64,000 nt of DNA. Origin: Panopea generosa (Eukaryota > Mollusca > Bivalvia > Adapedonta > Hiatellidae). The notes below the pieces were generated by a model. That model saw only the letters and a list, made by a program, of their open reading frames with translations. It made no database searches and was not told where the DNA came from. Below, one piece after another: positions 1 to 64,000 of the stretch; position 1 is the stretch's first letter; every line of letters starts with the position of its first letter. The translations under genes were made by a program, and so were the position numbers. The stretch is from contig CM055894.1 of NCBI GenBank assembly GCA_029582155.1, positions 29,701,207-29,765,206 of the forward strand, given 5' to 3'.

Positions 1-404
1 ATGGAATTGCTATTAACAGGAGAATGTAAAGTTTTCGATATACCTCGATTTCAAAATAGAAAAGTACCAATTGAATGATAACCGAAAACTACTAATCATC
101 AACTCAGCTGGTATTCATTACACAAAATTGTATAATAATTAAGCGTTAATCGAAACACACACTAACATATTGATCAAGTGAAACTGAAAAATGCTACGCA
201 TGCGCATAACACAAACTGAAATGGTAAAACGCTGCGCATGCGCAGAATAGAAACGGATAAACGGTGTGCGCATATGCATAAGCACGCTAAACCGTTAGTT
301 TCCAAACGAACCAACGAACTTACGCATCACAAACGTGGTCAAAACGGCGTTGAAACATAAAAACTTGGTAATAAAACGGTTCCCGTACTGTATTTTTGCG
401 TGTT
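1..404. other. No gene seen; AT-rich with GC-palindrome cluster
   Basis: I see no coding region. Three CG-rich palindromic motifs stand out from the AT-rich background: ACGCATGCGCAT at 197-208, TGCGCATGCGCA at 233-244 and TGCGCATATGCA near 266. The second matches the consensus known for NRF1 binding sites. With no gene start nearby I cannot say that it is used. Confidence 0.35.
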
Positions 405-407
405 CCA

Positions 408-985
408 ATCAAGGAGATTGAACCGGGCAGGGATAGGAGCTCACCACCCCTGTATGAAACTAGACAAACGGGCTACCATCTGAACTAACTGGGCCTGGCT
501 GAAGACGCCGTACCTACTTAAATATTAACATTAACACCATGCCTAACCCACATCGGTTACAGCCAACTACCATGACTGTCCCCCAAAAAAGACAAATAGA
601 CCCACCAAGGTAGTATGACCCGATGCTGTTGAGTTATAGACTCGAGTATTAAACATCTCTTAATTGTAATATGAAAGTTAGGCTTTATCTTATTGAACTG
701 TGAAAGAAATCTACAGAGGTATCTCTATAACCAGGTGGGGAATCAAACATGACTCCTGGACTCGTGTCAGAAGCGCTTCTGAACTAACCAGTCCTGGCCA
801 CAGGTGCTGCACCTACTCTAATATTAACATTAACTCCATGATAACCTACATCGGTTACAGCCAACTACCACAAAAAATGTCTCAAAAAAAAAATACAGAG
901 ACTGAAGGTAGATTGACCCGAGGCTGTCTAAGGCGAACCCTAGAACGTTATACACGCCTAAATTGTAATATAAGAGTTAGGCTTA
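408..985 (-). repeat. Tandem pair of tRNA-derived SINE-like units
   Basis: Two related units lie head to tail at about 408-690 and 712-985. They share blocks such as AATATTAACATTAAC, CATCGGTTACAGCCAACTACCA and TAATATNAGAGTTAGGCTT-like ends. On the minus strand each starts with tRNA-like promoter boxes: an A-box-like TTAGTTCAGA and a B-box-like GGTTCAATC in the first unit or TTTGATTCCCC in the second. No clean cloverleaf forms, so these look like SINE relics rather than tRNA genes. An open frame at 700-1194 lies across the second unit and is not a gene. Confidence 0.5.
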
Positions 986-1139
986 AACACAGAAAAAGAA
1001 GCCGCATCATTAAGATGTTACACTTGTTCATTTACAACAATAACATACTAAATATATTTCGAGGGATACCGCACCATCTCAGATGTCAGTTTCGTATATT
1101 AACAAAACCAATGTTAAAGCATTACACAAGTTTTATAAT

Positions 1140-1700
1140 CCGGCCGCATCATCTCATGTGTCTCACCTCTTTAATATCAAAGGTCAAATATTAATATGGA
1201 ATGGAGCTTAAAAAAGGTCGCACCATTTTAGGTGTCGCATTTATTTAATATTAAAGGTCAAATATTAATATGGAACGGAGCTTGAAAAAGGTTGCACCAT
1301 TTCAGGTGTCTCACCTCTTTAATATCAAAGGTCAAATATTAATATGGAACGTAGCTTGAAAAAGGTCGCACCATTTCAGATGTCTCGCCTATTTAATATT
1401 AAAGGTCAAATATTAATATGGAACGGAGCTTGAAAAAGGTCGCACCATTTCAGATGTCTCGCCTATTTAATATTTAAGGTCAAATATTAATATCGGACGG
1501 AGCTAGGAAAAGATCATACCATTTCAGGTGTCTCACCTATTTAATATTAAATGTCAGATATTAATATGGAACAGAGCTGGAAAACTGGTGTCTCACCTAT
1601 TTAATATTAAAGGTCAAATATTAATATGGAATGGAGCTTGAAAAAGGTTGCACCATTTCAGGTGTCTCACCTATTTAATATTAAAGGTCAAATCTTAACA
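1140..1700. repeat. 74-bp tandem repeat, about 8 copies
   Basis: The block AGGTCAAATATTAATATGGA recurs at 1181, 1255, 1329, 1403, 1477, 1551 (as ATGTCAGATATTAATATGGA), 1611 and, truncated, 1685. The step is exactly 74 bp except for one 60-bp unit between 1551 and 1611. Each unit also carries GGAGCTTGAAAAAGGTCGCACC and a CAGGTGTCTCACC-like segment. This is a satellite-like array with little divergence. Confidence 0.9.
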
Positions 1701-3040
1701 GCCACGTATATTGTATATGGGCTGAATGTAGAAGGGAGCAAAGGTTAACAAAATAAACTATGCAAAACAGATCATATCATATATACATAAACACTCATTC
1801 CACCCATCTTAAAGCTAACAAAACACCCTGCTATATTTACCACAGAAATATAGTATTACCAAAATTTACAAGTCAAATAATACAATCAATGACCACCAAA
1901 TCAAATTACATAAAACAATTCATCTAAAAAAATGCCCTGACCCCAAAATAAAATCATTTAATAAGCCAAAAACCCCTAGACAAAAATAAATAAAACAACA
2001 TCTGAATTTCGGAACTGCCATCTTGATCCTCTACTGCATCTTCAAATTCCAAAAGAAAATACAGCTCGAAAATCTCATAAATTTGTATGAACAGTACCAT
2101 ATGTTGACCAAATAAACATTTAAGTAAAATAAAACTATTTAAAATAACATATTCCCCCACCCCCGCCCAAACTAAAATCCCGCCCGAGCCTGAATTCCAG
2201 ACCCTTCTAAACCATGACTGACCTGTTCGAATACTCTGGAAAAAGTGATGCTAACGTTCCTTCGCTCTCGCTTAAATACCCCACGGACGTATCCGAAACA
2301 AGGCAAAGTTACAAAATACAAACAAGTTTTAACATTCCAATTTTACACAAGTTACTAATATAATAAAACACTCGTTCATAGTAATATTCAATAAAAATGA
2401 ATCAGTTCCACAATTATTTTAAAAACATCGTTAAAACTCAGATCTTTCAAATATTGCCTGTAAACCATCGGGAGACTCCGTATTCTCAGCGGTTCTAATT
2501 CTAAAATGAGGCTGCCAACACGATGGTTGTTACTGACACCGTGTGGAGTGCAAAATCCTTAATTAAGTACACTTAGAAAAATAACTGGAAATATTTAACT
2601 TGCATGTATATATAATACACACTCAGTTCTTTATACAAACCGACTTTAACAGGGATAGAAGTAAATTAATGGACTTTTGAGCGATTAAAGAACGGGATTC
2701 CCCAAAGCTATACAACAACGTCATAAACATCATACATTCCACTGACGTTTTATGTGACGTATTGACCGCATGTGATATCGTCATAATGTAAATAAATACT
2801 GACTACATCCAAATCAATATCTGTGAATAAATTAAGGGAACGTAGTGTTTCACAAAAATCTATTTTCCTGCACAGGAGAAGTATTAAACTTTATCAAAAC
2901 GTGAATAATGACAATAAACTCATCAGTACCGAAAGTGCATAATATTATAACGTTAGTAAATTGATAATAACATGTATTGTATGAGAGTCAAAGAATGTCA
3001 GTAGCGGATTTAACAACTGAAAGTAGGTATAGTGAGGTGG
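1700..3040. other. No gene recognised
   Basis: This stretch is AT-rich and unique in appearance. Its short open frames (for example minus 1954-2160) show no family motif, no splice context and no coding-like composition. Confidence 0.4.
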
Positions 3041-3560
3041 GGGCCGTTATTAAATAAAAAATTCACTTCCCTTGCTACAAATGATTAACATAACATGGCG
3101 AAGTGTCGCGCATAACACCCTGACTTCAGGTCACAAATTAACTTTGTTTGACAACACTTTAAGTCTGTTTGAGATTTTGTGTCCGGTCTGTAACTTTGTC
3201 ACCTACAGATGAATTTTAAAACCACTTGGCTCAATTCATCAGCATGACATGATGATGCGTCGCGCATAAGACCCACACCTGTACCTCAAAGGTCAAGGTC
3301 ACACTTTGCGTTTGTTTGACTTTGTTGAGTCTGTGTGAGATTTCATGTCCTGTCTGTAACTTTGTCATGCATAGATGGATTTTATAAATTCTTACTACAA
3401 ATGATCAACATAGTATGATAGACTCCCACTTAAAAGGTCAAGGTCACAATTTACTTTGTTCCACGACCTAGAACCTTTATAAAAATTTCAAGGTCACAAT
3501 TTCAGTTTGTTTGATATTTCGTGTTTGTTCTGTAACTTTGTCTTGTATAGAGGGATTTAA
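3040..3560. repeat. Dispersed AAGGTCAAGGTCAC repeat family, degenerate tandem units
   Basis: Three degenerate units carry the phrases GTCCGGTCTGTAACTTTGTCA, ATAGATGGATTTTA, ATGATCAACAT and AAAGGTCAAGGTCACA. The same phrases build the longer arrays at 25330-25740 and 26290-27330. This is a common non-coding family of bivalve genomes as I remember them. Confidence 0.7.
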
Positions 3561-4135
3561 CTTGGATCATTTGGTTCTCACCAAACTTACAACACGGTTG
3601 TTATATAACCATACTATTTCAGAAAAGTGATTGAACTGGCCAAATCGGATTATAAATGTCAGAGTTATGGCCTTTGTTACATTTAAAATACATTATTTGA
3701 CTTTGTGTGCACTCTAGCACCCACATTTTTCATTTGATCCTCATTAAACTGGCATGATAGTTATATAACCATAACATCTTAGACAAGTTCTTGAACTGGC
3801 CAAATCAGATTATTAATGTCAGAGTTATGGCCGTTGAAACATTAAAAAATGCACTATTTGGCTGTGTGTGCACTCTAGCACTCGCATTTTTCATTTGATT
3901 CTCACCAATCTTACACAGTAGTTATATAACCATAATATCTTGGACAAATTCTTGAACTGGTCTAATCAGATTATTGATGACAGAGTTGTGACCCTTGAAA
4001 CATTAAAAAATACACAATTTGACCGTGTGTGCACTCTACCACCGGAATTTTTCATTTGATTCTCACCAATCTTACACAGTAGTTATACATGTATAACTAT
4101 AATATCTCAGACAAGTTCAAATTAATGACCCTTTG
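3560..4135. repeat. About 160-bp tandem repeat, four copies
   Basis: The phrase GTTATATAACCATAA recurs near 3600, 3760, 3921 and, altered, 4081. Each copy is followed by TTCTTGAACTGGCCAAATC, a block resembling TTATTAATGTCAGAGTTATGG, and a block resembling GTGTGCACTCTAGCACC. The family recurs at 35225-36060. Confidence 0.85.
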
Positions 4136-5040
4136 GGACATTTCTTGTTTACATCTCAGATGTTCAACCCTCATCATACTCTACGTGCTTTGATTTTGAG
4201 TAGAAGTAGCGTTCCTTTCATCAATCCAACTTGTTTTGAATGTTTGTCATGATAACATTATTGTGTGATTGCTGAGCCCGCTTGTGGTGAACTTGACATA
4301 GTTGTCACAATGTGAGCGTGCGTCTGTTCGGTCTTGTCCATGGTATGACTAATTCATTCATTTTTGAAATATCTTGGTGCAAATGTCATCATAATGAGAC
4401 GGAGGCCTCACTTACTAATTACCTCCCTTAAGTGATGGTAGCAAGATTCTTATTTTGTTGAAAATGCTTAAAATGGTCATATTTCTTTGTATGTGAGAAT
4501 ATTGGAACATTTTCATGAGTTCCACCAAGTTTGGATGACATTGAGTACTGTTGAATGAAGATATAGCAGTTTAAAGATGCATAGTGATACACTGCAAAAA
4601 ATGGGCAAAACTGTCAAAAATGAAGGGGTGTCATCAAACCATCAAAATTGGGACCCATGCTTTTCCTGCATATTTCAACCAACATAGGACCATTGCTCCA
4701 GATATGCACTCTTTGGGGATATTTAAGCTTTGGAATTTCTGAATAAAGCATTGAAATTTAAATTAAGGGGTAAAATATGCATTGGTTATTCTCAATTTCA
4801 GTGTTGATTAATTTGTTTTAAATGGCAATTTGATAAGATTGTTCATTTTTACCCTTAACATTTTTCCATAATAGTTGCGTTCTAATTTAAGGGGTAAAAT
4901 ACTAATTTGAAGAAAAGCTGATCTGAAGCACTGTTGGAATATCTATGGAAACAAGACACTATTAATTAGAACCATTGACAATGTACTCAGTATTCCAGAA
5001 GTGCAATTCTCTATATGTAAAACAATGCAAAATTAATTGG
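4135..5040. other. No gene recognised
   Basis: This is AT-rich sequence with a repeated phrase AAGGGGTAAAATA (near 4765 and 4880) but no coding region, tRNA-like fold or element end that I can support. Confidence 0.35.
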
Positions 5041-6356
5041 TGTGTGAGATGTTAAAAGACAAGGTCACACTTAGACGTTCAAGATCCGAAATAGGTACAA
5101 AATTTCGTGTCCTCTCCATATCTTGTAAACCACTTAATCAGATGATGTGGCACGTGCAAAACCAAAGTCTGTAGCTGCTTAAAGGTCAAGGTCACACTTA
5201 GAGGCTCAAGGTCAGAAAAATATACAAAATGTCTTGTCCACTCAATATCTTGTAAACCACTTGACAGACTTTAAAATGACATTGCACAAATGTTCACCAT
5301 TATTGTCCATAGAGCTCCCTCTCAGAGATTCAAGATAAAAAATATGTATAAGTTTATGTGCCCACACCATATCTTTTAAACCACTGAACAGATTTTGAAA
5401 TAACATGTATCAATAATTTGATCACATTGAATTTTAACCATACTTGCACAGCAGTCTCCGTCACAGGAATTATATACACATTTAAACCATATTTAAAAAA
5501 AAAAAATAATCTGAAAACCTATACCTCAGATACTTCTCATGTAGCTTTGCATGGAGGCCCCACAAAAGGTTTGTCGAAGTCGGGTCCGTCAGGTCAAATT
5601 TGAGGTCGCCACAGAGGGTCACAGTTTTACATAAAGAATTATAGGTGGGAAAATGTAAAAATTTCATGTAGACGCGATACCACCCCCATTTGTCATTGAA
5701 TTTTAACCAAACTTGCACAGCAGTTTTATAACCACAAGATCTTGGACATGTACTTGAACCAGTGTGATTCGACTACAAATGACACAGGGCTTATAAGCAA
5801 ATTTAAGAAACCACCACAGGGATCACTGTTTCACATAGAGGCTGCCACATGGGGCCACTGTTTAACATAGAGTTATATAGGGGAAATGTTAAATGTTTTG
5901 TGTAGATGTGATAGCACCCCCCATTTTTCAACAAATCTTAATCAAACTTGCACAGAAGCTATATAATCACAAGATCTCGGATGAGTTTTTGATAACCACA
6001 CCACAGGGCTTACAAACCCATTTTAAGAGAATTTAAAAAAAACAACATTTTCAATTTCAAGCCATAGACCTTAGATATTTTATATGAAGCATTGTATGGA
6101 GTTCCTCTAAAATGGTTATCAGGTCCCCTAGTTTAAATTTGAACTTATATCGTGGTAAATTGTCCATCTTCCATAATTTTATGTTAACCTTTTTCCTGCA
6201 GATGCGACAGCACCTCAACAACATTTTTCAACTAATCTTGACAACAAAAAATTATTGTACAGTACTTAAGTAATCATTAGATCTTGGATTACTTCTTGAA
6301 ACAGTGTGATTTGACCACAACTGCCCCCGCCACAGGGCTTATAAGCATATTTTAAT
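5040..6356. repeat. Degenerate repeat units (CTTGCACAGCAG family)
   Basis: From 5040 to 5400 degenerate units of roughly 120 bp carry AAGGTCACACTTAGA and CATATCTTGTAAACCAC. From about 5420 to 6350 longer units carry TTAACCAAACTTGCACAGCAG, ATAACCACAAGATCT, GCCACAGGGCTTATAAGC and a block resembling GGGGTCACTGTTTTACATAGAG. The second family recurs at 44520-45110, 52280-52790 and 58090-59050. The short open frames inside (5418-5603 plus, 5482-5718 minus) are repeat shadows. Confidence 0.7.
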
Positions 6357-6620
6357 ATGGCCCTGATAATATTCAGTTTACCCATGTATCCACTGTGTAT
6401 GAAGAAGAAAATCAAAAGTAGATTCCATCAAATGTACAGCTGATTGCTGCCCGACCTGTACATATAGTTATTTGTTAATTTTTCAGATGGCCCCGACAAC
6501 ATTCAGTTTACCCCTGTATCCACTGTGTATGAAGAAGAAGAAGGAACAACACTAGATCCCATCATATGTACAGCTGATTGCTGCCCGACCTGTACATATA
6601 GTTATTTGTTTATTTTTCAG
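6357..6620 (+). pseudogene. Two tandem partial copies of an Ig exon 5' half
   Basis: Two units (6357-6486 and 6487-6620) each copy the 5' part of the Ig exon at 6621, from ATGGCCC to TGTACATATAG, and then run into a TTATTTGTT...TTTTTCAG acceptor. The second copy still reads Ig-like residues up to CTADCCPTCTY, then passes into intron sequence in place of the Trp-containing C strand. The first copy has a small indel and a stop. They look like a tandem duplication of acceptor plus half exon that created decoy splice acceptors. They cannot encode a full Ig fold. Confidence 0.75.
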
Positions 6621-6902
6621 ATGGCCCTGACAACATTCAGTTTACCCCTGTATCCACAGCGTATGAAGAAGAAGAAGGAACAACACTAGATCCCATCAGA
6701 TGTACTGCTGATTGTTACCCGAGTTGTGCATACACGTGGACGAGACTTGGTCAATCTTCACTGATAGGTACTGACGGTACACTGACCCTAGGAACACTTC
6801 AAAGTTCTGAGGCAGGTACTTATAGATGTACAGCCAATAACCCCGATAGGACAGATCGGCCTAGGTACACAGGGACTAAGAACGTTGTTGTTAATGTTAT
6901 AT
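6621..6902 (+). CDS. Immunoglobulin-domain exon 1 (partial gene)
   Basis: This 282-nt exon is bounded by TTTTTCAG and GTAAGT and is phase 1 at both ends, so it encodes one symmetrical module of about 94 residues. It starts GPDNIQF. The B-strand cysteine lies in IRCTADCYPSC, followed by AYTW with the core Trp, and the F-strand cysteine in SSEAGTYRCTA. The last strand reads KNVVVNV. Two extra cysteines (CYPSC) follow the first core cysteine. The fold is that of extracellular I/C2-type Ig domains of adhesion or immune receptors. The exon joins modules at 24207 and 28377 by phase and motif. Signal peptide, transmembrane segment and remaining exons are not visible, so the exact gene is unknown. 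Confidence 0.8.
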
Positions 6903-7186
6903 GTAAGTATGATACATACTAGTTCACATTTTGTGGAATGTTCACAGTAATATTGTTGATTTTATTTCAACAATACTGCATTTAGGAAGTTTCCTATAGA
7001 TTTTCATGCACACCATCTCTGTGCACAAAGGAAAGCAATTTTGTCAAGATCTGCCAGAGTCACTACATACGCTATACTACAACTGACTCTATTTTGGATG
7101 GGACAATCATTTACGGATAGGCCTAAAATTGGTCTCTTCTATTTTGTTCAATATATGAAATATGCATACTGGTATAAAATAATTGT
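6903..7186. other. Intron sequence, nothing recognised
   Basis: This AT-rich stretch follows the Ig exon donor site. I see no feature before the LINE fragment begins at about 7187. Confidence 0.4.
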
Positions 7187-8187
7187 TTATAGCAATTTAA
7201 CCTGAATATGCAATATAAATGAAATCTTAATATTTATACAAATATGCTCAATTAGTATAAAAACGTTAATTTTGCAACTGCTTTGTGCTTTGTAAATATT
7301 ATTCCACGTTTCTTGTTCTATTTCATAATGACGTTCCCATTTAAGTTTAGATGTTGGCTGGCAGTTATTTTTATTCAGAATGTTATATAATTCCTTACAA
7401 CCCTTTCTGTGTATAATAATTTTGGATACAGTAAAAGGTACAATAAGGTAACTGCATTTTTTAATTAAACTGTTTATATTGTTTTTTGTAAGGAATACTT
7501 TGATTGCATTTATAATGCCATTATATTGAATAAAATTAGTGTTTATATTAAACATTTCTGTAAATTCTTTTTACATATAAAAACTGCCATTGTCTTTTAT
7601 TAAGGCATTTAAATATATAATGCCCTTACTGTACCATGTTTTACAAAAGAAGGATTTTCTTCCCAACTAAAATATCTTCATTATAAAAGAAGTGGTGACC
7701 TGATAATGTGTTCTGTTGTTGTCGGTTTATTTAGTGTTTGATATAATGCTTCAAGGACATCTTTCCAGAACAAAATCTTTATTTTGTCTCTTTGTTTACT
7801 TGAATATTTATCAACCAAACTTATTTTTTCTTCAATTATATTCTTCCAATTTCCTTCCATTGTTATCAGTCTTCTTACCCATGTTATTTTTAGTACTGAA
7901 ATAAATGCTTTTATGTTAACCATATTTAATCCTCCATCTATATATTGTTTAATTAGAACAATGTTTTTTATTTTTGCGGGGCCTTTCCATAAAAATTCAT
8001 AGAAAATCATATTTTAATCTTTAATTATACTATTATTTGGATTAGGTAGTGAAATGAATAGATGGTTTGATATTGGTAGTAATAAAGATTTGATGACAGT
8101 TATTTTACCAAGTGGTGTCATACATCTGCATTGCCAGAATTTGATTAGTTTTTAAATTTTTATTATTTTGTCTTTATAATTAAATTG
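7187..8187 (-). pseudogene. L1/Tx1-type LINE ORF2, C-terminal part (decayed)
   Basis: This is the 3' part of a LINE reverse-transcriptase ORF on the minus strand. Reading from about 8187 down, it shows CMTPLGKITVIKSLLLP, ISLPNPN, FYEFLWKGPAKIK, YIDGGLNMVNI and WVRRLI, and later SKLKWERHYEI. This order is typical of the region after the RT fingers and palm in L1/Tx1-like LINEs. Stops and frameshifts break it (a stop before the FYEFLW segment, another upstream of the 7187-7555 frame). It continues the RT fragment at 9728-10083. The sequence between is a later insertion. Confidence 0.75.
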
Positions 8188-9727
8188 ATAATTATACCCC
8201 CGACAAAGGAAGTTTTGAGGGGGTATACTGGAGTCACCCTGAGGTCGGTCTGTCGGTCTGTCGGTCGGTCTGTCCGCAATTTTCCTTGTCCGGAGCATAA
8301 CTTGAAAAGTACCGGATGGAATTTCATCAAACGTCATACAATGGTAGATTATAATGAGAGGAAGTGCAGTGTACAAGAAACATAACTCTATTCTTGCTAA
8401 TTACAGAGTTATTGCCCTTTGATATTTTTTCTTGTCCGGAGCATAACTTGAAAAGTACTGGATGGAATTTCATCAAGCTTCATACAATGGTAAAATATAA
8501 TGAGAGGAAGTGCAGTGTACAGGAAACATAACTCTATTCTTGCTAATTACAGAGTTATTGCCCTTTGATATATTTCCCTTTGATATTTTTTCTTGTCCGG
8601 AGCATAACTTGAAAAGTACTGGATGGAATTTCATCAAGCTTCATACAATGGTACAATATAATGAGAGGAAGTGCAGTGTACAGGAAACATAACTCTATTC
8701 TTGCTAATTACAGAGTTATTGCCCTTTATTATATTTCCCTTGTCCAGAGCATTACTTTTAAAGTACTGGATGGAATTTCATCAAACTTCATACAATGGTA
8801 GAATATAATAACAGGAAGTGCAGTGTACAAGAAACATAACTCTATTCTGCTAATTACAGAGTTATTGCCCTTTGATATATTTCCCTTGTCCGGAGCATTA
8901 CTTTTAAAGTACTGGATGGAATTTCATCAAACTTCATACAATGGTAGAATATAATTACAGGAAGTGCAGTGTACAAGAAACATAACTCTATTCTGCTAAT
9001 TACAGAGTTATTGCCCTTTGATATATTTCCCTTGTCCGGAGCATTACTTTTAAAGTACTGGATGGAATTTCATCAAACTTCATACAATGGTACAATATAA
9101 TGACAGGAAGTGCAGTGTACAGGAAACATAACTCTATTCTTGCTAATTACAGAGTTATTGCCCTTTGATATATTTCCCTTGTCCGGAGCATTACTTTTAA
9201 AGTACTGGATGGAATTTCATCAAACTTCATACAATGGTAGAATATAATGAGAGGAAGTGCAGTGTATAAGAAACATAACTCTATTCTTGCTAATTACAGA
9301 GTTATTGCCCATTGATATATTTCCCTTGTCTGGTGCAGTACTTTTAAAGTACTTTTAAAGCCATCAGTGATAACAGTTTAATAAAGTTCATGAAAGAACC
9401 AAGTTGATGAATACATGGAGTTCGAGCAAAGCAGGTTCGATATTGTATTCCTAATGCTCTTGTTTGTTTCTTATCCATAAAATTGTTGTCCCTCAACATA
9501 ACTCGAAAAAATATAACATTTATTGATTGCCATGAAAGCTTGTACACTGCACAATAATTAAAAAGACCGTTTTTAACTTTAACAAAACCATAAAAAAATT
9601 AACAATACAAACAACTCAATCCATAACATTCTCTTTTATTAAGAATTTCTTTTGTCTGGAGCATTACTTTAAAACTATTGGATATAATTTAATAAAACTT
9701 CATACAATGGTTAACCATTTTCTGTCA
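8188..9727. mobile_element. Insertion in the LINE, with CCCCCG ends and internal tandem array
   Basis: The block interrupts the L1/Tx1-type LINE. It begins TACCCCCGACAAAGG near 8196 and ends GTTCGGGGGTA near 9745, so the last few bases form short inverted ends next to TA. Removing it restores the LINE reading frame if the target lost only a short AT-rich duplication. No transposase ORF is visible. Most of the block is a 147-bp tandem array. Its exact ends are uncertain by a few tens of bases at the right side. Confidence 0.55.
8285..9345. repeat. About 147-bp tandem repeat, 8 units
   Basis: Units start with CTTGTCCGGAGCAT at 8285, 8431, 8592, 8739, 8885, 9031, 9178 and 9325 (the last partial). 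Steps are 146, 161, 147, 146, 146, 147 and 147 bp. Each unit has a block resembling AAAGTACTGGATGGAATTTC, then CTTCATACAATGGTA, AGGAAGTGCAGTGTA and CAGAGTTATTGCCC. Open frames in this block (8152-8376 minus, 8185-8385 plus, 8510-8692 plus) are repeat shadows. Confidence 0.9.
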
Positions 9728-10083
9728 TGGCGGCGTTCGGGGGTATTCATCACTACAGTGATAGGTCTAGTTTCATTAAGGTCTACGTTAAAGATGATAC
9801 CTAATAATTTGAATTCTGTTTTGCCCCAGTTTAGTTTCCATTTTGTTTTGATTGTTTCCATGCTATATTTGTTACGACCTTTCCATGCTAAATGGGTTTT
9901 ATCAAATGTAACTTTAAGACCAGAATATTCAGAAAAGTTTGATAATTCATTAAGTGTTTCATTTAAAGACTTATCTGACCCGTCAAGAACAGCCAAAGTA
10001 TTATCAGCATATTGTGAAAGTTTATATTCTGTTTCCCCTATGGTTATGCCTTTTATATTTTTATTATTTCTAATTATCCTTCA
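9728..10083 (-). pseudogene. L1/Tx1-type LINE ORF2, RT palm fragment
   Basis: On the minus strand this reads IRNNKNIKGITIGETEY, then LSQYADNTLAVLDG, SGLKVTFDKT and FKLLGIIFNVDL. YADN sits where the RT catalytic YADD box belongs, so the second catalytic Asp has become Asn and the copy is dead. It is in order and orientation with the fragments at 7187-8187 and 11471-11685. It has been separated from them by younger insertions on both sides. Confidence 0.8.
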
Positions 10084-11470
10084 CCACCGCTCGTAGAGTG
10101 AAGTGAGCGGGGGATATAGAAATGAGCTGCATCCGTGTGTCTGTCTGTCCGTCCATCCGTGCGTGCATGCGTGCATCCCCTGCACTGTATCTCATAGCTC
10201 ATGGTCAAGTGTTTTGAAATCCAATGTATACACTGTGTTTCCTCTTGTCCAGACCGTATTTTCTTTAGTTGTGCTTGGAATTTTAAATAACTTGGCACAA
10301 ATGTTCACTAGGACAAAACGATCACTCAGAACACCTTGGCTATTACTACGTAATAACCTCAGAAATAATACGGGGGCTGCTATATTGCTGTGACCCGGCC
10401 TTTCTGCCGAGTACCAGACTAACACATGGCCGGACTACATTCAAAAAATGGAGACTGAAGATATTCTGCAACGCTTCAAGCTGCTCTTTTTACAAAGAAT
10501 GTTTAATTTCCATTATTTTCAAAGAATGCACGTCGAAAAGTCAGCCATTTTTGTTAACGATAATAACAGGAAGTAACTTGCCGGGGCAAATGACCAATTG
10601 GTGTATTCCTACAATTATTTACGAGGTCTAATACCGAAGATGACGGAATTTGCCGAGTATGTACGATTGCAAAACGATGTGTCAAAAGTCAAGGTCATAG
10701 CTCATGGTCAAGTGTTTGAAAATCCAATGTATACACTGTGTTTCCTCTTGTCCGGACCATATCTTCTTTCGTTGTGATTGGAATTTTAAATAACTTGGCA
10801 CAAATGTTCACTAGGACAAGACGATGTGTCATGCGAATGACTTGAGTCTGTTCGTCAAAGGTCAAGGTCATATCTCAAGGTCAAGTGTTTTGAAATCCAA
10901 TGTATACACTGTGTTTCCTCTTGTCCGGACCGTATCTTCTTTCGTTGTGATTGGAATTTTAAATAACTTGGCATAAATGTTCACTAGGACAAGACAATGT
11001 GTCATGCAAATGACTTGGGTCGTTTGTCAAAGGTCAAGGTCATAGCTCAAGGTCAAGTGTTTGAAAATCCAATGTATACATTGTGTTTCGTCCTGTCTGG
11101 ACCGTATCTTCTTTAGTTGTGATTGCACTTTTAAATAAATTGGCACAAATGCTAACCGGCCCATGAAGATGTGTGATGTGAATTTGGGTCTGTTCGTCAA
11201 AGATAGTTTTTGTTTTGTTTTGGGGTTATAACTTACATATTTATGGTTCGATTTAGAACATCTCACCAGTGCTCACTGGGACAAGACAATGTGTCATATT
11301 ACAGTATTTGAGTTTGCAGCATTTATATGTGATTTCTGTGCTTGGCGACTTTTTCATTTTGTATATTTTAAATCGACTTCTCTGGAAATGCCTCTATGGG
11401 TTTATGAGGTGGTGGGGGATATGACCACGTTAGTGGCAACCTCTTGTTTTTATTGCAAGGACTTCAGAAC
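10084..11470. mobile_element. Repeat element inserted in the LINE RT, with ~170-bp tandem units
   Basis: This block separates two LINE pieces that would otherwise join within the RT palm. It starts with CACCACCGCTCGTAGAGTGAAG and ends with a phrase resembling CCACGTTAGTGGCAACCTCTTG. Inside are degenerate units of about 170 bp, with TCAAGTGTTTTGAAATCCAA, ACTGTGTTTCCTCTTGTCCGG and ACTTGGCACAAATGTTCACT near 10200, 10708, 10880 and 11050. There is no ORF of its own. One unit is itself broken by the 348-bp insertion at 10323. Confidence 0.7.
10323..10670. mobile_element. 348-bp insertion with 8-bp target duplication
   Basis: AAAACGAT occurs directly before (10315-10322) and after (10671-10678) a 348-bp segment absent from the sister repeat units. 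Those units read GGACAAGACGATGTGTCATG without a break. The ends (CACTCAGAACACC and GTACGATTGC) are not obvious inverted repeats. An 8-bp duplication is typical of hAT and some other families, but without inverted ends the class is open. Confidence 0.65.
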
Positions 11471-11685
11471 ATAAGATGAAGATATAAGGTGACAAGGGGG
11501 TTGCCTTGACGACAACTGCGACCTATTTGAAAAAAAGATGATAGATATCCTCCTTTACTAACAGCAAGTGTAGTGTTTTTGTAAAATAAATTCACCAATG
11601 ATATAATGGAGTTAATCCAAAATATTTTAAAACTTAATTAATGAAAGACCAAGGGATGGAATCAAAGTCTTTCTCAAAATCGATA
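11471..11685 (-). pseudogene. L1/Tx1-type LINE ORF2, RT core fragment
   Basis: On the minus strand this reads IDFEKDFDSIPWSF, the RT box that carries the first catalytic Asp, then VLKYFGL, GRSCRQGNPL and SPYIFILCSEVLA. Frames shift at least once before SPYIF. It is bounded on one side by the 1173-bp TIR element (11689-12861) and on the other by the repeat at 10084-11470. Confidence 0.8.
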
Positions 11686-11688
11686 ATA
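11686..11688. repeat. ATA target-site duplication, left
   Basis: ATA here and at 12862-12864 flank the 1173-bp element. Keeping one copy rebuilds a continuous LINE reading frame across the former insertion point. Confidence 0.7.
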
Positions 11689-12861
11689 CCCCCTTTACAC
11701 CGAACTCGTTCTCACTACGTTCTGAAAAATGTAGCCGAACAGGCTCAAACTGTGTGCAAATGGGAGTGGACGTAGTAGCAACATTTTAAGGTCTGATTAC
11801 GAACTTCATGGACGAGCTCGGACGGGTTTGAACGGGAATGGTGTTCCAGAACTTTGAGCCTGTTCAAAAATTCCGGGCGACCATCCCGTTCTGTAATTAG
11901 ACGGAGTGACAACGTACTTAAAACGGGATGGACATACTACGAACGGAATTGCCGTACTTTGATCGTACTAGGAATGTGCTATGACGTGATGGGATCGGGC
12001 ATCAATTGGTAGTACGTGGTAGTACGTGTGCACACCGACCGGGTTCTTCTTGGTTTTCTTCTTTTTTTGCTTCTGACTCTGTCCTCCATCTTCCTCCGAC
12101 ATCTGACTTTCTAACTTGGAGGCAGAGTCATCAGAGGGTGGAGAATAACACCATCATCCTCTTTACTTCCAGACTCAGAATCGGGCTCAGGAACTTTGGG
12201 GTGATCTGGACGGGCTTCAGTTGAGCAGGTGCTTTGGATTCTTTTAGTAGTGGCAGCTTTATCACGCCCTGTTTGTCTGGCTCTACCCTTCCTTGGAGGC
12301 ATGATGATCACAAGGATGCAAGATGGTTACGATGTTTGTTACAATTGTTGTGGAGTTCGTCTTCACAGCTTGAAGCGGCGAAAGAGAATGAGGACTGGCA
12401 GAAACGTACTGGGTTTTTATAGCCATCAGGTCAGGACGTGATTGCAATTACGTTCTGAATGGACTAAGAACGAGATGAGGATGTACTCAGAACTAGTTTG
12501 ACTGTCTTTGAACGAGATGGTCGAGTTACGAACTAGTTAGAACGGATTGCGACGTATAAGGAACGTAGTAGAACTAGTTGCGAACGGGTTCAAACTGACT
12601 AAAGACGAGTTTGGACTGGTTGGAAACGGTGTCCCCATGAGGAGAACAGGGCAATTTTACCCGATCTGAACGTTATATAAACGGACTGTAGACGGAATAA
12701 GGACTAGATGGACGTATTGGGAACTGTTTGTTAACTAACTATGATTGTATTATAGACATTTTCCTGCTAAATCTACACGTTCTAGCCAGTTCACAACCCG
12801 TTCTACTATTTTTGTAGGACGGGGTCGGACGTTCTGAGAACTAGTTTGGTGTAACGGAGGC
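11689..12861. mobile_element. 1173-bp non-autonomous TIR transposon in the LINE RT
   Basis: The left end reads CCCCCTTTACACCGAACTCG. The right end, in reverse complement, reads GCCTCCGTTACACCAAACTA. That gives imperfect inverted repeats of about 24 bp, flanked by ATA on both sides. Arms are dense in degenerate GAACTAGTTCGAAC-like and AACGGGATGG-like motifs, as in subterminal repeats. A 3-bp duplication fits CACTA, PIF/Harbinger or similar groups. No catalytic transposase domain is visible, so it is a cut-down element. It landed inside the catalytic RT box region of the LINE. Confidence 0.75.
12010..12311 (-). pseudogene. Possible truncated N-terminal ORF inside the TIR element
   Basis: From the ATG near 12304 the minus strand reads MPPRKGRARQTG, a basic start, then an acidic stretch (VPEPDSESGSKEDDG). 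After one apparent frameshift it continues MSEEDGGQSQ and a Lys-rich run (KKKKTKK) near 12075. This looks like the N-terminal tail of a nuclear protein kept by a deleted element, perhaps the accessory or transposase gene of the parent. No domain is reached, so the identity is unknown. Confidence 0.3.
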
Positions 12862-12864
12862 ATA

Positions 12865-13270
12865 AGTAACAGTAAATGAGATATGTTTTTTTTCTTCCGT
12901 ATTCTGCATTATATCATAATAATAATAATTATCTCGTATTTTCTCCTAAGTATCGTCCTGCAATAAACCCAGTTTGATCTGATAACAGATAATTCTCCTT
13001 TATTAAAACCGGCATTGTATGAACGTACAACGAAATGTCCTAATTTACTCCAAAAAACTTGTAGATATCCTGAACTTCCTGAACTTTCCCCATTTTTCAT
13101 TGCTTTAAGCGTAATTGAAGCCTGCTCAAAAGTAATTAAACCATCTATAGAATTGGACTCTATAGATGTAAGTTTAGGAATTCATTTGTTACTTTTAAAA
13201 AATCGTTATTTAAGTTTATATCTATTAGAGTTTCATCTTTACTTGATTAAAGTTGCTGGAAAAAAATTGA
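12865..13270 (-). pseudogene. L1/Tx1-type LINE ORF2, RT N-terminal fragment
   Basis: Reading down the minus strand, the segments are DINLNNDFLKVTNEF, SIESNSIDGLITFEQ, TLKAMKNGESSGSSG, WSKLGHFVVRS and NKGELSV. It then jumps directly to DQTGFIAGRYLGENTR. Intact relatives have several dozen residues between the last two (the RPISL box region), so an internal deletion removed them. One frameshift lies before SIESN. The fragment leads directly into the catalytic segment at 11471-11685 once the TIR element is removed. Confidence 0.75.
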
Positions 13271-13640
13271 GCTTTTTTAAGAACCCCGTTAGGCCAAGGT
13301 CAAGATTAAAGTGAGGCGCGCACTCGTTTCTGCAGAGGAAAATTTATTTATTTTCAAGATTAACTCGTTATTTCATCCACCTTCTCAACACATATTGGTT
13401 TGTTATTATCTCCGTGACATATCTGGCGAGGATACAGGTCACATCGTGCCATTATTCATCAACCACAAACTTTTTCATCTGCCGGCTTGCAGAATGTAAA
13501 CAAAAATTGACAACTTCCGGTAAACAACTAGCAGTTTTTAAGACATATATGAATTGTTCTACGGATTTCTAACACCATGGCCACTGTTTGCTTCATCATC
13601 TACAGTACTGTAGTCCTCTACATTACATGATGTACCATCT
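13270..13640. other. No gene recognised
   Basis: The stretch carries a TAGGCCAAGGTCAAGATTA phrase of the dispersed repeats and two short open frames with no recognisable motif. Confidence 0.35.
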
Positions 13641-13694
13641 CATGGCATTATCCAACGAATCCATTCATATCTACGGTGAAAATCTCCCAATCAT

Positions 13695-14087
13695 GTGACT
13701 GCCATCCTCATCCTGGCCCTGACTATCGTTTTCCTTGTGAAAAACAACCAAAACTGTATTGCTTGTGACTCATGTGATCAGTGGTTCCGCATAAAGTGTA
13801 TGAACATGCCCCTATCAGTCTTTCAAGCTGCCAAGAATGTGAGCTGGATTTGCTGTACCTGTGGGCTCCCCAATTTCTCAACCAATTTGTTTGAAACAAC
13901 CCACATTAACTCCATTGCAACCTCCGTAGCCACGGAAAACTTCTACAGCATTCTGTCCAGTACAAATGATCAACCCGACAGCCCCGTAGCATCCTTCCAG
14001 GCCCAGAGCTTCAGTTCCTTCAACAGCTCGATCGGATCGCCGCAACACACTTCCTCCCCAGCCAAAACCCCCAGAACCATACCATGA
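13695..14087 (+). pseudogene. PHD-finger part of the LINE
   Basis: The frame shows CIACDSCDQWFRIKC, then SWICCTCG, the Cys4-His-Cys3-like spacing of PHD fingers found at the N-terminus of many CR1/L2-type elements, although the usual His is not clear. The lead-in HPGPDYRFPC lies in another frame just upstream, so a frameshift has split the finger. The region after it is Ser/Pro/Thr-rich linker ending at a stop. Confidence 0.65.
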
Positions 14088-14089
14088 CA

Positions 14090-14816
14090 CGATATTAGAT
14101 AGTCCTTTCGCATCCTCACCATCAACTTCCAGAGCATGAGGGTGAAGAAGAGCCCTTTTTGGTTTCTCCTAGAGGAAGTGGATCCAGACATTGTCATAGG
14201 AAGTGAGACTTGGCTTCATCAGGGGTTCTATGAACGTGAAGTACTCCCATCAGGATATCACTTTGTGGCCAGAAGAGATCGAACATACAGCAGCCATGGT
14301 GGGGTGATGATCGCTGCTAGACATAACATCATGGGCACTGAACTGAACATTACTACAAACACAGAGATATGTGCTGCATCCTTTGAATGTCATGGGAAAC
14401 TGCCTCTTATTGTTGGATCTCTTTACCACCCGCCAAGTAGTGATACAGACTACATGGAAGAACTTTGCCAGAAAATGAAGGACATGTATGTCAACAACCC
14501 TCACTCCACAGTATGGATAGCTCGGGACATGAACCTGCCAGATATCAACTGGGTGTCTAGCTCTATCAAAGGCAATAACAACCCTGTCCAGACCAACCAG
14601 CTACTCGTGGATTTGATCTATGATACAGGCTCCAAACAATCAGTGACATTTCCAACCAGAGGTAATGACACACTTGACGTCTTCATCACTAACAGACCAT
14701 CACTTATTGAAAAATGCAAACCAGTACCTGGGGTCAGCGACCATGACATAGTTTTCGTCCAAGGCTCCACAAGAGTGCCAAGACAGCGACCCCATAGACG
14801 GAAGACCCTACTGTGA
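14090..14816 (+). pseudogene. AP-type endonuclease part of the LINE
   Basis: This 226-codon frame shows the exonuclease-endonuclease-phosphatase order: VDPDIVIGSETWL, GGVMIAAR, SLYHPPSSD, then ARDMNLPDINW in place of the usual GDFNxP box (catalytic Asp and Asn kept), and VPGVSDHDIV near the C-terminus with the conserved SDH. It would nick target DNA to prime reverse transcription. An in-frame stop after RKTLL cuts it from the RT. Confidence 0.75.
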
Positions 14817-15059
14817 AGGCAGGCAGACACTGTATGCTTGAAAAAAGCAGTAGCAGATTTCTCAGCCAAGTTCACCTCACAGCACACACAGCACACCGAC
14901 ATCGACACCCTCTGGTCCACTTTCGTGATTGATGCACTACGGCCATAATCAAGTACATACCATCCAAGATGACCTCATCAAGGTTCAGCCAACCGTGGGT
15001 AATCTGGAATATAAAGCGTCTCTCCAGGAAAAAGAAGAGAGCTCATCACACAGCCACAA

Positions 15060-16830
15060 GAACAAGAAATGAGGAGGATGTCAAACACTACAAGAAACTA
15101 CAACAGGACACCCAATAAGAATGCGAGAAAGCCTATAACTGCTATGTACGGGACATTGTCACTGAAGGCAGAGATAAAAAGAAATTATACACATTCGTCA
15201 AAGGAAAGCATTGTGACAGCAGTGGCGCCTCCTCCCTCAAGAGTGAAGGCATCGCACATAGCAACCCGAAGGTTAAGGCATCTCTCCTCAACAGCCAGTT
15301 CATTAGTGTCTTCACTGAAGAGAACACCACGAGCCTCCTATCCATGCCTGGAGACCCATATCCCAAAGTCCACCACTTCGACATTGGCAAGGAAGGTGTA
15401 CAGAAACTCCTCCAGGCCCTTGATCCCCACAAAGCAGCAGGATCAGATGCACTACCTACAGGCCTCCTGAAGGAGGCTGCCAACGAGATAGCACCAGCAC
15501 TCACACTCATATTCCAGGCATCATTGCAACAAGGTAAGGTCCCAGAAGATTGGAGACATGCAAATGTGACTCCAATATTTGAAAAGGTGACAGAAGCCAA
15601 CCTGCCAACTACAGGCTGATATTGCTTACGTCGGTTTGCTGCAAGATGCTAGAACACGTCATCCACAGCCAAGTCATGAAACACCTACACTCTCACCAGA
15701 TACTGTCAGACCAACAGCACATTTTCTGCAAGAAAATATTCTGCGAATCCCAGCTCATCCTTACCCTCCAAGATCTCACCGCCGGACTAGATGCAGGTGA
15801 ACAGGTAGATGCTGTACTTCTTGATTTCAGCAAGGCTTTCAATAAAGTCGCCCACGAATGACTGTTGACTAAGCTGAGACACTACGGCATCAGGGGCCCA
15901 GTATTGAGCTGGATTCAGAGCTTCCTGACAGGTAGAAGCCAGCAGGTCCTGGTTGAAGGCCACATGTCAACCTCTGCTCCTGTCACTTCCGGCGTGCCAC
16001 AGGGCACAGTTCTCGGACCTTTACTCTTCCTGCTCTACAATAATGATCTCCTGGACAGAGTAAACTCCACATTTCGGCTCTTTGCTGATGACAGCCTCAT
16101 CTACCGGAAGATCGAATCCATAGACAACTCTGCCAAACTACAGGAAGACCTGGACAAACTACAGCAATGGGAGCATGACTGGATGATGTCCTTCAACCCT
16201 TCAAAATGTGTGGTCCTGCGCATTACCAGGAAGAGAAACCCTACCCTCGCAAGCTACCAAATCCATGGGCACAACCTAATCATAGCCAAGACAGGATGAT
16301 ACCTGGGGACAATGATTTCAGACGATCTATCCTGGAAGCCTCATGTCGAGTCTACTACCAAGAAAGCCAACAACAGCCTGGCATTCATAAGGAGAAACCT
16401 GTCCAGCTGTCCACAGGAAACCAAGGCCCAAGCATACAAGACCCTCGTACGTACAACCTCAAGTACACCTCCACAGTATGGGATCCATACACACAAATTT
16501 GCGTACAGCAACTAGAGGCAGTCTAATGTAGGGCAGCACGCTTCATCAAGGGAGACTTCCACACAACTAGCAGCACCTCCCAGATTATGACAGACCTTGG
16601 TTGGTCATCTATCCAACATAGACAGCAGCATGCCAAGCTGACCATGATGTACAGAATCATCCATTGCCATATTGACATCCCCGCAACACCATATCTCCAC
16701 ACCGCAACTGTAGCGACCAGAGGCAACGCAACCAGATACGTTTTACCCTTTTGCAGAACTGACTATCTTTGCCACTCCTTCTTCCCCTCGGCTACACGGC
16801 TGTGGAACCAGCTACCATAGCACCTGGCCA
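15060..16830 (+). pseudogene. Reverse transcriptase part of the LINE
   Basis: RT boxes appear in order but in different frames: DPHKAAGSDALPTGLLK, VPEDWRHANVTPI, LILLTSVCCKMLEHVI, VDAVLLDFSKAFNKVAHE, SGVPQGTVLGPLLFLLYNND and RLFADDSLIY with both catalytic Asp residues. The thumb follows (HDWMMSFNPSKC). The tail ends FFPSATRLWNQLP, typical of the C-terminus of this LINE group. At least four frameshifts or stops (for example the TGA at 15858) prevent function. Confidence 0.8.
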
Positions 16831-17013
16831 CAGCATCCAACCTGGAGGCATTCAAGGGGGGACTGGTACAGTATTAATATCCCCCCACACTGTACAAAGT
16901 TTTCTTTCTTGTAAACCTGCACTACTAGTTTGCGCCTCACATCATTCTTGTACAGTCACACATGTACGACAATGCCTCAGAGTTGGCCCTGTACATTATT
17001 GGAAGAAGAAGAA

Positions 17014-17900
17014 GAAATTTTAAGGTCATTCACCATTGTGTGCAAATCTATAGAAAATGTAAGTTTCATATGACATTGTAACTATGACCTAAACATCGAG
17101 GAATACTCAAACTGAAAAACAAAAGTGATAAACATATTAATGCTGTGCTCAATATATTGTGAAAAAATGCACAACATTTTGGTGTTAACAAATTGAAAAT
17201 GGTTTCAATGTAATTTACAATTATTAGACAAAAAAATATTGCTGATAAATCAATAAAAAAATGTGCTGTCTGTATTAAAATCAGTCATATCCTCCAGTCT
17301 TAGACTGCATATTACTAGCCGGACAGACAGTCAATTGATGTATTTTGTAACTTTACAGTTGGTTTTAGTTTTAAATATTTAATAAAAAAAGGAACAAAAA
17401 ATAAAATGAAACCAAAATAACTCGATTATTTTAGCATGTCAAAACATTAATTTGATTCTACCATAACAATTTATGTTTAGTTTTGTATTACCACATTTTT
17501 AGTGAAAATTATTTTTTTATTAAGAATGTGTACAATCATGTACTTTGTTTTACATAAATATACAATTACCTATACAGGTGTGATCTAGTCCGCTATTTGT
17601 GTATGAAAAAGGGACAAGTATATTTAATTTATGGTTTGTTTTTTCGTTGATGTTTATTTAAAGCTAGATTTTTTATTATTCTTTATAAAAAAAATTTAAG
17701 AGCATAAACTTACATAAACTAACTTCCTTTTCCAAATTACACTTAAATCCATGAAAGTAAAATTCATCATTTAAATCCATTTAAAACACATTATAAACAA
17801 TAAGAATGAATTGTGGTTCATAAGTGATGCTAAAAGTCCCACTTAAGTTGTAGATGAACCACCAATTTATGATAAATCCACTTAAGCCATGTAAATAAAT
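17014..17900. other. No gene recognised; AT-rich intron
   Basis: This long AT-rich stretch has poly-A and poly-T runs. I see no coding frame, fold or element boundary. Confidence 0.4.
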
Positions 17901-17904
17901 ACAC

Positions 17905-18725
17905 TCGGGTCCCGTTATAACGCGGTTCTTGGGGTCCACAAAACGAAACAGCGTTATAAGCGGACCGCGTTATAGCGATAATTACCTCGAAAAAAATCGA
18001 TGTCGGTTATTCACACCTATCGTGCTATCCGACTCTAAGTGAATGGTATTGTTGGCATTGTTATATGATACCACGCGTGTTTGGTTACAACAGGTACACT
18101 TAGATATGTATAAAATTAATACAAAAAAAGAAAAGAAAGAAAAACGTTTTCGTGTTTTGATTATTCTAAAATTGGCAGCCATTTCTGTTTAACCCGGAAG
18201 GAGAAAAAACGGTGTCTATATAAAAATCGCGCTTCAATTTAAACTCAACGCTGTTAGTGTTAAAATATTAAAAATGTATATCTGAAGTATTAACAACAAT
18301 AAAATAACAAAAATAAGTTTGTGTTTACGATCCGATAAGATACCCGCGATATATTAATACCTGTCAACCGCTTCGTTGCTTGATCACGTGATCACTCAAT
18401 AAAAACAAAGTTTGCATATGGCTTCCGTGTTTGGCGCGTGACACCATTTATTGAAGCACTCCGGATTATTACAAACTGTTAATAGTCAATGCTGGCATGA
18501 ATCAATCACTTAAACTTTACTTTAAACCACCATGAGGTAATGGTTATAAAAGTTTGTTGTAATCAAGGCTAATTGGTGAGTAGAAGATGAGCGGTTATCA
18601 AATCAAAACATGGCAATGATCTATTGTTTGGTTGTCATTTGATCATTCACGCAGCTTTTCAAGTTTTATATCATGACTTTTCCATGGGAACCAAGCAAAA
18701 ACCGCGTTATAACGGAATTCGCGTT
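17905..18725. mobile_element. Small TIR element with GTTATAACGCGG ends
   Basis: CCGTTATAACGCGGTTCTTG at 17912-17931 is matched in reverse complement by CAAAAACCGCGTTATAACGG at 18696-18715, with one mismatch. Further GCGTTATA motifs lie just inside the left end. The span of about 0.8 kb has no ORF with a known domain. The ends recall those of Tc1/mariner/pogo-type miniature elements, but I could not fix a target duplication. Confidence 0.55.
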
Positions 18726-18879
18726 GAAAAATGACCAAAAAATGTCAATTACAAAGCATGTTTTATTTTAGTGCAATATTTAGTCCCATGTACACCTAAA
18801 ATGGCTCCATTTTAAGTTAAAAAATGAAAAAATATCAAAGTCAAAGGAGGTACACCCCGTCCTGAACCCACCCTCTATG

Positions 18880-19990
18880 CCACATTCTTACCCCATTGCG
18901 TGAAAAAAAATCCTGGGGAAGGGCCTGCTATAAATAGCAGCTGCTATATCAGAGCTTTCTTGTGTACAAAGTAGTATGGCTTCAATGCATTTAGAGTAGC
19001 TGTCCACCACAAGCAGTATATGTTTGTACTTGTCCTTTGTGGTAGGTAATCCACTCAAAATATCCATATGCCATCGGTTCAAGACATCTTCTACTGGCTG
19101 TGGATGCATTGGTGGAGGTCTGACATGGTAGTCACGCTTTGTCTGAGCCGTTTAATGTCTTCAAACATGGATGGCCAGAAATATTTATTTCATAGAGAAG
19201 CATATGTCCTCTCAAATCCTTGGTGTCCTCCGCCGGCAAAGCAGTCATGGTAAGATCACAGAAGATCATCCCGTAGTATTTTGGGAACAGCTATCTGTTT
19301 AACTAGTCGCTCTTCTTTACGTACCTTCTTACATCGTTTAGAGTAGAAGTGTTCCAAAATATTGTCCTCTATCTCAAAGTTGAAGGACTCGGCTACAATT
19401 GTCCTCACCAAAATTGGGTCTTCTTGTAGTTCACTGTTTTCGTTTGTATTTGTAGATTGGAGCAAAATCCGGACATTGTTGTTGGAGTTTGATCAGTTAT
19501 TGCATCAGAACATCAATATAAGAAACCCTATGTGGCTGCAGATTTGTGACCACTGCTTCTTCAGATTCCCCTTCATAGACAAAAGTTACTTGTGTGTATT
19601 CCTTTGTTGAAGTATTATCTTCCATCATACACACAAAATCTTCTATGTCGGTTGATGAGGATGGCTGAGTGTTCTTATACACCTGTTTTGATAAGCGGTC
19701 TGTTGGGTTTTGTTTTCCAGATTTATGTATAATGTTAAAATCATACACTTGTAGAAGTAAGCTCCATCTGCCTAGTCTCCCTTGACAGTCCTTGATGTTT
19801 TGTAGATATTTAACAGATATGTTGTCAGTATAGAGAATTTTTGACTGGCTAAATAATGCTTATAATGTTGGACTGCTTCTACTAGTGCTAGTGCCTCTTT
19901 ATCAGTGAATTGTCTCTGTTTTTCACCTAAAAGGTTATACAGTCTATGTTTTGTTCTTCTGTTAAGTTTGTTTGTTCTCAGCTTATTCCT
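18880..19990 (-). pseudogene. Ty3/Gypsy-type retrotransposon pol fragment
   Basis: The minus strand, read from 19990 down, shows an RNase H segment (FTDKEALALVEAVQHY, then SVKYLQNIKDCQGRL and YDFNIIHKSGKQNPTDRLS), a divergent integrase zinc-binding region (19465-19256), and the start of the integrase catalytic core (RWHMDILSGLPTTKDKYKH, ILLVVDSYSKCIEA). The order RNase H to integrase is that of Ty3/Gypsy pol. Frameshifts and stops break it, and the core is cut off after its first catalytic Asp region. No LTR pair was found. Confidence 0.8.
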
Positions 19991-21215
19991 AGATCTAAAA
20001 CTAAGTTCTTGTAATGGTCCGTTGAAGCTGATAAATTTTCATTAGCATGATTTACTTGTACTGTCGATGGTTCTGCGATGTCCCTGATATCTGTATTGTT
20101 GACTAACTGTGATTTGGCATTTTTATGCCCCCCCACCAAATTTTTTCGCTTATATCCTATAGTTGGATCTGTCGTAGGTACCCGTATTCTCCACCATAAA
20201 CAGATGCCACCAAACTCGGAATCGGGCCTAATTGTTGTCGGATTCAAACCAGTTGGTGTAAGCATTATAGCAAAGCGGGGAATTAGCTGGTAGTCAGCCT
20301 ACACACAACAGTTTTCTGTGCTTTACGATGACACATGTGGGGTCAGTCTAACTGTTACAGTAGACTTATTGTCCAGTACAGCACACACTTCTTTATATAT
20401 ATGTTGATTATACATTTACATTTCTACTGCAGTCAGTCTGTATTTATACTAATGGACAAAAATGATAGAAAAACTTCCGACTTTTTATTTTTTTAAAATG
20501 TTTAATGCAGATTTTGGACTTTAAAGTCTATTAATTTGTAACTGCTGGGTAGTATACATTTGTGTCTTGGCTGTTTAGTAAAAAAAGGGAGCAGGGGTGG
20601 TTGTCCTGTAAGTCATAGTTTACATAATAATTTTGATGACAGAATTAATATTTGGAATAGAACTGAAGAGTGAAACTGTAATTAATCTTCTCAAGAGCTT
20701 CATTATGTACAAATAAAAGGCGAGTGTCCTTACTTATCCGTTGGTCTGGATTTTCCTGAATTTCTCGCAATAATAAGTTGTCTGGTGATAGTGCATCCTT
20801 TTTTGGCACACAAGGTTGGCAGATATCTAGTTATGAACTTAAGTCATATTTAAAGAGTAATTATTGTATAAGATAGCAATTGATTGATATGACTCAGTTT
20901 TCACAATGTCTCACTTTATAGTACAAACAAATGCTATTATATTGGTAAAGCGTGTTTGCTATCAATAATTCGATGATTTGAATTTATTATATCTAGAGGA
21001 TGTTACTTTAATGAAACATTTATATTAAGCACCATGAATAGAAAACAACTTTTATTATTCATTTTATATGCAGAAAATATCGAATATTTTCAGTTATTCT
21101 TTTATAACATGGTTAATGTTTGAGAAATAAATTTATTTATTAATTTAGATAATTATTACATTGCTATGTTTAATATTGTAGTATTATAATTATTCTGTAT
21201 ATATGTATGTGTTAA
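19990..21215. other. No gene recognised
   Basis: There are short open frames only (19978-20265 minus, 20078-20293 plus) over a phrase TTATGCCCCCCCACCAAATTTT, which resembles ends of the dispersed repeats. The rest is AT-rich. Confidence 0.35.
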
Positions 21216-21400
21216 ACTTGTTGCCGAGTGGTCTAAGGTGTCTCAAGATCACTTGGCCTCTCACCGCTGAGCTCATAGGTTCGAGTCCTGCTCGGACCAG
21301 TTACTTGCGGAAGGATATTGGGGCCAATCAGATTTATTCTGAGGTCTTCCTCCACCAATAAAACTGGATATGTCATATATAACCTGAAATGTGTTGAAAA
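21216..21400 (+). repeat. tRNA-Leu/Ser-like SINE head and tail
   Basis: From 21219 the sequence shows a tRNA-like A box (TTGCCGAGTGGTCTAAGG) and B box (AGGTTCGAGTCCTGC), ending CTCGGACC at about 21297, with a long variable-arm-like region. The acceptor arms pair poorly. It runs on into ATTCTGAGGTCTTCCTCC and CAATAAAACTGG. This suggests a tRNA-derived SINE rather than a working tRNA gene. Confidence 0.5.
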
Positions 21401-22170
21401 TTGTGTTAAACTACAATATAGATATTGTCAAAGGTCGGGGTTCACTATATCGAAAAACCAACTGGTTAGCCATTAAGCATATTTTGTATAGAAGTTGTTG
21501 CTTAACTACTCCCCTGCTTGCTCTCATCATAAAATTGTAAACATAATCATGTGGTTTGGATTGAAAGCTATGTGATTTACAAAAGCTCAGTAGATTGGTC
21601 ATTGTGAACAATAATCAACATTCATGTAATGAATACATACTAATTGTTTAGTGCACTTTGATCAAATTAAGTTTGAATCAGTGTGAATAAAATGCATAGT
21701 TAAACTTGATTTCTAAAACAATTTCTAATAATTTAATTGCTTCCTCTTGTAATAGTTATCTAACAGCAAAATGCGCATAGTAAATTGAAATTATCAGATA
21801 CCATTTAGATCTAGCTGAGAAAGGTAGGTCTAGGTTTTAGGTACAGATAAATACTATGCAGTAGGCTGCAACAAAGGCCTCCCACGAAATCAAGGAAAAT
21901 TAGTCCCCCACAAAAAATGAATGATTTCACAGTAATTAAAACACCACAAAAAGGTTCATTGATAATTATGTTTCTTTCTCTCTTTACAACAAACATAAAA
22001 CTGCATGAAGGGTAGTTATAGTGTGACGACTTTCAGTTCTGTTCAATGACTGGTAGCGTGTAGTCGCAACACTGTTTGGGGTTGTTTTAAATTCAATAAT
22101 AACTCTTTTATAAAGTTTAAATAAATCTATATTTCTTTTATTCAGTTTTTATAATATAAGTATTTCTAAC
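21400..22170. other. No gene recognised
   Basis: This is AT-rich sequence. Two minus-strand open frames (21411-21611, 21811-21996) have no family motif. Confidence 0.35.
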
Positions 22171-22179
22171 CTTTTTTTA

Positions 22180-22550
22180 AAATAATTTATTCCAGCCAAA
22201 GCCTTTTTAAGAAGCTGAGTAGCTGTCGGCAGTTTTCCATAAGGCGGTCTTTTTCATTATTTGACAGCAAGTGAGGCACCCACCTCGCCACATTCCTAAA
22301 TGATACATGAGAATTTTATAAACTGACCCGTGGCTTATCCCCAGTTCATGTGCTATTTCATCACACGCCAGTCACCGATCAGCATTCAATAGAGTTATCA
22401 CTTTTTCTATCATGAAACTGCCCGTTGTGCCGTGCCCATCTACAAACTGTGCTGTAATGGAAGAGTACATTCTAGACTTACTTCTTGTAGTGCTTTGAAT
22501 ATTTTAAGTGGCTTTTTTCCACGCAAAGTTTCTACTTTAATATATGCCAT
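22180..22550 (-). pseudogene. Decayed mariner-type transposase, N-terminal HTH region
   Basis: From an ATG at 22550 the minus strand reads MAYIKVETLRGKKPLKIF. After degraded sequence it gives MIEKVITLLNADRR, ACDEIAHELGISHGSVYKIL, YHLGMW and, in another frame, WVPHLLSNNEKDR. This is the paired helix-turn-helix DNA-binding half of mariner transposases, ending with the WVPHxL signature. The catalytic half is not seen downstream. At least two frameshifts or stops are present. It lies in the intron before the second Ig exon. Confidence 0.75.
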
Positions 22551-24206
22551 GTTTTCTTCACGCATTAGTGTGAACACAATGTCCGCCATGTCACTGTTAA
22601 ATATGACGTCATTTTCTTACAGTGTGACGTCATGATTTCATTTTCTGTCATGTGGTTTGTAAATGGTGACATGACAAGTGGTCCAAACTTGAGCAAGATC
22701 AAACAATTAGTATTTGAGTTATGAGACTGCTCTCACTCTTTAAAGACAGACGCTCATAGAGCACATCTAAAGTAGTTTTCAATTCCCCGCCAAATGTCAA
22801 AAGAGTGGAATGCACTGTGGCTTGTCTCCATAGAAGCTAGACTAGTTTGCTGGAGAGTCTGGTCATGAACTGAAGATCAGCTGTCAATTACAATAGGAGG
22901 AAAATTTGAATTATACACATTTTCAAAAAATATATTTTGAATGTGACACTTTTAAACAGTTTCTCTGAAAGTTCAAGGCCTAGACCTTAGATATTTTATG
23001 TGTAGCATTGCATGGTGTTCTCATAAAAGATTCTTGAAGAAGAACTTACAAAAAAACATTTCCTCTGAAATGTTCATCTGTCCATTTGTTGCAAGAAGAG
23101 CGATGCAGGCCCTCTTGGGCCTCTTGTTCAGAGCTGCAAGCTTTTATTTTATTATTCTGGTCTTTAATACTGTATGTAAATGGTTATGTGTATAAGTCTT
23201 TGTATATGTTATAAAATATAAATAAAGTTGGAATAAAGAGTGTAATATAATAATATATACTGGTCAATAAGTAATGCAGTACCATGAGTGTGGTATCTTT
23301 ACCATGTAAACAAATAGCCAATTTTAAGTTCTTAAGCTTTAAAATGCTTTTTGGTATGAGGGAGTTTCCTTTTTAAATATTTTTTTCTGTTACCATGGCA
23401 AAAATGCAAAACTTAATGCATGGGGATATTGTACTCCCAGATTTACAAAGATGTGGGTTAAAAACCATGTGATTTACTTTGATTTCATTTTCCTTCTAAA
23501 AGATTAAAATGGTAAACCTGTGTTTAATCAAATCTTCTGTTAATACTTATGTTTCAGTACATAAGTTTTGTCATGAAAAGTTTCCAAGCATACATTTCTG
23601 TTAATTTTAAAAGTAAGGGATAAATTTACCTCCATTTTTTTAAACTTAGGAGTATTGACATAAATTGAGTAAAATACTCCCCAAATCACCTTATCTGGGG
23701 CTCTGTAAATACCCAAATTACAAAACTCTGTTTCAAGAGCATAACTCCAAAATTGTTCAAGCTTAATAGATATTTGTACAAATGTCACCAGTGTTGTCTG
23801 GAGTTTTCATTTTCAGTGTTTGGAAACCATGAAAACAATTAACCAAACTTCAGAAATTCTCTGTTTCCAGAACGTAGTGGTCTGGTAGATTTTTTTACTG
23901 TAAAGAAGTTTTAATTTTCAGAACATCTAAGTCAAATTTCCTATGGTGGTGAGGTATTGACAACTTGTTCTTGTTATTCGATTTCAATGGTTCAATCAGT
24001 AAGTGTGTACAGTAACTTGTTGAGAGTGTAATTGTTTTATTTATTTCTTATTTCGATATGTGTACAGGTCAATCACTATTGCTGTATGATACTGTGTCTA
24101 GGGTATTTAATTGATTTCATAATTAATATCATCAATTTAATCAATTATGATAATGGAAAATATTTGATATTTATTTTACAAAAGATACTTTGTTTATAAC
24201 TTCCAG
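22551..24206. other. Intron sequence, no gene recognised
   Basis: This is mostly AT-rich. Near 23106-23135 lies GCAGGCCCTCTTGGGCCTC, a phrase also found at 55378, which marks the end of a dispersed repeat. AATAAA motifs near 23220 are not linked to a coding region. Confidence 0.35.
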
Positions 24207-24470
24207 TTGGACCCCGGAACATCTCTTTATCACCTACCAGATCCACATACCGTGAACCTGAAGGGTTTTCCATGCCTGTCATCAGTTGTACAGCTGCCTG
24301 TTATGAGTGTACGTATACATGGAGTGGACCTTTCTCTCTGGCAGCAGGAAGTCAACTTAACCTGGGAACTTTGTCAAAGACTAAACATGGTACCTATACA
24401 TGCACAGCCAGGAATACTAAATCTTCAACAACACAAACAGCAACAACAACAGTAAATGTGGAAGTAAAAT
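24207..24470 (+). CDS. Immunoglobulin-domain exon 2 (partial gene)
   Basis: This 264-nt exon between TTCCAG and GTAAGT is phase 1 at both ends. It starts GPRNISL. The first core cysteine and extra cysteines read ISCTAACYECTYTW, one residue shorter between the extra cysteines than in the other two exons. The F strand is HGTYTCTAR. It ends TTTVNVEVK. Its phase matches the exons at 6621 and 28377, which supports one tandem-Ig gene. The 17.3-kb intron before it is packed with transposon remains. Confidence 0.8.
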
Positions 24471-24584
24471 GTAAGTAAATATAATATTGTCAACATGTAA
24501 AATGAGTTTCATGATTTTAACATCATTTTAAATTTTGCAGTTCACATGAATGTGTTATATGAGTTATAGATCTACTTTCATATA

Positions 24585-24670
24585 CCACAGTGGTGGTTTA
24601 GTTATAAATCAACTTCCTTGCATGTAGAGGGTCGTGGGTTCGATCCCTTGAAAAAGGCTACTAGAAGCTT
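24585..24670 (+). repeat. tRNA-like SINE relic
   Basis: The sequence CAGTGGTGGTTTAGTTATAA, then CTTCCTTGCATGTAGAGGG and GTCGTGGGTTCGATCCC, has A-box-like and B-box-like parts and a TGC-containing loop. The same family lies in reverse at about 43325-43405. No matching acceptor stem is seen. Confidence 0.4.
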
Positions 24671-24869
24671 TCTAGCACTCGGCATTTAGATGATAATTCT
24701 AGGTCTCGTCGGCCCTGTGTCCATATATTGTTACTGTGGGGTTAAAAGGGATCTCAAGTTTCTTCATATAAAAGGGCTAGGCCCTAAGGGTCTATTGAGG
24801 CAAGGCAAGGGGACTTACATAGGAATATTATGGGAAAATATAAAATCATGTTTTTCTCATATATTAAGG

Positions 24870-25310
24870 TATTATTATACCCCGGCATACAAACTATATG
24901 GGGGCTACATAGGAGTCCTGCTTGTCCGTCTGTCTGTCCATGGTCCATCCGTCCGTCCAGCTGTGGACAATTTTTTTATCTCTATTTCTCAGCAACCATC
25001 GGCTCGAATTTAATGAAATTTCACAAGGGTGACTGGTACCTGGCTTAGTTGTGCATATAAACACTTAGTTGTGCATATAAACACCATACAACAACAACAT
25101 AGTTGTGCATATTGTCGGCATGTTAATTTTTCAATGAGTTACACATATTTTTTCCGTCTGTGGACAATTTTTGTGATCAGTATTTCTCAGGAACCATCGG
25201 CCAGAATTCAATGAAACTTCAAATGGGTGACTGGTACCAAGCCTAATTATACATATTTCCAGCATGTTGTGCATATTGTCGGCATGTTAATTTTTCAATG
25301 AGTTACCCCC
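24870..25310. repeat. Dispersed repeat (GGCCGGAATTCAATGAAACTT family)
   Basis: Degenerate units contain ATATGGGGGCTACATAGGAGT, GTCTGTCCGTCC-like runs, phrases resembling CATCGGCCAGAATTCAATG, GGGTGACTGGTACC and TGTCGGCATGTTAATTTTTC. The family recurs at 32340-33050. A C10 run follows at 25306. Confidence 0.75.
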
Positions 25311-25329
25311 CCCCCCCAAAAAAATAAAT

Positions 25330-25740
25330 TTTGGGGTGGCATATAGTAATCGCAGCGTCATTCCGTCCATCATTCCGTCCAGTATTTTGTGTCCAGCCTG
25401 TAACTTTGTCATGCATATAATTATGGATTTTGTTAATACTTGCTACAATTGATCAACAAACATGACAGCATGTCGTGAGTGAGACCCACACTATTACCTC
25501 AAAGGTCAAGGTCACACTGAGTTTGATTGACAACACCCGAGTCTGTGTGAGATTTCGTGTCCGGCCGGTTACTTTGTCATCCATAGATGGATTTTGTTAA
25601 TACATGCTACAAATGATCAACATACCATGACGACATGTTGCTCGTTACATCCAGACTTCCTCTTTAAGGGTCAAGGTCACAATTTAACGTTGTTTGACAA
25701 CACTTTCACTCTGTTTGAGATTTCGTTTTGTAACTCCATG
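25330..25740. repeat. AAGGTCAAGGTCAC repeat, about two units
   Basis: It begins TTTTGGGGTGGCATATAGTA and shows GCCTGTAACTTTGTCATGCAT, CTACAATTGATCAACA and CAAAGGTCAAGGTCACA. It is the same family as 26290-27330. Confidence 0.75.
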
Positions 25741-25749
25741 GACTTGTGG

Positions 25750-25830
25750 ACTCATTGGTAAATAGGTTAGTGCGTTGGATTATCAGACTAGAGGTCATGC
25801 GTTCGATCCTGACTTGCGCTCAATTTTTTT
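25750..25830 (+). repeat. tRNA-like SINE relic
   Basis: GTAAATAGGTTAGTGCGTTG, GATTATCAGACTAG and GTCATGCGTTCGATCCTGA form a tRNA-like body with A and B boxes, followed by a T-rich run. It lacks a convincing acceptor stem. Confidence 0.4.
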
Positions 25831-25894
25831 TATGTTTTATTTTATTTACAGAGATGGTTTGCTCAGCACATTCAACTGTAAAAGACATGCACGT

Positions 25895-26280
25895 GTCACA
25901 AACACAACCAATTTTCAGCTCTACTGGCCAAAGGCCAGAAGTGCTTATGCGATGGCGCGTCGTCTGTCATCTGTTAGCAGCACTTTCTCCGAAACCACTA
26001 GGCCAATTAAACTGAAACTTCACATGGATGTTTCTATTGCATAGGAGACTTTACAGAAGATTTTCTTTTTCGATCTGAAATTCAAGATGGCCGCCATTCC
26101 TAAAAATAGTCCAAAACTTAAAAAATCTTCTTCTCATGAACAGCCCAACAGATTTTCAAAATGTTTATGTAGTAATGATGACCAACTATAGTTTTGATAG
26201 ATTTGTTCAAATGGTGTCCCTAGGGTTAAAAATGACTCCATCCCGAGGGTTCAATTAGGGGACACATTCATTATAATATA
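25895..26280. repeat. Dispersed repeat H, uninterrupted copy
   Basis: The repeat starts near CTACTGGCCAAAGGCCAGAAG and includes GGCCAATTAAACTGAAACTT, CACATGGATGTTTCTATTGC, GGAGACTTTACAGAAG, AGTCCAAAACTTAAAAAATC and TTCAATTAGGGGACACA. Another copy has been split: its left part is at about 36923-36950 and its right part at 53561-53800. This copy therefore shows what the site looked like before E1 arrived. Open frames at 25746-26044 are shadows. Confidence 0.75.
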
Positions 26281-26289
26281 TATTTTTTT

Positions 26290-27330
26290 TATGCCCCCCC
26301 AAAAAACTTTTTGGGGTGGCATATAGTAATCGCAGTGTCCGTCCGTCTGTCTATCCGTCCTTCCATCCGGTATTTCATTTCCGGCCTGTATCTTTGTCAT
26401 GCATAAATGGATTTTGTTGATAATTGGTACAAATGATCAATATAACTTGACGACGTGTCGCGAGTAAAACCCAGACCTGTACGTCAAAGGTCATGGTCAC
26501 AATTTGAGTTTGTTCGAATACACTTTGAGTCTGTGTGAGATTTCGTGTCCGGCCTGTAACTTTGTCATGCATAGATGGATTTTAATGATACTTGCTACAA
26601 ATGATCAACAGAACATGACGACGTGTCGCAAGTAAGACCCACACCAATAAATTAAAGGTCAAGGTCACTATTTGAGTTTGTTTGACAACACTTCGAGTTT
26701 GTGTGAGATTTCGTGTCTGGCCTCTAACTTTGTCATGCATAGATGGATTTTATAAATACTTGCTACAAATGATCAACGTAACATGATGACGTGTCGCGAG
26801 TAAGACCCAGACCTATACCTCAAAGGTCAAGGTCACAATTTGAGTTTGATTAACAACACTTTCAGTCTGTGAGATTTTGTGTCCGGCCTGTAACTTTGTC
26901 ATGCATAGATGGATTTTAATGATACTTGCTACAATTATTCAACATAACATGACAACGTGTAGCAAGTAAGACCCACACACATACCTCAAAGGTCAAGGTC
27001 ACAATTTGAGTTTGACAACACTTTGAGTCTGTGTGAGATTTTGTGTCAGGCCTGCAACTTTGTCATGCATAGATGGATTTTTATAAATACTTGTTATAAA
27101 TGATCAACATAACGTGATGACATGTTGCACTTCTGACCCAAACTCCCACTTCAAAAGTCAAGGTCACAATTTAACTTTGTTTGACAACACTTTCAGTCAT
27201 TTTGACATTTCTTGTCCGGTCTGTCATCTATGGATAAACTTTAAAAACACTTGGCTCAGTTGATCAACATGACATAATTAAGTGTTGCATGTAAGACCCA
27301 GAACCTTTCCTCAAAGATCAAGCATGTGTC
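26290..27330. repeat. About 167-bp tandem AAGGTCAAGGTCAC array
   Basis: After a start TTTTGGGGTGGCATATAGTA, units carrying TTTGTCATGCATAGATGGAT recur at 26393, 26561, 26729, 26895 and 27059. Each includes AAAGGTCAAGGTCACAATTT, GTTTGACAACACTTT and GTGTGAGATTTCGTGTCCGG. The right end decays by 27330. Confidence 0.9.
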
Positions 27331-27426
27331 GATCAATACTCTATCAAAAAGTCAAACGTCAGAATATGAAGGTTTGTTTGTGAAGCTTTCATATAGGTTG
27401 TTCATGTTGATAACTTTTATGCGGCG

Positions 27427-27717
27427 ATGTGGAAAGGAATCCTGGACCACCACATTACCAGTTTACAAAATGTCCTGAACTGGATATTTTCACCAGGGTC
27501 ATCAAATATTAAGTCAATTTTTACAGGGAAGACAGTGTGTACCGTGGTGTTTGCATTTTTTGCAAATGCATTATTAAAACCGTTTGATAGCTACTGTTGG
27601 AAAAGTATTGATATGGACTCTGTATTGTATGCAGGAGATTATTTATACAGATACACAAAAGAAATATTAAACACACCACCAATGAATTGCCTTTTAACAT
27701 ATCAGAAATCTAACTAA
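27427..27717 (+). pseudogene. Fragment resembling a cysteine-protease-like orphan domain
   Basis: This 96-codon frame shows GKTVCTVVFAFFANAL, then WKSIDMDSVLYAGDYLYRY and ILNTPPMNCLL. The pattern Cys-x-x-x-Phe/Ala..., Trp-x4-Asp-xx-Leu-x-Gly-Asp-x-Leu-Tyr is one I associate from memory with a domain repeated in bivalve and cnidarian orphan proteins, thought to be related to viral-type ubiquitin-specific cysteine proteases. The downstream His half is absent, so this is a fragment. It lies in the intron before the third Ig exon. Confidence in the family is low. Confidence 0.35.
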
Positions 27718-27759
27718 GTTTTCCAATTTTCCAAACCTACATTTTTGAATTAACACAAG

Positions 27760-28376
27760 CAGCGAGCCTTCCCTCAGGCCTTTCAGGCCTCTTCAGGCCT
27801 TGCAGGCCTTTGATTAATATCTGCACTAATGCAATCTATATAACATTGTAGTTGCTGACACCAAATTTAGACCACATAAACTATGTATTTTGTTACAGAA
27901 GGCAATTTAGAGATTTGTAAGTTGTTTTATTTTTTCGGTTGAACCCATATTTTGGTTCTGGATATTTTGGTTGCTGGGGCAAAAAAAATGTGGAAAATAG
28001 TGCCAATATCTGGATCCATAAGTTAGACTCATAATGAGGATATAATGCAATGTTGCTCTATGTTTTAGGTTGGACAATATTTTGGTTGCTATAGCAACTT
28101 AATTATGAAAATCTGAAAAATAGTGCCACAAGTTAAAATTGTATTTAAAGAAGAGTCATAAAATTTGACCTGGTAATAGAGAGAATAAGGAGATCCTGAC
28201 CATTGTTTTGATTTTAAGATGTGTCCAATTTTTTTGTTACTATGACAATAGAATCTTGCAATACTGGATCATCTTGTTTCACCAATTGTATGTACATACA
28301 AGATTCCAATGTAGTAGTTACATGTTTCCATGCCTAAAATTTCTTTACCTTTTTATTATTTCATATTGAATGACAG
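27760..28376. other. CAGGCCT repeat cluster, then plain intron
   Basis: Between 27770 and 27825 CAGGCCT occurs four times at short spacing (CAGGCCTTTCAGGCCTCTTC and on). The remainder to the Ig acceptor is AT-rich without recognisable features. Confidence 0.6.
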
Positions 28377-28649
28377 ATGGACCAGATGCTGCTTTTATCA
28401 ACAGAGAGTCACCATACACCGTTTCAGAAGGACGTACTGGAATCACTATAGAATGTACTTCAGACTGCTACCCAAGCTGTTCCTTCTCCTGGACAAACAT
28501 CACCAATAATTCCCCTACTGGAACAGATGGAGTTATTTCCCTTGCTATAGTGACACGATATGATGCTGGAAAATATAGGTGTATATCTAACAATATCGAT
28601 TCACAATACAACAAAGTTGCTACCAGCACGGTGACTGTTGTTGTACAAT
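28377..28649 (+). CDS. Immunoglobulin-domain exon 3 (partial gene)
   Basis: This 273-nt exon follows TGACAG, is followed by GTAAGT, and is phase 1 at both ends. It begins GPDAAFI. It carries IECTSDCYPSCSFSW with the core Cys, two extra Cys and the core Trp, then RYDAGKYRCISNN with the second core Cys, and ends STVTVVVQ. The short 5' intron to exon 2 (3.9 kb) and the equal phases imply tandem Ig modules in an extracellular protein. Later exons are not found in the window, so this may be near an end of what is preserved here. Confidence 0.8.
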
Positions 28650-29035
28650 GTAAGTTGTTCCCCATAAAATATAATTATGTGATGTGAAAATATTCTTAAC
28701 ATATCATAAGAGAAATATTAAGGAGACCTAACAGTATTCCACATTATTGAATGTGGAACGTTGTTGTAAATTGTATGTTATGGCTCCACAATATAAATAT
28801 TGATGTAAAAAAATATTCCTTCAACATGCCTTTGGAGACAAAAGTATATATGCCTGACATTTTCCCTGACAGTAAGAACTAACAGTTAATGTTGATATAA
28901 ATGTTGTTTAGTATGAATATTGATGTAGAAAATAGTCATTCTCTGTAGAAAAAAGTACATGTAGATCCATTTGATGAGAACATAATATGAAACAAACTTT
29001 TAGTTTACTATAATAGAAGTTGCTTTAACCCTATA
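28650..29035. other. No gene recognised
   Basis: AT-rich sequence follows the donor site of the third Ig exon. Confidence 0.35.
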
Positions 29036-29170
29036 CTTCATAAAGACGCATTCCGACGACCCTACCCCCCGCTTCATAAATACGCATCTGGACACCTGGT
29101 ACGTGTCCTTCGTAAAGACGCATTTGGACGCATGGTCTCATTCTCATAAAGACGCATTTCGACGCCCCCT
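29036..29170. repeat. CATAAAGACGCATTTCGACG short tandem repeat
   Basis: Four imperfect units of about 33-36 bp lie near 29040, 29075, 29110 and 29143. Each holds CATAAAGACGCAT and a GACGC-like part separated by C-rich spacers. They are CpG-containing in an AT-rich region. Confidence 0.8.
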
Positions 29171-29880
29171 ATTTTCAATCACAAAAACAACACCTTTTAA
29201 TTTATTTTTCAGAGATCGTAAGTTTATATTCGTGTAGTGCAACATTTCACAAAGTAAATTTACGGAAGACATAATATGGTTACTATTTAAAGTTTTTATA
29301 AAAATAGCGTCTATTTGCACATAGTGTCATATCAGTGACCACGCGATGTCATTGAATTGACCAGACTTACACGGGAATTACACTAATATCACCAATTTAA
29401 ATCGCAAAAGAAACACATTTCAATTTATTTTTCAAGGACCGGATGTTTATGTTCGTGTAGCATTGCATTTCACACAGTTAAATTATGCATGATATCAGAG
29501 GTTAGAATTAAATATAGCGTCCAATCGTAAATAGGGTCACATCAGTGATCACGCGAGGTCATCGAATTGTCCATGCTTACGCGGGAATAACAAAAATATC
29601 AACATTTTCAATCGCTAAAACAATACATTTCAATTGATCAATGATCACGCGAATTCATTGCATTGTCCATACTTACGCAAGAATAACAAAAATCTCCCAA
29701 TTTCAATTGCAAAAACAATATGTTTCAATTTATTTTTCAATGACAGGTGTTAATATTCGTGTAGCATTGCAGTTCGTGTAGTAAAATTATGCATGACACC
29801 ATAGGTTACATTTAAAAATACCGTCCAATCGTAAATACCCATGCCAGCGATCACGCGAGGTCATGGAATTTTCCAGAAAG
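29170..29880. repeat. Degenerate tandem repeat, about 4 units
   Basis: Units share AATTTATTTTTCA, ATTCGTGTAGCATTGCA, GCGTCCAATCGTAAATA and GATCACGCGAGGTCAT at roughly 29170, 29395, 29600 and 29690. Divergence is clearly higher than in the arrays at 1.1 and 8.3 kb. Confidence 0.7.
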
Positions 29881-32330
29881 AAGTAGGTCAACACTATTTT
29901 CCGAAAATGTACATCGGCATATTTTGATTTTTTTGAAAAATCATGCGTGCTGATTCTGATAATTGACACGGTAATAAATCATTGTTTGTTTTGATTGTGA
30001 TTACTGGGATAGAATCATGTACGCTACCGTGGCTTACCGTTATGGTTTCGGGTGGTTAGAAGTTGGGGAGGGGGTGTCATAAATTATGTCAGTTTGCAGT
30101 TCGGCAATTTACCAAAGCCGTGATATATGTCCTGGGGGTATATGGACTAATCAAATGCACGCGCCAATATGCGACAATACTGGTTTGTTTTCACAGCTGA
30201 CACCCGTGACCGGAATTTTTATACCATGAAGGGGCAATAAAACTATAAGGCGTCCCAGATCAGCATGATGTCTGCTGGTCATTATAATAAGGTAATTATT
30301 TTTTTTAATTATCTGTTCGTCTGTGAAAGATCCCGTTCTAATTAATTTATAAATATTATACGCATTACCGATTTAGATTAGTTTTGAATTCATGTCCGAT
30401 TCTAACTTTGACTTTCTGATCTGATTTGATGACAGAAGCAATTTATTTACATACAAGTAGATCTACATGTAAAAATAATAGCATGGGGATTCTTGTTAAA
30501 AATGCGCAAGAAGGGAAAGTATTAAAACGTTTTTTCTCATAGGTAAAATTGTAGCATGGTAATAGAACACATAAAAGAATAATAAGTAATTTCTATTTTT
30601 ACCATTAATACTAACTGATAAATTGTAACTAGACTTATCATTATTATAATTAAAACTTCCCCTATATATTATTGTCGTTAATTATTCATAATAATGATTC
30701 TAATAATAAATATGCAGTAGTTGTATTAATTATAACTAAGGTATTGATAATTTATTATTATTAGTAATTATTGTAAATAATCTGTTTTGTCTGTTTAGTG
30801 AACTTATGTATGTTTTTGTCTTATTTCAGTTTGAAAGAAAGCACATAGCAGTCGGGACCAAAACTTTCAGGAGGATTTGATATTTTTTAATTTAAATTTT
30901 GTGCTGCTTTTACCTGAAATGGAAAATAAATGTACAAATTCCACCAAAAAGTAAAGATTAAAAAATTGTACAACCATAACTGGACGCTCTTGCATATTTT
31001 GTATAAAAATAAGTGTAGTAACATTAAATTTATGATACTTTTGGTAAAATAGTAAAAAATTATATATCTATTTAACTATTCCTATTTTAATTATTTTATT
31101 AAGTTTATTTGTTTGAATTATATTACATATAAAAATATCATTGTAAAATATTGGTATGTATAAATTTGTGTCAAAATTAAAAATGAATTGAAATGAAAAG
31201 TCTTCTTGTTTTATATCCGTGTATCTTTGTATTCCATTGTCATAAAATTATTTTTTTTTATCATCGCAAAGATAATTCAATATTCAACAAAGTTTACACT
31301 GACATAACAAGTGTAAAATCAATATATCTTGCGGAAATATTAACTTTATAAGCGAGATATATATATAAACTAGTGTTGAATTTAAAGAAAAAATAAAATG
31401 AAACAAAATCTTTTTAGTTTCTACCCATATATCTCATTATTCAGTTGCCACAAAATAATAATTTTTATATCACCAGAAAGAAAATTTTATTTGCAACAAA
31501 CTTTACATACACAAAAAAAGTATAAAATCAATATTTCTTACTGAAATAATGACTTTAATGAACTGGGTGTGCAATCAGCATGTATTTTTAAATATCCCCT
31601 ATGGGAATGGTGCAGAAACCTTATCAGCTGGGTATTGGTTTATTGACATCTGTTTCCTTCTACCTGTATCTGTTAGGATAGGCAATACTGCTATATCTCT
31701 ATGAAGTAAAGAGTTAAACCTTTTTAATACTCACATTTGAAAACGGGATATAATATTACTGTGAGGTTAATAATTGTTTGTTAGTCCCTTGTTCAGAGAT
31801 CAGCAGAGCTAATGTAATAATAATATGTGTATGTTGTCTGTCAGTCTTCCTGTCAATTTACATTTAGGCAGATCTCGCCAAACTAACTGCAGTTACCTCT
31901 AGCAAAAGTGTCACCTGGATTTATTGATATTTTGTCAACAAAAGTTTCATATTTTAATTTCCAATGTAATAAACAAATTAAGTGTGCAGTCGGTCCTCTG
32001 TTCTGTCACCACCTCAGTGGTTACTGATGCAGCCATGTCAGATACTAAAATTAACTATCACTATCACATGTATTGGAATGTAGAAAGTAAGATTTTTACA
32101 ACATATGAGATTTTAACTAAAGTGACAAGTTGATGGTTAAATTTGCCTCCTCACTTTAAAATGAGTCTTATGTACAATAGCATAAAGCTAGTAATGAATC
32201 ACTTGTAGTAACATTCTGACAAAGTCCATTCAGTGAGTAACAGTAGATATTTTTATGTATTATCTTTACTCTCTTTCCGACTTTAAATAACAATCACTAC
32301 TCTGTGTGTAATATTTGCTCCTAATCTTTT
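29880..32330. other. No gene recognised; strongly AT-rich
   Basis: I see no coding frame of interest, no tRNA-like fold and no clear repeat ends. The frame at 31924-32133 has no recognisable motif. Confidence 0.4.
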
Positions 32331-32334
32331 CATT

Positions 32335-32402
32335 TTTATACCCACAGATACAAAGTATATGGGGGGCTATATATAGGAGTCACGCTTGTCTGTCTGGCTG
32401 GC

Positions 32403-32441
<39 letters not shown>

Positions 32442-33060
32442 GGACAATTTTTGTTATAGCAGTAACCATTGGCCGGAATTCAATGAAACTTTACAAGGGT
32501 GACTGGTACCAAGCCTAGTTGTGCATATTGTCAGCATATTGCGTGAGAATAATTTTTCAATGAGTTATGGCTCTTTGAATTTCCCAGATACCAAGTATAT
32601 GAGGGATATAGCAACCATTGGCTGGAATTCAATGAAACTTCACAAGGGTGACTGGTACCAAGCTTAGTTGTGCATATTGTCGGCATGTTGCACAAGAATA
32701 ATTTTTCAATGAGTTGTGGCCCTTTGAATTTTTCATATATATTTTTTTGTGGTCGCTATTTCTCGGCAATCATTGGCTAGAATTCAATGAAATTTCACAA
32801 AAGTGATTGGCACCAAGCCTATTGTACATATCATCGGCATGTTGCGTCCGAATAATTTTTCAATGAGTTATGGCCCTTTGAATTTTTCAGACATTTTTTG
32901 GTGGTTTGTGCATATCATCAGCATGTTCAGCTCAGTTAATTTTTTAAATGAGTTATGGCCCTTTGTGTGCTCAATTTCTTGGCAACCACTGGCCGGAAAT
33001 AAATAAACTTCACAAGAGTGATTGGTACCAAGCCTAGTTATATCTCCAGAAGCATATCGG
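32335..33060. repeat. Dispersed tandem repeat with GTCT microsatellite
   Basis: It opens with AGTATATGGGGGGCTATATA and an uninterrupted GTCT run at about 32404-32442, followed by units with CCATTGGCCGGAATTCAATG, GGGTGACTGGTACCAAGCCT and TTTTTCAATGAGTTATGGCC. It is the same family as 24870-25310. Confidence 0.8.
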
Positions 33061-34450
33061 GGCTATGTTGGAGTCATGCTTGTCTGTCAGTCCATCCATC
33101 TGTAGATAAATTGTTTTTTTCATTTTCATGAAAATATAATTTTCTGTAAAAATTATTTCTTCATTTTCATGAAAGGGTATCAAGCTGTGATAAACTGTGC
33201 ATGCTGGTACAAGATTATTTCAACTATAGATCCATTTTCATTAACTGGTACCGAAATATTGCCCTATGATGTGAAATAAGTGGCCTATATTGTATATATA
33301 TATGTCTAAAACTGAACAAATTAGAATGCGGAAGGATATCCAGCATTGATAAACTGTATGTGCTGGTACAAGACTATAGATCCATTAACAAGAACTGGTA
33401 ATTATTACCATATGATTTGAAGGTAGTGCATAATTGTATCACATAATTATGTAAAACATTGATAAACTAATCTTGAAACAGAAGATCATCTCAACTATAG
33501 CTTACACTATATTTTAAATTCTTGCTGGAATTATTTCAAGTAATGTTTAACTTGTATAATAGTATTGCTTGATGACTAATATTATTCTAGTCATGCAGTT
33601 GAAGTATTTAGGGTTATTATACATACATGATGTGCAGTGTGTTTTCTTTCGGCCATTTTATAGCCGTTATTCGGTCATATTCGCAATCGCATATAGTATA
33701 TTTTTTTCCGAATTGAGGGGTAAAAATTCCCAATTGGAAGTTTCAAAAACTAGTGAAACTGCCTCGAAAAATAAGCGCAGATTTTGCCATTCTGAATTGA
33801 GTATGAAACTGCTTTTAAACTGCTTCTCTGCGCATGCGCTTATAGACTGATTTCCTGCACATGGACCAGATCCAAGCAGATAACTGTAAAGTTTGGAAAA
33901 TGGAAATACATGTACAGTGAAGCAGTCTAGTTTCCTTATGATTCTAGAGCATTTGATTGATCCGGAGCATGATTGTGTTGTTTGTAACCACAACGTTTTA
34001 GCACAGAGGCTTATTAAGTTTGTGGAAGCGTTATATATAAGCAAGCATTTATATGTATCATGAAATAAACAAAACAATGTTGCATAATTCGAAATATTAC
34101 TTCAAGATATTAAAGGCTCCCGCTAACAAACAACAAATTATTGACAGTTTCTTTTAACAGTCAGCTTTAAGTGTTAGTGTGACACCTTCCCCACCTGCTC
34201 AGAAACCTGTGAGTGTTGAAAATAGCACAATAATTGTCCCATCAGTTACGAACATTTTTTTCTAACCGACACAGGTCAGATACTGTTTGTGATTATTATA
34301 AACTTGTGCCTGCCTGACAGCATCTTTTTTGCTCTTCAAAATGAAAGCATAATTATATACACGGCTGTACTTCAGTGCATCCAAGGCTGGTTATTGCTGC
34401 AAACTGTGTGAGTTATTTATTGGTATCTGACACAACTAAGGAAGTTGAAC
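33060..34450. other. No gene recognised
   Basis: A direct repeat TTCATTTTCATGAAA occurs at about 33118 and 33161. Overlapping open frames at 33569-33850 (plus) and 33667-34077 (minus) show no known motif, and neither has splice or start context that I trust. A TGCGCATGCGC motif lies at about 33829. Confidence 0.35.
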
Positions 34451-34453
34451 AGG

Positions 34454-34582
34454 ATGGGACAGCATACTCTAAATGCACTAATGAGAATATGTCTTAACTC
34501 TGACAATAGCCTCAACAAGTATCAACTAGATGAAGTTGTTGCAGCCTTTAAGGCACTTAGAACAAGAGATATTGCTCTGTAG
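34454..34582 (+). pseudogene. Possible hAT transposase C-terminal scrap
   Basis: A 42-codon frame reads HTLNALMRICLNSDNSLNKY and then EVVAAFKALRTRDIAL. The TLxALMRI phrase followed by a short acidic tail resembles the extreme C-terminus of ZNF862-like hAT transposases as I remember them. It is too short to be sure, and nothing upstream keeps the hAT dimerisation region. Confidence 0.3.
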
Positions 34583-34599
34583 AATACCAAACAATACCC

Positions 34600-35220
34600 T
34601 GCTAAATAAAATGTTAAGGTAGATATTTGTTAATGTTTATTCATATCATTACACAGTAAATAGATAGTTATCAGTAAGTATAAAGTTGTCAGTAAATATA
34701 ACTGTCAATTAAGCAAGTGTACCAGGTTTAATAAACTTGAGCATATTTCCCTGAATTCTAAAGAAAACATCGCTAAAATTCCCATATTCCAAGGGTATGG
34801 GTCATCTTCCCAAAATGGTGAAAAAAACACTGATGTGCCTTACGATAAGTATTGGCACACCTATTGGCGTTATTTGTCAGCAATGGTTAATGAATTTATA
34901 AAGCAATTTTAAAGTTTGAAAGACAAATGTAACAAATGACAAATGCTGAATTAAATAATATTAAGGCAATACAAGCCATCCATTCACGTTGTTGTTTTTA
35001 AAAAAACATAACTGTTGATATTGAAAATAAATAGTGTTGGTGAATTATTTTGCTATTTTATTTTTAACAGACAAGCAATAATTATAGCTTAATTTTACCA
35101 CCCCTGTGTTTAATTGTCTTTCATTTGGTACTTATTTCCTGAAAAAGCTGTTGTTTAAGAACAGCATCGAAATAGTCGAGCGCGCTGTCCCTCTGACAGC
35201 TTTTGTTCATTTGATATTCT
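34600..35220. other. No gene recognised
   Basis: AT-rich sequence without supported features. Confidence 0.35.
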
Positions 35221-35224
35221 ACAA

Positions 35225-36060
35225 ACTTATGTAGTAGTTTTATAATCATAATATCTTGGACAAGTTCTTGAACTGGCCAAATTGGATAATTAATGTTAGA
35301 GTTATGGCCCTTTTAGCATTAAAAATACACTATTTGACTTTATGTGCACTCTGGCACCTGCATTTATAATATGATCCTCACCAAACTTACACATTTATAT
35401 TATCATTTATCTTGGACAAGTTCTTGGATATTAAATGTCAGAGTAATGACACTTGAAACATAAAAAAAATTGCACTATTGACCTTGTGTGCACTGTAGTA
35501 GCCACATTTTTCGTTTGATCCTCACCAATCTTGCACAGTAGTTCTACAACAATAATATCTGGGATAATTAAATAATCAAATTCAGAGTTATGGTCCTTGA
35601 AACATAAAAAATGCAGTACTTGACAGTATGTGCTGGAGCTCAAGCACCTGCATTTTTAACAAAGCTCAAAGTGAGCTATTCTGATTGCCCTGTGTCTATC
35701 GTCTGTTTTCCATCTGTGAACTTTTTGTTGTGTGCACTCTAGTACCTGCATTTTTCATGGGCTCTTCACCATACTTACGTAGTAGTTATGTAACCATAAT
35801 GTCTTGGGACATGTTTTTGAACTGGCCAAATTGGATAATTAATGTCAAAACATTTTTCATTTGATCCTCTCCAAATTTACACAGTAGTTATATAACCATA
35901 ATATATGTATATATAAGCTAGATAAGTTCTTTAACTGGCCAAATCGTATAAATTTTGAGTTATGGCCCTTGAAACATAAAAAATTACACTATTTGACTTT
36001 ATGTGCACTGTAGCACATGCATTTTTAGTACAAATAAAGAGAGCTTTTCTGCTCACCCTG
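35225..36060. repeat. About 160-bp tandem repeat, five degenerate units
   Basis: Units contain ATATCTTGGACAAGTTCTTG, AACTGGCCAAAT, AGAGTTATGGCCCTT, GTGCACTCTAGCACC-like and TTTGATCCTCACCAAACTTA phrases. It is the same family as 3560-4135. Confidence 0.8.
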
Positions 36061-36289
36061 GTGTTGGTGTTGGCGCAAAGCCTTTGTTGAAGTTTTGTAT
36101 GCAAGTCCCTATCTCAGTAACCATTGCATGTATTGATTTGAAACATTACACATGCCTTCCCAGTCAATAAACATACTACAATATCTAGGTTAGATAACTC
36201 TTGTATGAATATAATGCAAATTATCTCTAAGAAACTACGAACAATACCCTAATTATTCTTTCAAAATATTAAGATTATCTTTGTAGAAA

Positions 36290-36930
36290 ATCATAAACAT
36301 CTTGGTGTTACTTTGACACATAATGGACGCTGGGATACCCATATTGATAACATACTCAGTTCAGCTTCTAAGGCTCTAGGTATTATGCGTAAAGTAAGGT
36401 TTGTAAGCGGTAGACAGGCACTGAATTAAATGTATTTATCATATATTCGACCAATTTTAGAATATTCTTCTTTAGTCTGGGATGGGTGCTCTGTCAATTT
36501 ATCAAATTCTATCGAAAAAATACAAAATGAAGCAGCGGTATCATAACAGGGCTTACAAGATCTGTATCAAATGAAAACTTACATAAAGAATGTGGTTGGG
36601 AATCACTTAAGCAAAGAAGAGAAATTCAAAAACAGTGTTCATGTATAAAGTTCATAATAATCTTGTTCCAACTTATGTCGAAGATTGTTTCCACCACTAG
36701 TAGATGAATTATCAAATTACCCATTTGATAATTCCAACTTATGTCGAAGATTGTTTCCACCACTAGTAGATGAATTATCAAATTACCCATTTAGAAATAG
36801 TAAAAATATTGTTATTCCAAATTGTAGAACAGCTTTTATGAAAAATTCATGTATATCATCTGGTGTCTTTTTATGGAATCAACTAGATAACAGTGTAAGA
36901 TCATTTGCATCTTTTTCATTTTTAGCCAAT
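36290..36930 (+). pseudogene. LINE reverse transcriptase C-terminal region (decayed)
   Basis: The plus strand reads KHLGVTLTHNGRWDTHI, ASKALGIMRKVRF, SYIRPILEYSSLVWDG, ITGLTRSVSNENL, CGWESLKQRREI, YPFRNSKNIVIPNCRTAF and SGVFLWNQLDNSVRSF. This is the post-RT thumb and tail of CR1/L2-like LINEs. A stop after RQALN and two frameshifts kill it. A small duplication repeats FPPLVDELSNYPF (36690 and 36755). The tail runs into repeat H. Confidence 0.75.
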
Positions 36931-38133
36931 TAAACTGAAACTTCACATGCATTATTACACGATTTAATTTAATAACACTTTAATTTAAGACAAACAAAGA
37001 TTTTTACACAAGTCAAGAGCATAACCGTCTCTAAAATACGAATACAGTACCAAAAGGAAAAAAAGTTGAAGATCGGACCTGTGAACTATTTTCCTAATGT
37101 TTAGTATACTGAACATTAAATATACATGTTCATTTCACTTCGAGTTATACCATTACTTACAGTGAACACTAATTTATTTTTACTGAAATAATTTTCTGTC
37201 ACCCGAAACGTTTGGCAGGAGCCGTTTCATTATGCATTAAAAACATTGAGGCACATGTTATTTTTCATAAACTTTTTTCAATTTGATACGAATTAAAACC
37301 GTAGATAACGTAATTTTGTTCGTGTTTAAAAATCTCACACCGCGAGATAAGCAGGTGCGCGATGGCGCCATTTTCGTTATATTTTGAAAGTTTGATCTTC
37401 GACCGGAGAATATATATAATTTTCGAACTTTGAACTCTTGTTTTATTTACAAAATCGTTGGCAATGAACAACTGCAAACGTGTGGCAAAAAGATCATTTG
37501 AAAACACAAATATGCTCAAGAAGATCTTATTTAGCAAATTCCGCTGCTCTTGTATCGTCCGGCACCGTATTGGAGCTAACCTAACCACTCTTTCCTGAGA
37601 TCCTGGGAGATTATAACCAGTCCTAAAATGCACCTATTTCAACATTATCCGACAACTTTCCCACTTGAATCAGTGGCAAGTGATGCAGTTCAGTCATCAC
37701 AGAGACTGGCCAGACAGGGATTAAACTCACAATCTCTTGATTGACAGTTTGATATGCTACGGACTGAAGTAACTAGTTCCGGCTAAACATTATTAAAATT
37801 TTACAGGATTTTTATTACTTATTTTTTGTAAAATAATGGTTTCCGATTAATAATTTTTGAAAGGTTCCAGAGAGTTTTATCCCTTTTAACATAATTTTTA
37901 GCAAAATTTTCTTACATACTGTGCAGGGATCTGTTTATTATTATAGTTTAATGAAAAATGCAGTATTATGTCAATTAAAATTGGAGGTATTTAATTTAAT
38001 TGCCTACAGTCATTTAAATACAGGCCCATTTATTTTGTTTTTCTTGAAGATGTGATAGCACCGTCAGTTTTCACTGAATCTTAACAAAACTTGCTCAGCA
38101 GTTATATAACCATAAGATCTTGGACAAGTTCTT

Positions 38134-38580
38134 CCCTTGTCAATTGTTTACGCAGCTTTGAAAATTACGTAGCTAAAAGCTGGCTTTTACGTAGCTTTCT
38201 CCATTTTGCTAAATTGAAGCTGCGTTTTAGCTAGGTTTTACGAAGCTTCCTAAATTGAAGCTGCGTTTTTTTAAAAAGCTGCGTTATTTCCTACATAGCT
38301 GCGTTTTTTCTGAAAAAGCTGCGTCTTTTTCTTTAAACCTTCATAAAACCTGCGTATTTAGTCGGTTTACATCCATAATTCCTTCTAGAGCTGCGCAATT
38401 AATTTCATAGGTTCATAATAGCTGCGTATTTTATTTAAAAAATTCATAGAAATATTATTAAAGCTGTGTTTTAAGTTAAAGCTTCGTAAAACCTGTATAT
38501 TTATATTCGATAAACAAAACAGAGGTAAAAAACAAAATACGCAGGATTTACACAGCTTTAAAAAAGCTGCGTCTTTCAAT
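38134..38580. repeat. E2 left subterminal repeats
   Basis: After the terminal CCCTTGTCAA come many copies of TTACGCAGCTTT, TACGTAGCTAAAAGC, AAGCTGCGTTTT and similar phrases in both orientations, fading by about 38580. The same vocabulary fills the right arm. Confidence 0.75.
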
Positions 38581-38589
38581 AAAACATAT

Positions 38590-39345
38590 TATTTTGTATA
38601 TCCACAAAGTCAAAGACATTGCAACAATAACAAAACAGAGTAATTGTTGCAGAGTTAATATAAATGCACTATTACACAATAGATTTTTTTCTAAACTGCC
38701 TTTTCAACCATTTAATCAACTTTTATTTCTATTTATCAAGGCTGTCGCATATTTTTTTTACTAATAATATGACACTATTTGATTTTTGGTAAATCTTTTT
38801 TATGCTTTTTGTAACACTGCAAATGAAATACAGAAAAATAATCATCGCATACTCTCCCTATAGAGTTAAAAATGAGCTATGTTGCAAAGTATGTAGAATT
38901 GAAAACAAATAATAACATTTCATTCTTTTATTACCACTGAAAACTTGCTTCATTAATGTAAAACACTTTGATTCTGAATGAAACTTTTTAAAACTTTTAC
39001 ACCCAATATGAATTGAGTCATAAATGACAATGTTACTACTTTCCAAATAGTGATCTGTCCATGTTGGCTTGTCTTTGTCCACATCTCTATCAAATACAGG
39101 TGGTTGTTTTTCACTGGTTTATCATTAATCACAGATAGCTGAATTAAAGTTCCAGGTATGTCCCATTAAATATGGAACAATGGTGTATTTAGTTGCCTAC
39201 TAACAGGATACACTTTAACATTTTCTTCATTTATTAAAGATTCTATTGCACCCACATCCTCAGATTGTTGTGTATCAGATATCTCTTGATATATTTTGAG
39301 GCAATAGCTCTACATTCTTGTCCATGTTTCCCCTGTACAATGGCA
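38590..39345 (-). pseudogene. Possible decayed coding exon inside E2
   Basis: Reading the minus strand from a TATTTTAG acceptor-like site near 39347, the frames give DCHCTGETW, then ISDTQQSEDVGAIESL and VKVYPVSRQLNTPLF. After frameshifts comes KDKPTWTDHYLESSNIVIYD, SIHIGCKSFKKFH and FSGNKRMKCYYLF (38858-39082). Composition is protein-like, but I recognise no family. It could be part of a lost element-encoded gene. Confidence 0.3.
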
Positions 39346-40925
39346 GTCCTAAAATACAAATATGTTTTATTATTGTAAAAAACTGTAATTAAAAGTATTA
39401 TTAAATGCACAAGAGTTGATTATGATGGAACATGCATATATATATATATATACATATATGTGATAGGGAAAATCATATGTCAAACAAAACATCTTTCATG
39501 AGCACTGGATCCGCGAAGGATACATAAATGATAGAAATAATAAATAAAGAAGAGAGAATTACCATTTTGCAGTGCTAAAACTTAAAACAAAAAAATATAT
39601 ATATACACAATGAGGTCCTGGGTTTGAGCCCATCGCTGTTTAAAAATGTTTGTTAGAAATATGTTGGTTCTACTTCAATATCCATTGTTATATAACTAAA
39701 TAAAACTGGATTTGGTATAAAAAAAATATTATATTAAACATTTGATGAAAAAGGTGTTAATGTGTTAACCTCATTAAAAAGCAAAGATTTTTTAATGAAG
39801 CACTACAATCAAAATCACACAAAGAGAAAATATTGAATTGTTTGGCTTTTGTTGTATACAGTAATGCTTAAATATACATGTATCAATGAAAAATCAGGTT
39901 AATTTGTACTTGTAAATTTTATTCTATGCAATAATACTTATCTCATTTAAGCATGTATGTAAAAAATGTTAAGCAGTTTATGACATTTGTCATTTTCTGT
40001 AACATTTTTTTTCTGTCAAGCTCATCTAATTTACCCATCTTTAAAACAAATGACAGCCAGTCATCTTTTATCCACACAAGGGACCAAAACCCTAGGTTGA
40101 TAATGTCATGTGATATTAAAATATGTGATAGACTGGACATCAAGTAAATTTGTTCATAACCCCCACTGTGTATAAGGGGTAATTAACCCCCTTGCCCACT
40201 GTGTTTTATGACCACTTGTGTAATTAGGATATGCTAATATGTCACCTAAGAGATCAATATGAGCCTCTGGCATAACCAGTTAACTGCAGTATTAGTGGAC
40301 TATAAACATATATACCAACACTCAAAGCACATTTTTTTCTTGATTTATACTTTGTAAAAAAGAATGAGCACAACAATCTTCAGTTTTTCCCACCAACTGC
40401 AAAATTAATGTTTAATTGACCCTATTATTTGTTTAATATAAAAAGTCACAGATGTTAATTTATAAAACTAATAAAGATTTTTTTGGTAAGTGTGAAAACT
40501 TATGTGTAGGTGTGTTTATACATGAAAAAAAATATTCTTTCTTAGTGGCGTCATATAAACAATAATATTAACAGGAGTGAAATTGATTGAAATTAAATGC
40601 TGAGATTCATGGAAGTTATATATTTTTAATATATTTTGAAAAAAATATGTATTGTGCAAGCAAACGTTTTTTTTTTTCATATTAAAAAACCCCCACAGTA
40701 TTACCTTTACAAGTAATGAAACATTTTGCCATTGTGTCTGTTACTCTGCAACTTTAGGGTGTTAACTTCATCTGTCCATCTCACCTGACAAATACTGCGC
40801 AATGGATAGAAAAGAAAATTAAAACAGTAGACTAGTTATAGTTTACAAAGATCTTTAGAACCAAAAATTACTATCTTTGATAAAAAAATAATTCATATTT
40901 TTTAATAAATGAAAACCAAATAGAG
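39345..40925. other. E2 interior, mostly no gene; weak minus-strand frame
   Basis: This is AT-rich with a short TA microsatellite at about 39437. The minus-strand frame 39943-40143 reads LGFWSLVWIKDDWLSFVLKM and KLDELDRKKMLQKM, which looks coding-like but matches no family I know. It may belong with the decayed exon at 38.6-39.3 kb. Confidence 0.3.
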
Positions 40926-42719
40926 ACCTTTACACGATTTAATTGATCAACACTATTTAATTTAAGACAGAGATTTTTACACAAATCAAGAGCATAACCG
41001 TCTCTAAAATACGAATACAGTACCAAAAGAAAAAAAAGTTTTCCTAATGTTTAGTATACTGAACATTAAATATACATGTTCATTTCACTTCGAGTTATAC
41101 CATTACTTACAGTGAACACTAATTAATTTTTACTGAAATAATTTTCTGTCACCCGAAACGTTTGGCAGGAGCCGTTTCACTATGCATTAAAAACATTGAG
41201 GCACATGTCATTTTAGACGAACATGTAAATACTGACGTTTATTTATCTATGAAACTTTATATACTTACTACCATTGGACATGCCGCATGTTTTATGATGC
41301 AATTGTAAACTTGGAACGTCTCATTATTGCCGAATGTCGAAGTAAAACATTGGATTTCGTGTACATTTCCAAACGGATGTTTATACCGATGCATTATGGG
41401 AGTCACGATTGTTTATTATTTATATTTCAAAAAATATTAACTAGATCTACTTCTTCGAGTGAACAACATTTTATTTTTCATAAACTTTTTTCAATTTGAT
41501 ACGAATTAAAATAGTAGATAACGTAATTTTGTTCGGGTTTAAAAATCTCACACAGCGAGAGAAGCAGGTGCGCAATGGCGCCATTTTCGTTATATTTTGA
41601 AAGTTTGAACTTCGACTGGAGAATATATAATTTTCGAACTTTGAACTCTTGTTTTATTTACAAAATCGTCGTAATTCTGATGTTGGAAATGAACAACTGC
41701 AAACGTGTGGCAAAAAGATCATTTGAGAACACAAATATGCTCAAGGAGATCTTATTTACCGAATTCCGCTGCTCCTGTATAGTCGGGCACCGTGTTGGAG
41801 GTAAATATTTGATTGTTGCTTTATTTGGAATGATATTACACTTTCACTTCGCGCGATTAAACACTATTGAGAGTTCATTTTAGCATTTTGAATAATTTCC
41901 ATGTTTTTGGTCGTTCAAATCAACCTCTGGTCAAAATAGACAAATGTTTTGGGTTTTCGTGGTGTATGTATTTTGAGTGGGTGGGGAGGGGTATTTATTA
42001 TTTTAAAAATGATGCCTGTTTTAAGGGGTTATAAATAAATTATTGGGGTTAAGGTCTTTTTCTGTCATTATTTGCAACAATCAATTTTTGGTTATTATAG
42101 ATAGCATTGTTTTGGAGGGAGGTTTTCCATCAGTTGAACCACTGATTAACATAGAGGTTCAATGTGATCTTTTACGTGCACATGTATATGACTCCTAGTA
42201 CAAGGTGGCTCTCCCAGTACACGATGCTCTGGTTATAACTCTATGTGTACATGAGACTGACTGCATAATTTTCACATTTAAATACATGTAATGTGTTGAA
42301 AATACTTTTACCATGATAATATTAATTGTGATCAAGCAATGTAATTTGGTATAAATTATTAATATTGGAACACAACATATGTTATTATTCTTTTTTTTAA
42401 GATGCAGATATTTGTAGCAAAGCAGAAACCTAAATGAGGAGAAAAAACAAGTCATGCAAGACTTTCAAAGGTCAGTATTATTCACTGTCCATTCACAATA
42501 AATTGTTTAATTGACTTTAGATATGGCTCTATGATAAATCCATGGTTGGTCTGACTTGTGTCAGTGCAATGTGAGGGTTACATGGTGGGGGTATCATAAT
42601 ACATTGTGTCAGGTCATGTTACCTCAAAGTTGTACAAAGGTGTAGAATACTCTGAGAGAGTCTCAACCTGTTACACTTGGTTGTAAGTTTGTTGATGTGT
42701 CACTTAACATTTAATACAA

Positions 42720-42810
42720 TATAAATGCTGATGTTGATTGTATGTTCAACAAGGGATCAAACTCACAACCTCATTCAATACTCTTAACGGTATGTCAATA
42801 CCGTAGTTTG
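42720..42810 (-). repeat. tRNA-like SINE relic
   Basis: On the minus strand a B-box-like GTGAGTTTGATCCCTTGTTG follows a degraded A box. It lies in an intron of the possible E2 transcript. Confidence 0.3.
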
Positions 42811-43324
42811 ATGACATGTTATTTCAATGAGGTTCCATATTTTTATGCATACCATTAAAACTTCTTATGATTCTGCACTGCACTCTGTCATTAGAAATAT
42901 GAGATAGAGTAAATTCCATAGCTGCATTAGAATGAGCTTTTTTCTATTTACAGGAAGAGATCTGAAGCATATAAACAGGATAATGAGATACTGTTGGTCA
43001 AAGTGAACTGTTTACAGCTCTACAGAGAAGACGCGAGCCCAAATGAAGACATTTGAGGTTGTAAAGGTAATTATTATTGTTCCACAGTGGACGTTGCTGT
43101 TGTATGGTGTAGTGTCACTTTCAAAAAAGTTTCAGTTATATCACTACAGTGTCTACTTGAGACTTTTTTTGATGTTGCCACAATAAAACATCACCATGCA
43201 GCCACAATGACATAGTATGATACTACATACAATCTCATTACACTGACACCAGGCTAACAAGATCTGGAACTATCTTCTAATTGTTGAATGCCAATCAAAG
43301 AAACCTCTTCTAGTACCATTTATT

Positions 43325-43408
43325 TTAGTATGACCCGGCTGGGGATTGAACCCACAACCTTTCACATGCAAGGTGGACGCTCTAACGCTAGATCACCACT
43401 GCAGTGTT
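43325..43408 (-). repeat. tRNA-Ala-like SINE relic
   Basis: In reverse complement it reads GTGGTGATCTAGCGTTAGAG, then CCTTGCATGTGAAAGG (a hairpin with TGC in the loop) and GTTGTGGGTTCAATCCCC. D, anticodon and T arms are recognisable. The acceptor stem is not, so I treat it as tRNA-derived repeat. Confidence 0.45.
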
Positions 43409-44039
43409 CCATAGTGGAAATTTTTATTTAGGGGATTATGGTATGTTATTAGTCATGAAATCTTCTATCGAAGATCCAGACCATATCCTATACTTTAACA
43501 CATATTTTGGTTATAGATATATCTAGAGAAGGGGCTGTGTCACATACCAAAACTAGGTAAATGTGATCCATATACTGACTGCTGACCCAAGAAAAGCCTT
43601 ATCAAAGCATATATTTCCTATAACTATACCACTAAGACTTGGATGGCCATATTCAGTTCATGGATGAATTTTAGGAAGTAGCTGTGTCTCATTTACTGTA
43701 GGGATTATTTGTTTTGTTGTTGGACAGTTATCTTTTGTATAATCAACTCATGTCATATTCAAGCTTAAAACCAATGTGGTTTAAAATAACATACATTCTT
43801 TAATACCTTCCCTAGATAACAGCGGTCAACCATTGCAATGTAGCAAGTTAGTCGCAACTTCCCCTTGAAATACAAATTAGTTTACATTAATTGTTCTTCT
43901 GTTTTTTTTTATTTCAGTATTGTACTGCGAAGATTTTATTTGGACAGACATGAGATGAGGAATATTCAAAGAAAGATCAACACTATCCTTCCGTAGCATC
44001 ACTTCATACCATCAAGGGCTAACAGATGATCAGCTAACT

Positions 44040-44270
44040 AACCACTCTTTCCTGAGATCCTGGGAGATTAACTAGTCCTAAAATGCACCTATTTCAACAT
44101 TATCCGACAACTTTCCCACTTGAATCAGTGGCAAGTGATGCAGTTCAGTCATCACAGAGACTGGCCAGACAGGGATTAAACTCGCAATCTCTGGATTAAC
44201 AGTTTGATATGCTACGGACTGAAGTAACTAGTTCCGGCTAGACATTATTAAAATTTTGCAGGATTTTTAT
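44040..44270 (-). repeat. tRNA-like SINE relic in family E (also 37590-37820)
   Basis: The minus strand at 44148-44240 shows a TTACTTCAGTCCGTAGCA A-box-like part and GAGTTTAATCCCTGTC B-box-like part. The paralogous copy in E1 is at about 37690-37787. The relic therefore predates the split of E1 and E2. Confidence 0.45.
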
Positions 44271-45203
44271 TACTTATTTTTTGTAAAATAATGGTTTCCG
44301 ATTGATAATTTTTGAAAGGTTCGAGAGAGTTTTATCCCTTTTCAACATAATTTTTAGCAAAATTTTCTTACATACTGTGCAGGGATCTGTTTCTTATTAT
44401 AGTTTAATGAAAAATGCAGTATTACGTCAATTAAAATTGGAGGTATTTAATTTAATTGCCCACAGTCATTTAAATACAGGCCATTTATTTTGTTTTTCTT
44501 GAAGATGCGATAGCACCGTCAGTTTTCACTGAATCTTAACAAAACTTGCTCAGCAGTTATATAACCATAAGATCTTGGACGAGTTCTTGAACCAGCATGA
44601 ATTGACCACAATTGCCCCTGCCACAGGGATTTTAAGCAAAACTTTAAAAAACATGGTTCAAGGCATAGACCTTAAATATTTTACATGTAGCATAGCATGG
44701 GATTAAAGAGTTCTTGAAGTCAGGTCCCTGGGGTCAAATTTGGGGCTGCCACAGAGGTCCCTGTTTTGCATAGAGTTATAAAGGTAAAATGTAGTAGATG
44801 CGATAGTATCTTCTTTTTTCAATGAATCTTAACCAAACTTGCACATTAGATGTAGCATTGCAATGGAAGCTCCATAAATGATTTGCGGATTGATCCATGC
44901 TGTCAAATTTGGGGCTGCTACAGGGGTCACCGTTTTACATAGAGTTATATAGGAAAAATGTTGTAAATGCGATAGCACCTTCATTTTTTCGTTGAATCTT
45001 AAATCTTAGCACAGCAGTTATATAACTGCAAGATCTCAGACGAGTTCATGAACCAGCATAGCATCAGTTGCCAGCCAAGCGATTCAGGTCCTCTTGTTGC
45101 TAATTTTTGTTCTAAATAACAACTCAACTTGACCCTGTGGCTGGTAATGTCCATTTAATTTTCATTTATTTGAATTTGGGCTTTTTCACAGTTTTGATAA
45201 TCT

Positions 45204-45207
45204 TATT
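45204..45207. repeat. TATT target-site duplication of T, left
   Basis: TATT here and at 51277-51280 directly flank the terminal inverted repeats of T. The paralogous empty site in E1 has a single TATT (52894-52897) in the same context, GATAATCTTATTTCAAATGC. Confidence 0.9.
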
Positions 45208-45233
45208 TGCCTGTTGCACAGTAAATGGGCCAA
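45208..45233 (+). repeat. T left terminal inverted repeat (26 bp)
   Basis: It begins TGCCTGTTGCACAGTAAATG and ends GGCCAA. It is identical in reverse complement to 51251-51276. Beyond it both ends share a further ATAGGT after a short A/T insertion on the left. Confidence 0.95.
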
Positions 45234-45801
45234 TTTTTTAAAAAAATAGGTAAATGAATAAAAAAATATATATATGTGTTAAATTCAAAATTAAACCATT
45301 TTTTCTAGAACATATCATAATTACCTAAATGTAATTTTTTTTTTTTCATGCAAAAATCCATGATTTTTTTTAAAGAATGCTTTTAATGACTCAAAAACAA
45401 CTGTTTTAGGGCGTAATGTGTTAGCATCTAAAATTTACCTATTATTAAAATACACATAAAATTGAGTTAATTGTTCATTAACCCATTTTATTAGAATTTA
45501 TCAACAGATAATTTAATTACTTTTATTTTGATGTATGGCTTTTCATGATCAACTAAGTCGTTTTTCTTATGTAGCCTTTTGAACGATATCACTACTTCGT
45601 AATGGAAAAAATGAAATTAAAACCTTTGTTCCCTTATTTATTCATAAATATATGAATATGTACTAAATGAATGTTTATTTTCCTCCCTATGCTTTGCTAT
45701 TGTATGTAATTAAAAAGCAGAGTTTTATTTTTACTGTTAAAATAGTGTATTTGTGAAAAAAATACCTTATATCGGAAAATTTCAATTTGTGACAAAAAAA
45801 C

Positions 45802-46332
45802 TGTAACGTCCGTCCCCCCGCCATATATTCTTCCAAAAAGATATACAGAATAATACATTCACCTGCTGACATACATATCCATGTACTATCCTAAAAAAAG
45901 TTAAATAAAAATTGGTCCGAGAATATTTAAGGAAAATATACACTAAAATGTAAAATTTACATGTAACGTCCGTCCCCGTAACGTCCGTCCCCCTATATAT
46001 ACAAATAATAAATAATGGTTTTTATCATCTTTTCACATTTTTTTTTCACTTCTTAAAGTATTTTATGTTAGCAGTGTGCAGCTTAGACATGAATAATTTA
46101 TAAAACATATCTATATATATATATTGACCATATTATAGACTTTTTAAATAAATTTATAATGCAAGTTCACATGAATTGTGGTATTTAATAAACTTTTATA
46201 GGTACAATCTCATTGAAGAGTACTTTTTTAAATTTCTTATACACATGTTTGTTTAGGAAACAAAAATTAAGCTAATTTGCATTTAAATTGAATGTTTAAA
46301 TTCACTTTAAAAAATAGGGGACGGACGTTACA
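45802..46332. repeat. T 5' subterminal motif cluster (4 copies)
   Basis: TGTAACGTCCGTCCCC lies at 45802-45817 and 45962-45977, and GTAACGTCCGTCCCC follows at once at 45978-45992, all on the plus strand. A reverse copy, GGGGACGGACGTTACA, is at 46317-46332. They lie between the left inverted repeat and the gene. By analogy with subterminal repeats of CACTA and other elements they are likely transposase binding sites. That role is inferred. Confidence 0.9.
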
Positions 46333-46855
46333 TGATTTTTTAGTTGCAATGTACAATTGATACAAACCCTCTAATTTAACTGAAAATGTTGAAATTAGTA
46401 ATAGGCCATAAAATGATGTAATATTACATACATCCTGTCATTAACCCAGGGGTTATTAAACATGGGGTGATCTATGGAGGCACTGTGTGCAGTATGCAGA
46501 CAGAGGGGCAGTATGTCTCCAGTGTATATTACCACATGGTGTGAATGCAGTCCTTGGGGAAATTAGGAGAGCACAGTAGGATGTCAGGTAGATTGACAGT
46601 AGCATATATACCTTGTACAATATACATGTAGACATTATATTCCGTTTGGCACTATCTTAAAAAGGTGAGAAATTCATATTTGTCCTGGGAACAAGAATGG
46701 ATAATGGTGTTAAGTGGGGGTAAAATGGCAGGTAGAATACACAGTATAATTAACAAAGTGGCATGTCAAAAAGTACTGCTCAACTTGGCTTCATCTAATT
46801 TACTTTAAAAGGGCATGAAATCAAAATCTTAGCATTCATTTCTTGTCGTGCAATA

Positions 46856-49800
46856 ATGGATGCAGAAGCTAAACGCGAGAAAGAAAGAGACAAAAAGCGC
46901 CGCCAAAGAGAAAAATTGAAGCTTAATAAGGTAATTATAAGATTATTTTATTTTAATATTATCCCTTTATTCATCGCATGGTTTATAAATAGACCATTCT
47001 TTATTCCTGATGTATAGGGGTGTATTTTTTATAATTTATTGACTGAGTAGCAAACAGTGAATACCCTGCTCAGATTGCATGGATGGCTGATCTGGCTCAA
47101 CATCTACACAGGTTGTAAAAAACATTTTGTTTTTACCAAGTTAAGGGTTATTTTAATATTTTATAATCATGTTTGCTGTTTAAGGGTTATTTTAATATTT
47201 TATAATCATGCTTGCTTTTGTAATTACTGCACTTTATCTGCATATATGCTTAGTACTGGTTCAAATTGGAAGACTTCGAGCATGATTTGTCATAACTCGT
47301 TTCACAATCGATGTAAAATAAGTTAAAAACAAAAAATATTGAAAAACAGTATCCGATCTATGCTGTTCAAATTATAGGTATTGTAAACACTAGTTCATTT
47401 TGTAATATCTTACTTTAACATAATTGCAGGAAAAGCATGCAGAAGCTAAGAAAAAAGATGTAGCTAGGAAGAAAGCAGAGAGACAAAAATTTAAGGACGC
47501 TGCTGAAAATCAACCAAGAAAGTTCAGAGCTGTCTTAGATAAAATCAAATCAGCAACAGCAGACCGTGTGCGTAAATTCAGGGAAAGACAACACCGAAAA
47601 AATGAGACCATCATGCCCACAACCCCTGCAACACCGAAACCCCAAAGACAAAGGAATGAACAATATAGGGAAGACATAAAACTACTGCGCAGCCAGAAAA
47701 AGAATGATAGAGAGGCTAACAGACTCAGAGTGAGGAATTTTCGACTCCGTGTTCAACTGAATACCCCAAAGGACAGTAAGAAATCTGTTTCTAATTCCCC
47801 AATAGTTGACAGTGATAACATATACAAGCATAAAAGTAGTGAGGCTAGAGCATTTAAACGTGTTAAAGAAACTTTGCCTGGAACTCCAGCTAAAAAGGCG
47901 CGTATCATTGAAAAACTTGTTGAAAATACGACACCACGGTCTCGCCAGTTGTTAAGTCAGAGTCCCTCTGTACAGGCTGTGATAAACCAAAAAGTGACTC
48001 GAAAAAAACTAAGCACACAATTCTCTATCATTGAATCCCTGAAGCAGAAATTAGGAAACCGAAAAGAGAAACAAAAATCCACAAGCATTGTTGCATCTAA
48101 AATACTGGGAAAAGCACGTAATAATTCAGCTGTAGCTTCAATGCTAAATGTGTCCAGAAAAATATTGTCGAGATGCGCAAAGAATGCAAATAAAGAAAGA
48201 AAACCTAGAAAAGATAAGTTACCCGAGGCGGAAATAGATAATATAAGTAACTTCTATCTTGAAGATGCAAGCAGAGAGATGCCCAATAAAAGGGATGTTC
48301 TGCTCCTTAAAGACAAAAATGGACAAAAACTTCCAATCCAAAAACAAATAATGGAAATGACACAGAATGAAGCTTATGAGAAATTCAAAGCTAAAAATCC
48401 TGGTGTAAAAATTGGTCAACGGAAGTTCGACTCATTGAGGCCACAGCAAGTGCGGAAGTCAAAACTGGCAAATAGAATTGTGTGCTGCTGTACATACTGT
48501 GAAAATGTCAGATTGAAACTACAAACATTGAATAAAATTCTCAAAGATCAACCTTCAGTTTCAACCACGAACATTGTTGACAGTACTCTGTGTGATAAGG
48601 TTGGGCTACATCATCCTCACAAATGTATTCAAAGACAGTGTGACAACTGTGGTACCAATCAGCTGAGAGAAAAGTATGTTGATATATTACAGACAGAAGG
48701 AAATAGAGAGGTAACATGGAAGGAGTGGCAGAAAAAGAAAGTTTCCTTGGATGCTGACAGATTTGTGAGCAGAGTTGTGCTTATTTCAAATGTGGGTACA
48801 TTCAATGAATTCTTCAGCAAACTAGAATCTGCTCTGGCTCCTCACGCCGAGCATTTGTTCCGTGCATCCTGGCAATATGAACAATTTCGCGAAAATGTAA
48901 GCAGCATCAAAGAAGGAGAGCTGGTAATGGCTATGGATTTTAGTGAAAATTACACATGTAGATATGGTCGTGAAATTCAGTCATTTCACTGGAATCAAAA
49001 ACAAATTACAATCCACCCCATGATGCTGTATTATATGAAACACGGTGAACTCCAAAAGGAAGGATTTACAACCATAACGGACGACCTTAAGCATGATTCT
49101 TTTGCAGTTTCAGAATTTGAGAAGGTAGCAGTACAGCATCTCAGAGACAATGGTACTGAAGTTCACACCATTCATCAGTGGACAGATGGCTGTGCAGCTC
49201 AATACAAGTGTAGGCACAGTTTTTCAGATATAAGTCAAGCAGAATCTAAAATCAATGCAAAATTGACCCGAAACTACTTTGAGACCAGTCATGGAAAGGG
49301 GCCATGCGATGGACTTGGTGGCATAATTAAAAGGAAAGTTTCCAATGCTATTATTCAAGACGACAACCGTATTGTGTCAAATGCCAGTGAACTTACACAG
49401 TTCTGTGAGGAAAACTTGAAAACCGTTGGACGAACCTCGTCCAAGTCCAGAGCCAATAGATATGCAGCGAGTTCGAGGAACTTTAAATATATACCAATGA
49501 TAGACCGCACCAGTACCACATCCGCAAAAACTGTACCAGGATGCCGGAAACTACACAGTGTTAAAAGCACTGGTGTTAACCATCAGTTGGAAGTAAGAAG
49601 TCTCAGTTGCTACTGTGTCGGGTGCAGAATTAATGGTGAATGTGAAAATAGTTCATATGTGAACCAATGGAATAAACGTATCTTAACACCTGTTGACGAC
49701 AAACGCAACAATGAGAATCCTCAACCCACTTGTGTTCCTGTCCCTGAGTCTGAATTACCTGAGAATTTGTCTGAGAATGAGACAGCTCCCCAAATACCCC

Positions 49801-50120
49801 ATGAAGACCCTGGAGATGCTAAAATTAGTCCTAAGCTAAATGACTTTGTTGCAATTAAATTTGTTTCAAAGATAAGCAAAGTTTGCTTCTTTGCAAAAGT
49901 ATGTGAAGTTGAACATAACGATATTCGTGTGGAGTACCTTGAAAAATGTGGAAAAAATCACCAATACCCAGAAGCAACTGATGAATCCTGGCAAAAACTG
50001 TCTGATATTGTATGTTTGTTGCAAACTCCAGATGTTGTTGTTACTGGTTCAAGAGTTAAATGTGTGTTTCAAATCAATGAAAAACAAAACCAGCTACTGA
50101 AGGAATTTAAGCTTAAGTGA
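46856..50120 (+). CDS. Transposase-like protein of T, 921 aa, two exons
   Basis: Exon 1 is 46856-46930 (25 codons) and exon 2 is 47430-50120. The intron starts GTAATT, ends TTGCAG and is phase 0. The ATG at 46856 follows stops and opens a Lys/Arg/Glu-rich coiled-coil-like region (about 1-140) that runs across the splice. A helix-turn-helix-like part (about 242-274, KILGKARNNSAVASMLNVSR) follows. Next is a Cys/His cluster (CCCTYC at 377-382, HHPHKC and CDNC at 419-432). The probable catalytic core has MAMDFSENY (D528), FHWNQKQITIHPM, WTDGCAAQYK (D611) and HGKGPCDGLGGIIKRK (D652). E679 is another acidic candidate. A second Cys cluster (CYCVGC at 752-757) and an SH3-like C-terminal segment (827-900, FVAIKFVSK...VCFFAKVCEV) end it. 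I infer DDE/D-type strand transfer. The superfamily is not established. Confidence 0.88.
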
Positions 50121-50358
50121 AAATATTAGCCTGATCAATATCACTGTGTCTGAGATTAATAGTGTCTCCCCAAACTCCCCATGACACTCATAATGTGCAG
50201 TGACAACTAATGTTCAGTGAAAACTGGGAGTTAATTTATGCTTATTTTGAGTTTTGCTTTTGTATATTTATGTTACCTTAAATTATATATTAGTTTAAAA
50301 GTTTTAGAATTTAGTAGTGGTTTCCTTAAAATGTAGTTTCAATATCATCTCTTTTAAA

Positions 50359-51090
50359 TGTAACGTCCGTCCCCTTGTGCTATAGACAATTTTAAGTGTC
50401 TATAAAATTACTAAAACTTGGACAAAAAGGGTATTGGATGCTGAAAACAAGTCCCATTTTAATCAAATATTGTGTAATAGTATGACCAAGTATAACAAAT
50501 AATTCAAACGGAATAATTTCAATGAATGCATGACAAAATCACGAATTAGCATATTTTAATTGAAATATATTATAAAAATACTAATTTGAAATTGCATTTT
50601 TTTTTATTAGCTACATTTCTTTTACACATTACTGTTACTATATGAGAATTGTATGAACTCAAACAATGATATCTCTCTTAGAGTGATGTTCAAATTTAAT
50701 GTAACGTCCGTCCCCGTATATTGTAACGTCCGTCCCCTGAGCCCTTATGTTGTACATATGCTATTTATTAAAATTGACATAAAAGAGACTGTAATAAATG
50801 TTCATAGTATGTTATATTTGTGTTACTTCTTTATTTTAATGTTAATTTTATACAGATTAAACAAGTAAAACCATCTTTTAAAGAAAAGATAAAAGTGTGG
50901 TTATATTTGTTTTACCCGTATAGATTCTACAAAATGTAAAAAAAAATACTTAAAAGTATATTTTTTTAAAAGGTTGCTTATATTTTACTACAGATACACA
51001 AGATGAATACATGTACCCATTTTAAAGACTTAGACATTAAAAACAAGCACACACATCAACATAACTCATGAAGCTGTAACGTCCGTCCCC
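50359..51090 (+). repeat. T 3' subterminal motif cluster (4 copies)
   Basis: TGTAACGTCCGTCCCC occurs at 50359-50374, 50700-50715, 50722-50737 and 51075-51090, all on the plus strand and all 16 bases identical to the 5' copies. The two middle copies are 22 bp apart, about two helix turns, and the paired 5' copies are 16 bp apart. I saw no copy outside T in this window. Confidence 0.92.
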
Positions 51091-51250
51091 TTGTCTACCT
51101 GCCTACAGAAATTTAAGATTTTTTTTTAAAATTAAGTTGAAACTTATCTCTTCTTCGGTTGTTTTACATACTTAAAATATAAATGTATCAGAAAAAAACA
51201 AAAACAAATGAATATTTTAAACTTTTTTTTTTACTTAGATGCTAACCTAT

Positions 51251-51276
51251 TTGGCCCATTTACTGTGCAACAGGCA
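51251..51276 (-). repeat. T right terminal inverted repeat (26 bp)
   Basis: It reads TTGGCCCATTTACTG and on to CAACAGGCA, the exact reverse complement of 45208-45233, and is followed by TATT. Confidence 0.95.
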
Positions 51277-51539
51277 TATTTCAAATGCTTAATATTGTTT
51301 TATATGATGCATTTCTATTTAATACCTTGTATTTGGTAACTAGATTCTAGCATAATATAAACTTTGTTAAATTGAAAAATGTTTTATTTTATTTATCACT
51401 GTCATATTTATTATTTCTCCAGTTTCAATACAAAGTCCTTGGTAAGAACACTATTTCATTAAAAACATTGACTTTATTATTGATTTAATTTTAGAACTTT
51501 TTAACGCAGTTTCATAGTTTTATGCATGTTTTTTTTTAA

Positions 51540-52276
51540 AAATAATCTAGTTGTATTGGCATTCACTTTTTATGCAAAACACATAGGGGCTGCATAAAAG
51601 TTTATATGCAGCTAAAATTTATGTTGAAGCTAGCAGTATTGGCACCTGCGTAAACACAGTTTTTGTTCAGCATTTGCAAAGAGGCTGCGTTAAAGCTTCA
51701 TATACGCAGCTTTTACATAGCTAAAACGTACATAATAGCTAGCGGTATTGGCACCTGCGTAAACGCAGCTTTTACGGATGACCTTCGTAAAAGCTGCGTA
51801 ATAGCTTCGTATACGCACCTTTTACGTAGCTAAAACGTACGTAAAAGCTTGCGGTATTGGCACCTGCGTAAACGCAGCTTTCGCGCAGCTTTTACGAAGG
51901 ACCTTCATAAAAGCTGCGTAAACATAGGAACTGTGTAAAAGCTTCGTATACGCAGCTTTTACGTAGCTAAAACATACGTAAAAGCTTGCAGTATTGGCAC
52001 CTGCGTAAACGCAGCTTTTACGAAGGACCTTCATAAAAGCTGCGTATACGAAGGGGCTGCGTAAACGCAGCTTTTACTCAGCTAAAACGTACATAAAAGC
52101 TAGTGGTATTGGCACCTGCGTAAACGCAGCTTTTGTGCAATTTTTATGAAGGTCTTCGTAAAAGCTGCGTATACGCAGGTGCCAATACCGCAAGCTTTTA
52201 CGTACGTTTTAGCTACGTTTTAGCTACGTATACGCAGCTATTTAGCTACGTTTTACGTAGCATTTTTTGACAAGGG
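51540..52276. repeat. E2 right arm: palindromic GCTGCGTAAACGCAGC repeats
   Basis: The arm repeats GGTATTGGCACCTGCGTAAA, CGCAGCTTTTACG, AAAGCTGCGTA and TACGTAGCTAAAACGTACG. A block of about 50 bp at 51831-51880 recurs in inverse orientation at about 52158-52206, so large hairpins are possible. It ends in TTGACAAGGG. The truncated E1 arm at 53160-53560 has the same text. The minus-strand frame 51822-52034 is a shadow. Confidence 0.85.
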
Positions 52277-53560
52277 TTGAACCAGCATGAATCGACCACA
52301 AATGCCCCCGCCACAGGGATTTTAAGCAAAACATTAAAAAATTTGGTTCAAGGCATAGACCTTAAATATTTTACATGTAGCATTGCATGGGATTAAAGAG
52401 TTCTTGAAGTCAGGTCCCTGGGGTCAAATTTGGCCACAGGGGTCCCTGTTTTACATAGAGTTATAAAGGTAAAATGTAGTAGATGCGATAGTATCTTCTT
52501 TTTTCAATGAATCTTAACCAAACTTGCACAGCAGATGTAGCATTGCAATGGAAGTTCCATAAATGATTTGCGGATTGATCCATGCTGTCAAATTTGGGGC
52601 TGCTTAACAGGGGTCACCGTTTTACATAGAGTTATATAGGAAAAATGTTGTAAATGCGATAGCACCTTCATTTTTTTCGTTGAATCTTAAACAAATTAGC
52701 ACAGCAGTTATATAACTGCAAGATCTCAGACGAGTTCTTGAACCAGCATAGCATCTGTTGCCAGTCAAGCAATTCAGGTCCTCTTGTTGCTAATTTTTGT
52801 TCTAAATAACAACTCAACTTGACCCTGTGGCTGGTAATGTCCATTTAATTTTCATTTATTTGAATCTGGGCTTTTTCTCAGTTTTGATAATCTTATTTCA
52901 AATGCTTAATATTGTTTTATATGATGCATTTCTATTTTATACCTTGTATTTGGTAACTAGATTCTAGCATAATATAAACTTTGTTAAATTGAAAAATGTT
53001 TTATTTTATCTATCACTGTCATATTTATTATTTCTCCAGTGTCAATGTAAAGTCCTTGGTAAGGACACTATTTCATTAAAAACATTGACTTTATTATTGA
53101 TTTAATTTTAGAACTTTTTAACACAGTTTCATAGTTCTATGCATGTTTTTTTAAAAAATAATTTAGTTGTATTGGCATTCACATTTTATGCAAAACACGT
53201 AGGGGCTGCATAACAGTGTATATGTAGCTAAAATTTATGTTGAAGCTAACAGTATTGGCACCTGCGTAAACACAGTTTTTGCTCAGCATTTGCAAAGAGG
53301 CTGCGTAAAAGCTTCATATACGCAGCTTTTACATAGCTAAAACGTAGTGGTATTGGCACATGTGTAAACGCAGCTTTTACGGATGACCTTCGTAAAAGCT
53401 GCGTAATAGCTTCGTATACGCACCTTTTACGTAGCTAAAACGTACGTAAAAGCTTGCGGTATTGGCACCTGCGTAAACGCAGCTTTTGCGCAGCTTTTAC
53501 GAAGGACCCTCATAAAAGCTGCGTAAACAAAGGAACTGTGTAAAAGCTTCGTAAACGCAG
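52277..53560. repeat. E1 right part with empty site of T
   Basis: This is paralogous to 44584-45207 plus 51277-51955. It includes the dispersed CTTGCACAGCAG family (52280-52790). At 52885-52910 it shows the unoccupied T target with a single TATT. The arm ends abruptly at GTAAACGCAG (53560), after which repeat H resumes. Confidence 0.85.
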
Positions 53561-53805
53561 GGAGGGAGACTTAACAGAAGATTTATTTTTTTCGATTTGA
53601 AATTCAAGATAGCTGCCATTACTAAAAATAGTCCAAAACTTAAAAAATCTGCTTCTCATGAATGGCCGAACAGATTTTCAAAATGTTTATGTAGTAATGA
53701 TAAGCAACTATAGATTTGTTAGATTTGTTCAAATGTGTCCCTAGGGATAAAAATGACCTCGCCCCAAGGGTTCAATTAGGGGACACATGTTATTATAATA
53801 AATAT
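53561..53805. repeat. Right half of repeat H split by E1
   Basis: GGAGACTTAACAGAAG, AGTCCAAAACTTAAAAAATC and TTCAATTAGGGGACACA match the intact H copy at 26044-26270. The left half is at about 36923-36950. Confidence 0.75.
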
Positions 53806-55335
53806 TAATTTATTTTTTTTAAAATGGAAATGATTTTGCCTATATCTTCACAGAAGCATTGTTTGGTGAAGGAGGTTCAGTTTTGTAAAAATGACTGGGT
53901 TCCACTGTCTTAAGGGGTCAGGAGGGGTCCCAAAAGGGTAAAAATTGGGAATTACAAAACTGTTTTCTTAAGAACTGGTATGTCAGATTTGTTCATATTT
54001 GGCATAAATTATCCCTATGTGTAGGGGTTCGATTGCAGATAAAAATTTAGGGGCTAAAATTTATAGGGGCCCTGTAAGGGGACTTAGAATTTTACATAGG
54101 GATGCTATTGGTAAACAGAAAATTCTTTTTTTTTCATGTATTTAGGCAAAATTATTATTCAATTTGAGTTCTGAAGTATCATATAGTCATAGGAAATAAG
54201 ATTTGGTTCAATAAGGAGAATTGACTTTCCATAAGGGGCCAGAGTGGGTAAAAAAAGAGTTAAAATAGAAAATTTCCAAAAATTTTCTTCTCAACAACCG
54301 GTCAGTCAAATTTGTTCATATTTGATATGGATTATCCCAATGAGTATGGGTTTAAAGTTTGTTCAAATCAAGGGTCTTGTATTTATAGTGCCCTGTAAGG
54401 GACTTTGAGTTTTATATAGAAATACTTTTGGAAAACGGAATATTCTCTGTTTTATCATTCATTTATGACTTTTTTTTATTCAGTTTGAGTTTTGAAGCAA
54501 CTTCTAGTCGTAACAAATATGATTTTGTTCGATACGAAGGATTGACTTTCTAAATGGGGCCAGGTGGGGTCACAAAATGATTAAAATTGGACATTGTCAT
54601 AAATCTTATTTTCAAATTTGTTCATATTTGATTTAAATTAATGATTAAGAAATCTAAGTTTGTACAAATCAAGGAACACTGGGATGTATAGAGGCCCTGT
54701 AAGGGGTCTTTGAGTTTTACATATACTATGGGAAAATGGAAAATTCTCATTTTTTTGTCCATTTGGGTAAATATGTTGTTCAATTTTAGATCTAAAGAAT
54801 TGTCTAGTAACAATAAATTTGATTTTTTTAAAAAAAAGGATTTAATTTCCTAAAGACGCCAGGGGACGTGTATGGGGCAATAAGGTTAAAATTGGGAATT
54901 TTCACAAATTTCCTCTCAATAACCTTTCAGTTAAACTAGTTCATATTAGATATAAATTATCCTTACATCAGCAAGGATTGAAGATTCTGCATATCAAGGG
55001 GCTGGGAAATATATATATATATATATAGAGAGAAAACTGAATTTTTTCATTTTGCATCAATGTGTACAAAATACTTCTTTTTAAAATTTGTATCATTTCT
55101 GCTCATAACAAATCACTATTAAAGAGAGGGTGATTGAAGTTCTGACAAATTAAGGGGCTGAGTTGTATAAGGGTTCTGTACAGAGACTATATTTAATTTA
55201 CAGATGAATGGTATGGGAATTTAAAGTATTTCCTTTTCTTGAAATTAAGTTTTTGTTCAGTATAGGTGTGGTGGGGTTATTTATCCATAAGTTGTTAAGA
55301 CGATCCCCTAAAGAGGGTAAATATTGTGAAATTTC
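53805..55335. repeat. About 310-bp degenerate tandem repeat, five units
   Basis: TAAAATTGGGAATT-like phrases followed by TTCTCAACAACCGGTCAGTC, a block resembling AAATTTGTTCATATTTGATA and GGCCCTGTAAGGGGACTT recur at about 53938, 54260, 54580 and 54888 with weaker flanking units. A TA microsatellite sits near 55010. The end reads CAGGCCCTCTTGGGCCTC near 55376, as at 23110. Confidence 0.75.
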
Positions 55336-55383
55336 AAAAAGTGCTATGGCCACTACGAGTCAGTAGAGCATCCTCAGGCCCTC

Positions 55384-55740
55384 TTGGGCCTCTTGTTTAA
55401 ACATAAAATGCATATAATAAATGGAAACACACATATTCCTTTAAATATTATGCATGGCAAACGATTTGTGTTTGTACACCATGCTAGAGTGCGAAATGAT
55501 TGCAGCAATCTAAATTATGATCTTTATTTTAATCATCTGAGATTAAGTCCATTTTGTAAATGTAGTGACACAGCTGAAGATGCTGAACACTTCTTTTTTA
55601 AATGCCCTATTTACAAAAATGAACGTATTGTCTTGTTCCATTCTACTAAAATGTTTCACTCATTAAATTTAAACAAACTGTTGAATGGAGATGCAGATCT
55701 CTCACTTCAACAAAACATATGAATTGTTGAAGCAATACAT
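55384..55740 (+). pseudogene. LINE tail with CxC-His-Cys motif
   Basis: The frame reads MHGKRFVFVHHARVRNDCSN, FNHLRLSPFCKCSDTAEDAE and HFFFKCPIYKNER. The CxC...HxxxxC element after an R-x-R-N-x-C-S-N-L segment is typical of the C-terminal end of bivalve LINE proteins as I recall them. It is a 5'-truncated copy that ends near ILFNxL-like residues and a stop at 55720. Confidence 0.6.
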
Positions 55741-56010
55741 ACTTATATTGTAGCATTAACTTTTTGTTAACGAAATGGAGTTACCCTCCCCCCACCCCCA
55801 CCATTTAATTTTGTACATTTGCAATCACTACACTAATTATTTTATTTTTATTTGATGTAATTGTCTCGCCGCGATGAAGGAGAGACGAGATTAAGGTGTT
55901 GCTTTTCCAGCGGCGGAGACGGTGGCAGCGTCAAACATTTATATTTAGCTCCAACGTTAAGTTTTCGTTTTTACACTGTTTCTCAACAAGTACAAGTGCT
56001 AGGACACTCA
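55740..56010. other. No gene recognised
   Basis: The stretch has a C-rich run (CCCTCCCCCCACCCCC near 55785) and GTCTCGCCGCGATGAAGGAG, perhaps the edge of the next repeat. Confidence 0.35.
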
Positions 56011-56890
56011 TACTTGGATCATAGTTACAACTAACACCCTGCATTACATAATATAATGCAGATGCTGAGTACTGGGCGTCGTCAAGTATTTTGTTTCCAT
56101 TTAATAACTAGAGTATTTTTCATCGGAACTGAATCAAAGTTACACAAAGTGTGTACCTCTATAAAATCTAGGCCAAGTTTGATAACCAGCCAATACGGAC
56201 CATTATATCTAGAGTTATGGCCCTTTAATAAGTCAAAAATGCTAAAATTTCGAGTTTCCGCTCAATAACAAGAGTATTCTTTATTAGAACTGAAGCAAAC
56301 TTACACAAAGTGTTAATCTCTGTAAAAGCTAGGCCAAGTTCAATAACCAGCCAATTCAGACTTATAATTAGTCAAAAATGATAAAATTTACTATTTCCGC
56401 TCAACAACTAGATTGTTCTTTATCAGAACTGACACAAACTTACACAAAGTGTGCATCTTTATAAAATCTAGGCCAAGTTCGATAACCAGCCAGTACAGAC
56501 CATTATCTTTAGAGTTATGGCCCTTTAATTAGTCAAAAATGCTAAAATTGCCCGTTTTCGCTCAATAACTAGAGTATTCTTCATCTGAACTAAAGCAAAT
56601 TTACACAAAGTGTGAATCTTGATAAAATCTAGGCCAAGTTAAATAACTAGCCAATTCAGACTTTTATCTTAGAGTTATGGCCCTTTAATAAGTCAAAAAT
56701 GATAAAATATACTGTTTCCGCTCAATAACTAGAGTATTCTTTATCTGAACTGAAGCCAACTTACACAAAGTGTGTATCTCTATAAAATCTGAGCCAAGTT
56801 CGATAACCAGTCAATTCTGAACATTATCTTCAGAGTTATGGCCCTTTAATTAGTCAAAAATGATAAAATTGACTGTTTCTGCAACCAAAT
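56010..56890. repeat. About 155-bp tandem repeat, five to six units
   Basis: AGAGTTATGGCCCTTTAAT recurs at 56211, 56511, 56671 and 56831, with a damaged unit near 56360. Each unit also holds CTCAATAACTAGAGTATTCT, TTACACAAAGTGTG and TAAAATCTAGGCCAAGTT. Confidence 0.88.
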
Positions 56891-57650
56891 TTATACAATT
56901 TTTCTAGCGGTAAAGTAAAAATAATCTTTTTCTTTTGTTATTTTGATGAAGATACTAAAAAAGTTTGGATTGATGTATTGATATATATTAAAATAAAACT
57001 CCATTAACATGTACATTTTTATCTTGAAAATGGTTTGTGATGCCCTTGCTCAGTTGATAGCCATGAGGCAAAAAATAGTATTAAAAATACAAATGATTTA
57101 TCAGAGAAATGTACAGGTCCGTTTAAAATTTTTACACAGCTGAATTTCTCATAATGTTTGATGCATTTTGTAATATATTTGTAGAATCAAACATCGTGTT
57201 TAAGAAATTGTTGCTATCAGTTGAGCATGTGTGACTAAAATGTTTGAAAAACATGGTTTTTGGGGAATTTCCACGTCTCTTGTTTATTATTATTATTATT
57301 ATTTATAATAAAACGTGTGAGCTAATTATTTGTGAACCAGACATTGCTGCTTGTCAAATATCGTTTACCTCTACCAAATATCTCTGAGTTGGGAATACTT
57401 TCTGATAGGGAGGTTCAGTAGATACGCTCTCTCTGTCTTTTCGATTTGCAAATATTTCTCTTTAACTTATTATTTTTCAATTTTTACTGTCTTTTCCATA
57501 AAAGTTTAAACCTAATATTGCTATAATATATTTTATTAAACTGTAGGGGAAGGGCCGGGTCTTATATTGCCAGAACTTGTGACCCGACCCCATTTCATGA
57601 TATATTGAAATAAAATATGTTTAAACTGATGCAAATTATTGCCTTTGTTT
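56890..57650. other. No gene recognised
   Basis: An ATT microsatellite lies at about 57279-57305. Otherwise this is AT-rich unique sequence. Confidence 0.4.
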
Positions 57651-59050
57651 GACTTAGCAAATCTGGTTAAAGTATTGCGTGCATGTTCCATCAAGTCCAT
57701 ATCTTACCAATCACTTAATGTATTTGTTTGAAACTTCACACAAGACTTCCCAGTCATCAAACATACTATAATATCTAAGTTAGATAACTATTGGATGACT
57801 ATAATGCAAAATTATGGCCCTTGTTTTACTTTGAAATTCTGGTTAAAGTTTTGCGTGAAAGTACCATCAAGTCCATATCTCACCAACCACTCAATTTATT
57901 TCATTAAAACTTCACACATGACTCCCCAGTCATTACACTTACTAAATTAAAGAAGCTAGATAACTTTTACATGAATATGATGCAAGTTATTGCCCTTGTT
58001 TGACTTAGAAATTCTGGTTAAAGCTTCGCTTGCAAGTACCATCAAGTCCCTATCTCAGTAACCACATGTATTTGATTGAAACTTCAGACAATTCTTTCTA
58101 GTCATCAAACCTCGCCAGAGTGAGTACAAATGTCCCAGCCACAGGACTAATAAGCACATATTAAGTGAAAAATATTTTCTCTGAAAGTTCAATGCCTGAA
58201 CCTTAAATATTTTACATGTGGCATTGAATGGTGGTCTGCTAAAAGGTTTGTAGAAGTCAGGTCCCTGGGCTGCCACATGGGTCACTGTTTTAAATAAGTT
58301 ATATAAGGAAAATGTTGTAGACGCGATATCACACCCATTTTTCATTGAATCTTAATCAAACTTACACAGCAGTTATATAACCACATGATCCCAGATAGGT
58401 TATTGAATCAGTGTGATTCAATTACAAATGCCCCAGCCACAGGCCTCATAAGCACATTTTAAGGGAAACTTTTCTTAGCATTTTCTCTGAAAGTTCAAAC
58501 CAAAGACCTTAGATATTTACATGTAGCATTACATAGAGGGTTGTTGAAGTCAGATCCCTGGGGTCAGATTTGGATCCACCACAAGGGTCACTGAGTTATA
58601 TAGGTAAAATGTTAAAATTGTGTGTGAAGATGCGATAGCACCCCCATTTTCCACTGAATCTTCTTAACCAAACTTGCAAAGCAGTTATATAATGATAAGA
58701 TCCCTAACAAGTTCTTCAACAAATATGATTTGACCACAAATGTTCCAGCCACAAAGCTAATAAGCACATTTAAATGAAAACTTTAAAAGGCATTTTCTCT
58801 AAATGTTTTAAGGCCTAGACCTTAGATACTTTACATGTAATATTGCATGGAGATCCCCTAAAATTTTGTTGATGTTGGGTCTCTGGGGGCAGATATCTGT
58901 GTTTTATAGAGAAAATGTTAAAATTTTCATGCAAATGTGATAATATCCCCATTTTCATTCATACTTAACCAAAGTTGCACAGCATTTATATAACCCACAA
59001 TTTTGAATAAATTCTTGAACCAGCTTGATTCGACCACAAATGACGCCACC
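57650..59050. repeat. Two tandem repeat families back to back
   Basis: From 57650 to 58100 about three units of 170 bp carry ACCATCAAGTCCATATCTCA, CTTCACACATGACTCCCCAG and TTATTGCCCTTGTTTGACTT. From 58100 to 59050 three units of about 300 bp carry AACCAAACTTGCACAGCAG, CAGCCACAGG and GTTGAAGTCAGGTCCCTGGG, the family also seen at 5.4-6.3 kb and in E1/E2. Confidence 0.78.
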
Positions 59051-59114
59051 ATTTTCTCTGTTGATTTTGGAAACGTTTAGTAAACAAACTCTAAACACAA
59101 ACGGTTAGACAAGC

Positions 59115-59167
59115 ATTCTGGTTGCTGATTGGATAATCTAAGCGTTTATCCAACCAGCAACCAGAAT
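59115..59167. repeat. 22-bp-arm inverted repeat (hairpin)
   Basis: Arms 59115-59136 and 59146-59167 pair over 22 bases with one mismatch (ATTCTGGTTGCTG core), around a 9-base loop TCTAAGCGT. No ORF is adjacent. Confidence 0.85.
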
Positions 59168-61325
59168 TGTTAGCAGGTGCACTTTAATTCACATTTCATA
59201 ATTAAGAGCGGTGTGATCCGGTCATCGATATATGCTCGCCAAAATGACCAGTTCAAAAAGCGACTGTAAATAAAAACTTGACTGGTCATCGATATTATTA
59301 CAACTATAGCTGATAAAATATTTAAATTATAAATACTACCAACAATAATTAAATGTTGTTAGGGATTTATGGCATCAGTTAGTTTGTTAATATTACATAT
59401 TGACCATTACTGTCGATACGCTGTTAATAAGATTACATACGATATCATTATAGTAATAAAGATACATCATCGTAACCATACACAAATGAATATAATTATA
59501 TTCTATTAACGTTAACATACTCGTTAAAACTTCACTAATACTATTAACAAATGAGTTTGCGCTATATGAGAGCATTGTTTTAAGTTAAAAAGTTAATCAA
59601 TCTTGTAGATCATTAAATATTGATAATTAATAAAATAAGAATCCATGAAGTTAATTAGTTAAATACACAATGAGTATGATTTATATAATCAACTGGTGTC
59701 ATCATCAATAAGTTCACCAAAAGTATCATTACTCATCAATCAGTCATACATACTTACAAAAATCATCAATTTATTCTTAAATAATCGTCTTTTCTTACTC
59801 GCCAAAATGACCAGTTCAAAGCGTGAGTCAAACAAAGCCTTAAACACACAATATAAACTATTCTGTATTTTGTATAAATTTCAATTCAATTAACATATGT
59901 TTATATAGCAATTTTGACATAAACCCTTATTAAGAAGTGCAAAGTAATTAACCCCATTACCTGGCTGCATTTTGGTAAAAACGTTTTTAAATTAAAAAAT
60001 AAGAAATATAAATAAAATAACTATGACCGTAACATGATTTTATCCTACACGAAAAATTAATCACCCACAACCTTATTAAAGCTCTTTTTTTTTTTTAAAT
60101 CACAATATCTGTTTAAGATGTATTGCTTAAATATATATTTATTTCATTTTTTAAAAAAAAAATGAACATCCACCACAATAGATGTCCTCTCTGAATGTAG
60201 ACGTATTATCTTGTATAGAGAGGATTTCATTTCTGCTCAGTTAGATATTCATATTTACAGGATGGAATGCTCTTGTGGACTGAAACAAGTGTTTGATTTT
60301 TGTATCCAAGAAATTAAAAACCATATTGTTCAGCAATCTTCAATAACATAACCATACTAGATCTAGTAATAAACAGAATATATACTCTCATTTTGGAAAA
60401 GTCATAACATGGAACCAATGGATAAGAAAGTCTAAATACACATTAGGCGCATATCTATCAATTATTTGTATATATTAGCTAGCCAACTCTGATTTCTTTC
60501 AATATATATCCCCTCGTATGACGGAAACAGACAACAACAGATATGCCATAACTAACATATACATATTTATATAATATTGATCATAAACACTATAAAACTG
60601 AGACCAAAATGACAATATTTAAATTCCGTAGTACAGTTCCTTCAGTGTATGTAACAATATATGTGTAATGTATAAAAAGTGTGATGTTTTTGTAGACTAA
60701 GACAACATTAAAAACATAATATGGAAAAATCTCCAAAGTTTCCCCCAAATATTTCTTTTGGTTTCTTTGGATTTTAAAATGGGAATTTTGTTACTTTGGA
60801 TTGGAAAAAAAGATACTTTTTGCCATTGGGATTGGGGCAGAAAAACAGCCCCAAAAATTGGCAAACGAGGGCCCTTAATTATAGCCACTGTTATAAACTG
60901 ATCTGCTCGAGAGTGAAATTATGCCTCCAGCAATGCAGTTGCTAATTGATCTATAATCCCATGACTGCAAGCTGTGCCACCCCGAAGTGGTGTAACTAAA
61001 ATATCCAATCACTGACAATGAATTTTACAGATTTAATATTGTTGGAATGGTTGAAATGATTAAGAGAAAAATATAACAATCCAAAAGTTAATGTATTAAT
61101 TCCTTTCTTATTTTATTTACCGACTATAAATATAAATTAAATAAGCATTTATCGTCAATAAATTGCTTTTAAATGAATTTAGGTGAACTTTTAGCTTTCA
61201 GTTTACTATAAGAGTTATTTATTAACGTGATTAATGTAAGGAGCCAAGTTTTCAATTCACTTCACTTCACTTCACTTCCTCACTCATTCACTCATTCACT
61301 CACTCATTTAATAAATGCATAAATT
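59168..61325. other. No gene recognised; small direct repeats
   Basis: CTCGCCAAAATGACCAGTTC occurs at about 59234 and again at 59799. GGTCATCGATAT occurs at 59221 and 59285. This suggests a small duplicated or inserted unit. The rest is AT-rich with no supported gene. A CACTT/CACTCATT short tandem lies near 61258-61305. Confidence 0.4.
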
Positions 61326-61329
61326 CATT

Positions 61330-61930
61330 TTTATGCTTCCCCAAAGGGGGGGAAGCATATAGTCGCCGCTTCGTCCATGCATGCGTCCATCCGTCCCCAA
61401 GTTCTTGTCAGGGCTATTTCTCTACAACTTATGGTTGGAATTTTATGAAACTTGCTAGGATGCATCATTACCGAGTGCAGATGCGCATATTGTCTTTGTG
61501 TTCCGGTTTGATGATTTTTCACGGAGTTATGGTCCTTTGATTCTGTCTGTGACCAAATTCTTGTTTGTGCTATTTCTCTACAACCCCATGTTGGAATTTT
61601 GTGAAACTTGCTAGAATGCATCATTACCAAGTGCATATGCGCATATTGTCTATGTGTTCCGGTTCGATGATTTTTCACAGAGTTATTGCCCTTTGATTCT
61701 GTCTGTGACCAAATTCTTCTCCGCTCTATTTCTCTACAACCTGTGGTTGGAATTTTATGAAACTTGCTAGGATGCATCATTACCAAGTGGAGATGTGCAT
61801 ATTGTCATCATGACACCTTTTCGCTACAATCTCTGGTTTTAATTTTGTAAAACTAGCTATGATCTGCGCATATTGTCATTTTGTTCCGGTTAAATGATTT
61901 GTGAATGAGTTCTGTGAAGTGCAGAGCCAC
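61330..61930. repeat. About 156-bp tandem repeat with GGGGGGAAGCATATAG start
   Basis: After CCCCAAAGGGGGGGAAGCAT come units with GAAACTTGCTAGGATGCATC at 61447, 61602 and 61759, each with GTGTTCCGGTTTGATGATTT and GATTCTGTCTGTGACC. A 151-codon minus-strand frame across it is open only because the unit is repetitive. Confidence 0.85.
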
Positions 61931-63220
61931 ATATTGTTCCTGCTATGCAGTTTGGTATTTTTCAACCAAGTAGCCTGTACAGAATCAAACACTATCTTGG
62001 GGAGCATCCATCGGTTCCATCGATATTTTCTTGTTCATTTAATATGCATTTATACACTTATGAATTTATTATAAACATATGTTTAAACTCAAACAACCAT
62101 TTTTCTAGTTGTCGTTCTAAAATTATTATTGTCACATGTACATATGCAATTTAGCATTAACAAAATCAAAATTTTGAAATATCTATTATAAAACTCCTTT
62201 TCGTGAATAACGTTTTCAAACAAACTTAAATCATAAAACAAAATAATGTAGATTATTTTAAACAGTAGATATATGTTTTGCAGTCACTAAAATATGGTTT
62301 ATGTTTCTTACATTGCTAAAAAAACGCATGTCAAATATGCATTGTATAGATCACAAAGGAAGGCCGACACGATGTCGCTGCAATTAATTAATATTAAAGT
62401 AATAAATCACTAAATGGACTAGGTCAGGATTAAAGTATCATATTATATCACATTTCTACAAACTCTCAATTTGGTTGGTTGAGTGGAATATTTCTATAAT
62501 TCCTTGGCTAAGTGATTAGAAATCTGGACACGCGTTTAAATGCGACTTTATATTAGGCTTTAGACCACTACTGCTACCATCAGAGCCTCAAATCAATACG
62601 TTGGTATCGTATAGAAATGATTTAGTATTGTCTAAAAATGTTAATCATGCAAATCATGTGAATATCGGTTTCTGCCAACTGTTACGTCTCATAAAAATGC
62701 AAGGTCATGTTTAAAATATGATACATATGTATGGAAAAAAAAATAACAACCCTGTTTTAATGTTTATTACAATAAATGTTTTATTAGAATTAATAATTTA
62801 TCAATATTTGTAAAATTCACAAAATGTAATCTATTAAAACTGCAGTTCTGTCCGTCTGTCAAAGAACATGTTGTTAGTCCGTCGAATAGATGAAGTGATG
62901 TGTAAAGACTTTGGAGGGTAGCCAGACCCCGTCCTTTCACCTGCATTCTATAATAAACCTGGTCAGTCAGACAGCTAGACTAAATTTACAGGGACAACAA
63001 CACTGTCACCAATAAGAGTTTATGATTTTAAACAATAAAATGACAAATACCAACATCTCCAATATTAAGTGTATTTTTATACATAAAATAAAAGTTGACA
63101 GAAACATTTATCTGGCAACCTTTTAAACATATCAGAGTAAAAAAATGCCCTTTTTTTGTTAAATGCCTTGCAGTCAGTCAGCATTTAGTATGTATTATGA
63201 TGATTACAGTACCGTCTAGA
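61930..63220. other. No gene recognised
   Basis: This is AT-rich sequence. I found no coding-like frame, fold or repeat with clear ends. Confidence 0.4.
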
Positions 63221-63222
63221 TG

Positions 63223-63432
63223 GGCCCGCTAAGCTTAGCCGGTTTGACCTTCAAATCAGGGCTCGTGAGTTCGAATCCCTGCTCAGCCACTCTTTCTATG
63301 TTGATTATTATACACTATTGCGTCTCATTGGGATTTGCCTATAGAAATGCATAGTGTGGCGGGGAGGGGATTCAAACTCGGGACCCTTTGATTGATAGTA
63401 AGACGTGCTTCCGACTTAGCGCGGAGTGGTGA
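63223..63432. repeat. Two tRNA-like relics in opposite orientation
   Basis: On the plus strand 63223-63290 has CTAAGCTTAGCCGG (A box), CCTTCAAATCAGGG and GAGTTCGAATCCCTGC (B box). On the minus strand 63353-63432 has GAGTTTGAATCCCCTCCC (B box). Both lack good acceptor stems and are probably SINE heads. Confidence 0.45.
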
Positions 63433-63599
63433 TTGTAATATGATGATATTGAGATGATTTCTATGATGACAGTTGTGGTCTTAGTGATTTGACTATGCGA
63501 TCATTCTATTAATACTGTTGATTGTGATAATAATTGTGCTTTTGCATCTGTTTTTACTGATATTTATTAAATTGTTGCTGCATAAAATAACAATTGATG

Positions 63600-64000
63600 A
63601 TGATTATTATAGATGCTGATGATGTTGATGATGATAATGATGATTGATGATGATGATGTATTAGTAGTAGTAAAAGTATCAGAAGCAGCAGTAGTATCAA
63701 CAGTAGTTATATTAGTAGTAGTATTACTGGTAGTAGAAGCAGCAATATTTGTAGCAGCATTAGAAGCAGTAGTAGTAGAAGTAGGAGTAATAGTAGTGAT
63801 GGTAGTAGTATAAGCAGCAGCAGTAGTAGTAAAAGTATCAGAAGCAGCAGCAGTATCAATAGTAGAAAAATAAGTAGTAGTAGTACTGGTAGTAGCAGCA
63901 GCAATATTTGTAGCAGTATTAGTAGTAGTAGGAGTAGTAGTAGTGATAGTAGTAGTAGTAGTATAAGAAGCAGTAGCAGTAGAAGTAGTAGTAGTAAAAG
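63600..64000. repeat. GTA/GCA/GAT trinucleotide microsatellite tract
   Basis: A GATGAT run passes into several hundred bases of interrupted GTA, GCA, GAA and ATA triplets that continue to the window edge. The two long low-complexity frames here (63613-63813 plus, 63707-63904 minus) are artefacts of the triplet repeat. Confidence 0.9.

Follow-up and report, generated by a model that had tools for sequence, protein, structure and literature searches.

Sola transposons are described as encoding a DDD transposase, duplicating 4 bp of the target and carrying inverted repeats of 11-1124 bp, mostly in elements of 2-9 kb (PMC10741241). For slime-mould Sola2 elements the duplications AWWT, ATAT, AAAT and ATTT are given (PMC3627910), and in Repbase a transposase is assigned to Sola when iterative searches show it to converge with Sola transposases already known (PMC4455052). 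Academ lineages are reported to encode a nuclease (AcademX) or a helicase (AcademH), with 3- or 4-bp duplications in AcademX; the same source ascribes to Zator a 3-bp duplication and a transposase related to ISAzo13, and to Ginger1 a 4-bp duplication (PMC10045372). Ginger proteins are said to resemble the Gypsy integrase by sequence, between ends of 40-270 bp (PMC10741241). Kolobok and piggyBac are described as TTAA-specific, with Kolobok termini starting 5'-RR (PMC9587614). Here, we describe an element in a 64,000-nucleotide stretch of Panopea generosa DNA (the window) that is quite likely an autonomous cut-and-paste transposon of the Sola type, probably Sola2-like, encoding a 921-aa DDD transposase and presumably mobilising a 4-kb derivative. 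This membership was judged by setting the features of the element against the published description.

The original prediction had read this locus as a complete, probably recent DNA transposon with 26-bp perfect inverted repeats, a TATT duplication, a single intact spliced gene and a set of subterminal motifs, and all of these elements of the reading were borne out (Table 1). The two terminal repeats (TGCCTGTTGCACAGTAAATGGGCCAA) agree at 26/26 positions, and TATT is found on both sides. About 5e-6 perfect 26-bp inverted pairs are expected in 64 kb, which rules out a chance inverted repeat. A local duplicate within the window, 96% identical, contains the target unbroken and with one TATT. The joined flanks of the element match window positions 52585-53213 at 604 of 630 positions, with 6 gap positions, none of them at the junction. 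Since the joined flanks match a duplicate with a single TATT, the element is a complete transposon that was cleanly inserted with exactly these borders. A retrotransposon was ruled out by the inverted ends, by the empty site together with the 4-bp duplication, and by the lack of a Pfam reverse transcriptase in the protein. Rfam and tRNA matches were not found in the window.

Table 1. Features of the element and its surroundings, in window coordinates.
Feature	Position	Strand	Remark
Whole element	45208-51276		6,069 bp
Left 26-bp terminal inverted repeat	45208..45233	+	exact copies in genome: 130
Right 26-bp terminal inverted repeat	51251..51276	-	
Left target site duplication TATT	45204..45207		single TATT in paralogous empty site
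Right target site duplication TATT	51277..51280		
Paralogous empty target	52277..53560	+	local copy of the flanks 44587-45207 and 51281-51955, joined
Transposase exon 1	46856..46930	+	25 codons
Intron GT...AG	46931..47429	+	499 bp; inferred from sequence
Transposase exon 2	47430..50120	+	896 codons and stop
Predicted RNase H-like core	48918..49358	+	exon-2 residues 497-643, from strand 1 through helix 4
Catalytic Asp 1, D503 of exon 2	48936..48938	+	D in 21/21 lettered sequences, 22-row alignment
Catalytic Asp 2, D586	49185..49187	+	D in 20/20 lettered sequences, 22-row alignment
Catalytic Asp 3, D627	49308..49310	+	D in 20/20 lettered sequences, 22-row alignment
Absent from 4-kb non-autonomous derivatives	48111..50280		about 2.17 kb
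GTAACGTCCGTCCCC copy 1	45803..45817	+	
GTAACGTCCGTCCCC copy 2	45963..45977	+	
GTAACGTCCGTCCCC copy 3	45978..45992	+	
GTAACGTCCGTCCCC copy 4, inverted	46317..46331	-	
GTAACGTCCGTCCCC copy 5	50360..50374	+	
GTAACGTCCGTCCCC copy 6	50701..50715	+	
GTAACGTCCGTCCCC copy 7	50723..50737	+	
GTAACGTCCGTCCCC copy 8	51076..51090	+	

The two-exon gene encodes 921 aa, and the terminal stop is its only stop. An external protein, P0001, which represents 10 sequences, is 98% identical. The letters read through ahead of exon 2 (LQ/EK) also occur in P0002 (LQ/EK) and P0004 (FQ/EK), and a third protein search added 3 proteins. The D-D-D triad is invariant and sits in a predicted RNase H fold; in the structure prediction, the catalytic core comes closest to retroviral integrases and to IstA/TnsB. 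Foldseek alone, run on the whole model, gave weak matches with NurA, Argonaute and RNase H as best rows. No Pfam family matched the exon-2 protein at E values up to 1, NCBIfam yielded no relevant match, a PDB sequence search gave no match for the transposase, and the ORF list holds no second long frame within the element. Relatives sought by protein pattern were found in 0/16, 0/16 and 0/50 candidate stretches from IMG/VR and in 0/92 candidates from prokaryote genomes, and a literature search for SHGKGP alongside transposition terms returned no match. Because no Pfam family was matched, the Sola assignment rests on features and not on homology. To our knowledge, Pfam holds no Sola model, and for this reason absence from Pfam says little.

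The features fit well. The element combines three aspartates (D503, D586, D627) in a predicted RNase H fold with 4-bp duplications (TATT in the window, ATAT in the L039/L056 copy, exact duplications in 16/18 derivatives), 26-bp ends and a length of 6,069 bp. Its duplications are AT-rich as in Sola2, a pattern that need not be exclusive to Sola2. TTAA accounts for only 1/18 duplications, which does not fit the specificity of piggyBac or Kolobok, and the element begins with TG and not with 5'-RR as in Kolobok. Zator is not matched either, since the window family duplicates 4 bp and its protein hit 0 Pfam families; Pfam includes an ISAzo13 model. It also includes an integrase core model, and for Ginger the same empty Pfam result stands beside ends of 26 bp versus 40-270 bp. 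The superfamily had originally been called unclear. This we do not uphold as stated, since the DDD triad and the 4-bp AT-rich duplication agree with what the Sola accounts describe (PMC10741241, PMC3627910).

Other copies with the same ends, which the original prediction had proposed to look for, are indeed present. Genome-wide there are 130 exact occurrences of the 26-bp end, against 0 for the reversed control. Among the first 100 sites listed we found 35 end pairs, 31 of them spaced by 3,959-4,058 bp, and 18 of the 20 regions examined contained complete elements of about 4 kb with a common internal deletion. These 18 derivatives differ on average by 0.81% from their consensus and form a burst of young copies. 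Their ends are identical to those of the window element in 35/36 cases, the inexact one being in L033. Exact 4-bp duplications flank 16/18 derivatives, with ATAT in 7; L024 and L035 are without a matching duplication, and in L022 the duplication (AGAA/AGAA) was read from the outer left end, an inner left end being also present. Over the family, exact duplications were seen in 18/20 copies: ATAT in 8, ATGT in 2, and TATT, AAAT, TAAA, TTAA, ATGA, AGAT, TTAT and AGAA once each. A 5,805-bp end pair was observed at C9:64852713-64858517; it is absent from the scored protein matches. The perfect ends, the intact frame, an insertion younger than the local duplication and the low divergence of the derivatives support a recent insertion, and the element may well be active at present. 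We ruled out that the derivatives are direct products of the window copy, because the window DNA is only about 94% identical to them, compared with 98.5% identity among themselves.

In the mechanism that we propose, the basic helical N-terminus and a conserved Cys-rich region would recruit the transposase to the 26-bp ends and the subterminal arrays, and the two element ends would be paired. The predicted RNase H-like core with its three Asp would excise the element and join it, with a 4-bp stagger, to an AT-rich target, preferably ATAT, and host repair would turn the stagger into the 4-bp duplication. The same transposase could move the internally deleted 4-kb derivative, which carries identical ends, in trans.

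The subterminal motif GTAACGTCCGTCCCC is present in 8 perfect copies in the window, every one within the element. When up to 3 mismatches are allowed, there are 10 matches versus 0.2 expected, and the additional two, with 3 mismatches each, lie outside the element. When the window copy is compared with the consensus of the derivatives, 7/8 motif sites are intact, compared with 52% of background windows, a conservation weakly above background (about 0.045 for at least 7/8, calculated by hand). A 16-bp form of the motif matched 9 contigs in IMG/VR, once each, which we take as chance; a literature search with 11 letters of the motif returned only matches that, by title and abstract, are unrelated.

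The genome also contains another family, L050, which encodes a transposase 33-34% identical to that of the window element and has different ends (CGGCTG) and a different subterminal motif. Its duplications are 3 bp long in 3/3 insertions. Five more places carry its left end unpaired, one of them sharing its flank with a paired one. For a further copy of this family (L049/L055) no second end was found in a search for it, and therefore no duplication is readable. The non-coding DNA of the two families is no longer alignable, yet most sites of their arrays occupy near-common positions. Measured from the left end, these lie at about 590, 755 and 1110-1140 bp, and measured from the right end at about 187, 540 and 890-900 bp. 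In this post-hoc comparison, the probability of the coincidence under uniform placement is 5e-4 at a tolerance of 10 bp, 7e-5 at 15, 3e-5 at 30 and 4e-4 at 40; 1/7 L050 sites is without a counterpart at every tolerance from 10 to 40 bp, and the left-side motif orientation disagrees between the families. In two further lineages, the mutually near-identical L051/L052 and L053, 9.9 kb each, no spaced motif array was found, which leaves two families as the basis for the array geometry; a search there for inverted ends with a short direct repeat gave candidates of 9-11 bp, taken as chance. The shared layout is possibly a new structural regularity. Tentatively, the lineage might use a fixed geometry of putative subterminal binding sites and not a fixed site sequence; sites about 350 bp apart would be consistent with separation by two nucleosomes, and the ends could be read as a chromatin-folded synaptic structure.

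The L050 family also speaks for a superfamily not yet described or for a fourth, deep-branching group of Sola, a DDD cut-and-paste lineage with its own transposase history and a flexible 3/4-bp duplication. Its ends and 3-bp duplications differ, the clades in the tree are deep and separate, and the window protein has neither a Pfam nor a PDB sequence match. However, the window element shows every testable Sola feature and the Pfam result is uninformative here, so that we hold this reading to be unlikely. Variation between 3 and 4 bp in the two families would recall AcademX, and a mollusc library is reported to contain 100 Academ consensus elements (PMC10294476). The absence of a nuclease or helicase argues against an Academ-type transposon, since the single protein has no Pfam match with E up to 1 and the element lacks a second long frame, and we consider it highly improbable.

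A different question is whether the window copy is a dead relic, intact by chance and immobile, while the derivative burst came from other, lost or polymorphic copies. Within its own family it alone has an unbroken full-length frame among the 51 of 782 candidates of the genome protein search that were scored, the set to which "only intact copy" applies, and it is not the direct source of the derivatives. The perfect ends, shared with nearly all young derivatives, the intact 921-aa frame and the external, nearly identical P0001 with its 10 sequences make such a relic unlikely. A Sola-type element is the reading that we prefer. It offers a documented transposon system, in which a single intact copy is accompanied by a young family of non-autonomous elements sharing its ends and by a naturally empty site; as solved structures include no sequence match, the intact young copy is a practical start for biochemical work on these transposases. 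Should further families show this array geometry, one could test how transposases change their binding sequence while their ends still pair, and duplications of 3 versus 4 bp would, if true, mean that stagger length can change inside one transposase superfamily.

With Kolobok and piggyBac the element shares a 4-bp duplication, with AcademX a duplication length within the 3 or 4 bp described there, and with Ginger an integrase-like fold, here predicted, as well as the 4-bp duplication of Ginger1. Retroviral integrases, IstA and TnsB are alike in the predicted catalytic core fold, but their third acidic residue is E, whereas that of the window protein is D, and the PDB sequence search linked none of them to it. 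Unlike Sola2, the element has no Fanzor gene, there being no second long frame; its subterminal array goes unmentioned in the Sola passages of the descriptions cited, as do 3-bp duplications such as those of the L050 relative. With Sola2 it shares a DDD transposase, a 4-bp AT-rich duplication, short inverted ends and a protein of about 900 aa (PMC3627910, PMC10741241), and it is thus an element of an ordinary and probably already known kind, Sola.

The stretch flanking the transposon allowed us to reconstruct its target before insertion. Both flanks together form one copy of a local duplication of ~1.3 kb, the other copy lying downstream at about 95% identity. When the joined flanks (44900-45207 + 51281-51600) were aligned with 52585-53213, 604 of 630 positions were identical, the junction was ungapped and TATT was present once. 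The downstream copy therefore preserves the empty target, and the alignment confirms the borders of the element and its 4-bp duplication; insertion site and stagger are observed directly. Since the flanks match an empty local copy, the local duplication likely came earlier and the transposon later. The recent insertion proposed in the original prediction was borne out.

Features of the window, including repeats outside the element
Feature	Position	Strand	Remarks
Element	45208-51276		6,069 bp
Transposase exon 1	46856-46930		single gene between the ends
Transposase intron	up to 47429		GT-AG, inferred from sequence
Transposase exon 2	47430-50120
Duplicated flanks	44587-45207, 51281-51955		copy of the empty site
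Empty site	52277-53560
LINE-type retrotransposon remains	13680-16299	+	matches to a PHD finger, an endonuclease and a reverse transcriptase, spread over three separate open frames
Minisatellite arrays	1145-1698, 3567-4087, 8279-9353, 10681-11202, 26372-27224		most units in this row and the next about 60-220 bp
Further minisatellite arrays	51627-52255, 56106-56879, 57627-58110, 61397-61806

The window DNA is AT-rich and rich in tandem repeats. The element terminates in perfect 26-bp inverted repeats, TGCCTGTTGCACAGTAAATGGGCCAA, each adjoined by TATT, while only about 5e-6 such perfect pairs are expected by chance in 64 kb. Its two exons join into 921 codons with no internal stop. Reading through into exon 2 gives the letters LQ|EK, and the same boundary is found in two relatives at about 50-55% identity, P0002 (LQ|EK) and P0004 (FQ|EK). 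The two subterminal regions carry eight copies of GTAACGTCCGTCCCC, all perfect; elsewhere in the window no perfect copy was found, just two matches with 3 mismatches each. The transposon is real and complete, and the parts listed in the original prediction (perfect ends, TATT duplication, a single intact spliced gene, its intron inferred, and subterminal motifs) were correct.

Searching the genome in six frames with the 896-residue exon-2 protein produced 58 matches (candidates scored: 51 of 782). Among the scored matches, the window copy alone extends from residue 1 to residue 896 free of stops. The other close matches, at 57-88% identity, are fragments, internally deleted derivatives or stop-bearing frames, and several more distant lineages (31-36% identity) include some with open frames. 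In the public protein collection, P0001, which stands for 10 sequences, is 98% identical over 83%. A further related lineage, L051 (contig C20) and L052 (contig C7), has open frames of 872 and 1129 aa; the two regions are 99.3% identical across 9.5 kb. Downstream of the match lie tandem repeats of 45 bp, and no convincing transposon ends were found within the examined stretch.

We searched the 1.47 Gb assembly (39 contigs) for copies. With 40 of 159 candidates scored, 41 places matched the element's initial 200 bp. Exact copies of the 26-bp end number 65 per strand, 130 in all; its control, the pattern read backwards, occurs nowhere. Among the first 100 of these 130 places, 35 plus/minus pairs were found, 31 of them spanning 3,959-4,058 bp; the remaining spans are 4,179, 5,193, 5,805 and 6,069 bp, the last being the window element. 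The 5,805-bp pair (G000 C9:64852713-64858517) exceeds the 4-kb derivatives in length.

We examined 20 regions containing 21 of the 40 non-window matches. Complete ~4.0-kb elements with both ends were present in 18, all sharing an internal deletion of ~2.17 kb, and 35 of their 36 ends are exact. One further region, L030, has the common deletion and lacks the right end. The remaining region, L018, shares 98.6% identity with the window copy across the first 1.78 kb and differs thereafter. An exact 4-bp duplication flanks 16 of the 18, the exceptions being L024 and L035. In derivative L022 (G000 C5:74845752-74850008) the ~270-bp left end is doubled, with two plus-strand ends 271 bp apart; its 4-bp duplication, AGAA, is measured from the outer end, and L022 therefore moved as a single unit with a double left end. 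Together with the window element and an older full-length copy (L039/L056, duplication ATAT), 18 of 20 examined copies have exact duplications (ATAT eight times, ATGT twice and eight types once each).

The derivatives lie on average 0.81% from their own consensus and share 98.5% identity with each other, against about 94% with the window copy. All 18 share a stop at codon 6; their loss of coding capacity is observed. Because of this common stop and the low divergence, we conclude that they are a young burst of a non-autonomous element, whose movement depended on a protein from another source; the window copy or recent relatives may have supplied it in trans. By analogy with DDE/D recombinases in general, the transposase, whose catalytic fold is predicted by modelling, would cleave the ends and join them 4 bp apart into AT-rich DNA, with the gaps repaired afterwards. 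The subterminal arrays are putative binding sites for it. A single assembly holding one intact copy and many derivatives deserves a second look.

A sister family in the same genome, L050, has a transposase 33-34% identical to that of the window family. Its element (L050:1855-7438, contig C13) measures 5,584 bp and carries separate 26-bp CGGCTG ends, CGGCTGAAACACGGTAYTGGTGCTGA, with 1 mismatch between the two; the subterminal motif is likewise its own, GTTACAGACACTAC, present as 7 perfect copies. Duplications are exactly 3 bp in three of three independent L050-family insertions (ATA, TGT, ACA) versus exactly 4 bp in all 16 tabulated window-family rows. Between the families, DNA aligns well only in two coding stretches, with no non-coding alignment better than E 0.04, and in a midpoint-rooted tree they fall into separate well-supported groups (100/99 and 100/100). 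The motifs nevertheless lie at similar distances from the left end (596, 756, 771 and 1110 in the window family; 590, 754, 1139 and 1454 in L050) and from the right end (186, 539, 561 and 902; 188, 540 and 889). Six of seven L050 sites have a window-family counterpart no more than 30 bp away (under uniform placement, P is about 3e-5; tolerances of 10 and 40 bp give 5e-4 and 4e-4), a match spotted post hoc in two families only. No motif array was found within 9.9 kb in two further lineages. Less certain, and likewise worth a second look, is that array geometry was preserved though the motifs were replaced, together with a changed duplication length.

The superfamily had been called unclear, and this did not hold as stated: judged by described features of Sola and Sola2, the element is most likely new within an already known superfamily. 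Kolobok, piggyBac, Zator, Ginger and Academ all disagree with the element in one or more of the features tested. Repbase itself is stated to assign by a homology test (PMC4455052). Sola1 and Sola2 elements are reported from bivalves (PMC10294476). Sola, as described, has a DDD transposase, 4-bp duplications, ends of 11-1124 bp and lengths mostly of 2-9 kb (PMC10741241), and slime-mould Sola2 a transposase of 888 aa, ends of 12-21 bp and AT-rich 4-bp duplications including ATAT (PMC3627910). The window element shares the Sola and slime-mould Sola2 features and, on these published descriptions, resembles Sola.
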